Shown: piece by piece, positions 1 through 64,000 of the stretch | How the letters are laid out: each line of letters begins with the position of its first letter | How positions within the stretch are numbered: position 1 is the first letter of the stretch | Assembly (NCBI RefSeq): GCF_001547935.1 | Contig: NZ_AP014635.1 | Coordinates: 1,302,001 to 1,366,000, forward strand | DNA length: 64,000 bases | Direction of reading: 5' to 3' | From: Vibrio tritonius | Lineage (GTDB): Bacteria > Pseudomonadota > Gammaproteobacteria > Enterobacterales > Vibrionaceae | Position numbers and translations under genes: made by a program | The notes under the pieces: generated by a model | Database searches by the model: none | Told to the model about the DNA's origin: nothing | What the model saw: the letters and a program-made list of their open reading frames with translations, nothing else

Positions 1-1
1 T

Positions 2-1075
2 TCAAATTGGCAACCAAGGCAATGGCCTTTCGATGGGCGCAGGCCATTTGCCAATGGTTATTTTTCTACCCCAGATGGGCGCGCCAATTTTGTGTGGGGC
101 GAGCCGATGGATGCGAATGCCGACCACTGGTGGATGAACTCTGGACGCATTCGTGATCAGTGGCACAGCATGACGCGTACCGGGCACATTCATCGATTAT
201 CGGGTTATGAGTTGGAACCTACCGTTTATATGAATAGCGGAAGTGTTGCTAAGTTGTTTTTGGTGCCTGGTCAGCTTGCTTCGATTAAACGTGACAAATA
301 TTCACCGCCTGTTTATGCCAAAGTAGCGGTTGACGATGGATTACCCGGAAAGCAGCTCTTTATGTCTATTCACTGGTCGAAATGGTTCGGAGGGCGGTCT
401 AACGTTAACCGTATAATTGGTGCTCAAGTTGATGAACTTTCTGGTCAGCCAGCATTTAAATCGTGGCCGGTAGAAATTGAAGCGGTGGAAATGAATACCT
501 ATGGGATCTACCTAGGAAGTTCAAGACCACTACCGGCAATGGATTATCAATCTTATCAACAAGAAAAGAAAATTGGCGTTTGGCGTTTTGCCTCATTGGA
601 ATGCTTGACGCGAGATGATTTCCCTTTAGTTAGAGGGGAGAAGCTATTACGATGGGAGTTAGACGATGGTTGGATGATGGTAATCGTTGAGCGAGATTCG
701 CCACAAAGTTTATTACATGTTGTTGGCTTTCTTGCGGTGAGTAATGCGCCTATCGAGATTGACTACTTACAAGTGTTAGCCTTGATGGATCAACCTCTAG
801 AGCTTGAATCTTTGTTGGCTGTAGCCAGTTCAAAAGCGCGCAGTCAACTGATTTGTAGCTGTTATCAAATTACCGACCAACATATATACGAAGCCATCGA
901 AAATGAAGAATCGGTATCGCTTAACGAGTTACAGGCCAAATTGAAGTTGGGCACCGGCTGTGGTTCATGTTTAATGGACGTAAAAATCCTCCTCAAACCA
1001 TCCAGTGAAGATGAATATTTGATTGATGTCATTCCAGCTACAAATCCAAACAAAGGGCAATCAGCGCACAAATAA
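2..1075 (+). CDS. nasA: assimilatory nitrate reductase large subunit, C-terminal part
   Basis: The frame is open from base 2 to a stop at 1073-1075, so this is the last ~357 residues of a gene that begins before the window. The early part reads like the C-terminal molybdopterin-dinucleotide-binding domain of the nitrate reductase/formate dehydrogenase family (TPDGRANF, then HWWMNSGRIRDQWHSMTRTG). The last ~70 residues carry a BFD-like [2Fe-2S] domain with paired cysteines (CSCYQ and CGSC). That combination is known from NasA-type assimilatory nitrate reductases, which reduce nitrate to nitrite in the cytoplasm for nitrogen assimilation. The catalytic N-terminal half is outside the window, so cofactor ligands cannot be checked. 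A hairpin terminator follows at about 1205. Confidence 0.85.
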   Translation, partial: SNWQPRQWPFDGRRPFANGYFSTPDGRANFVWGEPMDANADHWWMNSGRIRDQWHSMTRTGHIHRLSGYELEPTVYMNSGSVAKLFLVPGQLASIKRDKYSPPVYAKVAVDDGLPGKQLFMSIHWSKWFGGRSNVNRIIGAQVDELSGQPAFKSWPVEIEAVEMNTYGIYLGSSRPLPAMDYQSYQQEKKIGVWRFASLECLTRDDFPLVRGEKLLRWELDDGWMMVIVERDSPQSLLHVVGFLAVSNAPIEIDYLQVLALMDQPLELESLLAVASSKARSQLICSCYQITDQHIYEAIENEESVSLNELQAKLKLGTGCGSCLMDVKILLKPSSEDEYLIDVIPATNPNKGQSAHK

Positions 1076-1406
1076 GGGGCATTGATGACCGGTAATGATA
1101 GTGGCTGTTTGTGAATTTACTTTGAAATGCAGGGACTTATTATCGGTATCAAACTTGGTATGGTGTTTGCTTTATAGAATGTGATTAAAGATAACTTGTT
1201 GAATAAAAGGCGTCTTGCCCCTTGGGGTATGGCGCCTTTTTTATGGTCACTGGTAACTCGAGCCGCTAGCTTGGGATTATTTGGGGATAGAGTACAAGCA
1301 TAGCGTCGAAAAATCAGTCGATTAAGATAATATTGCACTCTTCTCGATTGATTATTAAGCCATTAGTGGTAAAAAGATAGGATGCAGATAATAAGTTGAG
1401 GATGTC
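1076..1406. other. intergenic region nasA - trpD2
   Basis: Contains the probable nasA terminator near 1205-1242. The rest is AT-rich and presumably carries the promoter for the next gene. A minus-strand open frame (1117-1338) crosses the terminator and has no recognisable protein features, so I do not call it a gene. Confidence 0.5.
1205..1242 (+). terminator. probable rho-independent terminator after nasA
   Basis: AAAAGGCG pairs with CGCCTTTT across a loop that itself contains GCCCC/GGGG, and the 3' arm runs into a T tract. It lies about 130 bp downstream of the nasA stop. Confidence 0.65.
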
Positions 1407-2369
1407 ATGAGTATCATACAAGAGTGCATACGCACTGTTGGGAGAGGAGAGCGCGGTCGAGCACCGTTGAATTACGAGCAAGCATTTCAAGTCATGACCG
1501 AATATCTAAACGGTGACGTTGGAGATGATCAAATGGCCATGCTCTTGATGCTCATTCGGGTTCAAAATGAAACCCAACAAGAAATTGCTGGGTTTGTGCG
1601 TGCTTTTCAGGCTTTCATTCCCCAAGTCAGTTGTGATGTTGATTGGCCGCTCTATGCTGGAAAGCGTTTATCGGCGGGGAAACCTTGGCACTTACTTGCT
1701 GCTCGTTTATTAGCGGATAATGGCTTATCTGTGTTATTGCACGGCTACAAAGATCCTGAAGCTGAGCGTGAACACGCCGAGACTTATCTTGCCACTCTTA
1801 ATATTACACGGTGTGAAACATTGGCGAATGTCCGCGATGTTTTGGCACAAGAGAAGATTGCCTATTTGCCACTACACGCTTTTGCACCACAAGCTCAAAC
1901 CATGATTGGGTGGAAAAATCGTTATGGACTTCGCACGCCTATTAATACCGTCGTTCGGGCGTTGAATCCTGGTGGGGGGCGCTTTGGTATTCGAGGCAGT
2001 TTTCATCCTGGCTATCAGAAATTGCACGCCGAAATTGAGTACGAAGTTGGTAAAACTGCTCATGCGGTGATCTCATTTAAAGGTCAATCTGGTGAATCAG
2101 AATACAATCCTAAGGTGAGCCAAACGGTGTGGTTAAGTACACCAGATGGTGTTCAGGAGCATTATTGGCCGGCGTGTTACCAAGAGAACGTGGATACCTT
2201 GTCTGATTGCCCGTTTGGAACGCCAGATGAAGATAAAGTGGCAATGGCGAACAGTGTGATAGCGACCATGGCAGCCGTGTTGTTTACTCGAGAACAAGAC
2301 TGGAATAAAGCCCTAAATATCGCCAATGGCTATTGGCAAATGTATGTGCAAAAAGCTAATCGAACATAA
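1407..2369 (+). CDS. TrpD2/YbiB-like phosphoribosyltransferase-family protein
   Basis: 320 aa, close to E. coli YbiB in length. The N-terminal helical domain (RGERGRAPLNYEQAFQVM, residues 14-31, then GDVGDDQMAMLLMLIRVQNET) matches the glycosyltransferase family 3 N-terminal fold of anthranilate phosphoribosyltransferase (TrpD). The glycine-rich GKxxAGKPWHL segment near residue 85 replaces the normal phosphoribosyl-pyrophosphate loop, as in TrpD2 proteins. TrpD2/YbiB proteins are reported to bind nucleic acid rather than to make tryptophan; no trp gene lies nearby. The ATG at 1407 follows GAGGATGTC as a weak ribosome site. It is followed by a terminator shared with the convergent bioA. The family call is firm; the function is unresolved. 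Confidence 0.8.
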   Translation: MSIIQECIRTVGRGERGRAPLNYEQAFQVMTEYLNGDVGDDQMAMLLMLIRVQNETQQEIAGFVRAFQAFIPQVSCDVDWPLYAGKRLSAGKPWHLLAARLLADNGLSVLLHGYKDPEAEREHAETYLATLNITRCETLANVRDVLAQEKIAYLPLHAFAPQAQTMIGWKNRYGLRTPINTVVRALNPGGGRFGIRGSFHPGYQKLHAEIEYEVGKTAHAVISFKGQSGESEYNPKVSQTVWLSTPDGVQEHYWPACYQENVDTLSDCPFGTPDEDKVAMANSVIATMAAVLFTREQDWNKALNIANGYWQMYVQKANRT

Positions 2370-2423
2370 TTGTGCTCATGTGGGGGCTATTGGTCATCTG
2401 ACATGATGAGTAAACTTTAGAGA

Positions 2424-2455
2424 GGAGATCGTATGACACGATCTCCTTTTGTTTT
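2424..2455. terminator. terminator between trpD2-like gene and bioA
   Basis: GGAGATCGT and ACGATCTCC form a 9-bp stem with a short loop, followed on the plus strand by TTTTGTTTTT. It ends at the bioA stop codon, so it chiefly serves the plus-strand gene. Confidence 0.85.
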
Positions 2456-3741
2456 TAGCGCGCGTTAACAAAGCACTCGGGGGTATCTAATGCAAGAGCA
2501 ATGGCATTGAGTAATACATGCAGATGTTGGTCTTCACTGATGAAGGGGGGCATCAAGTAAATCAAACAGCCAAAGGGTCTGATCCACACTCCTTGTTCAA
2601 CAAATAGCGCTTGGATAGCTTCCATGTTCACTGGGACGTTAGTTTCCACGATGCCAATGGCACCTAACCAACGAACGTCCTTTACTCGGCTATGATGAGC
2701 AAATTTTGGTAATTCTTGAGCAAATACCGCTTCAATACGAGCAACATTCGCTTGCCAATCGCCTTCGCTGATCATGGTTAAACTCTCGCTTGCAACAGCA
2801 CATGCGAGGGGATTGGCCATGAAAGTCGGCCCATGCATAAAGCAACCGGCGGGTCCGCCAGACACCGTATCTGCAATCCTTTTTGTGGTGATGACCGCGG
2901 ATAGCGTCATAAAGCCCCCGGTCAGGGCTTTACCCACACAGAGAATATCAGGAATGATGTCTGCGTGTTCGAACGCGAAACACTTGCCAGTGCGACCAAA
3001 TCCGGTCGCAATTTCATCTAATATCAACAATACGCCATACTGATCGCATAGGCGGCGCACTTCTCGTAAAAAGTGCGGATGATAAATACGCATACCTATC
3101 GCACCTTGGACAATAGGCTCCATAATCACTGCCGCTATGTTGTGATGATGATTCGCCAGTTGCTGAGCAAAATCGTCAATTTCACTGCTATCCCATGGTT
3201 TAAAAAAACCGTTGCTTGGCTCTTTGGCAAACAGGTGTTGTGGCAAAAAACCACGATACAGTGAGTGCATAGAGTTGTCTGGGTCTGTCACTGACATGGC
3301 GGCAAACGTATCGCCATGATACCCATGACGAATGGTTAAAAACTGGCTTCGGTTTTCCCCACGACTGTTCCAATATTGCAACGCCATTTTCAAACTAACT
3401 TCAACTGCCACTGAACCTGAATCGGCTAGAAATACCTTATCTAAAGGCTCTGGTGTGAGTTCAATTAACTTACGACACACATCAATGGCTGGCTGATGAG
3501 TTAAGCCGCCAAACATCACATGACTCATTTTCTCGATTTGTGCTTGTGCTGCTCGTTTTAAACGCGGATGACCATATCCGTGAATCGCACACCACCATGA
3601 AGACATGCCATCGACAAGCACTCGACCATCTTCAAGGTAGATGTGTACACCCTCAGCATGAGAAGCCGGATAACAGGTCAGAGGTGTAGTGGTAGAGGTA
3701 TAGGGATGCCAGATGTGTTGGCGATCAAAGCTCAAATCCAT
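2455..3741 (-). CDS. bioA: adenosylmethionine--8-amino-7-oxononanoate aminotransferase
   Basis: Transfers the amino group of S-adenosylmethionine to KAPA to give DAPA, the third step of biotin synthesis; PLP enzyme of class III aminotransferases. From the ATG at 3741 the protein has 428 aa and begins MDLSFDRQHIWHPYTS, matching the E. coli start region. The open frame extends four codons further to a TTG at 3753, but neither start has a clear ribosome site; ATG is preferred by family alignment. The PLP lysine is K271 (VGKALTGG) and the LDE motif aspartate is D242. It is transcribed away from bioB across a BirA-type operator, as in E. coli. Confidence 0.96.
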   Translation of the reverse strand: MDLSFDRQHIWHPYTSTTTPLTCYPASHAEGVHIYLEDGRVLVDGMSSWWCAIHGYGHPRLKRAAQAQIEKMSHVMFGGLTHQPAIDVCRKLIELTPEPLDKVFLADSGSVAVEVSLKMALQYWNSRGENRSQFLTIRHGYHGDTFAAMSVTDPDNSMHSLYRGFLPQHLFAKEPSNGFFKPWDSSEIDDFAQQLANHHHNIAAVIMEPIVQGAIGMRIYHPHFLREVRRLCDQYGVLLILDEIATGFGRTGKCFAFEHADIIPDILCVGKALTGGFMTLSAVITTKRIADTVSGGPAGCFMHGPTFMANPLACAVASESLTMISEGDWQANVARIEAVFAQELPKFAHHSRVKDVRWLGAIGIVETNVPVNMEAIQALFVEQGVWIRPFGCLIYLMPPFISEDQHLHVLLNAIALALDTPECFVNAR

Positions 3742-3780
3742 AGTCGTGTCCAAATATTGAAATGATTAAAAAGTGTACCG

Positions 3781-3813
3781 ATGTAAACTATGATGTGTAT
3801 TTTATGTTGACAG
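3781..3813. promoter_or_regulatory. BirA (BioR-type box of enterics) operator between bioA and bioB
   Basis: ATGTAAACT - 15 nt - TGTTGACAG closely matches the known BirA operator pattern TTGTAAACC-N(14-16)-GGTTTACAA. Its right arm overlaps a TTGACA -35 box for bioB, so a bound BirA-biotinyl-AMP dimer would block both divergent promoters. The match is imperfect in the right arm. No birA gene is in this window. Confidence 0.75.
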
Positions 3814-3834
3814 TGTATCCTTTAGGGCTAGACT
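3807..3834 (+). promoter_or_regulatory. bioB promoter
   Basis: TTGACA at 3807-3812, a 16-bp spacer and TAGACT at 3829-3834, 40 bp before the GTG start of bioB. The -35 box lies inside the operator. Confidence 0.6.
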
Positions 3835-3874
3835 AGCCAAGCATAAAACGTAGAAAAATCAGAAGGAATTACAC

Positions 3875-4927
3875 GTGGAAGTTCGTCATAACTGGACAGT
3901 AGCGGAAGTAAAAACGCTACTCGACACCCCTTTTATGGACCTATTGTTTCAGGCCCAAAGCCTACACCGTCAATATCAACAGCATAATTACGTACAGGTC
4001 AGTACCTTACTTTCCATCAAGACGGGGGCTTGCCCAGAAGATTGTAAATATTGCCCTCAAAGTGCCCGATACAATACCAATGTTGAGCAAGAGCGTTTGA
4101 TGGAAGTCGAGCGAGTGCTGGATGCGGCACACAAAGCGAAAGCGGCAGGGTCGACTCGTTTTTGTATGGGCGCTGCATGGAAAAACCCGAAAGAGCGCGA
4201 TATGCCCATGCTTAAAGAGATGATCTCAGGCGTGAAATCAATGGGATTAGAAACCTGTATGACATTAGGTATGCTGTCATCGGGTCAAGCTCAAGAGTTA
4301 GCTAAGGCCGGACTCGATTATTACAACCATAATTTGGATACCTCGCCAGAGTATTACGGCAAAATTATTACTACCAGAACCTATCAAGACCGCCTTGATA
4401 CTCTTGCACATGTGCGTGAGGCGGGAATGAAAATTTGCTCTGGAGGCATCATTGGTATGGGTGAGAGCAGTCAGGACCGTGCCGGTCTTTTGGTGGAGTT
4501 AGCCAATTTGCCAGTTCACCCAGAAAGTGTGCCAATTAACATGTTAGTTAAGGTGAAAGGTACGCCGTTAGAAGATGCCCAAGATGTTGAACCGTTTGAT
4601 TTTATACGTCTCATCGCAGCTGCACGCATCATGATGCCGCGATCAGCGGTGCGCCTCTCTGCTGGGCGGGAAAATATGAACGAACAGATGCAAGCGCTCT
4701 GTTTTATGGCTGGCGCTAATTCTATTTTCTACGGGTGCAAATTGTTGACCACACCGAATCCCGCTGAAGATAGCGATATGCAGTTGTTTGCAAAATTAGG
4801 CATCAACCGCCAAGACGTTGTGCAAAAACCTGACGAAATTGCAGAAAACGAGTTACTCGAGCAAGTTGCTGAACGTGTTGCAGCCCGTCCTTCAAAGGAT
4901 GACTTATTTTATGATGCCAGCCTTTAA
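3875..4927 (+). CDS. bioB: biotin synthase (radical SAM)
   Basis: Inserts sulfur into dethiobiotin to make biotin. 350 aa, normal length. The radical-SAM cluster cysteines C53, C57 and C60 ([10 protein letters not shown]) are present, as is YNHNLDTS, which supplies residues of the [2Fe-2S] site together with R and C residues further on. It starts with GTG at 3875 behind AGAAGGAAT. Its 3' end overlaps bioF by 17 bp, so bioBFCD is one tightly coupled operon. Confidence 0.98.
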
Positions 4928-6068
4928 TTTGCGTATTACCCAAGCCCTTGCTCAGCGCGCTGAGCAAGGATTAACTCGAACACTTCTTCCTCATCAAGGC
5001 ATCGCGCAAGGAGCGTTACATCATCATGGGCAGTCGTTTGTTCATTTTTCAGGTAATGACTATCTTGGTTTGGCCAATTCTGCCGAGTTGGTGCAAGCGT
5101 GGCAACAAGGATTAGGTCGCTGGGGAGCAGGTAGTAGTGCGTCGCCTTTGGTGACAGGGTTTAGTGATGTCCACCAGCGCCTAATTAGAGAGCTGTGTGA
5201 TTGGTTAGGGTACGAAGATGGGGTGCTGTTTAACTCGGGATTTAGTGCGAATCAAGCCACTTTGTTTACGTTACTTGAAGCCACCGATACGTTATTGCAA
5301 GACAAGCTCAACCACGCCTCCTTGATGGAAGCGGGAATGTTGGGTAAAGCAAAGATGAAGCGATTTAAACATAACGATACCCAACATCTTACTCACCTTT
5401 TAACTGACGATATAGCCAACCCTTTTGTGGTGACGGAAGGGGTGTTCAGTATGGATGGAGACAAAGCACCTTTGATGGATATCGCCACTGCGTGCCAAAA
5501 TAGAGCATGGTGGATGGTGGATGATGCACATGGTGTTGGAGTTCATGGTCCAGATGGAGCGGGCAGTTGCGCCTTAGCCGGAGTGAAGCCGGATATTTTG
5601 GTGGTGACATTTGGTAAAGCATTTGGTCTGTCTGGTGCAGTGGTACTGACGCGGCGTGAAGTGGCAGACTATCTTACCCAGTTTGCTCGCCATCATGTCT
5701 ATTCAACTGCGATGCCGCCAGCTCAAGCTCATGCGCTGCTTCATGCCTCTCATATGATTCAAACACAGCAGTGGCGCAGAGATAAGCTGAACGAGCTACA
5801 GCATGTTTACCATGATGTGTTTCATTTCCTGCCCGGATACGTTGCGACTGATACGCCGATAAAGCCCTTTATTGTCGGAGAAAGTGAGAGGGCACTGCGG
5901 TTAGCTCGGTGTTTAAAAGAACGAGGCTATTGGTTAACCGCTATTCGTCCGCCAACGGTCGCTCAAGGGAAGGCACGCCTGCGTATCACGTTAACCGCTG
6001 ACCATAATCCAGAGCAAATCATTGCATTAGCTCAAGAACTGACGCGATTGTTTGAGGAGGGGATATGA
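4911..6068 (+). CDS. bioF: 8-amino-7-oxononanoate synthase (KAPA synthase)
   Basis: PLP enzyme that condenses pimeloyl-ACP (or pimeloyl-CoA) with L-alanine to KAPA. From the ATG at 4911 it has 385 aa; the frame is open further back inside bioB, but family alignment and the AAAGGAT site at 4895-4900 favour 4911 (or the second ATG at 4914). K236 in [10 protein letters not shown] is the PLP lysine; DDAHGVG and the HASLMEAG segment are the other cofactor-site motifs. It overlaps bioB upstream and shares ATGA with bioC downstream. Confidence 0.96.
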
Positions 6069-6868
6069 CGTTATCTGCTACTCAGTCTTTAGGGCGGAAC
6101 AATAAAAAATGGGCTGTTGCCAGCGCGTTCTCGCGAGCGGCTCATCATTATGATCGCCACGCCGCTTTCCAACGTGAGGTCGGCGATAGGTTGATGGCTA
6201 AGCTCCCTGTTGATTTGAGCGGGTTACATATACTCGACCTTGGATGTGGTACAGGGTATTTCTCTGCACAACTGAGAGAACGTGGTGCTCATGTGGTGTG
6301 CGTTGACCTTGCTAAAGAGATGTTAGCTCAGGCTCAAAAGCGGTGTGGGTGCGACGAAATGACCTACTGTGAAGCGGACGCTGAAGCTTTACCATTCCCA
6401 GAAAATAGCTTTGATTATGTGTTCTCTAGTTTGGCTCTTCAGTGGTGTGATGAGCTTTATAGACCACTTAAAGAAATACGTAGGGTCTTAAAAAATAACG
6501 GTAAAGGTTTTTTTTCAACACTAGTTGATGGGTCCTTGTATGAATTGAGCCAAGCATGGGCAAGTGTTGATGCATATCAACACATTAACCAATTCCTCTC
6601 TGTAAATGCGGTAAAAGTTGCGTTAGCGCAAGCCGACATCTCTGAGGTTACTCTAGAATTTGACTCAATCACTGTTTGGTACGATACCGCGATGGGCCTG
6701 ATGAAGGACCTCAAAGGTATTGGTGCTAACCATGTCCCTGGTCGTGCAAACCGTACGATCAGTAAGCAGGTGTTGTCTCAAGTCGAAGAGTCATATCAAT
6801 GTTTTAGAGATCCTAATGGTCTTTTGCCTGCTACGTATCAAGTTTGTTTGGGGGTAATTCTTCGATGA
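6065..6868 (+). CDS. bioC: malonyl-ACP O-methyltransferase
   Basis: Methylates malonyl-ACP so that fatty-acid synthesis can elongate it to the pimeloyl precursor of biotin. 267 aa with class I SAM-methyltransferase motif [11 protein letters not shown] near residue 60, the acidic motif II (CVDLAKEM) and the [11 protein letters not shown] motif of the BioC group. Start ATG 6065 overlaps the bioF stop (ATGA) behind GAGGAGGG. No bioH or bioG is in the window, so the esterase partner is elsewhere. Confidence 0.95.
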
Positions 6869-7572
6869 GTCATGTATTTTTTATTGCAGGTACGGATACC
6901 GATGTCGGTAAAACCATTTCGACCAAAGCGGTTTTACAAGCATTTGCAGCGAAGGGATTGACCACTATTGGTTATAAACCAATTTCTGCTGGATGTGAAA
7001 GAACAGAGCAAGGACTGCGTAATGATGATGCGTTGCAATTAATGCAAGCGGCGACGCAAGAGGTACCTTACGAGGATGTTAATCCTTATGCTCTAGAGAT
7101 GCCAGCTTCGCCTCATATTGCCGCACTTCACGAAAATGTGGTTATTGATTACCAGATTCTAAATGACAAATTGGCATTGAATCAGACTCATGCAGATGTT
7201 GTTTTGGTTGAAGGGGCTGGTGGTTGGCGAGTGCCTATCTCTGAGACAGCGTGCTTATCCGATTGGGTAAAGCAGGCTCAGTTACCCGTGATTTTGGTGG
7301 TGGGTATCAAACTTGGCTGTTTAAGCCATGCACTTTTGACTGCTGAAGCGATTAAAGCTGATGGGTTAGAGATAGCAGGTTGGGTAGCAAATCGTATTAA
7401 TCCCGGCACTGAACACTATGCTGAGTTGATTGAAGTACTGGAAAAACGCTTAGGAGCGCCAAAGTTGGGTGAAATTCCTTATGTGCCAGGGGCGAAGCGT
7501 CGTGAGCTGGGTAAATACATTAACGTTGATGCGTTAGTGGGTTCGACAGAGCGTGAAAAAGAGACTGCTTAA
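6865..7572 (+). CDS. bioD: dethiobiotin synthetase
   Basis: ATP-dependent ring closure of DAPA with CO2 to dethiobiotin. The protein has 235 aa from the ATG at 6865, which overlaps the bioC stop; an upstream in-frame start at 6844 lies inside bioC and is less likely. The P-loop GTDTDVGKT is at residues 8-16, and KPISAG and [10 protein letters not shown] are the substrate and switch motifs. Last gene of bioBFCD, followed at once by a strong terminator. Confidence 0.97.
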
Positions 7573-7591
7573 GAGCTTTCATTTCACCTCT

Positions 7592-7622
7592 AAAAAAACG
7601 CTGCGAGTGCAGCGTTTTTTTT
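7592..7622 (+). terminator. terminator of the bioBFCD operon
   Basis: AAAAAAACGCTGC - GAGT - GCAGCGTTTTTTTT, a perfect stem with A and T flanks, 20 bp after the bioD stop. Confidence 0.92.
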
Positions 7623-7660
7623 ATCGCGGGGCATCAATCTGGGGCCAAACTGGCGTTCAG

Positions 7661-7722
7661 TCTGTGCCTTGCTTTGAGCGAACGTAGTTTCGCTGAAACA
7701 GCATCATGAGGTTGCTTAGGGA
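7661..7722 (+). repeat. decayed right end of a 266-bp-type element
   Basis: GTGCCTTGC..GAGCGAA..TCGCTGAAACAGCATC.TGAGGTT.CTT.GG matches the last ~62 bp of the intact elements with several substitutions. It abuts the left end of the intact copy at 7723. Confidence 0.7.
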
Positions 7723-7988
7723 TATACCCAAATGACCTCAAGATGCAGACTTCAGAGCTTCATCAACGAGCACAGCTCAAGCTCAATGACGGCAGGAATG
7801 GTTATTCCCTTTCAACGTCATTGGGCGCAGAAATGGGCTTGTTGATGAGCTCCCAAAGGGCGAGTTGTATTCGCTCCTATGCTGCGTTACCGATTTTCTA
7901 CGTAGAATCACTATGTATTCAAATCGGTGCCTTGCCTATGAGCGAATACATTCTCGCTGAAACCGCATCTTGAGGTTACTTGGGTATA
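7723..7988 (+). repeat. 266-bp palindromic intergenic element, copy 1
   Basis: Begins TATACCCAAATGACC and ends GGTTACTTGGGTATA, forming 24-nt imperfect terminal inverted repeats. Inside are two hairpin arms: GAGCTTCATCAACGAGC with GCTTGTTGATGAGCTC, and TGTATTCGCTC with GAGCGAATACA. Other intact copies of the same length are at 12280, 22043, 51927, 53186 and 56280. The short open frame inside it (7743-7973) recurs with the repeat and is not a gene. Confidence 0.95.
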
Positions 7989-8279
7989 TATCTATTGAAT
8001 TATGAAATAGGCAGTTTGGGAGCAATGCCTAATATTTGAAATTTTGTAAATTATTGTAAATGGAATGAATTTTTAAGGTTAGTTTTCATTACTTCAAAAT
8101 AACTGGTGGAATTATAAGTGTTTTTTATTTAAAAATTCTAATTTAGAGAATGGTATCCTTATTATTTAATGGTTGATGATATTATTTGAAAGGTTGAAAT
8201 ATGTTTTTTTACTGATAAGTATAAGTAGTGCTCAGAAAAAATAAGCACTTAATAATTTATCAGTGGAAGGAACCAATAA
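7989..8279. other. AT-rich region upstream of the M4 protease gene
   Basis: Very AT-rich with many T and A runs, and no open frame or recognisable operator. It presumably holds the protease promoter; GGAAGGAACCAATAA just before 8280 is the ribosome site. Confidence 0.4.
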
Positions 8280-10085
<1,806 letters not shown>

Positions 10086-10111
10086 ACTCATTAGACGTAT
10101 GCTGTTAAGCA

Positions 10112-10143
10112 GCCCCATTTGGCCAAGGCTGGCAAAGTGGGGC
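10112..10143. other. strong stem-loop after the M4 protease gene
   Basis: GCCCCATTTGGCC and GGCAAAGTGGGGC form a 13-bp stem with one or two mismatches around a 6-nt loop. No T tract follows, so it may protect the 3' end of the mRNA or slow the polymerase rather than terminate. Confidence 0.6.
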
Positions 10144-10231
10144 ATCATGGATAGGTTTATCCAACTCTGCGTTCAGTATTTACCTAACTCTTTGATTTAG
10201 TCTACGCAGCATTAATTTGCTGATTCAATTG

Positions 10232-10266
10232 ATGCCACTTTTTTGTTTGGAAGTGGCATTTTTTTT
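10232..10266 (+). terminator. rho-independent terminator of the M4 protease gene
   Basis: ATGCCACTT and AAGTGGCAT pair across TTTTGTTTGG, followed by eight T residues. Confidence 0.85.
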
Positions 10267-10329
10267 GGTTGTGCCCATGCCTCGAACAAGAGAATGGTTT
10301 AGAGGGGAAAGGTACGATACTGCTTTGAT

Positions 10330-10428
10330 GATACCCCAATGACCCTATGATACAGAATTTAGAGCGTGATCAACGAGCATAGGTCTAGCTTAATTGCCGA
10401 AGCAATGGCATTGCCTTTCAAGGTAATG
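10330..10428 (+). repeat. decayed left half of a 266-bp-type element
   Basis: GATACCCCAATGACC, TAGAGCG.GATCAACGAGCATAGGTC.AGCT and CCTTTCAAGGTAATGG follow the order of the left half of the intact elements, with many substitutions. The right half is absent. Confidence 0.65.
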
Positions 10429-10430
10429 GA

Positions 10431-10460
10431 CCTTGTATACTACTAAGGTAGTAATCAAGG
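10431..10460. repeat. inverted repeat of unknown role
   Basis: CCTTGTATACTAC - TAAG - GTAGTAATCAAGG: 13-nt arms with two mismatches, right after the decayed repeat and before the terminator at 10486. It may be a remnant of the repeat family or a separate structure. Confidence 0.5.
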
Positions 10461-10485
10461 AAGGTTACACTTAATGAAAATGAGA

Positions 10486-10509
10486 AAAAGCCCGAAGAAT
10501 TCGGGCTTT
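10486..10509 (-). terminator. terminator of the small minus-strand gene
   Basis: AAAGCCCGAA - TTC - TTCGGGCTTTTTC read on the minus strand, with a T tract after the stem. It lies ~90 bp beyond the stop of the 54-aa gene. Confidence 0.8.
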
Positions 10510-10597
10510 GATCCGACCGCTAAAGTTAACACATGGAGCAGTGTTTCACAGTTAAGGGAGCCTCTCTCTTTGCTCCTGACTGCGTTTGGGGTGGATA

Positions 10598-10762
10598 TTA
10601 TTCTTGCATCAATTCGGCGAGATGAACGGCTTGTTCCAATTCTGGCTTGTTAGCTGTTTCGACTTGATCGATACCCAGTTGATGTTTTGCTTCATCTTCT
10701 GTTAACCCAAGATGACAGCACAACAGATCAATTGCCATTTTGTAACTATTTAATTCGGCCAT
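10598..10762 (-). CDS. small conserved-looking hypothetical protein (54 aa)
   Basis: From the ATG at 10762 the product is 54 aa, starting MAELNSYKMAIDLLCCHLGL. The ATG has a good AAGGAT site six bases upstream, and a clear terminator follows, both of which support a real gene. The frame is open back to 10813, but the upstream start lacks a ribosome site. The sequence is acidic and predicted mostly helical (LTEDEAKHQLGI, KPELEQAVHLAELMQ), with two adjacent cysteines and no membrane segment. I do not recognise the family and assign no function. Confidence 0.65.
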   Translation of the reverse strand: MAELNSYKMAIDLLCCHLGLTEDEAKHQLGIDQVETANKPELEQAVHLAELMQE

Positions 10763-11038
10763 GACGATATCCTTTTTCAACAATGTTTTCCTAAAATGTT
10801 GTATATCCAACACTCCTTAACTCTAGACACAAAAATTATCATGCTCAATTCGACCAAAGTAGTAGTGGTTGCATATATACTGGGCATACGGTAACCAATT
10901 GTTTCAATTTAATACTTAACCTTGTTTTTTAAATTGACGACTATATATATCAATGCAGGAAACAAAAAGTAGCAAGGTTACAGCGGTGTTCGCCTAACCT
11001 AAGCTGACAATAATCCGTTTCTAGTCTGGAGAAAGTAA

Positions 11039-11902
11039 ATGAAGCGAGTCTTATTGTTCTTAGCAACTAACCTAGCTGTCGTGCTGGTGTTGAGTGTTGT
11101 TCTGAATATTGTTTACGCGGTCACTGGTATTCGTTCAGGCAGTTTGTCTGGGTTGCTGGTGCTAGCCGCAGTATTTGGTTTTGGTGGCTCTTTTATCTCG
11201 CTACTCATGTCAAAACGTATCGCTTTGATGTCGGTTGGCGCGACGGTAATTGAAAGTCCACGCAATGAGATGGAGCACTGGTTAGTTCAAACCGTCTCTC
11301 GTCAAGCTCAGCAAGCAGGTATCGGCATGCCGACGGTTGCAATTTATGATGCTCCGGACATGAACGCGTTTGCTACAGGAGCGAAACGTAACGATTCATT
11401 GGTGGCGGTTTCTACAGGCCTCCTGCACGGTATGACTCGAGATGAAGCAGAAGCCGTACTCGCCCATGAAGTTAGCCACATTGCCAACGGTGACATGGTA
11501 ACCATGACCTTAATGCAAGGTGTGGTGAACACCTTTGTGATTTTCTTGTCACGCGTGATTGCCAATCTGATTGCAAATCGTGACAACGAAGAAGGGGAAG
11601 GCACCAACACCATGGCTTACTTTGCTATCTCGATGGTATTGGAGTTGGTGTTTGGTTTCCTCGCAAGCTTTCTTACCATGTGGTACAGCCGCCATCGCGA
11701 ATTCTATGCGGATGCCGGCTCTGCGCAGTTAGTGGGTAAGCAGAAGATGATTGCTGCTCTGGAACGTTTAAAGCAGAGCCAGGAATCGCAGCTTGAGGGT
11801 TCGATGATGGCCTTCGGTATCAATGGCAAGCGTAGTATTACTGAGTTGCTGATGAGTCACCCACCACTAGATAAACGTATCGACGCTTTACGTCGCCTAT
11901 AA
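11039..11902 (+). CDS. htpX: protease HtpX (membrane M48 metalloprotease)
   Basis: Inner-membrane zinc protease that helps degrade misfolded membrane proteins alongside FtsH. 287 aa, typical length. Two N-terminal hydrophobic segments (~4-26 and ~33-55), HEVSH at residues 143-147, two further membrane segments (~155-175 and ~190-215), and the third zinc ligand E221 in [10 protein letters not shown]. The ATG at 11039 follows CTGGAGAAA. Monocistronic with its own terminator. In E. coli, htpX is induced by CpxR and heat; I could not identify such a site here. Confidence 0.96.
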
Positions 11903-11919
11903 TCGAGTTTTATTCTCAT

Positions 11920-11949
11920 AAAACCAGCCATAATGGCTGGTTTTTTTTT
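11920..11949 (+). terminator. terminator of htpX
   Basis: AAAACCAGCCAT - A - ATGGCTGGTTTTTTTTT, a long perfect stem with a T tract. Confidence 0.93.
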
Positions 11950-11999
11950 GATCTTTTTTCGCCAAGTTTCGTATGAAAATACTGTCTTCAATAAGGAAG

Positions 12000-12150
12000 G
12001 ACTCAGCGCTTTTTTAGTAAGCACTGGTCCAGCTCAATGACAGAAGGAATGGTCACTTCCTTGCAAGGTGGATTAACGATGAATTCAAATCAGTACCTTG
12101 CCTAAGACTGAATACGGTCCAACTGAAACAGCATTTTGAGGGCACTTGGA
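12000..12150 (+). repeat. decayed, internally deleted relative of the 266-bp element
   Basis: CAGCTCAATGACAGAAGGAATGGTCA matches the left-arm apex, then the sequence jumps to ATTCAAATCAGTACCTTGCCTA and CTGAAACAGCATTTTGAGGGCACTTGG of the right arm. It precedes the intact copy at 12280. Confidence 0.7.
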
Positions 12151-12279
12151 TTGAAAACACGAGTAGAAAAAATTTATCCCCTACAGTGTTGAGTTGTAAA
12201 AGCCGCTTTGTAAGTGTGGTTTTTTGTCACAAGTCATTGAATTTACTTTGTAGGATAAGGTGCTGTGAACTACATTTAA

Positions 12280-12545
12280 TATACCCAAATGACCTCAAGA
12301 TGCAGACTTCAGAGCTTCATCAACGAGCACAGGTCAAGCTCAATGACGGAAGGAATGGTCATTCCCTTTTAACGTCATTGGGCGCAGAAATGGGCTTGTT
12401 GATGAGCTCCCAAGGGGCGAGTTGTATTCGCTCCTATGCTGCGTTACCGATTTTCTACGTAGAATAACTATGTATTCAAATCGGTGCCTTGCCTATAAGC
12501 GAATACATTCTCGCTGAAACCGCATCTTGAGGTTACTTGGGTATA
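12280..12545 (+). repeat. 266-bp palindromic intergenic element, copy 2
   Basis: Full-length copy from TATACCCAAATGACC to TTACTTGGGTATA, in the same orientation as copy 1 and differing by scattered substitutions. It sits just before the lipid operon, so either that operon's promoter is upstream and the element is transcribed into its leader, or the promoter lies in the ~50 bp after it. An open frame running through it (12186-12467) is an artefact of the repeat. Confidence 0.95.
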
Positions 12546-12596
12546 AGATAAAGCTGACTATAATTTGAAAAAATGTTAACGAGGCATGAGGCGAAA

Positions 12597-13019
12597 ATGG
12601 ATGTTCATTCTGTTGCGGCGTTTTATCAGCGTCTAGACAAAACAACGTTAGGTGAGCTTAGTCAGATTTACCATCCAAATATCGAGTTTCAGGATGCTGC
12701 ACACCGTATGGTGGGGCTTGAGTCACTACAACATTACTTCCAAGAACTGTACCAAAATGTGAATCAGTGTCGTTTCCAGATTGGTGATGTTTTTTCCCAC
12801 CCCGAAGGCGGCATGATTACTTGGGAAATGGAATTGTCTCATCCCAAACTCAAGCGCGGTAAATTAGTGACGGTTGCGGGCGTTTCTCACCTCAAATTTG
12901 CCGATGGCAAGGTTATTTATCATCGCGATTATTTTGACTTGGGCGAGATGGTATATGAACACATTCCTGTACTTGGTCATCTGATTCGCACCATTAAACA
13001 GAAGCTAGGACAGTCATGA
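12597..13019 (+). CDS. NTF2/SnoaL-like domain protein
   Basis: 140 aa from the ATG at 12597 (GAGGCGAAA before it); the frame is open to another ATG at 12573 without a better ribosome site. The pattern is that of the NTF2-like alpha+beta barrel: FYQRLDKTTLGELSQIYHPN, FQDAAHRMVG, then alternating strands ending in YHRDYFDLGEMVYEHIP. Such proteins bind small hydrophobic ligands or act as isomerases or cyclases; the ligand is unknown. It is the first gene of an eight-gene operon and overlaps the next start (ATGA), so it probably acts in the same lipid pathway. Confidence 0.8.
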   Translation: MDVHSVAAFYQRLDKTTLGELSQIYHPNIEFQDAAHRMVGLESLQHYFQELYQNVNQCRFQIGDVFSHPEGGMITWEMELSHPKLKRGKLVTVAGVSHLKFADGKVIYHRDYFDLGEMVYEHIPVLGHLIRTIKQKLGQS

Positions 13020-13738
13020 ATATTTTGGTAACAGGCGCTACGTCGGGTATCGGTCAGCAACTCGTCCTTGATTATGCACGTCAGGGACATCAAGTGATCG
13101 CTTGTGGCCGTAATCCATCGGCTTTAGCTGCTTTGGAAGCAGGCAATCAGCAGGTGCATAGCATCGCACTCGATGTAACCAAGCTAGCAGACTGCAAGAT
13201 GGCATTTTCGCAGCTCCCCTTTGTGCCCGATTTGTGGATTTTTAATGCCGGAGTGTGTGAATACATCGATGAAGGGGAATTAGATAGTGCCCTTGTTCGG
13301 CGTGTCATGGACGTGAACTTTTTTGGTGTTGTCCACTGCGTTGAAGCCATGATGCCTTATCTGAAAGAAGGGCAGCACGTAGCGGTGGTTAGTTCAATAG
13401 CAGGGGAGTTAGCTCTACCAAGAGCCGAAGCTTACGGGGCGTCTAAAGCGGCTATCAGTTATCTAATCAAATCGCTTGCATTAGATTGGCATCGTCGTGG
13501 GGTGCTTCTTTCGTTGGTGATGCCTGGCTTTGTCGCCACCCCCTTAACAGACAAAAATGATTTCTCAATGCCAATGATGATTTCGGTGCAAGAAGCATCT
13601 CAGAAAATTCGCCAACATTTGAGTGCACGTAGACGTTTTATTTACCTACCAAAAAGGTTTACCACGTTTTTGCGTTTAGTGGCTTTATTACCTTATGGCT
13701 GGCAACAGAAATTGGTACAGCGTTGGATTTTAAATTAG
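13016..13738 (+). CDS. short-chain dehydrogenase/reductase (SDR)
   Basis: 240 aa classical SDR. The NAD(P) loop TGATSGIG is at residues 6-13, NAG at 77-79, N101, S127, and the catalytic pair Y140/K144 (YGASK) are all present, so it should be an active oxidoreductase. The final ~40 residues are basic and hydrophobic (RRFIYLPKRFTTFLRLVALLPYGW), suggesting membrane association and a lipid substrate. Translationally coupled to the NTF2-like gene upstream; the FAD gene starts 9 bp downstream. The substrate is unknown. Confidence 0.85.
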   Translation: MNILVTGATSGIGQQLVLDYARQGHQVIACGRNPSALAALEAGNQQVHSIALDVTKLADCKMAFSQLPFVPDLWIFNAGVCEYIDEGELDSALVRRVMDVNFFGVVHCVEAMMPYLKEGQHVAVVSSIAGELALPRAEAYGASKAAISYLIKSLALDWHRRGVLLSLVMPGFVATPLTDKNDFSMPMMISVQEASQKIRQHLSARRRFIYLPKRFTTFLRLVALLPYGWQQKLVQRWILN

Positions 13739-13747
13739 GGAGCATGT

Positions 13748-15025
13748 ATGAAAATCGCCATTATTGGTTCAGGAATTTCAGGATTAACCGCTGCGTACTA
13801 CTTGCATCCAAATCACGATATTACACTGTTTGAGGTTAATGATTACATCGGTGGGCACACAGCAACGGTTAATGTTGATTTAGAGGGAAAGGAGTATGCG
13901 GTCGATACAGGGTTTATCGTGTATAACGACCGAACTTACCCCAATTTCATTCGTTTAATGGAAGAATTAAACGTTAAGCGTCGCGCTACTGAAATGAGCT
14001 TCAGTGTCCGCAATGATGGCAATGGGCTTGAATATAATGGTCACTCAATACGCACCTTGTTCGCGCAAAAGCGTAATATCTTTAAACCATCGTTTTATCG
14101 TTTTATCGGGGAGATATTGCGTTTTAATCAGCTAGCTAGAGAAGCGGCGAAAAGCCATAGTCGTTTTTCCACTCTGGGTGAGTTTTTACAAAAGCACGCT
14201 TTTAGTAGCGATTTTTGTGAAAACTATATTTTACCTATGGGGGCGGCTATTTGGTCTTCAACGATGGCGGACATGCGCCAATTTCCACTCGATTTTTTCC
14301 TGCGCTTCTTTCTTAACCACGGCCTGTTGGATGTATTAAATCGTCCGCAATGGTATGTCATTGATGGCGGTTCGAGTAATTATATTCCAGCGTTAACTGA
14401 AAAGTTTGCGGATAAAATACGCCTCAATAGTGCAGTAACTCGCGTGATTCGGGGAAATCTCGGTGTTGAGGTGGTGTCTAAAGGTGTTAAAGAGCGATTT
14501 GATGAGGTTGTTTTTGCTTGTCACAGCAATCAGGCTTTAGCCATGTTAAGTGATGCCTCTGAAGAGGAGCGCTCGCTCTTAAGTGCTATTCGCTATCAAC
14601 CTAATGATGTTGTATTGCATACAGATACAAATTTACTACCTCGGAACAAAAGTGCGTGGGCATCTTGGAATTATTGGCTTGATGGTAGTGCTGAGACTGC
14701 AACTGCTTTACCCGCTGTGACGTACAATATGAATATCTTGCAGCATATTAAAGCGCCTCACACTTTTTGTGTCACGCTCAACAACAGTGCTCGAATTGAC
14801 CCAGCTAAGATTCTACGGCGTTTTGTATACGACCACCCTGTGTTTAGTGTTGAGGCGGTAGCTGCACAAAACAAGCGAGATGTTATTAATGGACAGCATC
14901 ATACTTGGTTTTGTGGTGCTTATTGGTATAACGGCTTTCACGAAGATGGTGTGCGTAGCGCCTTAGATGTTGTTACGGCCATTGAACAGAAATACGCTGA
15001 GAATATTAATCAGGGGGCGGCATGA
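13748..15025 (+). CDS. FAD-dependent amine-oxidase-family oxidoreductase
   Basis: 425 aa. The N-terminal dinucleotide-binding motif GSGISG (residues 7-12) is followed by the second FAD motif DTGFIVYNDRTYPN, typical of the NAD(P)-binding Rossmann/flavin amine oxidase proteins encoded beside DUF1365 and cyclopropane synthase genes. The C-terminal part (WFCGAYWYNGFHEDGVRSALDV) closes the FAD site. In Rhodobacter, related genes take part in furan-fatty-acid formation through desaturation of a methylated acyl chain; that role here is inferred only from family and neighbours. Overlaps the DUF1365 gene by ATGA. Confidence 0.85.
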   Translation: MKIAIIGSGISGLTAAYYLHPNHDITLFEVNDYIGGHTATVNVDLEGKEYAVDTGFIVYNDRTYPNFIRLMEELNVKRRATEMSFSVRNDGNGLEYNGHSIRTLFAQKRNIFKPSFYRFIGEILRFNQLAREAAKSHSRFSTLGEFLQKHAFSSDFCENYILPMGAAIWSSTMADMRQFPLDFFLRFFLNHGLLDVLNRPQWYVIDGGSSNYIPALTEKFADKIRLNSAVTRVIRGNLGVEVVSKGVKERFDEVVFACHSNQALAMLSDASEEERSLLSAIRYQPNDVVLHTDTNLLPRNKSAWASWNYWLDGSAETATALPAVTYNMNILQHIKAPHTFCVTLNNSARIDPAKILRRFVYDHPVFSVEAVAAQNKRDVINGQHHTWFCGAYWYNGFHEDGVRSALDVVTAIEQKYAENINQGAA

Positions 15026-15786
15026 GTTTAAACAGCGTGCTGTTTGTGGGCCAAGTTCGTCATCGACGTTTTACGCCACAGCGTCATGCCTTGAATTATT
15101 CATTATTTATGCCGTGTATTGATTTAGATGAATGGCCTACGCTGATGGGAAGCACTCGCTTACTCGGAGAGCGCTGGTGGCACTGGGCGAGATTTAAGCG
15201 ACAAGATTATGTGGGCGAAGGAGATTTAAAAGCGGCAGTGCAAAAAAAGGTGGCAGAGCTGACAGGAGAGCGCTTGACCGGCAAGGTGATGGCCCTGGTT
15301 CATTTGCGTTATTTTGGTCTCTATTTCAGTCCAGTTAATTTTTATTATGTGTATGACGAACAAAATAATTGGCGTTATCTGCTTGCAGAGGTGAGTAACA
15401 CTCCTTGGAACGAACGGCATTACTATGCTGTGCCTGCAGGTCAGACTGCATCAACTCAATGGCAGCACCCTAAAGCGTTTCACGTTTCCCCGTTTAACCC
15501 GATTAATCAAACCTACCAATGGACTATCCGAGAACCTGATGATCACCTAATGGTTCACTTAGAGTGTTGGCAAGACGAAAAACAGTTTGATGCGACATTG
15601 CAAATGCAAGCTCAGCCTTTTACAGCAAAAAAATTATTGTGGCTATTGGTCAAAACACCGGTTATGAGCGTAAAAGTAATGTTTGGCATCTATTGGGAAG
15701 CGATGAAGTTATGGATAAAAGGGGTTCCAGTACATGACCATCCGGATAAGGAACCACCTCATAATAAGGAGAATCCACCATGTTAA
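15022..15786 (+). CDS. DUF1365 family protein
   Basis: 254 aa. Begins SVLFVGQVRHRRFTPQRHALNYSLFMPCIDLDEW, the conserved N-terminal signature of DUF1365, with LVHLRYFGLYFSPVNFYYVYD and LAEVSNTPWNERHYY in the middle. These proteins are almost always encoded between an FAD oxidoreductase and a cyclopropane-fatty-acyl-phospholipid synthase homologue. The enzyme activity is not established by sequence; an oxygen-dependent step in modified fatty acid synthesis has been proposed for related operons. Overlaps the genes on both sides (ATGA before; 7 bp with the next gene). Confidence 0.88.
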   Translation: MSLNSVLFVGQVRHRRFTPQRHALNYSLFMPCIDLDEWPTLMGSTRLLGERWWHWARFKRQDYVGEGDLKAAVQKKVAELTGERLTGKVMALVHLRYFGLYFSPVNFYYVYDEQNNWRYLLAEVSNTPWNERHYYAVPAGQTASTQWQHPKAFHVSPFNPINQTYQWTIREPDDHLMVHLECWQDEKQFDATLQMQAQPFTAKKLLWLLVKTPVMSVKVMFGIYWEAMKLWIKGVPVHDHPDKEPPHNKENPPC

Positions 15787-17021
15787 GTACTTCTTCAGTG
15801 GCCGTTATTCGACCGCTAAACAATTGGCAGAAAGGTGCGAGACGTACCATTTTACGAGGGCTCAACCGTTTAAAACATGGCCAGCTCACACTGATTGAGC
15901 GTTTTTGTGAATCTGAGCCGGCAGTAGAAATGACGTTTGGCGAGTGCAAAGGTATGACTGCGCAGATAGTCGTATCAAGCCCCGATTTCTACTGTCGTAT
16001 ATTACGAGGCGGAAGTATTGGCGGCGCTGAATCGTATATTGATAACGAATGGGATAGTCCCGACCTTACCGCGGTGATTGAATTGGTCGCTGCAAACCAG
16101 AGCTGGCTTGATAAATTGGAAGCTCAAACGGGATTTGTAAAACGTTTTGTCTCTAAATTAGGGCATTGGCTTAATCGGAATACAGTGAAGCAGGCTAAAC
16201 AAAACATTCTGGCTCACTACGATTTAGGTAATGACCTTTACCAAACCTTTCTGGATAAGGAGATGCTTTATTCAAGCGCTTGTTACGAAACAGCAGCAGA
16301 CAGTTTAGAGCGGGCACAAATCAACAAAATGGAGCGGCTTTGCCAGCAGTTACAACTGCAACAAGATGATCATGTGGTTGAGATTGGAACTGGGTGGGGC
16401 GGCATGGCGATTTATATGGCTCGTCAATACGGTTGTAAAGTGACCACAACCACTATTTCTGATGCTCAATATGACTATGCTTGCCAAAGAGTTGCGGAGC
16501 AAGGGTTAGGGCACCAAATTACTGTTCTTAAACAAGACTATCGTTGTTTGGAAGGGCAATTCGACAAATTAGTCTCCATTGAAATGATTGAAGCCGTGGG
16601 GCAGCGCTATTTACCTGATTACTTGCGCTGTTGCCAATCACTGCTTAAGCCGGGTGGCATTATGGCGCTGCAAGCCATTACTATTGCCGATCAGCGAGTT
16701 GACTATTACGCTCATAATGTTGATTTTATCCAGAAATACATTTTCCCCGGCGGTTTTTTACCGTCGGTGACTTACCTCGCACACACTCTTACCAAACAGA
16801 CGGATTTCGTTATTCGGCAGTTACATGACTTTGGTTTCGATTATGCTGCAACCCTTAAGGAGTGGCGAGCACGTTTTGAACATGCTCTGCCACAAATTAG
16901 TACGTTGGGATATCCCCCCGAGTTTATTCGACTGTGGCGTTTTTACTTTTGCTATTGTGAGGGTGGTTTTCGCGCGCGCTCAATATCTGTGGTTCATTTG
17001 ACTTTAACTCGCCCGGATTAG
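15780..17021 (+). CDS. cyclopropane-fatty-acyl-phospholipid synthase family methyltransferase
   Basis: 413 aa. An N-terminal lipid-binding region is followed by a SAM-dependent methyltransferase domain with VVEIGTGWGG (residues 199-208), C168 in YSSACYE, E268 in SIEMIEAVG, and a conserved C-terminal FYFCYCEGGF. It would transfer a methyl group to the double bond of unsaturated acyl chains already in phospholipid. In E. coli Cfa this gives cyclopropane rings; in the operon-type homologues near DUF1365 it can instead give methylated acyl chains. Which reaction applies here cannot be told from sequence. Overlaps the DUF1365 gene by 7 bp. Confidence 0.9.
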   Translation: MLSTSSVAVIRPLNNWQKGARRTILRGLNRLKHGQLTLIERFCESEPAVEMTFGECKGMTAQIVVSSPDFYCRILRGGSIGGAESYIDNEWDSPDLTAVIELVAANQSWLDKLEAQTGFVKRFVSKLGHWLNRNTVKQAKQNILAHYDLGNDLYQTFLDKEMLYSSACYETAADSLERAQINKMERLCQQLQLQQDDHVVEIGTGWGGMAIYMARQYGCKVTTTTISDAQYDYACQRVAEQGLGHQITVLKQDYRCLEGQFDKLVSIEMIEAVGQRYLPDYLRCCQSLLKPGGIMALQAITIADQRVDYYAHNVDFIQKYIFPGGFLPSVTYLAHTLTKQTDFVIRQLHDFGFDYAATLKEWRARFEHALPQISTLGYPPEFIRLWRFYFCYCEGGFRARSISVVHLTLTRPD

Positions 17022-17030
17022 GTCACGATA

Positions 17031-17594
17031 ATGGACCATTGTAGCCGTTGTCACATTGACCCCAAATTGGACACTAAGCGCTTTATTTTATATTCCGTTT
17101 GGTTCGATATCATTTGGGTTAGTGCCGTGATTGGGCAAGATAATTGGCAATGGCTAACGTGGCTGTTGGTGGTTGTGAGCTGGGTTGTTGTTAGTTGGCG
17201 CTGTAGGCAAGATCCTTATCCGGTTTTGCTTTTTATGGTCTCAATTGCGGCGATAGGTATTACAGTAGACTGGCTCAATAGTGAATTCGGCCTACTGTCC
17301 TTTTCAAGTTCGGGAATACCTTATTGGCTGGTTGCGTTATGGTGCGGTTTTAGTTGGTATCTTCTTTGTTTAACCTCGTTAGGCGCTAAATGGTCGTTCA
17401 CGATTTGGGTTCTGTTTGGAGCTTTAGGTGGGGCCAGCAGTTATTTTGGCGGTGCACGTTTAGGTGCGGTGATATTGCCTTTAGGGACCCTAGAGAGCAT
17501 AGCGATTTTAGTAATTGAATGGGCGTGTCTTTTTGTTGGGGTGAGATTATGGTGGTACCGATGGTCAAGTCGTTACATTGTCGCATCGCTTTAA
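17031..17594 (+). CDS. DUF2878 family inner-membrane protein
   Basis: 187 aa and very hydrophobic, with about five or six membrane segments (for example DNWQWLTWLLVVVSWVVVSW and AILVIEWACLFVGVRLWWY). The opening FILYSVWFDIIWVSAVIG is typical of DUF2878. No catalytic motif is visible. It starts 9 bp after the methyltransferase gene and overlaps the next gene by 46 bp, so it belongs to the same operon; a structural or lipid-handling role in the membrane is inferred. Confidence 0.8.
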   Translation: MDHCSRCHIDPKLDTKRFILYSVWFDIIWVSAVIGQDNWQWLTWLLVVVSWVVVSWRCRQDPYPVLLFMVSIAAIGITVDWLNSEFGLLSFSSSGIPYWLVALWCGFSWYLLCLTSLGAKWSFTIWVLFGALGGASSYFGGARLGAVILPLGTLESIAILVIEWACLFVGVRLWWYRWSSRYIVASL

Positions 17595-18091
17595 CGCTGA
17601 TATTTGGGTGCCTGTTGTTCGGAAAAAGTGCTGTTGCGAGAGAAACTTGGACTGCGTGGCCTACCGTAGGGCAGGCCGAGTTTACTTGGTTGTGGTTCGA
17701 TGTTTACCAATCCACGTTACGCACGCCAGATGGGCATTTTCATGGGCTATCATCTGACTTAACGTTGGAGATCCGTTATCAACGGCAAATCAGCGCCGCG
17801 CAACTACTGGATGCAACAGAAAAACAATGGGTTGCTATGGGGTACTCAGAGGAATCGATAAATAACTGGCTAGCGAGCTTATCGCAACTTTTCCCCACAG
17901 TTTCTGTCGACGATACACTCTATTTTGTCTTACTACGAGACCATGGGAGTCTCTACTTTTCTCAACAAGGCCAGTCTCCGCAATTGATCGGTGATGTTCA
18001 TGATATTGATCTTTGCCACGCTTTTCTTTCGATATGGCTTGGGGTGAAAACGCAATATCCAAATTTACGTAAACAGCTCATTGGAGAATAG
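17549..18091 (+). CDS. chalcone-isomerase-like periplasmic protein
   Basis: 180 aa from the ATG at 17549, chosen because GGGGTGAG lies three bases before it; the start overlaps the end of the DUF2878 gene. It has a signal peptide (IALTLIFGCLLFGKSAVA), then the chalcone isomerase-like fold pattern: VGQAEFTWLWFDVYQSTLRTPDG, ALEIRYQ-type strand, and the late SIWLG segment. Bacterial members bind fatty acids rather than flavonoids. Its place in a lipid operon fits export or binding of a fatty-acid-like ligand. Followed at 2 bp by the DUF3833 lipoprotein. Confidence 0.8.
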   Translation: MVVPMVKSLHCRIALTLIFGCLLFGKSAVARETWTAWPTVGQAEFTWLWFDVYQSTLRTPDGHFHGLSSDLTLEIRYQRQISAAQLLDATEKQWVAMGYSEESINNWLASLSQLFPTVSVDDTLYFVLLRDHGSLYFSQQGQSPQLIGDVHDIDLCHAFLSIWLGVKTQYPNLRKQLIGE

Positions 18092-18093
18092 CG

Positions 18094-18669
18094 ATGACCA
18101 GATGTTTGACTTATACACCGCGCTGGGTGTCTATAGTGCTTGTTGTTGCAATGGCGCTTATCCTGACCAGTTGTAGCGCTGATATAGAGGATTACCAAGG
18201 AACATCACCCAAGTTCGAGCTGTTTGACTATTTTTCCGGTGAGAGCGAAGCATGGGGAATGGTTCAAGATTATAGTGGACAGCAAACAAGGCGGTTTCAC
18301 GTTAAATTAAACGGTGTAGTCAAGCAAAATCAATTGATTTTGGATGAGCAGTTTGTTTATGACGATGGCGAAACAGAGCGTCGAGTTTGGACTATCACTC
18401 GGGGTAATGATGGTCGGTATATTGGTACCGCAAACGGGGTGATTGGAAAGGCGATAGGTGAAGAAGTTGGTAATGCATTACGCTGGCAATACCGTTTTCA
18501 CCTTAAAACAGAATCCTATGATATTGACGTCGATTTCGATGATTGGCTGTACAGGCAAGATGAATTGCATTTATTCAATACAACGACAATTTCTAAATGG
18601 GGGGTTACCTTAGGTAAAGTGACGCTGTTTTTTGCGAAAAAACCACTGGATTCATCAGCTAAAGAGTGA
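18094..18669 (+). CDS. DUF3833 lipoprotein
   Basis: 191 aa. A hydrophobic leader ends in the lipobox LTSC (cysteine ~28), so it should be lipid-anchored in the envelope. The body shows the DUF3833 pattern (FELFDYFSGESEAWGMVQDYSG, then DYDGETERRVW-like strands and ending KWGVTLGKVTLFFAKK), which resembles a lipocalin-like beta barrel. Last gene of the eight-gene operon; together with the chalcone-isomerase-like protein it may move or shield the lipid product. A terminator follows at 18689. Confidence 0.82.
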   Translation: MTRCLTYTPRWVSIVLVVAMALILTSCSADIEDYQGTSPKFELFDYFSGESEAWGMVQDYSGQQTRRFHVKLNGVVKQNQLILDEQFVYDDGETERRVWTITRGNDGRYIGTANGVIGKAIGEEVGNALRWQYRFHLKTESYDIDVDFDDWLYRQDELHLFNTTTISKWGVTLGKVTLFFAKKPLDSSAKE

Positions 18670-18688
18670 GTTGTGAAAGAGTGGCATT

Positions 18689-18714
18689 AAAAAAGGGAGC
18701 AATAGCTCCCTTTT
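18689..18714. terminator. bidirectional terminator between the lipid operon and purB
   Basis: AAAAAAGGGAGC - AAT - AGCTCCCTTTT; A and T tracts on both sides let it serve both convergent operons. Confidence 0.88.
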
Positions 18715-18734
18715 GCACTCTTAATTTCGGATAA

Positions 18735-20126
<1,392 letters not shown>

Positions 20127-20165
20127 TTAAGAGTGAGAGTGAAAAAGAATACGCGCCAACATCAA

Positions 20166-20783
20166 TTAGATTCTCTTTAGAATTAATTGCGCCTGTTCAA
20201 CCATTTTTTTACGGCCGAAAATCAGGTGGCGACGTTTACCACCAACCTGACGCCAAAGTACAGCGCAGCGAATGCCGGCAAGCAGCAAGGCGCGCACTTT
20301 GTGTTGGTTAGCAGTTTGTTGTAATACAGAAGGTGTACCAGTGACTTGAATACGCGGACCAATGGGGCTGATCACATCAAGGTAAACACTGGCGAGGTTA
20401 CTGATCATTTGATCTTCAAATAGGTCAAAGTGAGCAGTTTGACGCTCGAGCATATCTAAACGATCGCTCAATTGAGATAGGGCGTCAGGACGACGAGTAA
20501 GCTTACGTTCAAGAGCCATCAGGCTGATGATATAGCGGGTAATTTCGCTACCCGATGGCGTGCTGTCTATGCCTTTAACCATACAGTTGAGGCCAACTCG
20601 CAAGTTGGCCTCATTGCCAAAGACGTTAATCGTGTCTTTAGGGTTCATACATAGCACTGAACGGAGTGAAACTTCAAACGCGTCTGAATCACATTGACCG
20701 TCTCTTGCAACTTGCTGTACCAAGGCGACAGCCTGGCACATTCCTGCAAAAGCAATGGTACGATCGTAAGGTGTGTTAGCCAC
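20166..20783 (-). CDS. hflD: high frequency lysogenization protein HflD
   Basis: 205 aa all-helical protein of the HflD family, peripheral to the inner membrane. Typical segments are [19 protein letters not shown] at the N-terminus, [13 protein letters not shown] in the middle, and [19 protein letters not shown] near the C-terminus. In E. coli it binds phage lambda CII and favours lytic growth; its role in the host is unclear. The gene sits between mnmA (19 bp upstream) and purB, the conserved gammaproteobacterial order. Confidence 0.95.
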
Positions 20784-20802
20784 GTATTAACTCCTAAGTT
20801 AG

Positions 20803-21921
20803 CTAAGAGAGGCGCTTTTCAATCACACCACCACCTAAACAAACTTCGCCTTGATAAAAAACGGCTGATTGTCCTGGTGTCACTGCGACTTGCGGCTCAT
20901 TAAACATCACTTTTACTGTATTTTCGTCGATTGGTGAAACTGTACATTCAATGTCAGTCTGACGATAACGAGTTTTTACAGTGCAAGTGAGCGGTTCGGT
21001 TAACGGTTCTTTGCTAATCCAGTTCATTTGCGAAGCAATCAAACCCTCAGATTTTAGCAGAGGATGATCTCCACCTTGAACAGCGATAAGCACATTACGT
21101 TCTAAATCTTTTTCGGCAACATACCATGGTTCTTCACTTGCGTCTTTTAGACCACCAATGTGTAACCCTTTACGCTGTCCTAGAGTATGGTACATCAAAC
21201 CTTGGTGTTCACCGATCACTTTCCCTTCTGGCGTTTCAATTTTACCAGGTTGAGCGGGTAAATAACGGCCAAGGAATTCAGTAAACTTACGTTCACCAAT
21301 AAAGCAGATACCAGTAGAGTCTTTCTTCTTCGCTGTAATGAGGTCTTGCTCTTCAGCGATACGACGGACTTCAGGTTTTTCTAGTTCACCGACAGGGAAT
21401 AGGCTACGCGCTACTTGTTCATGAGACAGCGCATGTAAAAAGTAGCTCTGATCTTTATTGCCGTCCAAACCACGTAATAACTGTGGTTTTTCACCGTTTT
21501 GAGGGAATGTACGGCGTACATAGTGTCCCATAGCAATATAGTCGGCATCCAACACTTCATCAGCAAATTCTAAGAAGGCTTTGAACTTGATCTCTTTGTT
21601 GCACAGAATATCTGGGTTAGGGGTACGACCTGCTTTATATTCCGCTAGGAAATACTCAAATACGTTGTCCCAATATTCAGCAGCAAAGTTAATTGTGTGC
21701 AAATGGATACCAAGTTTGTCGCAAACAGCCTGAGCGTCAGCAAGATCCTGTGCCGCGGTGCAATAATCTTCACCGTCGTCTTCTTCCCAGTTCTTCATAA
21801 ACAGACCTTCGACTTGATAGCCTTGCTGTTGCAGAAGATAGGCAGAAACGGACGAATCTACACCACCTGACATGCCGACAATCACTTTCTTTTGACTGTT
21901 TGCGTTTAGGTTTTCTGACAT
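20803..21921 (-). CDS. mnmA: tRNA-specific 2-thiouridylase
   Basis: Thiolates U34 of the tRNAs for Lys, Glu and Gln, using sulfur relayed from IscS through the Tus proteins. 372 aa. The PP-loop GMSGGVDSS is at residues 16-24; the catalytic cysteines are C107 (DILCNKE) and C206 (GICFIGE), in the positions expected for the family. First gene of mnmA-hflD-purB. A TAGAAT -10-like box lies ~35 bp before the start (21954-21959), and a 266-bp repeat lies further upstream. Confidence 0.97.
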
Positions 21922-22042
21922 AACTTAATACCACTAAATTAACTCGGACGCCGATTCTAACAGAAAGATTTTTTTGAGGACAGTTCATTCCTTGCAGTAT
22001 TGCGCTTTTCCCGTGTGAGTGCTGCGCTTTGCACCACTTTTG

Positions 22043-22308
22043 TATACCCAAGTAACCTCAAGATGCGGTTTCAGCGAGAATGTATTCGCTCATAGGCAAG
22101 GCACTGATTTGAATACATAGTTATTCTACGTAGAAAATCAGTAACGCAGCATAGGAGCGAATACAACTCGCCCCTTGGGAGCTCATCAACAAGCCCATTT
22201 CCGCGCCCAATTACGTTGAAAGGGAATAACCATTCCTTCCGTCATTGAGCTTGACCTGTGCTCGTTGATGAAGCTCTGAAGTCTGCATCTTGAGGTCATT
22301 TGGGTATA
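22043..22308 (-). repeat. 266-bp palindromic intergenic element, copy 3
   Basis: Full-length copy in the opposite orientation to copies 1, 2, 4 and 5: it starts TATACCCAAGTAACC and ends GGTCATTTGGGTATA on the plus strand. It lies between the divergent mnmA and gsk genes, ~120 bp upstream of the mnmA start. Confidence 0.95.
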
Positions 22309-22452
22309 AATGTTTTTTCTGAATGCAGTGACGAGTCATTATGCACCACATTACAGAATTAAAAGAAAGTTATCTTAACTGTAGTGGAGTTCAAAGAGGG
22401 TATATAGAGTTATAGCGATTAATTTTCGGGTGTTACAATGATAAAATTATTG

Positions 22453-22468
22453 GTGGAAACGTTTTCTT
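22453..22468. promoter_or_regulatory. possible PurR/LacI-family operator, distal
   Basis: GTGGAAACGTTTTCTT matches 11 of 16 positions of the PurR consensus and overlaps a TATAAT box at 22468-22473. No good -35 is visible. A purR gene is in this window at 54925. Confidence 0.4.
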
Positions 22469-22754
22469 ATAATAGAAGCAAAACATTTGCATCACGAATA
22501 TGTCGTGTCACAAATTAAATATTCACTTAGTTTATTACGCTAATATCTAATCGATGGCGTTTTTGTCAGATGTGTAAATTCACTGTTTCGTTAACCACAC
22601 CTTAACCATGGCTACTTTTTAATGTATTTGTTGCATAATATTAGCCTTATCTACTGTAGGTATATGGCGGTTTTTATTAATTCAGTTTTCTGTATTACCT
22701 TCAATTGAGTATGTTTGTGTTAGTAAAATATAAAAAGTGCGATCTAATTTCGTA

Positions 22755-22770
22755 CCGAAAACGTTTGCTA
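22755..22770. promoter_or_regulatory. probable PurR operator upstream of gsk
   Basis: CCGAAAACGTTTGCTA matches 12 of 16 positions of the PurR consensus ACGCAAACGTTTGCGT, centred ~88 bp before the gsk start. With the site at 22453 it could form a repression loop. Confidence 0.55.
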
Positions 22771-22849
22771 TACTCCTTCAAGTTGTGGAACTTTTGTGTG
22801 CGATGTAGAATCGCCGCCCCTATCTCGATTGAACTTTTTGTTGGGTACT

Positions 22850-24154
22850 ATGAAATTTCCGGGACGCCGTAAGTCAAAACACTATTTTCCTGTTCATGCT
22901 CGTGATCCATTAGTGGTTCAGGCGCAAGAAACAGAAGCCCTTGTTACAACGCACATTATTGGTATTGACCAAACTTTGGTGGATATTGAAGCTAACGTTT
23001 CATCAGAATTAATTGAGCGTTACGGTCTCAGTAAAGGGCATTCTCTGGTGCTAGATGATGCTCAGGCTGAAGCACTTTATATAGAATTAAAGACGCAGAA
23101 GTTAATCACTAATGAATATGCTGGTGGTACCATTGGTAATACATTACATAACTATTCTGTTTTGGCTGATGACCGTTCTACCTTATTAGGGGTAATGAGT
23201 AGTGATATTAAAATCGGCAGTTACGGTTACCGTTATTTATGCAACACTTCTAGTCGAGTAGACCTAAACTATTTACAAGGTGTCGAAGGACCGATTGGTC
23301 GTTGTTTTGCCTTAATCACAGAAGACGGTGAACGTACGTTCGCTATTAGTGAAGGGAAAATGAATCAGCTTGAGCCTGAAAGCATTCCAGAATCAATTTT
23401 TGAAAATGCATCAGCTTTAGTACTTACTGCTTATTTAGTGCGTTGTAAAGCGGGTGACCCAATGCCAGCTGCGACAATGAAGGCGATTGAATATGCGAAA
23501 AAATATGACGTGCCAGTTGTATTAACGTTAGGTACAAAGTTCGTTATTCAAGATGATCCATTATTTTGGCAAACCTTTTTAAAAGACCACGTTTCTGTTG
23601 TGGCAATGAATGAAGATGAAGCTGCTGCATTAACGGGAGAAAAAGATCCTTTATTGGCATCTGACAAAGCCTTAGATTGGGTTGACCTTGTGTTATGTAC
23701 TGCAGGACCGATAGGGTTATTTATGGCGGGTTATACAGAAGATGAAACCAAGCGTGAGACAACCCTGCCTCTTTTACCTGGTTCAATCGCTGAATTTAAC
23801 CGTTATGAGTTTAGTCGACCAGCAAAACATGCGAGCTGCAATAACCCCCTAAAAGTTTACTCTCATATCGCTCCGTATATGGGTGGTCCATTAAAAATAA
23901 AAAATACAAATGGGGCGGGGGATGCTGCATTATCTGCATTGTTGCATGATATGGCAGCCAATAAATACCACAAAGAGATCGTTCCTAATTCTAGCAAACA
24001 TCAGTATCAATTTTTGACTTATTCTTCATTTTCTCAAGTCTGTAAATATTCTAATCGTGCGAGTTATGAAGTGTTAGCTCAACATTCACCTCGTTTGTCT
24101 AAAGGCTTACCAGAACGAGAAGATAGCTTGGAAGAATCATATTGGGAACGTTAA
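22850..24154 (+). CDS. gsk: inosine-guanosine kinase
   Basis: Salvage kinase that phosphorylates guanosine and inosine; ribokinase (PfkB) family. From the ATG at 22850 the product is 434 aa, exactly the E. coli length, starting MKFPGRRKSKHYFPV. The frame is open further upstream, but family alignment rules that out. AGGTIGNTLHNYSVLADD is the substrate-binding region and NTNGAGDAALSALLH the PfkB anion-hole and catalytic aspartate motif. A long leader (>350 nt if the TATAAT at 22468 is used) and PurR-like boxes precede it. A bidirectional terminator separates it from hns. Confidence 0.96.
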   Translation: MKFPGRRKSKHYFPVHARDPLVVQAQETEALVTTHIIGIDQTLVDIEANVSSELIERYGLSKGHSLVLDDAQAEALYIELKTQKLITNEYAGGTIGNTLHNYSVLADDRSTLLGVMSSDIKIGSYGYRYLCNTSSRVDLNYLQGVEGPIGRCFALITEDGERTFAISEGKMNQLEPESIPESIFENASALVLTAYLVRCKAGDPMPAATMKAIEYAKKYDVPVVLTLGTKFVIQDDPLFWQTFLKDHVSVVAMNEDEAAALTGEKDPLLASDKALDWVDLVLCTAGPIGLFMAGYTEDETKRETTLPLLPGSIAEFNRYEFSRPAKHASCNNPLKVYSHIAPYMGGPLKIKNTNGAGDAALSALLHDMAANKYHKEIVPNSSKHQYQFLTYSSFSQVCKYSNRASYEVLAQHSPRLSKGLPEREDSLEESYWER

Positions 24155-24225
24155 CAATAATATGAATGTCATTTATATCTATTGTATTTATTGATATGTA
24201 TTAGCATATAACGTAGTTAAGCAAT

Positions 24226-24253
24226 AAAAAAGGCTCCCTAGGGAGCCTTTTTA
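24226..24253. terminator. bidirectional terminator between gsk and hns
   Basis: AAAAAGGCTCCC / GGGAGCCTTTTT, a perfect 12-bp palindrome with A and T tracts on either side. Confidence 0.93.
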
Positions 24254-24277
24254 TTGTCCAATTTACTAAATTAGAAA

Positions 24278-24685
24278 TTAAATCTCGAATTGTTCTAGAG
24301 ATTTACCTTCATCAAGTGCTTTTTGGATTGCAGATGGAGTACGGCCTTGGCCTGTCCAAGTTTTTTCTTCGCCGTTTGCGTCTACATATTTGTATTTTGC
24401 TGGACGAGGAGCGCGTTTACCTTTTGCTTTACCTTTAGTTTCGCCAGCTAATGCAGAAATTAAAGCATTAACATCAATGCCGTCTGCAGCAATTTGTTCA
24501 GCAATTGCAGAAAGTTTTGCTTCTTGTTCTGCTAACGCTGCACGCTCCTCTTCTTCAGCTTCGCGACGTTCTGTAACAACAGTCGTTAATTTATCTAGAG
24601 CTTCTTCAAGTTGCTCAAGAGTCAAATCACGAGCGTAGGCACGTAGGCTACGAATATTCAATAGTGTTTTAGTTACTTCCGACAT
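24278..24685 (-). CDS. hns: DNA-binding protein H-NS
   Basis: Nucleoid protein that silences AT-rich and horizontally acquired DNA. 135 aa, normal size. The N-terminal coiled-coil oligomerisation region spans ~1-80 (LEQLEEALDKLTTVVTERREAEEEE), a basic linker follows (KGKAKGKRAPRP), and the C-terminal DNA-binding domain carries the AT-hook-like loop in TWTGQGRTPSAIQKAL. The start ATG at 24685 is preceded by TGGGAAACAG. The upstream region is AT-rich, in keeping with H-NS autoregulation. Confidence 0.97.
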   Translation of the reverse strand: MSEVTKTLLNIRSLRAYARDLTLEQLEEALDKLTTVVTERREAEEEERAALAEQEAKLSAIAEQIAADGIDVNALISALAGETKGKAKGKRAPRPAKYKYVDANGEEKTWTGQGRTPSAIQKALDEGKSLEQFEI

Positions 24686-25082
24686 TACTGTTTCCCATTA
24701 AATAAATTTAAATAACAAGGTAATTCTAAACCGAGCTATTTATTCTGACAACATAGAAAATCAAATTAAATTAAGATTTGCCACAAAATATAACTGCTCA
24801 GACTCAATATCAATAAAAAAGTTCAGAGAATTGTAAAATAGATCCCAAGTATTCTAGCTACAAATGTCAATTAGTGTAAATTTGTAGCTAGATTTTTAAG
24901 AAGCTCATTGCATAAGACTCGTTAATTATAGTCAATTAGGAAAAAATCGTGTGATTTTGGACAAAGTTTGGTCAAAAAATTATTAATAATAACGGGAGTT
25001 GCATTGAGAGCGTGGATAAGTACAATACGCCTACCTAAAGCGAAGTAGAACATTTAAGTCCAAAAATTATTATGGACGGTTC
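24686..25082. other. AT-rich region between hns and the lysine riboswitch
   Basis: Very AT-rich, probably containing the hns promoter (left part) and the promoter for the riboswitch-controlled transporter (right part). No open frame of note. Confidence 0.45.
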
Positions 25083-25270
25083 GAGCTTCGACGTAGAGGC
25101 GCGGTATTGAAAAGTAGTTATGGTTGGAGTGATGTCAATGAACCATAGTGAAAGGCACTATCGCCGAAGTCAGTATGTATATCAACACTGCTGGCTGGGG
25201 TTGCATTCAATAGGTGCAACACTGCCATAGTCTATTATGTTGTTAAACTATGGAGCGCTACTGTAGGGTT
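25083..25270 (+). ncRNA. lysine riboswitch (L box)
   Basis: Shows the ordered conserved blocks of the lysine aptamer: GTAGAGGCGCG (5' side of P1 with the loop-E-type motif), AAAGTAG, GTGAAAGGCA, TCGCCGAAG, GCTGGCTGGGGTTGC, GGTGCAAC, and the closing TGGAGCGCTACTGTAGGG (3' side of P1). The spacing and order agree with the E. coli lysC leader. No clear terminator with a T tract lies between it and the transporter start at 25373, so control is more likely at translation. Genes of the NhaC-type transporter downstream are known L-box targets in gammaproteobacteria. Confidence 0.9.
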
Positions 25271-25372
25271 GGGTGGAGTGTTCGCTTCCCTTTCGCTTGC
25301 TTCAACATATATTGCGTTATTGCGTAATTGTCTGCAGTAGATCTCTAGCCAACCATTTGGTTTTTGAAGATC

Positions 25373-26965
25373 ATGAATTTAATCGATTTTTCTGCCTCAG
25401 CACTGTCGCTACTGCCTCCGGTTGTTGCGTTAAGTCTGGCGATTATTACCCGCCGAGTCCTTGTGTCATTAGGTGTGGGTATTTTACTAGGTGCATTCCT
25501 TCTTGGTGATTTCCATATCGGGCAATCACTGCTTTATGTGTTCAACAAAGTAAAAGATGTGTTTATTGCTGATGGCGGTATTAATACTTGGAATATGAGT
25601 ATTGTCAGCTTCCTTCTTTTACTCGGTATGATGACCGCATTACTCACCCTTTCTGGGGGCACGCATGCATTTGCCGAGTGGGCACAGGTTCGAGTGAAAA
25701 GTAAACGCGGATCGAAATTGCTAGCGGCTTTTCTTGGTGTGTTTATCTTTGTTGATGACTATTTTAATAGTTTGGCTGTCGGCTCAATTGCTCGTCCTGT
25801 CACCGACCGCTTTAAAGTGTCTCGTGCTAAATTGGCTTATATTCTAGACTCTACTGCTGCACCCATGTGTGTTGTTATGCCTGCATCGAGCTGGGGGGCA
25901 TACATCATGACGATTGTTAGCGGTATTTTGGTCTCTCATGGCATTACTGAGTATTCGCCGCTCGGAGCTTATATTCGTTTGGTGCCGATGAACTACTATG
26001 CGATTTTTGCATTATTAATGGTATTTGTGGTGGCGTGGTTCCAAATGGACATCGGCCCAATGCGTCAACATGAGCTTAATGCCGAACAGGGTGTCGGTTT
26101 TGACAGCGATAGCTCGATGAAAGATTTGAGTGAAGAGCTGGATATCCAAGAGAGCGATCACGGTAAAGTGTCCGATCTTATTATGCCGATTGTTATGCTC
26201 ATCATTGCCACTGTTAGTGCGATGATTTACACCGGTAAAACAGCCATGCTTGCAGATGGTAAACCATTTACGGTACTTGGCGCGTTTGAAAATACCGATG
26301 TAGGCACCTCGTTAGTTTTCGGCGGCCTAATTGGTTTGGTGGTTGCGCTTTACACAGTACTTAAGCAGCGTTTAGAAACCAAAGCGATAAGCCACACTTT
26401 GTGGATTGGCGCTAAATCGATGTTTGGTGCGATAGTGATTTTGGTCTTTGCTTGGACGATTGGCTCCGTGATCAGTGACATGAAAACTGGCGCGTACATG
26501 TCATCTTTAGTGCAAGGCAATATTGATCCTCACTGGTTACCTGCGATTCTATTTGTGTTGTCTGGTTTAATGGCGTTCTCTACCGGTACGTCTTGGGGTA
26601 CTTTCGGTATCATGCTTCCGATTGCCGGTGATATGGCAGGAACCGCTGATGTCGCGCTGATGCTACCAATGCTTGCTTCTGTGCTAGCGGGTTCCGTGTT
26701 TGGTGACCATTGTTCTCCAATTTCTGATACCACGATTTTGTCATCGACAGGGGCACGTTGTCACCATATTGATCACGTAGCGACTCAGTTACCCTATGCA
26801 TTGGTTACAGCGGCTGTCTCTTTAATTGGTTATATCGTTCTTGGTCTTACCGATTCAAGTGTTATTGCCTTTTCTGCAACTGCAGTAAGCTTTGTTGTAG
26901 CATGTTTCGTTATGATTTCGATATCGCGAAGCAAAATGACCGCTCAAAGTGCTATTGCAAGATAA
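25373..26965 (+). CDS. NhaC-family transporter, predicted lysine transporter
   Basis: 530 aa from the ATG at 25373; a TTG three codons earlier is also in frame. Integral inner-membrane protein with ~11-12 hydrophobic segments and the NhaC antiporter superfamily pattern (GVFIFVDDYFNSLAVG, then STGTSWGTFGIMLPIAGDMA and GSVFGDHCSPISDTTILSSTGA). By homology alone it would be called a Na+/H+ antiporter. The lysine riboswitch directly upstream makes lysine uptake (the LysW proposal of comparative genomics) the better guess. Monocistronic with its own terminator. Confidence 0.88.
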   Translation: MNLIDFSASALSLLPPVVALSLAIITRRVLVSLGVGILLGAFLLGDFHIGQSLLYVFNKVKDVFIADGGINTWNMSIVSFLLLLGMMTALLTLSGGTHAFAEWAQVRVKSKRGSKLLAAFLGVFIFVDDYFNSLAVGSIARPVTDRFKVSRAKLAYILDSTAAPMCVVMPASSWGAYIMTIVSGILVSHGITEYSPLGAYIRLVPMNYYAIFALLMVFVVAWFQMDIGPMRQHELNAEQGVGFDSDSSMKDLSEELDIQESDHGKVSDLIMPIVMLIIATVSAMIYTGKTAMLADGKPFTVLGAFENTDVGTSLVFGGLIGLVVALYTVLKQRLETKAISHTLWIGAKSMFGAIVILVFAWTIGSVISDMKTGAYMSSLVQGNIDPHWLPAILFVLSGLMAFSTGTSWGTFGIMLPIAGDMAGTADVALMLPMLASVLAGSVFGDHCSPISDTTILSSTGARCHHIDHVATQLPYALVTAAVSLIGYIVLGLTDSSVIAFSATAVSFVVACFVMISISRSKMTAQSAIAR

Positions 26966-27000
26966 AAGACGAGATAAAATCATCTGTTGCTATGATGTTA

Positions 27001-27029
27001 AAAAATGGAGGCGAAAGCCTCCTTTTTTT
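27001..27029 (+). terminator. terminator after the NhaC-family transporter
   Basis: GGAGGC - GAAA - GCCTCC followed by seven T residues. Confidence 0.9.
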
Positions 27030-27067
27030 ATGTTGGTAAAAAATGTGCAGAAAATGACATTTTGTGC

Positions 27068-27096
27068 TTGAAAAATGGACCGACCTTAGTTAGTGT
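27068..27096 (+). promoter_or_regulatory. his operon promoter
   Basis: TTGAAA at 27068, a 17-bp spacer, and TAGTGT at 27091, placed ~30 bp before the leader peptide start. Confidence 0.5.
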
Positions 27097-27129
27097 GGTT
27101 TTAGTCCAACGAAATAGTAGATCATAAGT

Positions 27130-27174
27130 ATGCGAATTTGTGAAATGAACATTCATCATCATCATCATCCCTAA
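27130..27174 (+). CDS. hisL: his operon leader peptide
   Basis: A 14-codon frame, MRICEMNIHHHHHP, with five consecutive CAT histidine codons before a TAA stop. An internal ATG at 27145 could also start it. It is followed by paired hairpins and a terminator, the standard design of his attenuation: starved ribosomes stall on the His codons and favour the antiterminator. E. coli uses seven His codons; five is shorter but adequate. Too short for routine gene finders. Confidence 0.88.
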   Translation: MRICEMNIHHHHHP

Positions 27175-27196
27175 CCAGTCTTTCGGGAGATGAACG

Positions 27197-27291
27197 CATA
27201 CCCGGGAGGCAGGAAGCTCCCGGTGGTCAAATCAAAGTATTGCAAGATTTCAAACCCTCGGGAGCCATAAACCCCGAGGGTTTTTTATTTG
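27197..27291 (+). promoter_or_regulatory. his attenuator (pause/antiterminator hairpins and terminator)
   Basis: CCCGGGAG...CTCCCGG (~27201-27222) is one hairpin; AACCCTCGG...CCGAGGGTT followed by TTTTATTT (27253-27290) is the terminator. The first hairpin's CTCCCGG can also face the CCTCGGGAG of the terminator stem, which allows switching. hisG starts at 27341. Confidence 0.85.
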
Positions 27292-27340
27292 GCTTGACAA
27301 GAAATGTTTGAAATTCAATATATTGCAAAGGAATAATGTA

Positions 27341-28237
27341 ATGCAATCACAACGTCTTCGTATCGCAATTCAAAAGAAAGGTCGCTTAGCAAAAGAGTGC
27401 CAAGCACTACTAAAACAATGTGGCGTTCGTTTTAATATTATGGGTGAGCGTCTTGTGGTTCACTCGGTAAATATGCCAATCGACCTTCTATTGGTTCGTG
27501 ATGATGATATCCCTGGCTTGATCATGGATGGGGTCGTCGATTTAGGGTTTATCGGTGAAAATGAATTAGAAGAAGTTCGACTCGACCGCCAAGCTCTCAA
27601 TGAACCCAACGAATTTGTAACATTACGTCGTATGGATTTTGGTGGTTGTCGCCTCTCCATCGCTATCGACTCTGATGAAGTTTACAACGGTCCGCAAGAC
27701 CTTAAAGGCAAGCGTATCGCAACCAGTTATCCGCAGCTGCTTAAAGCCTACATGGACAAACAAGGGATTAACTTCAGTACTTGTATGTTGACCGGTTCGG
27801 TTGAAGTTGCACCACGCTCTGGTCTGGCCGATGCTATTGCCGACCTTGTATCAACAGGTGCAACCCTTGAAGCGAATGGACTCAAAGAAGTCGAAGTGAT
27901 TTTCGAATCGAAAGCGACATTGATTCAACGTGCTGGTGAATTTGCTCCAGATAAAGCTGAACTTATCGATAAGCTTCTGACTCGTATGCAGGGGGTGCAG
28001 CAAGCTAAAGAATCTAAATACATCATGCTGCACGCTCCTGTTGAAAAACTCCCTCAAATTACAGCCTTACTGCCTGGTGCGGAAGACCCAACTGTATTGC
28101 CTCTTTCTGCTGATAAAACTCGTGTTGCAGTACACCTTGTTAGTGCTGAGAACTTATTCTGGGAAACTATGGAAGGTCTTAAAGAACTCGGTGCCAGCTC
28201 TATTTTGGTTCTTCCTATTGAAAAAATGATGGAGTAA
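27341..28237 (+). CDS. hisG: ATP phosphoribosyltransferase
   Basis: First committed step of histidine synthesis: joins ATP and PRPP. 298 aa from the ATG at 27341, which follows AAAGGAATAATGTA; the frame extends to 27308, but alignment with E. coli HisG ([13 protein letters not shown]) supports 27341. [18 protein letters not shown] and the PRPP loop [14 protein letters not shown] are present, and the C-terminal ~85 residues are the ACT-like domain for histidine feedback, so this is the long form. First gene of hisGDCBHAF(IE). Confidence 0.97.
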
Positions 28238-28242
28238 CGACG

Positions 28243-30602
<2,360 letters not shown>

Positions 30603-30607
30603 GGCGA

Positions 30608-30627
30608 GGGGAGGCTAAGCCTTCTCC
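30608..30627. other. small hairpin between hisC and hisB
   Basis: GGGGAGGC - TAA - GCCTTCTCC, one bulge, in the only sizeable gap (41 bp) inside the his operon. It could tune hisB relative to upstream genes; no T tract follows. Confidence 0.4.
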
Positions 30628-30643
30628 GAAAAAGGAACTTTCT

Positions 30644-31717
30644 GTGAGTCAACAACAAAAAATTCTCTTTATAGACCGCGATGGCACTCTGATTGTTGAG
30701 CCGCCAATTGATTTTCAAGTCGACCGTCTTGATAAGCTTAAATTGGAACCGTTAGTGATTCCAAGTTTGCTCAAGTTACAAGATGCTGGTTTTCGCTTAG
30801 TAATGGTGACCAACCAAGATGGTTTAGGCACTGATAGCTATCCGCAAGAGGACTTCGATGCCCCCCACAATATGATGATGGAGATCTTCACTTCACAAGG
30901 CGTGAAATTCGATGATGTGTTGATTTGCCCGCACTTTAATGAAGATAACTGTTCATGTCGTAAACCGAAATTGGGCTTGGTGAAAGACTACTTACAAAGT
31001 GGTCGTATTGATTTTACCCAATCAGCCGTGATTGGCGATCGTGAAACAGACATGCAGCTTGCGGCCAACATGGCATTGCAAGGTTTCCAATATAATCCTG
31101 AGACACTGAACTGGCCCGAAATTGTGAAACGGTTGACCACTAAGCCACGGGTGGCGGAAGTGATTCGTAAAACCAAAGAAACCGATATTAAAGTAGCGGT
31201 GAATTTGGATGAAACCGGTGGTAACCAAATTAGTACCGGTCTTGGTTTCTTTGATCATATGCTGGACCAAATTGCCACCCACGGTGGTTTCCGTATGGTA
31301 TGTGAAGTTAAAGGCGACCTACACATTGATGATCACCACTCGGTGGAAGATACCGCTCTAGCTTTAGGTCAGGCTTTGAAAGAAGCACTTGGTGATAAAC
31401 GCGGAATTGGCCGATTTGGTTTTTCCCTGCCAATGGATGAGTGTTTAGCGCAATGTGCATTAGACCTTTCGGGGCGCCCTTATTTGAAATTCGATGCGAA
31501 GTTTAGCCGTGAACAAGTAGGCGATCTGTCGACTGAAATGGTGTACCACTTCTTCCGTTCGTTGACGGACACCCTAGCGTGCACTTTGCACCTATCGTCA
31601 ACCGGACAAAATGATCACCACATTATTGAAAGTTTGTTTAAAGCCTTTGGTCGAACATTGCGTCAGGCAATTCGTGTTGAAGGAAACGAGCTACCAAGTA
31701 GCAAAGGAGTGTTGTAA
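30644..31717 (+). CDS. hisB: bifunctional histidinol-phosphatase / imidazoleglycerol-phosphate dehydratase
   Basis: 357 aa fusion as in enterics. The N-terminal HAD phosphatase (~1-165) has the nucleophile motif [14 protein letters not shown], a zinc-binding [14 protein letters not shown] loop and [10 protein letters not shown]. The C-terminal dehydratase (~168-357) has [28 protein letters not shown] and the repeat-like [15 protein letters not shown] that bind the two Mn ions. Starts with GTG at 30644 behind AAAGGAAC. Confidence 0.97.
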
Positions 31718-32328
31718 TGACGCAAAACGTGGTCATCATCGATACTGGCTGTGCCAATATTTCTTCATTGAAATTTGCCATTGAGCGCTTAGGTTTCCCC
31801 GCTGTGATCTCCAAAGATCCCCAAGTGGTTTTGGCGGCCGACAAAGTGTTTCTCCCTGGCGTGGGTACGGCTACTGAAGCGATGCACAACTTGAAAGAGC
31901 GTGGGCTAGTCGAGCTGGTTAAAAAAGTGGAAAAACCCTTACTGGGTATCTGCCTTGGTATGCAGCTTTTAGGTTTGCGTTCAGAAGAAAAGCGCAGTGA
32001 TGCCAGTGAAAAAGTGGACTGTTTAGGGCTTTGCGCTGGTGAAGTTAAACAGATGGATACCGCAGGCCTACCGCTACCGCATATGGGGTGGAACAATGTG
32101 ACGGCGCAAGCTGGTCACCCACTGTTTACAGGCATTGAAGCAAGCGAGTATTTCTATTTTGTACACAGCTTTGCCATGCCAGTCGGTGACTACACTATTG
32201 CGCAATGTGACTATGGTCAGCCGTTTAGTGCCGCCATTCAAAGTGGCAATTATTACGGGGTGCAGTTTCACCCAGAGCGCTCTTCCAAAGCCGGCGCTAA
32301 GTTAATTGCTAACTTTCTTAACCTATAA
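31717..32328 (+). CDS. hisH: imidazole glycerol phosphate synthase, glutamine amidotransferase subunit
   Basis: 203 aa class I glutamine amidotransferase. The nucleophile cysteine lies in [12 protein letters not shown], with the catalytic His and Glu in [13 protein letters not shown]. It supplies ammonia through a channel to HisF. Its start (TAATG) overlaps the hisB stop. Confidence 0.97.
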
Positions 32329-32341
32329 CACGGACTATTAA

Positions 32342-33875
<1,534 letters not shown>

Positions 33876-33879
<4 letters not shown>

Positions 33880-34514
33880 GTCAAGATCAAGCACAACAGG
33901 GTACGTTAATCGAGCGAATTGACTGGGAAAAAGTCGACGGACTTGTGCCTGCGATTATCCAAGATTTCACCTCAAGCCAAGTCTTGATGATGGGATACAT
34001 GAACATTGAGGCATTAGAGAAAACGCTCGAAACAGAGCAAGTGACCTTCTTCTCTCGCACTAAACAGCGCCTTTGGACCAAAGGGGAAACCTCTGGCAAT
34101 GTGCTGCAACTTAAAAACATCGCGTTAGATTGTGACCAAGATACTTTGCTGGTTAAAGTCAAACCGATCGGCCCAACGTGCCACACGGGTACAACGACTT
34201 GCTTTGATGCCGATAGCCAAGAAGAGTCACAAATGGTGTGGTTACACCAATTGGAAACCTTGTTGGGCGAACGAAAGTCAGCGTCGCCAGAAACCTCCTA
34301 TACCGCTAGCTTGTATGCACGCGGCACGAAGCGCATTTCTCAGAAAGTGGGCGAGGAAGGAGTTGAAGTGGCATTAGCGGCGACAGCGGGTGACAAAGAT
34401 GAGCTTATTTGTGAATCGGCGGATTTGATTTACCACCTTCTCGTACTGCTTAACGATCAAGAACTGTCTTTGTCGCACGTAATCGACAAACTTAAAGAGC
34501 GTCACAATAAGTAA
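33876..34514 (+). CDS. hisI: bifunctional phosphoribosyl-AMP cyclohydrolase / phosphoribosyl-ATP pyrophosphatase
   Basis: Fused HisI-HisE, 212 aa. The N-terminal cyclohydrolase has [29 protein letters not shown] and [11 protein letters not shown] (metal-binding Cys and Asp). The C-terminal pyrophosphatase is a helical MazG-like domain with [18 protein letters not shown] and [13 protein letters not shown]. Often called hisIE. Last gene of the operon, overlapping hisF by ATGA. Confidence 0.97.
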
Positions 34515-34553
34515 GCGCTCCATAGTCAGCACACAATAGTGCTTTGTTAATCG

Positions 34554-34597
34554 ATTCGCCCCGTTTGAGTTATTCCCCATTAGGGGCGAATTTGTTT
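34554..34597 (+). terminator. his operon terminator
   Basis: ATTCGCCCC pairs with GGGGCGAAT, followed by TTGTTT. Its 3' arm overlaps the end of the convergent rluE gene. Confidence 0.7.
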
Positions 34598-35278
34598 CCA
34601 CTCGCCAGGCTGTAAATCACCTAAGGTGATATCGCCCATTGAATAGCGAATCAGACGCAGGGTTGGAAAACCAATGTGAGCTGTCATGCGGCGCACTTGG
34701 CGATTACGTCCTTCAATAATTGTGATTGCCAGCCAAGTGGTTGGAATGGTTGCTCTAAAACGCACCGGGGGATTGCGCTCCCACAGCCCTTCAGGTTCTG
34801 CCATTACGACAACCTGTGCTGGTAATGTCATACCGTCTTTTAATGCCACTCCGTTGCGTAGCGGTTGCAAATCGTCTTCAGTTGGCGAACCTTCGACTTG
34901 AACCCAATATGTTTTTGGAGACTTTGATTGAGGCTGAGTGAGGCGAGCTTGTAAAATGCCATCATTGGTAAGCACCATCAAACCTTCGCTATCCCTGTCT
35001 AACCGACCTGCTGCGTACACCTCTTTAAGTGGAATAAAATCGGCCAATGTTTGGCGACCATCGCCGTCAGTGAATTGGCTCAACACATCAAAGGGTTTGT
35101 TAAAAACCACCACCTTTTGATCTTTTAGAGCAACTTTAGGGCGTGCAGCATTTTTGCCATGTCGTCCTTTATGGCTTGTGGTTTTTGCCATGCTAGGACG
35201 AGGAGAGCGCTTCTTTGCTGAACTTTGCCCTCCTTTTTTTGAATTGGGATGACGTTTCTCTTGCGGGCGAGATGACAT
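34580..35278 (-). CDS. rluE: 23S rRNA pseudouridine(2457) synthase
   Basis: RsuA-family pseudouridine synthase, 232 aa. After a basic, low-complexity N-terminal tail (~1-48, rich in K, R and S), the catalytic motif [19 protein letters not shown] holds the essential aspartate, and [21 protein letters not shown] follows. E. coli RluE has the same arrangement and also lies next to icd on the opposite strand, which supports the E assignment over RluF or RsuA. No S4 domain precedes the catalytic part. Confidence 0.92.
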
Positions 35279-38007
<2,729 letters not shown>

Positions 38008-38028
38008 AGTTATGAAGCCTAGAAACAA

Positions 38029-38054
38029 TAAAACCCGCTGCGGCGGGTTTTTTA
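38029..38054 (+). terminator. terminator of icd
   Basis: AAAACCCGC - TGCG - GCGGGTTTTTT, a 6-9-bp stem with a T tract, ~20 bp after the stop. Confidence 0.92.
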
Positions 38055-38150
38055 TGTGCAAATGTTTATACGCAAATTGCAGATATTCAAAGTTAGCACT
38101 TTGCTAAGTTAACGTAGTCTGCTGGTACGTTTTGCTTTGCGGCTTGGCTA

Positions 38151-38372
38151 TTACTTAACAAGTTCGCCTTCAATGGGAACGACGCTGCTCGCGTGATAGC
38201 CTTTTGGGCCCTGTTCCACTTCATAAGACACTTGCTGTCCCGCTTTCAGTGTGCGGTAGCCATCCATTTGAATGGTTGAATAGTGAGCAAAGATGTCGCC
38301 ATCTTCACCTTCTGGACAAATAAACCCAAATCCTTTTGCATTATTGAACCATTTCACTGTACCTGTAGCCAT
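38151..38372 (-). CDS. cspD: cold-shock-like protein CspD
   Basis: 73 aa cold shock domain protein. It has both nucleic-acid-binding motifs, KGFGFICPE (RNP1) and DIFAHYSTI (RNP2). The C-terminus GYHASSVVPIEGE and the position divergent from clpS are those of CspD, a stationary-phase inhibitor of DNA replication in E. coli. ATG at 38372 is chosen over an in-frame ATG three codons upstream, since family members begin M-x-x-GTVKWFN. Confidence 0.93.
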   Translation of the reverse strand: MATGTVKWFNNAKGFGFICPEGEDGDIFAHYSTIQMDGYRTLKAGQQVSYEVEQGPKGYHASSVVPIEGELVK

Positions 38373-38866
38373 GCTATACATCCCTCATGCATTGTGTTAC
38401 TGATGTGATTTACAGAACGGTTAGACCATATTGTCTAACTATCACTGTTAGTGAGAGTCGATCTACTACCAAATAATTACTCACTAATTGACCAATTTAG
38501 CTAATGATTGAACACAGTCAATAGGAAAAGTGCATAAAAATTGAATGTTTTATAGGCAAATCACTTTTAGGTTTTGCAATTTGCTAACGCAACTTACTCT
38601 TTTTTAACTTTTTTGATTCGCATTTAGCGACACAATGTGTGAAATTGTTTGTATATTTGTGATGAGATTTTGTGCGGTCAAGCAGGTCAGTGATCGGAAT
38701 CGCAATCTTTTATTTGCAGCAGTGGGATTGGTGGATTAGTCTCTTTAGTAAGGGAAGTTTTTCACCTGAACTCACAGCAGCTTACGTATGAATCAATATG
38801 ATCATTGCACTGTTGATTTTCACCAAGCACAATAACGACTGAGAAACACTCTTAAATAATTACGTC
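38373..38866. other. 494-bp region between divergent cspD and clpS, with two hairpins
   Basis: GTTAGAC - CATATT - GTCTAAC at 38420-38439 and TCACT - GTT - AGTGA just beyond it form adjacent small stem-loops 50-80 nt before the cspD start, so they would be in its leader or promoter. The remainder is AT-rich and carries the clpS promoter. Confidence 0.45.
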
Positions 38867-39187
38867 ATGGGCAAGAATTTTGAATGGGTTACTCCAGGCT
38901 CAGATCTACTGGAGGAAGAGAAAACGGCAGTTAAGCCACCGGCAATGTATAACGTTGTGTTAAACAACGATGATTACACTCCTATGGACTTTGTTGTCGA
39001 AATCCTTGAGCGCTTTTTTTCTATGAATATAGAACAGGCAACGCAAATCATGCTCAGGGTTCATTATGAAGGTAAAGCGATATGTGGCACGTTTACTGCA
39101 GAGGTTGCAGAAACGAAAGTAGTACAAGTTACGATGTACTCAAAGGAAAATGAGCACCCGCTGCTCTGCACCATGGAGCAGGCGTAA
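38867..39187 (+). CDS. clpS: ClpAP adaptor protein ClpS
   Basis: Recognises N-degron substrates and delivers them to ClpAP. 106 aa; the N-terminal flexible extension (~1-25) precedes the core. The ligand pocket motif [15 protein letters not shown], the His in [11 protein letters not shown], and a methionine gate residue are visible. ATG 38867 has no strong ribosome site. clpA follows 46 bp on, and bpt and aat, which create N-degrons, lie within 5 kb. Confidence 0.95.
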
Positions 39188-39233
39188 CACGATAACACAT
39201 GCGAAAACCGTGGTTGTTTCTTAAGGAGGCCTT

Positions 39234-41504
39234 ATGCTTAACAAAGAACTAGAATCGAGTTTAAATGGAGCGTTCGCTCGAGCTCGAGATAAAAGACATG
39301 AGTTTATGACCGTGGAGCACCTCCTTTTAGCGTTGTTGGAAAACGATGCTGCTAAGGAAGCATTAGTCGCGTGTCAGGCAGATATTGATACACTCCGTCG
39401 TGAGCTTGACACATTCATAGATCAAACCACTCCGTTAATCCCAGATAACGATGAAACCCGTGAAACTCAGCCAACCTTGAGTTTTCAACGTGTGTTACAG
39501 CGCGCCGTGTTCCATGTTCAATCTTCAGGTCGCAGTGAAGTCACCGGTGCTAACGTACTGGTGGCCATATTTAGCGAACAAGAGTCTCACGCTGCTTATC
39601 TTCTGAAAAAGAATGACATTAGCCGTCTTGATATCGTCAATTACATCTCTCATGGCATCACTAAGGCATCGAGCTCAAGTGATGATTCCGCGCCCGACTC
39701 ATTTGGTACTGAAAGCTCAGAAGAAATGGGCTCGGATGAGCGTTTAGAAAGTTTTGCCTCCAACTTAAATCAACTGGCAAAACAGGGTCAAATCGATCCC
39801 TTAATTGGTCGTGACAAAGAATTAGAACGTACCATTCAAGTGTTGTGTCGCCGTCGTAAAAACAACCCACTACTGGTTGGTGAGGCTGGGGTAGGTAAAA
39901 CGGCAATTGCTGAAGGTTTAGCTTGGCGTATCGTTGAAGGTTCGGTCCCTGAAGTGATCAAAGACAGTGTGATTTATTCATTGGATATTGGTTCACTGTT
40001 GGCCGGGACTAAGTATCGTGGCGACTTTGAAAAGCGCTTTAAATCCATCTTGAAGCAGCTAGAAAAAGAGAAAGACGCGATTCTTTTTATCGACGAAATT
40101 CACACCATCATCGGTGCTGGGGCTGCTTCTGGTGGCCAAGTTGATGCAGCTAACCTAATTAAACCGCTTTTGAGCAGCGGTAAATTACGTTGTATTGGTT
40201 CGACTACCTATCAGGAATACAGCAATATTTTCGAAAAAGAGCGCGCTTTGGCTCGTCGCTTCCAAAAAATCGATGTTGTGGAGCCATCACTTGATGACAC
40301 CACTAAGATTTTGATGGGGTTAAAACCGAAATACGAAGCTCACCATGATGTGCGTTACACCAACAAAGCATTGCGTGCGGCAGTAGAATTGTCAGCAAAA
40401 TACATCAACGAACGTCACCTTCCTGACAAAGCGATCGATGTGATTGATGAAGCTGGTGCTCGTGTTCGTCTTCTGCCAGTCAGTAAACGTAAGAAAACCG
40501 TTGGCGTGTCAGAGATTGAAGCCATGGTGGCAAAAATGGCTCGTATTCCGGAAAAATCTGTCTCTTCTTCTGATAAAGATATCCTGAAAAATCTTGATCG
40601 TAAGATGAAAATGTTGGTTTTCGGACAAGACAATGCCATCGAGGTGTTGAGTGAGTCGATTAAGCTTACTCGTGCTGGATTAGGTTCAGATAATCGACCA
40701 GTTGGTTCGTTCTTGTTTGCAGGCCCAACAGGGGTAGGTAAAACAGAAGTGACAGTGCAGTTAGCCAAGTTACTCGGAATAGAACTGCTGCGCTTTGATA
40801 TGTCTGAATACGGCGAACGTCACTCTGTGAGCCGCTTGATTGGTGCGCCTCCAGGTTACGTAGGCTATGACCAAGGTGGTTTGCTCACGGACGCGGTCAT
40901 TAAAAATCCGCACTCTGTGGTGCTTCTGGATGAAATTGAAAAAGCTCACCCAGATATCTTTAACTTGTTACTGCAGGTGATGGATAACGGCACGCTTACC
41001 GATAACAATGGACGTAAGGCCGATTTTCGCAACGTCATTTTGGTAATGACCACCAATGCTGGTGTGGCAGAAACAGTGAAGAAATCGATTGGTTTGATTC
41101 AACAAGACCACTCCCATGATGCACTGTCAGAAATCAAGAAAGTCTTTACGCCAGAGTTTAGAAACCGCTTAGACCACATTATTTGGTTTAATAGCTTGGA
41201 TGAGCGTGTTATTGCTCAAGTGGTGGATAAATTCATCGTTGAACTGCAAGCTCAGTTGGATGTACGTGGCGTTTCTTTGGAAGTGTCAGAAGATGCAAGA
41301 CACTGGCTTGCTATTCGAGGGTACGACAGAGAGATGGGCGCTCGCCCAATGGGTCGTGTTATTCAAGATAAACTCAAGAAACCACTGGCCAATGAACTGT
41401 TGTTTGGCTCGCTAGTCGATGGCGGTACAGTGAAAGTGGAATTGGATGGTGATGAACTAAAATTCGAATACCTTGGCTCAAAAGAAGAAGCTCAAGTCGA
41501 ATAG
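39234..41504 (+). CDS. clpA: ATP-dependent Clp protease ATP-binding subunit ClpA
   Basis: Hexameric AAA+ unfoldase that feeds ClpP. 756 aa. The N-domain (~1-145, ClpS-binding) is followed by AAA-1 with Walker A GEAGVGKT and [15 protein letters not shown], then AAA-2 with GPTGVGKTE and [15 protein letters not shown], and the sensor-2 region [12 protein letters not shown]. Excellent AAGGAGG site before the ATG at 39234. The ClpP-binding loop with IGLIQQD (IGL) is present. Confidence 0.98.
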
Positions 41505-41523
41505 TGTTGTGTCACTGAAGACC

Positions 41524-41552
41524 AAAAAAGCGTGCTTAGGCACGCTTTTTCT
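41524..41552 (+). terminator. terminator of clpSA
   Basis: AAAAAAGCGTGC - TTA - GGCACGCTTTTTC; nearly perfect stem with T tract. Confidence 0.9.
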
Positions 41553-41625
41553 TTGCCGTAAGCACATTATTCATTACACGCGTTTGCGGAACGAATAATT
41601 ACCGTGGGCTTAAATCTATACGCAT

Positions 41626-41650
41626 AAAAAACGGGACAATGTCCCGTTTA
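41626..41650 (-). terminator. terminator of infA
   Basis: On the minus strand AAACGGGACA - TT - GTCCCGTTTTTT, 19 bp after the infA stop. Confidence 0.9.
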
Positions 41651-41668
41651 GCTGTTCGCAATCAAAGA

Positions 41669-41887
<219 letters not shown>

Positions 41888-41970
41888 TTAATCCTCTTTA
41901 GAAATTTGGCGATATTTTAGCGGCGGGAATTGTGCCCCTAAAAGTTCAATAAGTAAAGTTGCCGCGTATT

Positions 41971-42672
41971 TTACCCTTGCCAACGCTGATTTACTAGCCT
42001 TTGATGCGCCTGAAAACGTACTTTGTAACTCATAGCTGGGCATTCATCAATTTGATAACCAAGATATAACCACTGTTTTGAGTCTTTTTTACACAGTTCT
42101 ATCTGATACAACACGCAAAGTGTACCAAGGGACAGATCTATATCCGGGTCGAAAAACGTGTAAAACGCACTGGCGCTGGAGGGCAGTATATCTGTCACGG
42201 CAATCGCGACTAAACGTTGCTGATAATAAACGTGAAGGTAGCGCGTGTCCAGCCAATCACACATAGTAAACTTACTAAACTCGTCACATTTTGGTGGATA
42301 CATGGTGCCATTGCGATGTCGTGCATTAATATAACGGGCATAAAGGTCAAACCAAGCCTCGTCCATTGTGGGTTTGACCTCCCAGTGAAAATCTCCCCGA
42401 GCTTTATTAAGCAACCGCTTTTGACTTTTGCTCGGGAGATTATCAGGAACCGCAATACGTAATGCCTGGCAAGCTTGGCATTGGTCACAGTGGGGTTTAT
42501 AGATGGTATCACCACTACGACGAAACCCATTAGCGAGCAGAACCTCGTAGTTGCCTGCATCTTGCATTTGTGGGTCGATTGCCACCGCGACCCGCTCCAG
42601 CTTATCAGCCAGATAACTGCACGGATGATTGTTTGTTAAACCGATCCGTATCTGATGAATGTCTGAACTCAT
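41971..42672 (-). CDS. bpt: aspartate/glutamate leucyltransferase
   Basis: Adds leucine to proteins with N-terminal Asp or Glu, making them N-degrons for ClpS. 233 aa of the arginyltransferase (ATE) superfamily. The N-terminal cysteine cluster CDQCQACQAL and the Cys-poor ATE C-domain (FYTFFDPDIDLSLGTLCVLYQIE) match bacterial Bpt, which uses Leu-tRNA rather than Arg-tRNA. It lies 15 bp after aat in the same operon. Confidence 0.94.
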   Translation of the reverse strand: MSSDIHQIRIGLTNNHPCSYLADKLERVAVAIDPQMQDAGNYEVLLANGFRRSGDTIYKPHCDQCQACQALRIAVPDNLPSKSQKRLLNKARGDFHWEVKPTMDEAWFDLYARYINARHRNGTMYPPKCDEFSKFTMCDWLDTRYLHVYYQQRLVAIAVTDILPSSASAFYTFFDPDIDLSLGTLCVLYQIELCKKDSKQWLYLGYQIDECPAMSYKVRFQAHQRLVNQRWQG

Positions 42673-42687
42673 GGTTTCAACCTCAAC

Positions 42688-43407
42688 TTAGCGAACGTCG
42701 ATTGGCATGGATAACCATTGGCGCTGAAAACAGTGGTCACTGATGACCTGCTTTTGTAAGGATAGCAATCTTTCCATAAATTGTTGTCTTGGTAGCTCTT
42801 GAGCTCCTAATGATTGGGTGTGAGGGTTTAAAACTTGGCAGTCGATCATTTCCCCTCCGTTGCGAGCAAAATGCTCACAGAAATACCACAGCGCTATTTT
42901 TGAGGCATTGCTTTTGAGACTAAACATCGATTCACCGCAAAAGAGTCGCCCCAAATTGATGCCATATAGCCCTCCTATGAGTTCTTGGTTTTGCCATACC
43001 TCTACAGAATGACAAATGCCTTGCTGAGCAAGCAACTTATAGGCTTCGCGCATCTCCTCATGTAACCAAGTTTGCTCAGGAGGACGAGTCGATGCACACA
43101 AATCAATCACTTGTGCGGTAGCCATGTTTAGACTGATGTTATAATTTTGCTTTCTTTGAAATTTTTTAACACTTTTACTCGGTTTAAATGTCTTAGGATA
43201 GAAGACTGCTCGTGGCGAAGGGCTCCACCACAGGATCGGCTCCCCAGTTCCATACCAAGGAAAGATTCCTGACTGATAGGCTTTTACGATCCTTTTTGGA
43301 TTCAAATCTCCCCCAAAGGCCAAGAGACCATTGGGTTCATCCAAGGCTTCATAGGGAGAAGGAAAGTGAAAGTTGTCAGGTGCCAATTCTGGCAGATAAA
43401 TCGTCAT
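42688..43407 (-). CDS. aat: leucyl/phenylalanyl-tRNA--protein transferase
   Basis: Transfers Leu or Phe to proteins with N-terminal Lys or Arg, giving ClpS-recognised N-degrons. 239 aa. GLLAFGGDLNPKRIVKAYQSGIFPWY and the ILWWSPSPRAVF, GESMFSLKSNASK and IDCQVLNPHTQSLGA segments are diagnostic. Directly upstream of bpt, with which it should be co-transcribed. Confidence 0.97.
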   Translation of the reverse strand: MTIYLPELAPDNFHFPSPYEALDEPNGLLAFGGDLNPKRIVKAYQSGIFPWYGTGEPILWWSPSPRAVFYPKTFKPSKSVKKFQRKQNYNISLNMATAQVIDLCASTRPPEQTWLHEEMREAYKLLAQQGICHSVEVWQNQELIGGLYGINLGRLFCGESMFSLKSNASKIALWYFCEHFARNGGEMIDCQVLNPHTQSLGAQELPRQQFMERLLSLQKQVISDHCFQRQWLSMPIDVR

Positions 43408-43440
43408 AGCCTACCTATTGTCTATTAAAGGAGACACAAG

Positions 43441-43911
43441 ATGAAAAAGTGGTTTTGGATCTTATTGATTTTTCCGATGTTTGCCAATGCAGCTTATCAA
43501 AGGAATCAGGCCAGACCCGTGAATCAGGTCGTATTTGGTTCGGTTGAAACAGTTAGATACATTTCTCAACATGATATTGGCCGAGCTCAGCAAGGCAACG
43601 ATGGTTGGAAGACACTGTTGGGAGCAGTGGTCGGCGGTGTAATTGGCCATCAATTTGGCGGTGGGCATGGGAGACAAGTTGCGACAGTTGCTGGTGCCGC
43701 TGCTGGGGCAGGAATTGTGCATGCTCAATCGCAAAATGTTGATCCCATTTATCGGGTTGAATACAAGCTTGTGGAGCTGCTGATTAAGACCGATGACGGA
43801 AAACTGATCGATGTGATTCAAGATGTTGACCCTGACATGCTCTTTGGTTCAGAGGATAAAGTCCGCATTCTTTACTTTGATGATGGTGTACGCGTCGATA
43901 AAGAGATGTGA
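43441..43911 (+). CDS. glycine-zipper 2TM-domain envelope protein
   Basis: 156 aa. It has a signal peptide (KWFWILLIFPMFANA) and, at ~56-90, a glycine-zipper double membrane segment (LLGAVVGGVIGHQFGGG, TVAGAAAGAGI) of the SlyB/Rick-17-kDa type. The C-terminal third is a soluble strand-rich domain (YRVEYKLVELLIKTDDG). No lipobox, so it is probably outer-membrane or periplasmic rather than a lipoprotein. Family role is unclear, possibly envelope integrity. ATG 43441 follows AAAGGAGACACAAG, a strong site. Confidence 0.8.
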   Translation: MKKWFWILLIFPMFANAAYQRNQARPVNQVVFGSVETVRYISQHDIGRAQQGNDGWKTLLGAVVGGVIGHQFGGGHGRQVATVAGAAAGAGIVHAQSQNVDPIYRVEYKLVELLIKTDDGKLIDVIQDVDPDMLFGSEDKVRILYFDDGVRVDKEM

Positions 43912-43942
43912 GATAAAAATAAGCCGATTTTACACTGGCACA

Positions 43943-43990
43943 GGGCGAAATTTTTCGTTAGTCTGCCACTACGAAGAATTTTCGTCGCCC
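43943..43990. repeat. long inverted repeat upstream of aroA
   Basis: GGGCGAAATTTTTCGT faces ACGAAGAATTTTCGTCGCCC across an 11-nt loop, giving a long, slightly bulged hairpin ~48 bp before aroA. No T tract follows. It could be an mRNA leader structure or a mobile-repeat remnant. Confidence 0.55.
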
Positions 43991-44037
43991 AACCAAAGAG
44001 ACAACCGAAAGAGGCGACGCAAGGATACACAATTTAG

Positions 44038-45318
44038 ATGGAAAGCCTTACGTTACAACCCGTTCAAAAAATTGAGGGGGAAGTGAATCTCCCTGGTTCA
44101 AAAAGTGTTTCAAACCGCGTTCTATTGCTGGCTGCCTTAGCAAAAGGAACCACACGACTGACCAACCTGCTCGATAGTGATGACATTCGCCATATGTTGA
44201 ATGCACTCTCAAAATTGGGCGTTTCCTACCAGCTTTCAGCCGATAAAACCTGTTGTGAAGTGGAAGGGCTTGGTCGTCCATTTAGTTCGACAGAAACACT
44301 AGAACTGTTTTTAGGTAACGCAGGTACGGCAATGCGTCCGTTGGCGGCGGCTTTATGCCTAGGCCAAGGAGACTTCGTACTCACCGGTGAACCGCGCATG
44401 AAAGAGCGCCCGATTGGTCATTTGGTCAATGCGCTACGCGAAGCTGGTGCGAGCATTGCTTATCTCGAGAACGAAAACTATCCGCCACTTGCGATTAAAG
44501 GCACTGGCTTAAAGGCCGGTACCGTATCGATTGATGGTTCGATTTCAAGCCAGTTTTTAACCGCGTTTTTGATGTCTGCGCCACTGGCCGATGGTGAAGT
44601 GATTATCAATATTGAAGGGGATTTGGTCTCCAAACCCTATATTGATATTACTTTGCAAATCATGAGTCAGTTTGGTGTGACAGTCGAAAACCGCGATTAC
44701 CAACAATTTGTGATTCCAGCAGGCCAAAGCTACGTTGCACCCGGTGATTTTCTGGTGGAAGGCGATGCTTCATCGGCTTCCTACTTCTTAGCTGCTGCAG
44801 CTGTGAAAGGTGGCGCGGTTAAGGTGACTGGCATCGGTAAAAACAGCATTCAGGGCGATGTGCAGTTTGCGTATGCATTAGAAAAAATGGGCGCTGACAT
44901 CGAGTGGGGGGATGATTATGTGATTGCCCGCCATGGTGAACTGAATGCGATTGACATGGACTTTAATCATATCCCGGATGCTGCCATGACCATTGCTACG
45001 GCTGCGTTATTTGCTAACGGAACTACCGCGATTCGTAATGTGTACAATTGGCGTGTAAAAGAGACGGACCGCCTAGCGGCGATGGCAACAGAATTACGTA
45101 AGGTCGGAGCGGTAGTGGAAGAGGGTGAAGATTTCATCACCATTACGCCACCGCAGCAATTTGTTCATGCGGCAATTGATACTTACGATGATCACCGGAT
45201 GGCGATGTGTTTCTCTCTCGTGGCGTTAAGTGACGTGGGTGTCACAATTAACGACCCTAAATGCACATCGAAAACCTTCCCAGATTATTTTGAGAAATTT
45301 GCACATTTAGCTCATTAG
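44038..45318 (+). CDS. aroA: 3-phosphoshikimate 1-carboxyvinyltransferase (EPSP synthase)
   Basis: Sixth step of the shikimate pathway: joins shikimate-3-phosphate and PEP. 426 aa, E. coli size. The N-terminal [19 protein letters not shown] (with the active lysine), [13 protein letters not shown] and the C-terminal [15 protein letters not shown] motifs are conserved. ALCLG and the G-T-A-M-R-P sequence place it in class I (glyphosate-sensitive type). In E. coli aroA follows serC; here it follows a glycine-zipper gene and a long inverted repeat, suggesting its own promoter. Confidence 0.97.
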
Positions 45319-45327
45319 AGCACATGA

Positions 45328-45363
45328 AATAAAAGCCTCTTTTGAGGCTTTTATTATTTTTCT
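45328..45363. terminator. bidirectional terminator between aroA and yciN
   Basis: AATAAAAGCCTC - TTTT - GAGGCTTTTATTATTTTT. The right flank overlaps the last codons of the convergent yciN. Confidence 0.88.
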
Positions 45364-45602
45364 ACTGTGAATTCCGGTGAAAGCTTGTGAGCTAGGAATT
45401 TAAACATATTGAATACGGCTGTGGTTTTCTCAGTAGGCAATCCTTTTTCATCGAGAAAATAGTTACCTTTGAATACGAGAACACCGTCTTTTTCTTCTAC
45501 ACTGTCGGCTCGCATACCATCGATAAACGCTTCGTGATCGATGATTAATTGGTTTGCGATCATCAGTAAGTCGAACTCAGAAATACATTTTTTCTCAGCC
45601 AT
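45354..45602 (-). CDS. yciN: DUF2498 family protein YciN
   Basis: 82 aa, aligning with E. coli YciN over its whole length (GVLVFKGNYFLDEKGLPTEKTTAVFNMFKFLAHKLS). Function unknown; soluble alpha/beta protein. The position next to topA is the same as in E. coli. Good ATGAGGAG site before the ATG at 45602. Confidence 0.92.
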   Translation of the reverse strand: MAEKKCISEFDLLMIANQLIIDHEAFIDGMRADSVEEKDGVLVFKGNYFLDEKGLPTEKTTAVFNMFKFLAHKLSPEFTVEK

Positions 45603-45659
45603 TGCTTATACTCCTCATGTAATTTGCTGGTCAGTGTAACGAGCAGAATAGGGATTGCA

Positions 45660-45887
45660 ATGATCGAGCTCAGTAAATTTTGGGGATTTGCTCTAACTAA
45701 AATTGTGATTTATTCCAAAAAACATCGGTTTGATCTCGCCTTACCCAGCGAGTGTCATTACTATGTGCCTGTTTTTCTCATTCGCTTAGCATGTCGTCGA
45801 TTTGTCGAGCAAATAAGTCGCTTTTTTAAAAAACAAGTTGATCTTCTGGTTATCTACCTCGATAGTAAAAAAAGAAGCAATATTTAA
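45660..45887 (+). CDS. uncertain hypothetical ORF between yciN and topA
   Basis: A 75-aa frame from the ATG at 45660 behind AATAGGGATTGCA, starting MIELSKFWGFALTKIVIYSK and rich in basic and aromatic residues. It resembles no family I know. Upstream in-frame TTG at 45624 overlaps the yciN leader. It may be chance, since the gap before topA also must hold the topA promoter. Confidence 0.25.
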   Translation: MIELSKFWGFALTKIVIYSKKHRFDLALPSECHYYVPVFLIRLACRRFVEQISRFFKKQVDLLVIYLDSKKRSNI

Positions 45888-45940
45888 GAACATCATGCGA
45901 TAAACCATTCGCAAGTGGTTAAGGACATTTGAATCAAATT

Positions 45941-48568
45941 ATGGGTAAATCACTCGTTATCGTGGAGTCACCAGCCAAGGCCAAAACAATCAACAAATAT
46001 CTTGGTAAAGACTTTATTGTAAAGTCTAGTGTCGGTCATGTCCGCGATCTGCCAACTGCTGGTCAAAGTAGCACTGCCACGAAAAAGGCGGCACCACAGT
46101 CGACCAAAAATCTCAGTGCCGAGGAAAAAGCTCGCCTGAAAAAAGAAAAAGAAAAATCTGCTCTGATAAAAAAAATGGGTATCGACCCATACAATGGCTG
46201 GGATGCAAATTATCAAATTCTCCCGGGCAAAGAGAAGGTGGTTTCTGAACTGAAGAAATTGGCGAAAGACGCAGACAGCGTTTATCTCGCAACCGACTTG
46301 GACCGCGAGGGAGAAGCCATCGCTTGGCACCTTCGTGAGATCATCGGTGGCGATGAAGAGCGATATAAACGTGTTGTGTTTAACGAAATTACCAAGAGTG
46401 CGATTCAGCAGGCCTTTAAACAGCCAGGTGAACTGAACATGGATGGCGTGAATGCTCAGCAGGCACGTCGTTTCATGGACCGCGTTGTGGGTTTCATGGT
46501 ATCCCCTCTGCTATGGAAAAAGGTAGCGAGAGGCTTGTCTGCAGGCCGTGTTCAGTCCGTTGCCGTTAAGCTACTTGTTGAACGTGAACGCGAAATCAAA
46601 GCGTTCGTGCCGGAAGAATTCTGGGACATTAATGCGGATACGAAAACCGCAGCGAAAGAAGATTTTCGTTTGTTGGTGGCACAAAAAAATGGCACTGCTT
46701 TTAAGCCTTCTAACGAGCAAGAAACCATGGCCGCAGTGGCGACTTTGGAAAAAGCACGTTACGAAGTGTGTAAGCGCGAAGATCGTCCTACCAGCAGCAA
46801 ACCAAGTGCACCGTTTATCACGTCAACGCTACAACAAGCGGCAAGTACCCGTCTAGGTTATGGCGTTAAGAAAACCATGATGTTAGCTCAACGTTTGTAC
46901 GAGGGCGGTTACATCACTTATATGCGTACCGACTCTACTAACTTGAGTAAAGAGGCAGTAGAAGCAGTACGTAGCTTTATTCAAGACGAATTTGGTGACA
47001 ATTACTTACCAAGTAAGCCAAACGTGTATGGCAGTAAAGAAAACGCACAAGAGGCACACGAAGCGATTCGTCCTTCTAGCGTTGATGTCAAATCAGATGA
47101 TCTACAAGGTATGGATGCTGATGCGCACAAACTTTATGCGTTGATTTGGAATCAATTTGTCGCATGTCAGATGACGCCAGCACAGTACGATTCAACCACG
47201 GTGAGTGTAAAAGCCGCTGAGTTTACTTTAAAAGCGAAAGGTCGCATTTTGAAGTTTGATGGTTGGACTCGTGTACAGCGTCCATTGGGTAAAAACGAAG
47301 ACCAGATTCTGCCAGCAGTAAAAGTCGGTGATGAGCTTTCTTTGACTGCGCTAGACCCTAAACAGCACTTCACTAAGCCGCCAGCACGTTTTACCGAAGC
47401 TGCATTGGTGAAAGAGTTGGAAAAACGTGGTATTGGGCGTCCGTCAACTTACGCATCGATCATTTCAACTATTCAAGACCGTGGTTATGTGAAAGTCGAA
47501 CAGCGCCGTTTCTATGCTGAGAAAATGGGCGAAATCGTGACTGACCGTCTCGATGAAAGCTTTGAAGACTTAATGAACTACGACTTTACCGCGCGTATGG
47601 AACAAAAACTGGACCAAATCGCAGAAGGTGAAACGAGTTGGAAAGGGGTTTTGGATAACTTCTTTAACGATTTTAGCCATAACCTCGAACAAGCAGAGCA
47701 AGATGAAGAACACGGCGGAATGAAGCCAAACCACATGGTTGAAACCGACATTCACTGTCCTACGTGTGATCGTCCTATGGTGATTCGTACGGCTTCAACA
47801 GGTGTGTTCCTTGGTTGTTCTGGTTACGCATTACCGCCAAAAGAACGTTGTAAAACGACCATCAACCTCGGTGATGAAGATGGTGTGATCAATGTTCTTG
47901 AAGAAGATGTTGAAACCGCAGCTCTACGCGCTAAAAAACGTTGCCCGATTTGTAGTACGGCAATGGATGCTTACCTAATTGACGATAAGCGCAAACTTCA
48001 CGTTTGTGGTAATAACCCTAACTGTGATGGTTATATCGTTGAAAAAGGGGAGTTTAAAGTTAAAGGCTATGATGGCCCTATTGTTGAGTGTGATAAGTGT
48101 GGTTCGGATATGGAGCTGCGCAATGGTCGCTTCGGTAAGTACATGGCATGTACTAACGAAGAGTGTACTAATACGCGTAAGATACTGAAAAACGGTGAAG
48201 TTGCTCCACCAAAAGAGGACCCTGTCCACTTCCCTGAATTACCTTGTACTCAGTCTGATGCGTATTTTGTATTACGCGATGGTGCTTCTGGCTTATTTAT
48301 GGCTGCAAGTAACTTCCCTAAATCTCGCGAAACTCGCGCGCCATTAGTTGAAGAGCTAGCACGCTTTAAAGATCGTCTTCCAGCGAAGTTCCAATATCTG
48401 GCAGATGCGCCGAGTCACGATCCCGATGGCGAGCCTGCAGTGGTTCGTTTTAGTCGTAAATCGAAAGAGCATTATGTACGTACCGAGCATGATGGTAAGC
48501 CAAGTGGTTGGACAGCATTGTGTGTCGATGGTAAATGGGAAATCACCGATAAACGTAAGAAAAAATAG
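45941..48568 (+). CDS. topA: DNA topoisomerase I
   Basis: Type IA topoisomerase that relaxes negative supercoils. 875 aa from the ATG at 45941 ([17 protein letters not shown]), as in E. coli; an in-frame TTG at 45929 sits too close to AAGGA. TOPRIM domain with [15 protein letters not shown], catalytic tyrosine in [11 protein letters not shown], and three or four C-terminal zinc-finger motifs ([24 protein letters not shown] with CTNEEC). A terminator follows. Confidence 0.97.
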
Positions 48569-48587
48569 GATTTTCTACTCGTTCAAT

Positions 48588-48620
48588 GAAAAGGCAGCCC
48601 AAGTGGCTGCCTTTTATTTT
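48588..48620 (+). terminator. terminator of topA
   Basis: AAAAGGCAGCC - CAAGT - GGCTGCCTTTTATTTTG; strong stem ~20 bp after the stop. Confidence 0.9.
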
Positions 48621-49128
48621 GTTGCCTACCTCTCAAATTTGAATGGCACTCGTTAAAGTTTTGTTAAATGAGTGCAGTTTTGTTCTCATTATTCAATATG
48701 TTGACTATGTTTTCTATAGTGCCTCAGTGTCGGCACAACAAGCTAATGGTTGAGCGTATATCATCAATAGTGAAATATATTCAGTAAGTTAGCTGAGTAA
48801 TTTCTTATTAGAGTGTACCTATTGCGTGACCTTTAGGTTAGTAATGAATGGAGTAAAAGCTCTAATATGTTAAAAGCAAGATATGAGGACCTGCCGGTGT
48901 TATGCATTCGCCAAAGTGAATGTCACGAGGAAATTCGCTGTTGGGTCGCCATTCAAGACGGATAACATTTGCGGAAAACACACCGTGCGATTGGGGTGTT
49001 TGAATCCTTTGAATGACATGTCTTCATAGTTTGATGCATTAATGTGCGGTATAAATTCCTGTAGTGCCTTGTGTCTGGTCAGTTGGGGAGCATCGAGCAC
49101 TATGAGTATAAATAACGGAGAATAATGA
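48621..49128. other. 508-bp region upstream of glgC
   Basis: Probably carries the glgCA promoter and leader. A 32-codon frame at 48868-48966 and a minus-strand frame at 48900-49100 overlap each other and have weak ribosome sites. No riboswitch or repeat was recognised. Confidence 0.4.
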
Positions 49129-50346
49129 ATGGCTGGTGTACTGGGAATGATTTTGGCGGGAGGTGAAGGGACTCGCTTGATGCCTTTAACTGCCTCTCGG
49201 AGTAAACCAGCTGTCCCATTTGGGGGCAGCTATCGATTGATTGATTTTGCTTTAAATAACTTTGTTAACGCGGACCTAATGCGCATTTATGTGCTCACTC
49301 AGTTCAAATCGCAATCCTTATTTATGCACATGAAAAAAGGGTGGAATGTTGCCGGAATTACTGACCGCTACATTGATCCAGTTCCGGCGCAGATGCGGGA
49401 TGGTAAACGCTGGTATGAAGGAACTGCAGACGCGATTTACCAAAATATCCGTTTTATTGAAGTCGCAGCACCTGACGAAGTTTGTATTTTCGGCTCTGAC
49501 CATATTTATAAAATGGATATTCGTCAAATGCTCGATTTTCATCGTCGTAAAGAGGCGCAACTTACCGTCTCAGCATTGCGCATGCCGATTGAAAAAGCGT
49601 CGCAGTTTGGAGTGATAGAGGTCGATACTGAAGGCCAAATGATTGGCTTTGAAGAGAAACCTGCGCACCCTAAATGCATTCCGGGAGAACCAGAATGGGC
49701 CATGGTGTCGATGGGGAACTACATTTTTGACGCTTGTGCTCTTTATCGTGAGTTACGAGAAGATGCTGATAACAAAAACTCTACCCACGATTTTGGCAAA
49801 GATGTTATACCTAAAATGTATCCGCAAGGTGGCGTGTATGTATATGATTTCTCGACTAATGTTATCAAGGGTGAGCGTAAAGAAACCTATTGGCGTGATG
49901 TCGGTACGATAGAATCGTACTGGGAAGCTCATATGGATTTGCTCGATAAGGAACCCGCGTTTTCACTGTACAACCGCAGTTGGCCATTGCATACCTATTA
50001 TCCTCCACTACCTCCAGCAACATTTATCGATGTTGATGATACAAAGGTAAAAATTACCGACAGTTTGGTCTCGGGAGGCAGTTATATCCAAGGCGCTAAC
50101 ATTTACAAATCCGTTTTAGGTTATCGCAGTAATATTGGTGCTGGTTCTTGTATTAGTGAATCTGTTATCTTAGGTGATGTGAAAATTGGTGCAGGGTGTA
50201 CGATCAAGCGAACCATCATTGATAAAAACGTTGAGATCGCCCCTGGTACTGTTATCGGTGAAAATATCGAGTTGGATAAACAACGTTTTCATGTTTCACC
50301 GTCTGGAATAGTTGTAATTGCTAAAGGAACAAAAGTTGGATTCTAA
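49129..50346 (+). CDS. glgC: glucose-1-phosphate adenylyltransferase
   Basis: Makes ADP-glucose, the first and regulated step of glycogen synthesis. 405 aa. Nucleotide-binding GMILAGGEGTRLMPLTASRSKPAVPFGG-type motif at the start (GGxGxRL), the VFGSDHIYKM catalytic aspartate, FEEKP, and the C-terminal left-handed beta helix from ~300. It is a two-gene operon with glgA, which starts 1 bp after its stop. Confidence 0.97.
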   Translation: MAGVLGMILAGGEGTRLMPLTASRSKPAVPFGGSYRLIDFALNNFVNADLMRIYVLTQFKSQSLFMHMKKGWNVAGITDRYIDPVPAQMRDGKRWYEGTADAIYQNIRFIEVAAPDEVCIFGSDHIYKMDIRQMLDFHRRKEAQLTVSALRMPIEKASQFGVIEVDTEGQMIGFEEKPAHPKCIPGEPEWAMVSMGNYIFDACALYRELREDADNKNSTHDFGKDVIPKMYPQGGVYVYDFSTNVIKGERKETYWRDVGTIESYWEAHMDLLDKEPAFSLYNRSWPLHTYYPPLPPATFIDVDDTKVKITDSLVSGGSYIQGANIYKSVLGYRSNIGAGSCISESVILGDVKIGAGCTIKRTIIDKNVEIAPGTVIGENIELDKQRFHVSPSGIVVIAKGTKVGF

Positions 50347-50347
50347 A

Positions 50348-51802
50348 ATGGAGCACATGAATGTGTGGTTCGCCGTTTCAGAAGCCCAAGGGTTGGTCAA
50401 AAGTGGTGGCCTTGCCGATGTGGCGAAGGCCCTACCTAAAGCGCTCCAGGAATTAGGACATCAGGTAGCCATTGTGCTACCTGCTTATCGTAAGATTCCC
50501 GATAAAAACGCCTTACCCGTGGTATTGGAAACAGAACTTACACATTGGCCACACACTCACTATTTAGTGAGAAAAACAGAACTGGATGGTGTCTTAGTTT
50601 ATTTAATTGATTGTGATGCCTATTTTGACCGTCCAGAGCTTTATGCAGAGCAAAACCAAGCGTATGCAGACAATGGCGAGCGATTTAGTTTCTTCTCCGC
50701 CGCATGTTTGGATGTGTTACCCAAACTTGATATTCATCCGGACATCATACATGCCAACGATTGGCATACCGGATTAATCCCTTTCTTACTGAAGACTCGT
50801 TATCGTTATGACGGTTTTTTTGAAGGCGTGAAAAGCGTTCTCACGGTACATAACGCCATTTTTAAAGGGATTTTTTCTTATCATGAGCTAGAGGTAGTAC
50901 CTGAACTCAATCTTACGGGAATGGAGTTTCTCCGGTATGGCGTTGATCACGTGAGTATGCTGCGTGCGGGCATTGCATACGCAGATAAGATTAACGCCGT
51001 TAGCCCTAACTATGCGTGTGAGCTGCTTACACCATTAGGTTCTCATGGGTTGGTGGATGACTTTGTAAGGCGTGCCCGTGATTTACACGGCATAGTTAAC
51101 GGTTGTGACTATAGTGAATGGGATCCGAAAACCGATCACTACTTGCCAGTGAATTATAGTGCTGAGGCGGATTCTCTACGCCAAGGTAAAAAGGCAAGTA
51201 AGCATGCGTTGCAGAAAGAACTGGGGTTACCGGTTAAAGAATTACCCATGTTTGGCATGGTGTGTCGTTTAACGCACCAAAAAGGTTTTCACTACTTACT
51301 GCCTATTATTGAACTGTTCTTACGTAACGATGTGCAATTGGTAATAGTCGGAACCGGTGAACCAGAAGTGGCGAGCCGTTTGCATTCATTAATGGCAGCT
51401 TACCCTGATAAATTTGCTTTTGTTGAGGCCTACGATAATAAGCTCGCGCACTGGGTTGAGGCGGGTTCGGATTTCTTCTTAATGCCGTCTGAGTTTGAAG
51501 CGTGTGGTTTAAACCAGATCTACAGCATGGCTTATGGTACATTGCCAATTGTAAGGGAAGTGGGGGGCTTGAAAGACACTGTCATGGATTATGACAAGTA
51601 TCCGCAAGAAGCAACCGGATTTGGCTTTTTAGAGCCTTCTGCACAAGCTTTGCTGATTACTATGCAACGCGCTTTACTGTTCTACCTGCAAAATCCAGAC
51701 GAATTTCTTGCTGTTCAGCAAAGAGCGATGGGGAAAGACTTCAGTTGGCATGAGTCTGCGTTGGAATACACCAAAATGTATCGATTGGCCGTCTTTGCCT
51801 AA
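50348..51802 (+). CDS. glgA: glycogen synthase
   Basis: GT5 glucosyltransferase that extends alpha-1,4-glucan from ADP-glucose. 484 aa from ATG 50348; a second ATG at 50357 (MNVWFAVSEAQG) has GGAG three bases before it, so either could be used. KSGGLADVAKALPKAL is the ADP-glucose-binding motif, and EFEACGLNQIYSMAYGTLPI the C-terminal catalytic loop. No glgB or glgP lies here; the branching and degradation genes must be elsewhere. Confidence 0.95.
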   Translation: MEHMNVWFAVSEAQGLVKSGGLADVAKALPKALQELGHQVAIVLPAYRKIPDKNALPVVLETELTHWPHTHYLVRKTELDGVLVYLIDCDAYFDRPELYAEQNQAYADNGERFSFFSAACLDVLPKLDIHPDIIHANDWHTGLIPFLLKTRYRYDGFFEGVKSVLTVHNAIFKGIFSYHELEVVPELNLTGMEFLRYGVDHVSMLRAGIAYADKINAVSPNYACELLTPLGSHGLVDDFVRRARDLHGIVNGCDYSEWDPKTDHYLPVNYSAEADSLRQGKKASKHALQKELGLPVKELPMFGMVCRLTHQKGFHYLLPIIELFLRNDVQLVIVGTGEPEVASRLHSLMAAYPDKFAFVEAYDNKLAHWVEAGSDFFLMPSEFEACGLNQIYSMAYGTLPIVREVGGLKDTVMDYDKYPQEATGFGFLEPSAQALLITMQRALLFYLQNPDEFLAVQQRAMGKDFSWHESALEYTKMYRLAVFA

Positions 51803-51825
51803 GTTCGTTTGTTGTCTGACAACCG

Positions 51826-51920
51826 TATCATAATGACCTCTTAAGGCAGGATTTAGAGCGGCATCAATAAATACAGGTCAAGCTCAATAGCGAAAGAAAG
51901 GGCAATTCCCTTTCAACCTG
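51826..51920 (+). repeat. decayed left half of a 266-bp-type element
   Basis: CGTATCATAATGACCTC, GATTTAGAGCGGCATCAA, ACAGGTCAAGCTCAAT and GGGCAATTCCCTTTCAACCTG follow the left half of intact elements, with substitutions shared with the decayed copy at 10330 (TTTAGAGCG). The intact copy at 51927 abuts it. Confidence 0.7.
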
Positions 51921-51926
51921 AGTATA

Positions 51927-52192
51927 TATACCCAAATGACCTCAAGATGCAGACTTCAGAGCTTCATCAACGAGCACAGGTTAAGCTCAATGACGGCAGG
52001 AATGGTCATTCCCTTTCAACGTCATTGGGCGCAGAGATGGGCTTGTTGATGAGCTCCCAAAGGGCGAGTTGTATTCGCTCCTATGCTGCGTTACCGATTT
52101 TCTACGTAGAATAACTAGGTATTCAAATCGGTGCCTTGCCTATGAGCGAATACATTCTCGCTGAAACCGCATCTTGAGGTTACTTGGGTATA
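51927..52192 (+). repeat. 266-bp palindromic intergenic element, copy 4
   Basis: Full-length copy, same orientation as copies 1 and 2, from TATACCCAAATGACC to TTACTTGGGTATA. It lies between glgA and the alpha/beta hydrolase gene, joined to the decayed half copy on its left. Confidence 0.95.
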
Positions 52193-52356
52193 AAGCCATA
52201 TAACGTGTTTTATATGGCTTTTTTGTTACTTTGTTGCTGATGCTGTTACGTTGAGAAAAAGTTCAATGTAACAGCGCACAAAGCGAATGAATCTCTGTTT
52301 GGCATCATCCCTGTTTATGGTAGGCTAGCGCCGATTTGACCACAGTAGAGCGCTAC

Positions 52357-53154
52357 ATGACCCATCATCTTCTTTATCATAAGGTTTATCCTCATCCTAA
52401 TAGCTCACAATGGGTGGTGTTTGTGCATGGTGCTGGTGGCAGTTCATCATTGTGGTTTAAGCAAATCAAGGCCTATAAACGCCATTTCAATTTACTGCTC
52501 ATCGATTTACGTGGTCATGGTCAATCAAGCCAATTAGTCAAAGAGTGGATAACGCATCCTTATACTTTTGATGCCGTTGCTCAAGACGTGCTCAATGTCT
52601 TGCATCATTGTCAGATACCCAAAGCACATTTTGTTGCCATGTCTCTGGGAACCATTATCGTCCGAAAAACCTCAGAGCTTGCGCCAGATGTTGTGCAATC
52701 CATGGTATTAGGTGGGGCGGTAATTCGTTTTGACCTTCGTTCTCAGTTATTAGTCACCCTAGGCCGCTGGTCAAAGCATCTTATACCCTATATGTGGCTC
52801 TATCGGCTCTTTGCCTACATCGTTATGCCGAGTCGTTTACAGAAAGAGTCACGCCATCTTTTTGTTCGTGAAGCGAAGAAGTTGTGTCAAAAAGAGTTTA
52901 AACGCTGGTATCGGCTCACTGCAGAAGTGAACCCTTTTATGCGTTACTTTCGTGAGAAAGATGAGTCCATTCCTACACTCTATCTTATGGGGGATAGGGA
53001 TTATCTTTTCTTGTCGCAGGTTAGAGAGATCGTGATGATACATCAAAAGAGTCAACTGATTGAACTTACCAATTGTGGTCATGTTTGTAACATCGAACAG
53101 GCAGAGCGATTTAATCATCACTCAATTCGTTTTATTCAGGGTTGCTTGAATTAA
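52357..53154 (+). CDS. alpha/beta hydrolase
   Basis: 265 aa from the ATG at 52357 (in-frame TTG upstream at 52336 is less likely). Alpha/beta hydrolase pattern: FVHGAGGSSSLW (oxyanion loop), DLRGHGQS, the nucleophile elbow with serine in FVAMSLGT, an acidic residue in YLMGDRDYLF, and the catalytic His in LTNCGHVCNIEQ. The elbow has A in place of the first G of GxSxG, a common variant. The lid region (~130-200) is basic. Substrate unknown. It is flanked on both sides by 266-bp elements and has no operon partner. Confidence 0.85.
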   Translation: MTHHLLYHKVYPHPNSSQWVVFVHGAGGSSSLWFKQIKAYKRHFNLLLIDLRGHGQSSQLVKEWITHPYTFDAVAQDVLNVLHHCQIPKAHFVAMSLGTIIVRKTSELAPDVVQSMVLGGAVIRFDLRSQLLVTLGRWSKHLIPYMWLYRLFAYIVMPSRLQKESRHLFVREAKKLCQKEFKRWYRLTAEVNPFMRYFREKDESIPTLYLMGDRDYLFLSQVREIVMIHQKSQLIELTNCGHVCNIEQAERFNHHSIRFIQGCLN

Positions 53155-53185
53155 TAGCGCTGTTAGTCAGTAAGTTATCGCCATC

Positions 53186-53451
53186 TATACCCAAATGACC
53201 TCAAGATGCAGACTTCAGAGCTTCATCAACGAGCACAGGTCAAGCTCAATGACGGCAGGAATGATCATTCCCTTTCAACGTCATTGGGCGCAGAAATGGG
53301 CTTGTTGATGAGCTCCCAACGGGCGAGTTGTATTCGCTCCTATGCTGCGTTACCGATTTTCTACGTAGAATAACTAGGTATTCAAATCGGTGCCTTGCCT
53401 ATGAGCGAATACATTCTCGCTGAAACAGCATCTTGAGGTTACTTGGGTATA
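53186..53451 (+). repeat. 266-bp palindromic intergenic element, copy 5
   Basis: Full-length copy 31 bp after the hydrolase gene. It ends CTGAAACAGCATCTTGAGG, the CAG variant at the right terminus, where copies 1, 2 and 4 have CCG. Confidence 0.95.
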
Positions 53452-53604
53452 TGAGACAACAGAGTACGGCGGTGTTGTCTCATGGATGTAATCACATATC
53501 CTCTCATCGGCCTAGACTTATCTTACATCGCCTAAGCACATGCGTGATGACCTAATTCAGGCTGGCACATCACACATATGTGAGATTCAAAACTAAACGA
53601 CAAA

Positions 53605-53654
53605 TATACCCATCACCAATTCGCTAAAACAGCATCTTGAGATGACTTGGGTAT
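53605..53654 (+). repeat. 50-bp mini-copy of the element (both ends, no middle)
   Basis: TATACCCATCACC joins directly to AATTCGCTAAAACAGCATC and TTGAGATGACTTGGGTAT. Both termini of the family are kept with nearly the whole interior lost. Confidence 0.7.
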
Positions 53655-53909
53655 GACTAAATCACTGCTTTTCTATTGTCACTCCATTTTAATGATGAAT
53701 GAAAAATTAATGATGAAATAGTCAGTGTTCACCAAACCAAACAACGCATATGGATGTGAAGTTGGGCTCGCAGTACAGTTATTACTATGTCTCGGATTTT
53801 GGGGGCACCACTATAGTAACGTGATTTGTCATTAAGAAAATGCTGAAATGGAATGCGGACTAATGTTGTCCTACTGATGGACGAAAAAATGCCTACTTTT
53901 ATGACAGGC

Positions 53910-53940
53910 AAAAAAAAGCACCCACTAAAGTGAGTGCTTT
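53910..53940 (-). terminator. terminator of tfoY
   Basis: On the minus strand AAAGCACTCACT - TT - AGTGGGTGCTTTTTTTT, 24 bp after the tfoY stop. Confidence 0.88.
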
Positions 53941-53963
53941 CGTTACTCTTACTAGCTAATCTT

Positions 53964-54551
53964 CTACAAGCGTTGCATTAACTCATCGCGGCGATTCTGA
54001 GGAATCACTGACCAATGCTTCCCTTCAATTGCGCCTTCTAGAGCCCAAAGAAGTTCAATGCTTACATCATTAGAGTGAGTCTGCTGTATCGCTTTATACG
54101 CTTCTACAGAGCCTTTCTCATGAAGCTCTTCAACCGATTCGATACCTGCTTTACGCAACATACGTTCTGTTGCTAGACGTAAATTAGGTAAGTCTTTCAA
54201 TCGGTTAGGTTTTGCTTGAGCTTGAGTTTTACGCTCTTGCTTAGCAATAACCAAAGCTTCTTTTGCTTCTTTCAGGATTTTTTCTGGGGCTTCCCAGAAG
54301 TTGTCTGGAAGAGCAAAGTATTTAGTAACCACTGGGAAACCACGTTTTTTGTAAACGTAAGGTTCTAAGCCTTGCTGCTTGTATTTTTCTGAACAATTAT
54401 CATCTGCTCGGATGTGAAGTTTGTCATTAACAACCAATGCAAACATTGTGTCGTCAACAAAAATTCCAAATCCGCCGAACATTGAACGAGATTTTACGCG
54501 TCCTAAGTTTTCAAACAGACGCATTGAGTCTTTTAATATTGGTTTATCCAT
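53964..54551 (-). CDS. tfoY: TfoX/Sxy-family regulator, TfoY-like
   Basis: 195 aa. N-terminal TfoX domain ([22 protein letters not shown]) and C-terminal TfoX domain ([27 protein letters not shown]). TfoX and TfoY are the two paralogues in vibrios; this one is called TfoY because a c-di-GMP-I riboswitch lies in its leader and because it neighbours purR, as in V. cholerae. In V. cholerae TfoY drives motility and type VI secretion at low c-di-GMP, rather than competence. The start ATG follows AAAGGC. Confidence 0.9.
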
Positions 54552-54662
54552 GCCTTTAGTCTCGGTGTATTAACAATACGCCACCAAAATCAGGTCCGAG
54601 AATGTAGCAAAAGAATGCAAAGATTGTGTCAGTAAGAAGTTAACGTCTTATATGCATTTTTG

Positions 54663-54767
54663 CCATCGGTAACCCCGCTACCTACCCAGAGCCAGAAAAT
54701 ACCATCTAAGGGTTTAGGCCGGAGGCTTTGCGTCCCACCTTTTCAGATGGTTTGCCCTGTACGTGAC
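54663..54767 (-). ncRNA. c-di-GMP-I (GEMM-I) riboswitch in the tfoY leader
   Basis: Read on the minus strand: GTCACGTACAGGGCAAACC, a stem closed by a GAAA tetraloop, GGTGGGACGCAAAGCCTCC, GGCCTAAACC and, at the 3' end, GGTAGGTAGCGGGG and TTACCGATGG. This order matches the GEMM-I aptamer, including the tetraloop and its receptor, and strongly resembles the V. cholerae Vc2 riboswitch upstream of tfoY. The aptamer ends ~110 nt before the tfoY start. No obvious terminator lies between, so it may act on translation. Confidence 0.95.
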
Positions 54768-54924
54768 ATTTCGTTCACTAGAGTAATCTTAAACTTGAAT
54801 ATAAATCACAAAAAAATTCGCCTAATGTGATGTCGGTCCAAAAAATCACTGTATTTTTAATAACCGACATTTTCATCAATAAGATTGTGTCTCAAAAGTG
54901 AAAATATAATGTAACACTATGATA

Positions 54925-55926
54925 TTAAAGTTTTTTTACGGTATTTCGTGCGACAAGTTCAGGGTGCATCTCAAAAATGCGACGATCATGTGCTTTGTTT
55001 TTGATCCTTTCTAGTAGGATCTCAAAGGCATTTTTACCCACACGACGTTTTGGTTGGTGAATGGTCGTCAGTGGTGGAGAGAAATACTCAGAAAGCTCGA
55101 TATTATCGTAACCTACGACAGAAATATCATCAGGCACTTTCACGCCTTTTTGTTGTAATCGACTCATTAAACCCAGTGCCATGGTGTCGTTAAAACAGAA
55201 TACCGCGGTTGGTTTGTGATCCATCGCAAGAATTTTATCTGCAGCGAGCACGGCTGTATCACATTCGAAGTTGCCTTCCAAAATCCAATCTTCATTGACG
55301 GGCAGGTTGGCTTCTGCCATTGCCCGACGAAAACCAACAATGCGTTCTCTACACGCCATTTTAGAAAAATGACCGCTTAAACACGCGATGTCTTTGTGAC
55401 CATTATCGATGAGGTGTTTAGTGGCAATGTAGCCACCTTCTTCTGAGTTATCCATAATGGTGTCGGCTTGAGAATCCTCAAGACCCCAGTCCATAATGAC
55501 TTTTGGAATGTCTGAGTGACCTTCGAGCATTTCCATTAGTTCTGGAGTCATGTCTGAACACATCACCAAAATGCCATCAACGCGCTTTTCTGCCAGCATG
55601 CGAACATAGTCGCGTTGTTTTTCATAAATACCGCCAGTATTACACAAGATCAGTGTATAACCTTGGCGATAGCAGTAGCTTTCCACACCATCAATGACTT
55701 CAGAGAAAAACTGGTTAGTTGATTGAGTCACCAACATACCAATCGTGCGAGTCGTGTTGCATTTCAAACTACGAGCGACCGCGCTAGGGGCATAGTTGAG
55801 CTCTTTTACCGCTGCCAACACTTTCTCTTGTGTTGCTTCGGCTACGAAACGGGTTTTGTTAATTACGTGTGATACAGTGGTGGTTGACACGCCAGCAATG
55901 CGTGCAACATCTTTTATAGTCGCCAT
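54925..55926 (-). CDS. purR: purine nucleotide synthesis repressor PurR
   Basis: LacI-family repressor, 333 aa. Helix-turn-helix [20 protein letters not shown] at residues 3-22 and hinge helix [11 protein letters not shown] match E. coli PurR almost exactly, implying the same operator (ACGCAAACGTTTGCGT). The effector domain resembles PurR throughout ([24 protein letters not shown]), so it should bind hypoxanthine or guanine as co-repressor. Probable targets in the window are gsk and purR itself; a half-site, promoter and terminator lie in its own leader. The upstream end abuts the tfoY riboswitch side in the conserved Vibrio order. Confidence 0.95.
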
Positions 55927-56026
55927 TGGTTGTTCCCATCGATATCTGCTGACAAGGACAAAGATTTACAGTATTGACCACTTCAACAGGTGTTGATTCG
56001 ATATGTTAGTGAAGCTTAAAAGTAGT

Positions 56027-56059
56027 AAAAACACAAAAACCGCTTCATAACAGCGGTTT
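56027..56059 (-). terminator. terminator-like hairpin in the purR leader
   Basis: On the minus strand AAACCGCT - GTTATGA - AGCGGTTT followed by TTGTGTTTTT. It lies ~100 bp before the purR start and ~40 bp after a candidate promoter, so it would attenuate purR or end a short RNA. Confidence 0.6.
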
Positions 56060-56095
56060 AAGTAAAATTTCTATAGATTATCGTTTGCGCTATCG

Positions 56096-56124
56096 ATTTT
56101 AGACTGCTATCGAACTGCCCGCAA
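56096..56124 (-). promoter_or_regulatory. candidate purR promoter with PurR half-site
   Basis: Minus-strand TTGCGG (56124-56119), 17-bp spacer, TAAAAT (56101-56096). GCGCAAAC just downstream (56089-56082) is one good arm of a PurR operator, suggesting autoregulation; the other arm is poor. Confidence 0.45.
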
Positions 56125-56279
56125 TGAAAAATTCATCTTAGTTTGATATCAAGCGTTTTCTCATTGTGTTACGTAAGAAGGGCAGAGTTTCTCGTTAGAT
56201 GACTGAGGATGCACGCATAATTTGCTCTAATTGACCACGTGAATGTGAAGGCGCGGCTTTAGTTTTAGCATCTTGAGGA

Positions 56280-56545
56280 TATACCCAAGTAACCTCAAGA
56301 TGCTGTTTCAGCGAGAATGTATTCGCTCATAGGCAAGGCACCGATTTGAATACCTAGTTATTCTACGTAGAAAATCGGTAACGTAGCATAGAAGCGAATA
56401 CAACTCGCCCTTTGGGAGCTCATCAACAAGCCCATCTCTGCGCCCAATGACGTTGAAAGGGAATGACCATTCCTGCCGTCATTGAGCTTGACCTGTGCTC
56501 GTTGATGAAGCTCTGAAGTCTGCATCTTGAGGTCATTTGGGTATA
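56280..56545 (-). repeat. 266-bp palindromic intergenic element, copy 6
   Basis: Full-length copy in the same orientation as copy 3. The plus strand starts TATACCCAAGTAACC and ends GGTCATTTGGGTATA. A short remnant AGCATCTTGAGGA abuts it on the left at ~56267. An open frame within (56358-56561) belongs to the repeat. Confidence 0.95.
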
Positions 56546-56901
56546 AAAGTATAAAGGCCAATAGATAAACTGGCTCTCAGTTATCTATACCTCGGTTTTG
56601 GTCACAATTACGTTTAATAAAAATCATTAAATTTATTAAATGAACTTAACGAATAGAAATGAATATTATTTCCTTATTCAGAAAATAAATGAGTAACAAT
56701 GTGACAAAAAAGAAGTCAAATTTTTACAATTTTGAGAAATGGAAATAAAGTCTTTTATTTCGATTGTTCAAATAAAGCAAAATGTTATCGAAGCTTGTTT
56801 TGAATCAATAAAGCATCAGGTTTTAAGTATGTACTCTAGAATTGTGACCATCTATGAATAGAATGAATAGGGATTTAATTTAGCGGAATAAAGTGACGTC
56901 T

Positions 56902-57606
56902 ATGAGTTATCACTTATTAGTCGTAGAAAGCGACAGAGACACCCGAGTGACTTTGGTCGATTATTTTAAACGAGAGGGCTACCAGATTTCTGTCGCGGAT
57001 ACAGGCGCAGAAATGCGGGAGGTTTTACGTCAGCAGGCTATTGATTTGGTGCTGATGGAAACCAATCTTCAATTTGATGACAGCCTTATGTTAACTCGTG
57101 AATTACGCAGTCATTCAGATGTCGGTATTATTCTCATTAATGGTAGAGAAGACAGTATAGATAGAATTATTGGCTTGGAAATGGGAGCTGATGATTATAT
57201 TGCAAGACCGTTTGAGCTAAGAGAAATATTAGCGAGAGTGAAAAATTTAACTTGGCGAGTATCTAATTGTCGTTCTGGTTCACTCGAAACTAATTCAAGC
57301 AATCAACTTCTCCATTTTGGAGAATGGTCGTTTGATATACAACGCCGAGCTTTAAGTCTCAATGGCGAGCCTATTAAATTGACGAAAGCAGAGTACGAAT
57401 TACTCGTGGCATTAACCTCTAATCCACACCAAGTTCTTAGTCGCGAGGCAATTTTAGATATGATCAGTCATCGGGTTGATGCACCAAATGATCGGACGAT
57501 CGATGTATTGATTCGTCGACTGCGTTCAAAGATGGAGCTAGACCCTAAAACGCCGCAGATTATTGTAACGGTCCATGGGGAAGGTTACATGTTTGCTGGA
57601 AGTTAA
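56902..57606 (+). CDS. torR: TorR-like OmpR-family response regulator with degenerate receiver
   Basis: 234 aa from ATG 56902; an in-frame GTG at 56893 is an alternative. The sequence follows E. coli TorR closely (RELRSHSDVGIILINGREDSID, GLEMGADDY; then the winged-helix LTKAEYELLVAL and TIDVLIRRLRSKME). But the phosphorylation site is changed: the second acidic pocket residue is S10 (VESD), the phospho-acceptor Asp is E53 (LMETNL), the switch Thr is N80 and the conserved Lys is R102. It therefore looks unable to be phosphorylated normally, and E53 may mimic phosphate. The DNA-binding domain is intact. No torS, torT or torCAD gene is in the window. Name by homology only. Confidence 0.85.
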   Translation: MSYHLLVVESDRDTRVTLVDYFKREGYQISVADTGAEMREVLRQQAIDLVLMETNLQFDDSLMLTRELRSHSDVGIILINGREDSIDRIIGLEMGADDYIARPFELREILARVKNLTWRVSNCRSGSLETNSSNQLLHFGEWSFDIQRRALSLNGEPIKLTKAEYELLVALTSNPHQVLSREAILDMISHRVDAPNDRTIDVLIRRLRSKMELDPKTPQIIVTVHGEGYMFAGS

Positions 57607-57635
57607 AGGCCTGTTCGCTGACTCCAGTCAATAAT

Positions 57636-57665
57636 AAAATGCCAGCACTGAGTGCTGGCATTTTG
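57636..57665 (+). terminator. terminator of torR-like gene
   Basis: AAAATGCCAGCACT - G - AGTGCTGGCATTTT, 30 bp after the stop. Confidence 0.9.
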
Positions 57666-57758
57666 CTAAACAATGGTTCCCAAACATGCTCTTGTTTTGA
57701 TAGTCAGGCGAAGTTATTCGCACTGAACCAACAGCTTGAGTTTGCTTGGGGATAGAGA

Positions 57759-58580
57759 TTATTGTTGAGATGGGTCATCAACAGTAATGGCATGCTTGCT
57801 GCCTTGTGCAGCTTCATAACCGGTCACCCAGTCACGTAGTACTTGCCAAATGTGCCCCATGGTTTCATACCAATAACGCTCCGTTTGCTCCAAATAACGT
57901 GCTTTAGGCGCGTATTTTTCCCAAGGTTGATAGATGTGTTTTTGCGCCAGAAAGTTAGTTGGTGCGGGCATCGGGTTTAATCCCGCCGAGCGAAACTCGT
58001 AAAGAGCCCGTTCCATATGAGAAGCAGATGTAACTAAAACCAGTTTTTTCTGCTGTACAAAGGCCGCAGCTTGGCGCGCCTCTTCCCAAGTATCTTTAGC
58101 GGTTTCAAGTAAAATGATTTCAGATTTTGGCACACCAAGTGCAAGTGCAACCTGTGCGAGCATCCTCGCATGGCTGAATTCACTGCCACCAGAATAGCCA
58201 GATAAAATTAACTTGGAACCTGGATACATACGCATAATCCGAATGCCCTCAGTGAGGCGCACAAGAGCGGTACGGCTTAACTCCGATGTGGGTGGGATTT
58301 GATCATCCACAACATGACCACTGCCAAGCACCATGACGTAGTCGATGGATTGGTCAGTAGGTAAAAACACCGTGTATTGGCGCTCAAGCGGCATCAAAAG
58401 CCGGGATGAAATTGGTTGAAACGAAATCAAAAATAGCCCACACAACGAGAAGAGGACGATAAAGCAACCACTCTTACGTTTTGCAGTAAACATGATCAAT
58501 GATAAACCTATGAATCCAATGATCAGCAATGCTGGCAGTGGCATAAATAGGGAAGAAATGATTTTTTTCAGCTCAAACAT
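57759..58580 (-). CDS. elyC: envelope biogenesis factor ElyC (DUF218)
   Basis: 273 aa from the ATG at 58580 (MFELKKIISSLFMPLPALL), chosen by alignment with E. coli ElyC; the frame is open nine codons further. Two N-terminal membrane segments (~17-35 and ~42-58) precede a periplasmic or cytoplasmic DUF218 domain with VMVLGSGHVVDDQIPP, SGYSGGSE, AKDTWEEA and LVTSASHMERA. ElyC supports peptidoglycan synthesis at low temperature in E. coli. It is divergent from cmoM, the E. coli order. Confidence 0.93.
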   Translation of the reverse strand: MFELKKIISSLFMPLPALLIIGFIGLSLIMFTAKRKSGCFIVLFSLCGLFLISFQPISSRLLMPLERQYTVFLPTDQSIDYVMVLGSGHVVDDQIPPTSELSRTALVRLTEGIRIMRMYPGSKLILSGYSGGSEFSHARMLAQVALALGVPKSEIILLETAKDTWEEARQAAAFVQQKKLVLVTSASHMERALYEFRSAGLNPMPAPTNFLAQKHIYQPWEKYAPKARYLEQTERYWYETMGHIWQVLRDWVTGYEAAQGSKHAITVDDPSQQ

Positions 58581-58695
58581 ATACAAAATAGCCCGAAAAA
58601 ACAGCACTTGAGAGTAAAAACAACGAAACTCTCTTTATTCCTGCCATTCCTATGACAGAATAGCGGTACGTTCCGTTATCATAACTCAAGCTGCC

Positions 58696-59475
58696 GTGAC
58701 TAAAGATCGCAATTTCGACGATATTGCCCACAAATTTGCAAAAAACATCTATGGCTCAGACAAAGGTGAAATTCGCCAAGTCATTGTTTGGGAAGACATA
58801 GAGCAATTGTTAACTCATTTTGCTACCGCTGACAAGCCTTTGCATATTTTAGATGCTGGTGGCGGATTAGCACAAATGTCGCAAAAAATAGCCCAACTGG
58901 GGCATAAGGTAACATTATGTGATCTCTCTTCTGAAATGCTACGCCTGGCTGAGTCGGATATTGAAAAAAACGGCCTGCTTGAGCAGTATCAGCTGGTTCA
59001 TGCTCCAGTTCAGGAGATCCAAAATCATTTGGATGGGCCAGTTGATATCCTAATGTTCCATGCTGTGATGGAGTGGTTAGAAGAACCTAGAGCTGCACTG
59101 GAAAATTTGCTGAATCAAGTGAAACCGGGTGGCATGGTATCGATAATGTTCTATAACTACCACGGTTTGGTTTACAAAAACGCGGTGTGTGGAAATATTC
59201 CCCATATTCTCAACGGGATGCCACACAAAAAACGATTTAAATTACAGCCACAAAAAGGCTTACTGCCAGAATCTGTCTATGCTTGGATAGAAGAGGCTGG
59301 ATATGAAATTTGTGGCCGATCTGGAATTCGTTGTTTTAGTGATTACATCGGTAACATGACAAACATGGGCGAATTCGATCATGACGATGTAGTGGCTTTA
59401 GAGCGGAAATTTTGCCGCCAAGAGCCTTACCTCTCATTAGGCCGATACATTCACGTATGGGCTAAGAAGCAATAA
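58696..59475 (+). CDS. cmoM: tRNA 5-carboxymethoxyuridine methyltransferase CmoM (SmtA)
   Basis: Methylates cmo5U to mcmo5U at tRNA position 34. 259 aa from GTG 58696. Starts [20 protein letters not shown], diagnostic for the family, with SAM motif [21 protein letters not shown] and [11 protein letters not shown]. It leads the cmoM-mukFEB operon, with mukF 14 bp downstream. Confidence 0.95.
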
Positions 59476-59489
59476 CAACAGGAAAACGA

Positions 59490-60827
59490 ATGAGTGAGTT
59501 GACTCATACTGCTGAAAAACAGCCAATCGATGAATTGGTTGGCTGGGTTAAACAGCATGATTTCTCACTGAACTTAACTTCTGAACGTCTGGCGTATTTA
59601 ATCGCAATCTCCGTACTGAGTAGTGAACGTTTTGACGAAGAGTTAGGTGAAGGTGAGCTGCACGATGCATTCAAAATTGTCACCAAACTATTTGATAACA
59701 CTGGCGAAGCATCAGCTTTTCGCGCCAATAACGCGATTAATGAATTGGTTGGCCAAAGATTAATCCGGCGTTTTACTAGTGAAGTCACCGATGGAGCCAG
59801 TATCTATCGTCTCTCTCCTTTGGCCATTGGTATCACCGATTACTACGTCCGCCACAGGCAGTTTTCGAAATTGAAACTGTCGATTCAGCTGTCGATGGTG
59901 GCCGATGAAATGGCCAAAGCGGTGAACGCTGCTAAACAGAGTGGAACTCCGACTGAATGGCGCAAGAACGTTTATGGCGTGCTGAAATACTCGGTTGGTG
60001 AAATCTTTGACCAAATTGATTTAAACCAGCGCGTGATGGACGAACAACAACACGCAGTGAAAGAGCAAATTGCAGAGCTACTGAATCAAGATTGGCGTGA
60101 TGCCATCAGTAGTTGTGAGGCGCTACTATCTGAGACATCCAGCACTTTAAAAGAGCTGCAAGACACCTTGCAGGCGGCTGGGGACGAATTGCAAACCCAG
60201 ATATTGGATATTCAAGAAACGGTATATGGTGATGACGAACTGGAGTTCATTGCCGAAACGCTATTTGCTTTGCAAATGAAGCTGGACCGTATCGTTAGCT
60301 GGGGGCAACAGACGATTGATTTGTGGATTGGTTACGATCGCCATGTGCACAAGTTTATCCGTACCGCGATTGATATGGATAAGAACCGCGCATTCAGTCA
60401 GCGTTTACGTCAGTCTGTTCATGATTTTTTCGACCAACCGTGGTTTCTTACTTATGCAGATGCAGAGCGGTTACGAGATTTACGTGACGAAGCCTTGATT
60501 CTGCGTGATGAAGAAGTGACAGGCTTGGTTCCGGATGAAGTCGAATATCAAGAATTTGAACGCATACATGATGAGTTGGCCGAGCGCGTTGGCGACATGC
60601 TTCAGCAGTATAAACAGCATAATCAGCCGATTGATTTAGGTATGGTGCTGCGTAATTACTTAGCGGAACATCCAAGCTCTCATCATTTTGATTTAGCCCG
60701 AATCGTGGTTGATCAGGCCGTGCGCCTGGGCTATTCAGAATCTGATTATCAAGCCATCCAGCCAGACTGGAAAGCGATCAATGAATTTGGTGCAAAGGTA
60801 CAAGCGAATGTCATCGACCGATATTAA
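59490..60827 (+). CDS. mukF: chromosome partition protein MukF (kleisin)
   Basis: 445 aa kleisin of the MukBEF condensin. The N-terminal winged-helix dimerisation domain (~1-120, [25 protein letters not shown]), the central helical bundle, and the C-terminal winged helix (~330-445) that contacts a MukB head are all present. Binds MukE and calcium in E. coli. ACAGGAAAAC precedes the ATG. mukE overlaps its 3' end by 20 bp. Confidence 0.97.
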
Positions 60828-61530
60828 TGAATTTATGCCAGTGAATCTGGCCAAAGCGATCGCTAATCCGCTCTTTCCTGAGTTGGATAGCCTATTGCGT
60901 GCTGGACGCCATATCGGCAGTGACGATATGGATAACCACGCATTTTTATGTGATTTTGAAAGCGAATTGGCACATTTTTACCAACGGTATAATACCGAGT
61001 TGGTTCGTGCTCCAGAGGGCTTTTTCTATTTACGTCCACGTTCCACCTCACTGATTAGCCGCAGTGTATTGTCTGAACTGGATATGCTGGTTGGAAAAGT
61101 ATTGTGCTTTTTATACTTGAGCCCTGAGCGCTTAGCGCAAGAGGGGATTTTCTCCAACCAAGAGTTGTACGATGAACTGCTGCAACTTGCCGATGAACAA
61201 AAGCTAATGAAGTTAGTGACAAACCGTGCAACGGGCTCTGATTTAGACCGTGAAAAACTGTTTGAAAAGGTGCGCACTTCATTACGTCGTCTTCGTCGTC
61301 TTGGTATTATCATTCACGTGGGTGAAACCTCGAAATTCCGTATTTCTGAAGCGGTGTTCCGTTTTGGTGCTGATGTACGGGTAGGGGATGATATGCGTGA
61401 CGCACAACTTCGCCTGATTCGAGATGGTGAAGCTGTGGTGTACCATGAAGAGCCCGCTCAGCCATCACTTCTTGATGAGTCAGACGAGCAAGATTACGAC
61501 GAAAAAACAGAATTAGAAGGTGAAGCATGA
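60808..61530 (+). CDS. mukE: chromosome partition protein MukE
   Basis: 240 aa from ATG 60808 ([18 protein letters not shown]), matching the E. coli start; the frame is open upstream inside mukF. Two winged-helix domains that bind the MukF middle region; [26 protein letters not shown] and [12 protein letters not shown] are conserved. Acidic C-terminal tail. Overlaps mukB by ATGA, so mukFEB is fully coupled. Confidence 0.97.
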
Positions 61531-64000
61531 TTGAAAGAGGTAAGTATCAATCGCTGACCATGATCAACTGGAACGGTTTTTTTGCCCGTACCTTTGATAT
61601 TGATAACTTAGTGACTACGCTATCTGGTGGTAACGGGGCAGGTAAATCAACCACGATGGCATCGTTTATCACCGCGTTGATTCCAGACCAATCGTTACTG
61701 CATTTTCGCAACACAACCGAAGCAGGTAGTTCTCAAGCGTCACGAGATAAAGGTTTGTACGGTAAGCTGCAACCTGGTACTTGTTATGCGGCGTTAGACG
61801 TTGTGAACTCCCGTAAGCAGCGTCTGCTGTTTGGTGTGAAGCTGCAACAAGTGGCCGGCCGTGATAAAAAGGTCGACATTAAACCTTTTGTTATCCAAGG
61901 CTTACCAAGCCACGTCAAACCAACGGATGTGTTGGTTGAGACTGTATCTGCTAACCAAGCGCGCGTACGTCAAATTAATGAAGTAAAAGAAGCGGTGGCT
62001 GAGATTGAAGGCGTAAGCTTTCGCACATTCAACTCTGTGGTGGAATACCATAGTCAAATGTTTGAATTCGGTGTTATTCCTAAGAAGCTGCGCAACAGCA
62101 GTGACCGTTCTAAGTTCTATCGTTTGATAGAAGCATCCCTGTATGGTGGTATTTCCAGTGCCATCACACGTTCGTTGCGTGATTACTTACTGCCGCAAAA
62201 TGGTGGGGTAAAAAAAGCATTCCAAGATATGGAATCGGCGCTACGCGAAAACCGTATGACGTTGGAAGCGATTAAAACCACGCAAGCGGACCGTGACTTA
62301 TTCAAACATCTGATTACGGAATCAACCAATTACGTGGCTGCTGACTATATGCGCCATGCGAATGACCGTCGCAATAAAGTCGATCAAACGCTTACTATGC
62401 GTTTAGAGCTATTTGAGACACGTAATGCATTAATTGAACATAACGATGTACTTAACCGCGTTCAAGAAGAATTAGCTCAGTTTGGTGACCAAGAAGGTGC
62501 TCTTGAGCAAGATTATCAAGGTGCTTCTGACCATCTACAATTGGTACAAAATGCCTTGCGTCAGCGAGAGAAAATCGAGCGCTATCAAGAAGATCTAGAA
62601 GAACTGAATGTTCGTCTAGAAGAGCAAATGATGGTAGTGGAAGAGGCGCAAGAGCGTCTGTTGATGGCCGAAGATCAAGCAACGGTTGCCGAAGAAGAGG
62701 TAGACAGCCTTAAATCGCAATTGGCGGACTATCAACAAGCATTAGATGTACAGCAAACCCGTGCGCTTCAATACCAACAGGCAGTTCAAGCTTTGGATAA
62801 AGCTCGTCAACTGCTTGGCAACGATGAGCTGACTATCGATGACGCCGTGGCTACGGTTACCGAACTCAAAAAGGCACAAGAGACTCAAACCTCAACGCTA
62901 TTGGCGCTAAAACACCGTTTAGATATGTCTTCTGCTGCAGCAGAGCAGTTCGACAAGGCGTTTGCTCTTATTCGCAGTATCAAAGGCGATGTGGTTCGTG
63001 CTGATGCAGCAAGTGTGGCTCGTGATGTGCTTAATCAAGCACGAGAAGCAGGTCATATTGTCACGAACGAACAGCAATGGGTCGCGCAACAACGTGATCT
63101 CGCACGTCAAAAAGAGCAGCAGCAACAAGTTCGCCGCTTAATCAACGAATATCAGCAACAACATCATTTGAGTTTGACAGATGAGTTGACCGTTGAACAA
63201 GAGCGCGAGCGTCACAATGAATTGCTTGAACAGCTCGAAATTAATTCAGAACAACTGCGTGAAGAGCGCAGCACTCTGCGCCAGCAAGATCAAGAACTGC
63301 AAAGCGATGTGAACCGTCTTGAAGCACAAGCGCCGGCATGGATTAAAGCAAACGATGCGCTGGAAACATTGCGCGATCAAAGTGGCGCTGAACTGACGGA
63401 TAGCCAGTCGGTGATGAGCCAGATGCAAATTGTGCTGGAAGAAGAGAAAAGCCTGTCGCTGGCGAAAGATAAATTGGCGCACCGACGTGATGAACTCGAT
63501 AGTGAGATTGGGCGTTTGGCGTCTCCTGGTGGTTCAAATGATCCGCGTTTGAAAGGTCTTGCCGACTCATTAGGCGGTGTATTGCTATCGGAAATTTATG
63601 ATGACATCACTATTTCTGATGCACCGTATTTTAGTGCCATGTATGGTCCAGCACGTCATGCGATTGTGGTTTCTGACCTCTCGGGTATCAAAGAGCGCTT
63701 GGTTGAATTGGATGATTGTCCTGAAGACTTATATCTCATTGAAGGTGATGTCGATGCCTTTGATGACAGCTCATTTGATGCTGAAGAGTTAGAAGGTGCG
63801 GTGTGCGTGCAGTTTAACGCGCGTCAAATGCGTTACTCTCGCTTACCAGAAATTCCATTGTTTGGTCGCGCTGCTCGTGAGCAACGTTTAGAGAAATTGC
63901 GTGACGAGCGAGAAGATGTGATAGAGCAGCATGCCAAGGCCGCTTTTGATGCACAGAAATTGCAGCGTCTGTATCAATCGTTTAATCAGTTTGTTGCTGA
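61527..64000 (+). CDS. mukB: chromosome partition protein MukB, N-terminal part (runs off the end)
   Basis: SMC-like ATPase of the MukBEF condensin; open to the end of the window (824 codons of ~1480 expected). The ATPase N-half has Walker [10 protein letters not shown] at residues 34-42 and [15 protein letters not shown]. After ~300 comes the long coiled coil with heptads ([20 protein letters not shown]), broken at ~665-780 by the start of the hinge ([22 protein letters not shown] and [19 protein letters not shown]). The signature and Walker B lie beyond the window. Confidence 0.97.

What the first reader, a model, noticed from the sequence alone, without database searches (positions are those of the whole stretch)
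51927..52192. Family of six identical-length 266-bp intergenic elements
Intact copies at 7723-7988, 12280-12545, 22043-22308 (minus), 51927-52192, 53186-53451 and 56280-56545 (minus) are each exactly 266 bp, differ only by scattered substitutions, and lie only between genes. They share 24-nt terminal inverted repeats (TATACCC...GGGTATA) and hold no transposase. Uniform length and near-identity point to recent spread by a system that recognises the ends, like a MITE driven in trans. The termini TATACCC/GGGTATA leave open a TA target-site duplication, as made by the IS630 family, but the flanks do not prove it. I do not know whether this family has a published name.
Basis: partly seen in the sequence, partly recalled or inferred. 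Interest (0 to 1): 0.8.

Follow-up and report, generated by a model that had tools for sequence, protein, structure and literature searches.

The report
Folded jumping DNA of marine bacteria
A gene-free 266-base DNA element sits in dozens of copies in this Vibrio-like genome and, in related forms that fold into the same two-armed shape, in ten bacterial families sampled; it is likely moved by transposases borrowed from IS630-type insertion sequences, and the fold itself is probably needed for it to spread.

Summary
In detail: six 266-bp copies with ends matched at 22/24 and no long ORF. They belong to a family with at least 40 full-length copies in this genome. Three of four base-resolved empty sites in a sister genome show a TA target; the fourth reads CA. 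Nine copies in 400 kb here have no counterpart in the matching 400 kb of the sister.

The element is not only a Vibrio repeat. A covariance model matches 131 of 295 genomes of the order; 17 of 20 loci fetched from its stronger matches are full 263-289-nt elements, in ten families. They fold alike: a terminal stem and two long arms that look like inverted relatives. Base pairs are kept by changes on both sides (615 cells against 167 shuffled).

The ends match one end of IS630 'CCC-type' insertion sequences (21/26, up to 24/26). In another family the same core carries other ends, which match that host's multicopy IS630. So a MITE driven in trans by IS630 transposases is the best reading. Against it: no such transposase was found in this genome, and IS presence does not predict element number.

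ERIC/MITEPlu5 is the nearest published relative; it shares ends, not this fold. I found no published name. What selects the fold is open; I favour a role in mobilisation.

The parts
7723..7988 (+). 266-bp element copy
12280..12545 (+). 266-bp element copy
22043..22308 (-). 266-bp element copy
51927..52192 (+). 266-bp element copy used as query
53186..53451 (+). 266-bp element copy
56280..56545 (-). 266-bp element copy
51927..51950 (+). left 24-nt terminal inverted repeat (terminal TA is the likely target duplication)
   Evidence: TA inferred from other copies
52169..52192 (-). right 24-nt terminal inverted repeat
   Evidence: TA inferred from other copies
51959..52056 (+). left hairpin arm of the three-way fold
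52063..52162 (+). right hairpin arm; a covariance model of the right half also fits the left half in reverse complement
52054..52068 (+). conserved centre CTCCCAAAGGGCGAG between the arms
51832..51917 (+). decayed left part of a related copy beside the intact one
10331..10427 (+). decayed fragment of the family
12020..12149 (+). decayed fragments of the family
7661..7724 (+). decayed right end of a related copy directly beside copy 7723-7988
53621..53654 (+). decayed right end of a related copy

Best explanation
This is a gene-free mobile element (a MITE) that inserts at TA and is likely mobilised in trans by IS630-family transposases, and its two-armed fold, kept by matched base changes across families, is probably needed for it to propagate. 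Shown: dispersed near-identical copies, sites occupied here and empty in a sister genome, TA at 3 of 4 base-resolved empty sites (the fourth reads CA), and a fold with strong covariation. Also shown: ends like one end of IS630 elements, and in one other genome the same core with different ends that match one end of that genome's multicopy IS630. Inferred: that the IS630 transposase cuts and pastes the element. Inferred: that the transposase comes and goes, probably on plasmids, so copies outlive it. Inferred and least certain: that the folded arms help to bring the two ends together, or help the element persist until a transposase arrives.
For: Empty sites in G266 for copies L022, L014 and L028 read TA, for L019 CA, each fitting a 264-bp insertion (four resolved of seven aligned). 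Nine full or near-full copies in 400 kb of G000, none at E 1e-3 in the syntenic 400 kb of G266. Some copies identical. IS630 relatives of any subgroup at E 1e-3 in 150 of 329 family genomes. Of 30 fetched loci, all 30 have a right end starting TATACC or TATACT (L188 divergent) and 25 the common left end. Both window ends match the IS right end (as in L166) 21/26; four ends of other families, picked by eye, match 22-24/26. Of 1015 background TATAC 26-mers (element-like ones removed) none reaches 20. G545 (family f6): six of the eight best core copies carry ATACCAAT(T/C)AGTATAA...GTGATC ends at both sides, a seventh at the right only. Its resident IS630 (10 transposase hits; 1105-1112 bp in four copies) has one end ATACCAATTAGTAATGATGTGTGATC, 21/26 to the element's right end and 18/26 to its left end; 0 and 3 of 2610 background. 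The same element end matches the CCC-type end at 11/26. Fold: single-strand MFE -127.7 kcal/mol, z -11.95. Covariation, 44 copies: 94.8% of cells paired against 79.4% shuffled and 33-41% slid; 615 double-change cells against 167. Nine families, 23 copies: 93.8% against 68.7%, 465 against 129. Relatives of the transposase lie on 270 plasmid records, 177 called conjugative.
Against: G000 has no match to this transposase at E 1e-3 and one decayed DDE_3 hit. Only one end of each IS is close: the other matches the element at 15-17/26. Among 329 genomes, IS presence (E<=1e-60) does not go with high element number (30 or more end hits): 10 of 56 against 35 of 273, p 0.39 (numbers counted by hand). 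Of 30 element-bearing genomes in other families 9 have any relative, 5 at E<=1e-40. No element with this genome's exact ends and a transposase was seen among the 9 non-standard ends of G000, of which 5 were read. Whether the fold acts as DNA or RNA is unresolved: 73 GU against 73 AC cells in one alignment, 49 against 24 in the other (per-pair test p 0.47). In G260 within-genome pair variants are mostly kept (30 kept, 18 broken). The structures were predicted from the same alignments they were counted on.
Confidence: 0.72

Rival explanations
1. The element is a cis-acting RNA part, kept because its folded transcript changes stability or termination of neighbouring messages, as ERIC does in Yersinia.
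For: Strong fold, with lower MFE on the plus than the minus strand in 37 of 44 copies. ERIC acts this way in Yersinia (review passage in PMC2229807). GU exceeds AC cells 49 to 24 in the nine-family alignment.
Against: No orientation preference beside 29 of 30 copies examined (one without a left neighbour in the stretch): 8 same and 7 opposite among co-directional neighbours, 8 convergent, 6 divergent (best-scoring copies, simple ORF finder). GU and AC equal at 73 each in the 44-copy alignment. Sister sites are empty, so no old site-specific host role is kept there. No Rfam match up to E 5.
Confidence: 0.25
2. The covariation is a mutational by-product: template switching across the hairpin copies changes from one arm to the other, and no selection on the fold is needed.
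For: Long quasi-palindromes are known substrates for such correction (recalled, from no call). Equal GU and AC counts fit single-step paired changes.
Against: Internal loops mostly stay unpaired: in the 3x3 loop at columns 165-167/214-216 only 5 of 132 cells are Watson-Crick; other loops tested ranged from 1 of 44 to 40 of 88, and 29 of 44 for one single mismatch. Young copies in G000 and G255 carry mostly pair-breaking variants, 24 of 38, with 1 double-sided cell in 68. G260 is less clear, with 15 double-sided cells.
Confidence: 0.15
3. The driver is not IS630 but an unidentified transposase; the likeness of the ends is shared descent long ago or convergence.
For: No match to the transposase in G000 or in 21 of 30 element-bearing genomes of other families; no association with element number.
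Against: End identity above background, TA at the empty sites, and the change of ends to match the resident IS630 in G545.
Confidence: 0.2
4. These are simply ERIC elements of Vibrio.
For: ERIC begins TATACCC, duplicates TA and is reported from V. cholerae (passages in PMC2267715 and PMC2759123).
Against: Half the length; interior similarity is within the shuffled range; the covariance model gives an E. coli ERIC copy only 9.3 bits, E 0.009, mostly from its end.
Confidence: 0.05

Closest known systems
ERIC / RU-1 / MITEEc1 and MITEPlu5 of Photorhabdus
   Same: TATACCC ends, TA duplication, no transposase, mostly intergenic, strong fold; MITEPlu5 ends resemble CCC-type IS630 (PMC6267812 section 13)
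   Different: 123-127 bp; no significant interior similarity of E. coli ERIC to this family; MITEPlu5 itself was not compared by sequence
CCC-type IS630 insertion sequences (ISPlu3, ISPlu8, ISPlu19 as named in PMC6267812; likely relatives here L132, L162-L191)
   Same: right end 21-24/26 identical to element ends, TA at the ends
   Different: About 1.1 kb with a transposase; common left end TATACCCGTGATCATTGAAG is only 15-17/26 alike; the ISPlu sequences themselves were not compared
RUP of pneumococcus with IS630-Spn1
   Same: MITE proposed to be moved by an IS630 transposase at TA (review PMC2229807, passages)
   Different: 107 bp, other host; not compared by sequence here
Correia/NEMIS elements
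   Same: Small element with TIRs and TA ends (review PMC2229807, passages)
   Different: Other hosts; not compared by sequence here

Membership tests
MITE (non-autonomous miniature element) | short, no transposase, terminal inverted repeats | tested here: met
   266 bp, 22/24 inverted repeats, no long ORF within
MITE (non-autonomous miniature element) | dispersed, mobile copies with target duplication | tested here: met
   empty sites with TA in 3 of 4 resolved, CA in one; copies absent from sister stretch
MITE (non-autonomous miniature element) | an autonomous partner in the same genome with the same ends | tested here: not met
   no match to the IS630 transposase in G000; 5 of 9 non-standard ends read
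passenger of IS630 (CCC-type) | ends like the IS ends | tested here: met
   21/26 to the IS right end, 22-24/26 for four ends of other families; background maximum 19/26; left end 15-17/26 only
passenger of IS630 (CCC-type) | moved by the IS630 transposase | not testable with these tools
   needs a mobility assay
passenger of IS630 (CCC-type) | co-occurrence with the IS | tested here: not met
   10/56 against 35/273, p 0.39; 9 of 30 in other families
ERIC | 127-bp interior with one hairpin | tested here: not met
ERIC | TATACCC ends and TA duplication | tested here: met
known Rfam RNA | match to a curated model | tested here: not met
   no match up to E 5 for 51900-52220

The most novel reading that the evidence does not exclude
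A structure-first mobile element: one two-armed DNA fold, older than the bacterial families that carry it, survives by exchanging its ends for those of whichever IS630 is at hand, and is cut from a folded single strand or cruciform in which the terminal stem presents both ends together. What is inherited is the fold, not the sequence or the transposase.
Probability: 0.25. Interest if true: 0.88.

Novelty: new variant of a known kind. Interest (0 to 1): 0.7.

Why it matters
Bacterial MITEs are usually read as shrunken leftovers of an insertion sequence whose interior does not matter (general knowledge). Here the interior is the conserved part: a full-length fold kept by compensatory change in an alignment over nine bacterial families, while the ends vary and in some hosts are exchanged. 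That makes an old question testable, namely why ERIC-like repeats are so strongly structured. It also gives a concrete candidate driver, IS630 CCC-type transposases, relatives of which travel on plasmids.

Tried and rejected
Search for a full transposon with exactly these ends in G000: the pattern for non-standard interiors gave 9 places; the five read were a variant of the element or end-only scars of 39 or 54 nt. Pairing of ends in 400 kb of G000 gave one main length class (eight pairs of 266, one of 265); other distances up to 4 kb are scattered. Interior homology with ERIC: not significant. Strand preference of the fold and of insertion: none that is significant per pair or per copy. Phages: no match at E 1e-5. 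Literature: no paper naming this family among the papers listed (open-access full text only; some searches listed only a part of their hits; ISfinder itself could not be searched).

Errors of mine: (plasmid searches) used coordinates shifted by 125 bases, so each covered only about half of an element; one search used the same wrong stretch for one row and was replaced. One search spent the genome-contig scan on a pattern with a gap two bases too long, so it found 2 stretches only. Organism names for the G-handle families are therefore mostly unknown.

Rows dropped before counts: 3 of 41 G000 copies not 266 nt, 3 of 32. One search examined 56 loci with a length filter of 255-290: 54 kept, L210 had no full element, L216 was a duplicate; A1 took 44 of the 54. 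A4 left out, of the 20 loci, L333, L340, L345, L351 (281-289 nt), L344 (176 nt) and L349, L350 (own family). Of ten copies with both flanks matched in G266, seven were aligned base by base; four were resolved and L003, L013, L015 were not. The loci were taken from the stronger listed matches, not at random.

Full report
OBSERVATION. The six copies are present as described: 266 bp each, 254-262/266 identical, ends 92% complementary over 24 nt in the copy tested. In the ORF list they lie between long ORFs; two 93-aa ORFs overlap copies and look spurious. In the whole genome G000 (5.22 Mb, two contigs) 40 of 243 first-look candidates were scored; of the 42 matches, 40 were full length. The right end occurs 134 times forward and 116 reverse within 3 mismatches, the reversed pattern never. 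A plasmid of Vibrio tritonius carries a 98.5% copy, so G000 may be that species or a close one; this was not confirmed.

MOBILITY. Of 227 genus genomes the closest over one 2.7-kb gene stretch is G266 (83%). In 400 kb of G000 there are nine full or near-full copies; the syntenic 400 kb of G266 has none at E 1e-3, nor do 800 kb at E 1e-2, though 8 end-like matches within 6 mismatches remain in the first 400 kb (1 in the reversed control). G266 does hold copies elsewhere (13 matches). Ten of 30 copies had both flanks matched in the fetched G266 stretches. Seven were aligned base by base and four resolved: L022, L014 and L028 show TA at the empty site, L019 shows CA, each fitting a 264-bp insertion with duplication of a TA. 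Among 29 sampled copies of exactly 266 nt some are identical and the mean pairwise difference is 5.6 bases (mostly the best-scoring copies), so movement was recent on that scale. Listed copies in G255 are 90-92% identical to the query though the gene stretch is 76%, and one G266 copy is 97% against 83%. This suggests transfer between species or strong constraint.

DISTRIBUTION. By blast, 90 of 197 genomes of the bacterial family match at E 1e-3. By the 20-nt end pattern with up to 2 mismatches, 236 of 329 do, very unevenly (0 to 469 hits per genome); by my hand count the reversed control has 12 hits in all. In 54 usable loci of 56 examined, full copies at 66-98% identity to the G000 consensus are 264-268 nt, one 284 (a length filter of 255-290 was set). 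A covariance model of the right half (R1; its structure includes a small hairpin in the end that is not part of the full fold) matched 131 of 295 genomes and 40 of 99 genera of the order (no negative control was run, and weaker matches were not checked). Of 20 loci fetched from its stronger matches, under ten family labels, 17 are full 263-289-nt elements with TATAC ends, L339 and L341 have the same core with other ends, and L344 is short at 176 nt. Named hits are Vibrio and Photobacterium records of the plasmid collection, a Photobacterium frigidiphilum contig and a Thalassotalea contig (Colwelliaceae).

FOLD. A single strand folds at -127.7 kcal/mol as RNA (z -11.95) and -68 as DNA (z -11.2); none of 200 shuffles folds as well in either case. 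The consensus of 44 copies (A1) is a terminal stem of the two ends with two long arms, 90 pairs, 60 of them with changes on both sides. Named-structure counts give 94.8% of cells paired (shuffled 79.4, slid 33-41), covariation score 0.436 (shuffled 0.146, slid at most 0.078), and 615 double-change cells (shuffled 167). Related sequences can exceed shuffles without structure, so the slid control and the nine-family alignment matter: there 93.8% against 68.7 shuffled and 33-43 slid, with 465 double-change cells against 129. The structure was predicted from the same alignments, which favours it over slid versions. The right-half model also fits the left half of all nine full or near-full copies of the 400 kb in reverse complement at 64-80 bits. 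Part of that score is the shared end, so 'inverted relatives' is likely rather than proven. Young copies within a genome show little compensation: in G000 and G255 14 pair variants are kept and 24 broken, with 1 double-sided cell. G260 has 30 kept and 18 broken, with 15 double-sided cells. Pooled, 44 to 42 differs from the between-genome cells 728 to 207 (p 3e-7) but not from distinct between-genome types 167 to 115 (p 0.21). I read this as selection on the lineages that go on spreading, with that caveat. Internal loops mostly stay unpaired (5 of 132 Watson-Crick cells in one 3x3 loop; others vary), which template correction of a palindrome would not keep. Wobble counts do not settle the strand: 73 GU and 73 AC cells in 76 pairs common to both strands, 49 and 24 in the nine-family set. 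Paired and unpaired columns are equally variable (mean entropy 0.72 each).

DRIVER. IS630-type transposases (PF13358) occur in 13 of 16 element-bearing genomes searched; G000 has one decayed hit. In G085 a 1111-bp IS with an intact 345-aa transposase, NCBIfam IS630 and Pfam DDE_3, ends TATACCCGTGATCATTGAAAATGC and, on the other side, TATACCCAGTCTACTTCAAAATGC. Relatives in the family share these ends (30 right ends of 30, one divergent; 25 common left ends of 30). The window's ends match the IS right end (as in L166) 21/26; one end each of L345, L346, L347 and L348 (f6, f10, f13; picked by eye) match 22-24/26; the background maximum is 19/26 of 1015, element-like 26-mers removed. The IS left end is only 15-17/26 alike. 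In G545 the element core has ends of another type. They match one end of the resident multicopy IS630 at 21/26 (right element end) and 18/26 (left), its other end at 15/26, and the CCC end at 11/26. Six dispersed copies carry them at both ends, so the ends follow the local IS630 while the core stays. In G467 several copies have a further end type, ATACCAATGG; its IS630 was not searched with a fitting query. Against a simple pairing stand the lack of a match in G000, no association between IS presence and element number (p 0.39), and no match in 21 of 30 element-bearing genomes elsewhere. Relatives of the transposase are on 270 plasmid records, 177 called conjugative, so a passing supply is plausible but not shown.

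KNOWN RELATIVES. ERIC shares TATACCC ends and TA duplication (passages in PMC2759123). PMC6267812 (section 13 read) reports that MITEPlu5, an ERIC relative of 123 bp with 552 complete copies in Photorhabdus TT01, resembles CCC-type IS630 at its ends; the ERIC-IS630 link is therefore already in print. E. coli ERIC ends match the Vibrionaceae IS ends here at 19/26 at best (background 1 of 1015). The interior of ERIC does not match this family. The review PMC2229807 (passages read) gives RUP and IS630-Spn1 as the precedent for trans-mobilisation. PMC2267715 (passages) reports a V. cholerae ERIC model of 103 nt. None of the papers listed in my searches showed a name for the 266-bp two-armed family; subscription papers and ISfinder were out of reach.

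VERDICT. A MITE driven in trans is supported, by IS630 transposases most likely. What is new, as far as searched, is the long two-armed form, its reach over ten families, its strongly covarying fold and the exchange of its ends. The mechanism by which the fold matters is inferred.

Noticed in passing
window 25086-25268, 27153-27289, 54664-54765: Rfam matches: lysine riboswitch, histidine operon leader, c-di-GMP-I-GGC riboswitch on the minus strand.
   Followed up: no
window 52193-52224: Right after copy 51927-52192 lies an inverted repeat followed by a T run (AAGCCATATAA...TTATATGGCTTTTTT), so the copy seems to sit between a gene end and its terminator.
   Followed up: no
G207, G383, G262, G089 and G000 loci such as L258, L262, L268, L271, L272, L276, L279, L282, L286, L287: End-only scars of 33-61 nt, as if the folded arms had been lost by deletion; a 39-nt form begins identically at four places in G000 (three read in full), a 33-nt form recurs in several genomes.
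   Followed up: partly
genus-wide: Many genomes have exactly one end-like match, more often than the reversed control; it may be one conserved site or an unrelated sequence.
   Followed up: no
G311:C1:1027883-1028148: One copy is 87% identical to the window's form while the other full-length copies listed in that genome are 71-74%, as if a second subfamily had entered.
   Followed up: no
L289 3021-3188 (plasmid pMA35): An ORF inside an element copy is annotated as a hypothetical protein, the kind of annotation that PMC6267812 warns of for MITEPlu5.
   Followed up: no
L006, L013, L034 left flanks: Some copies sit directly against an end-like sequence ...GGGTA, as if inserted at the TA end of another copy.
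   Followed up: no
L340 (282 nt), L333 and L345 (281 nt), L351 (289 nt): Longer members carry an extra short hairpin in or between the arms.
   Followed up: no
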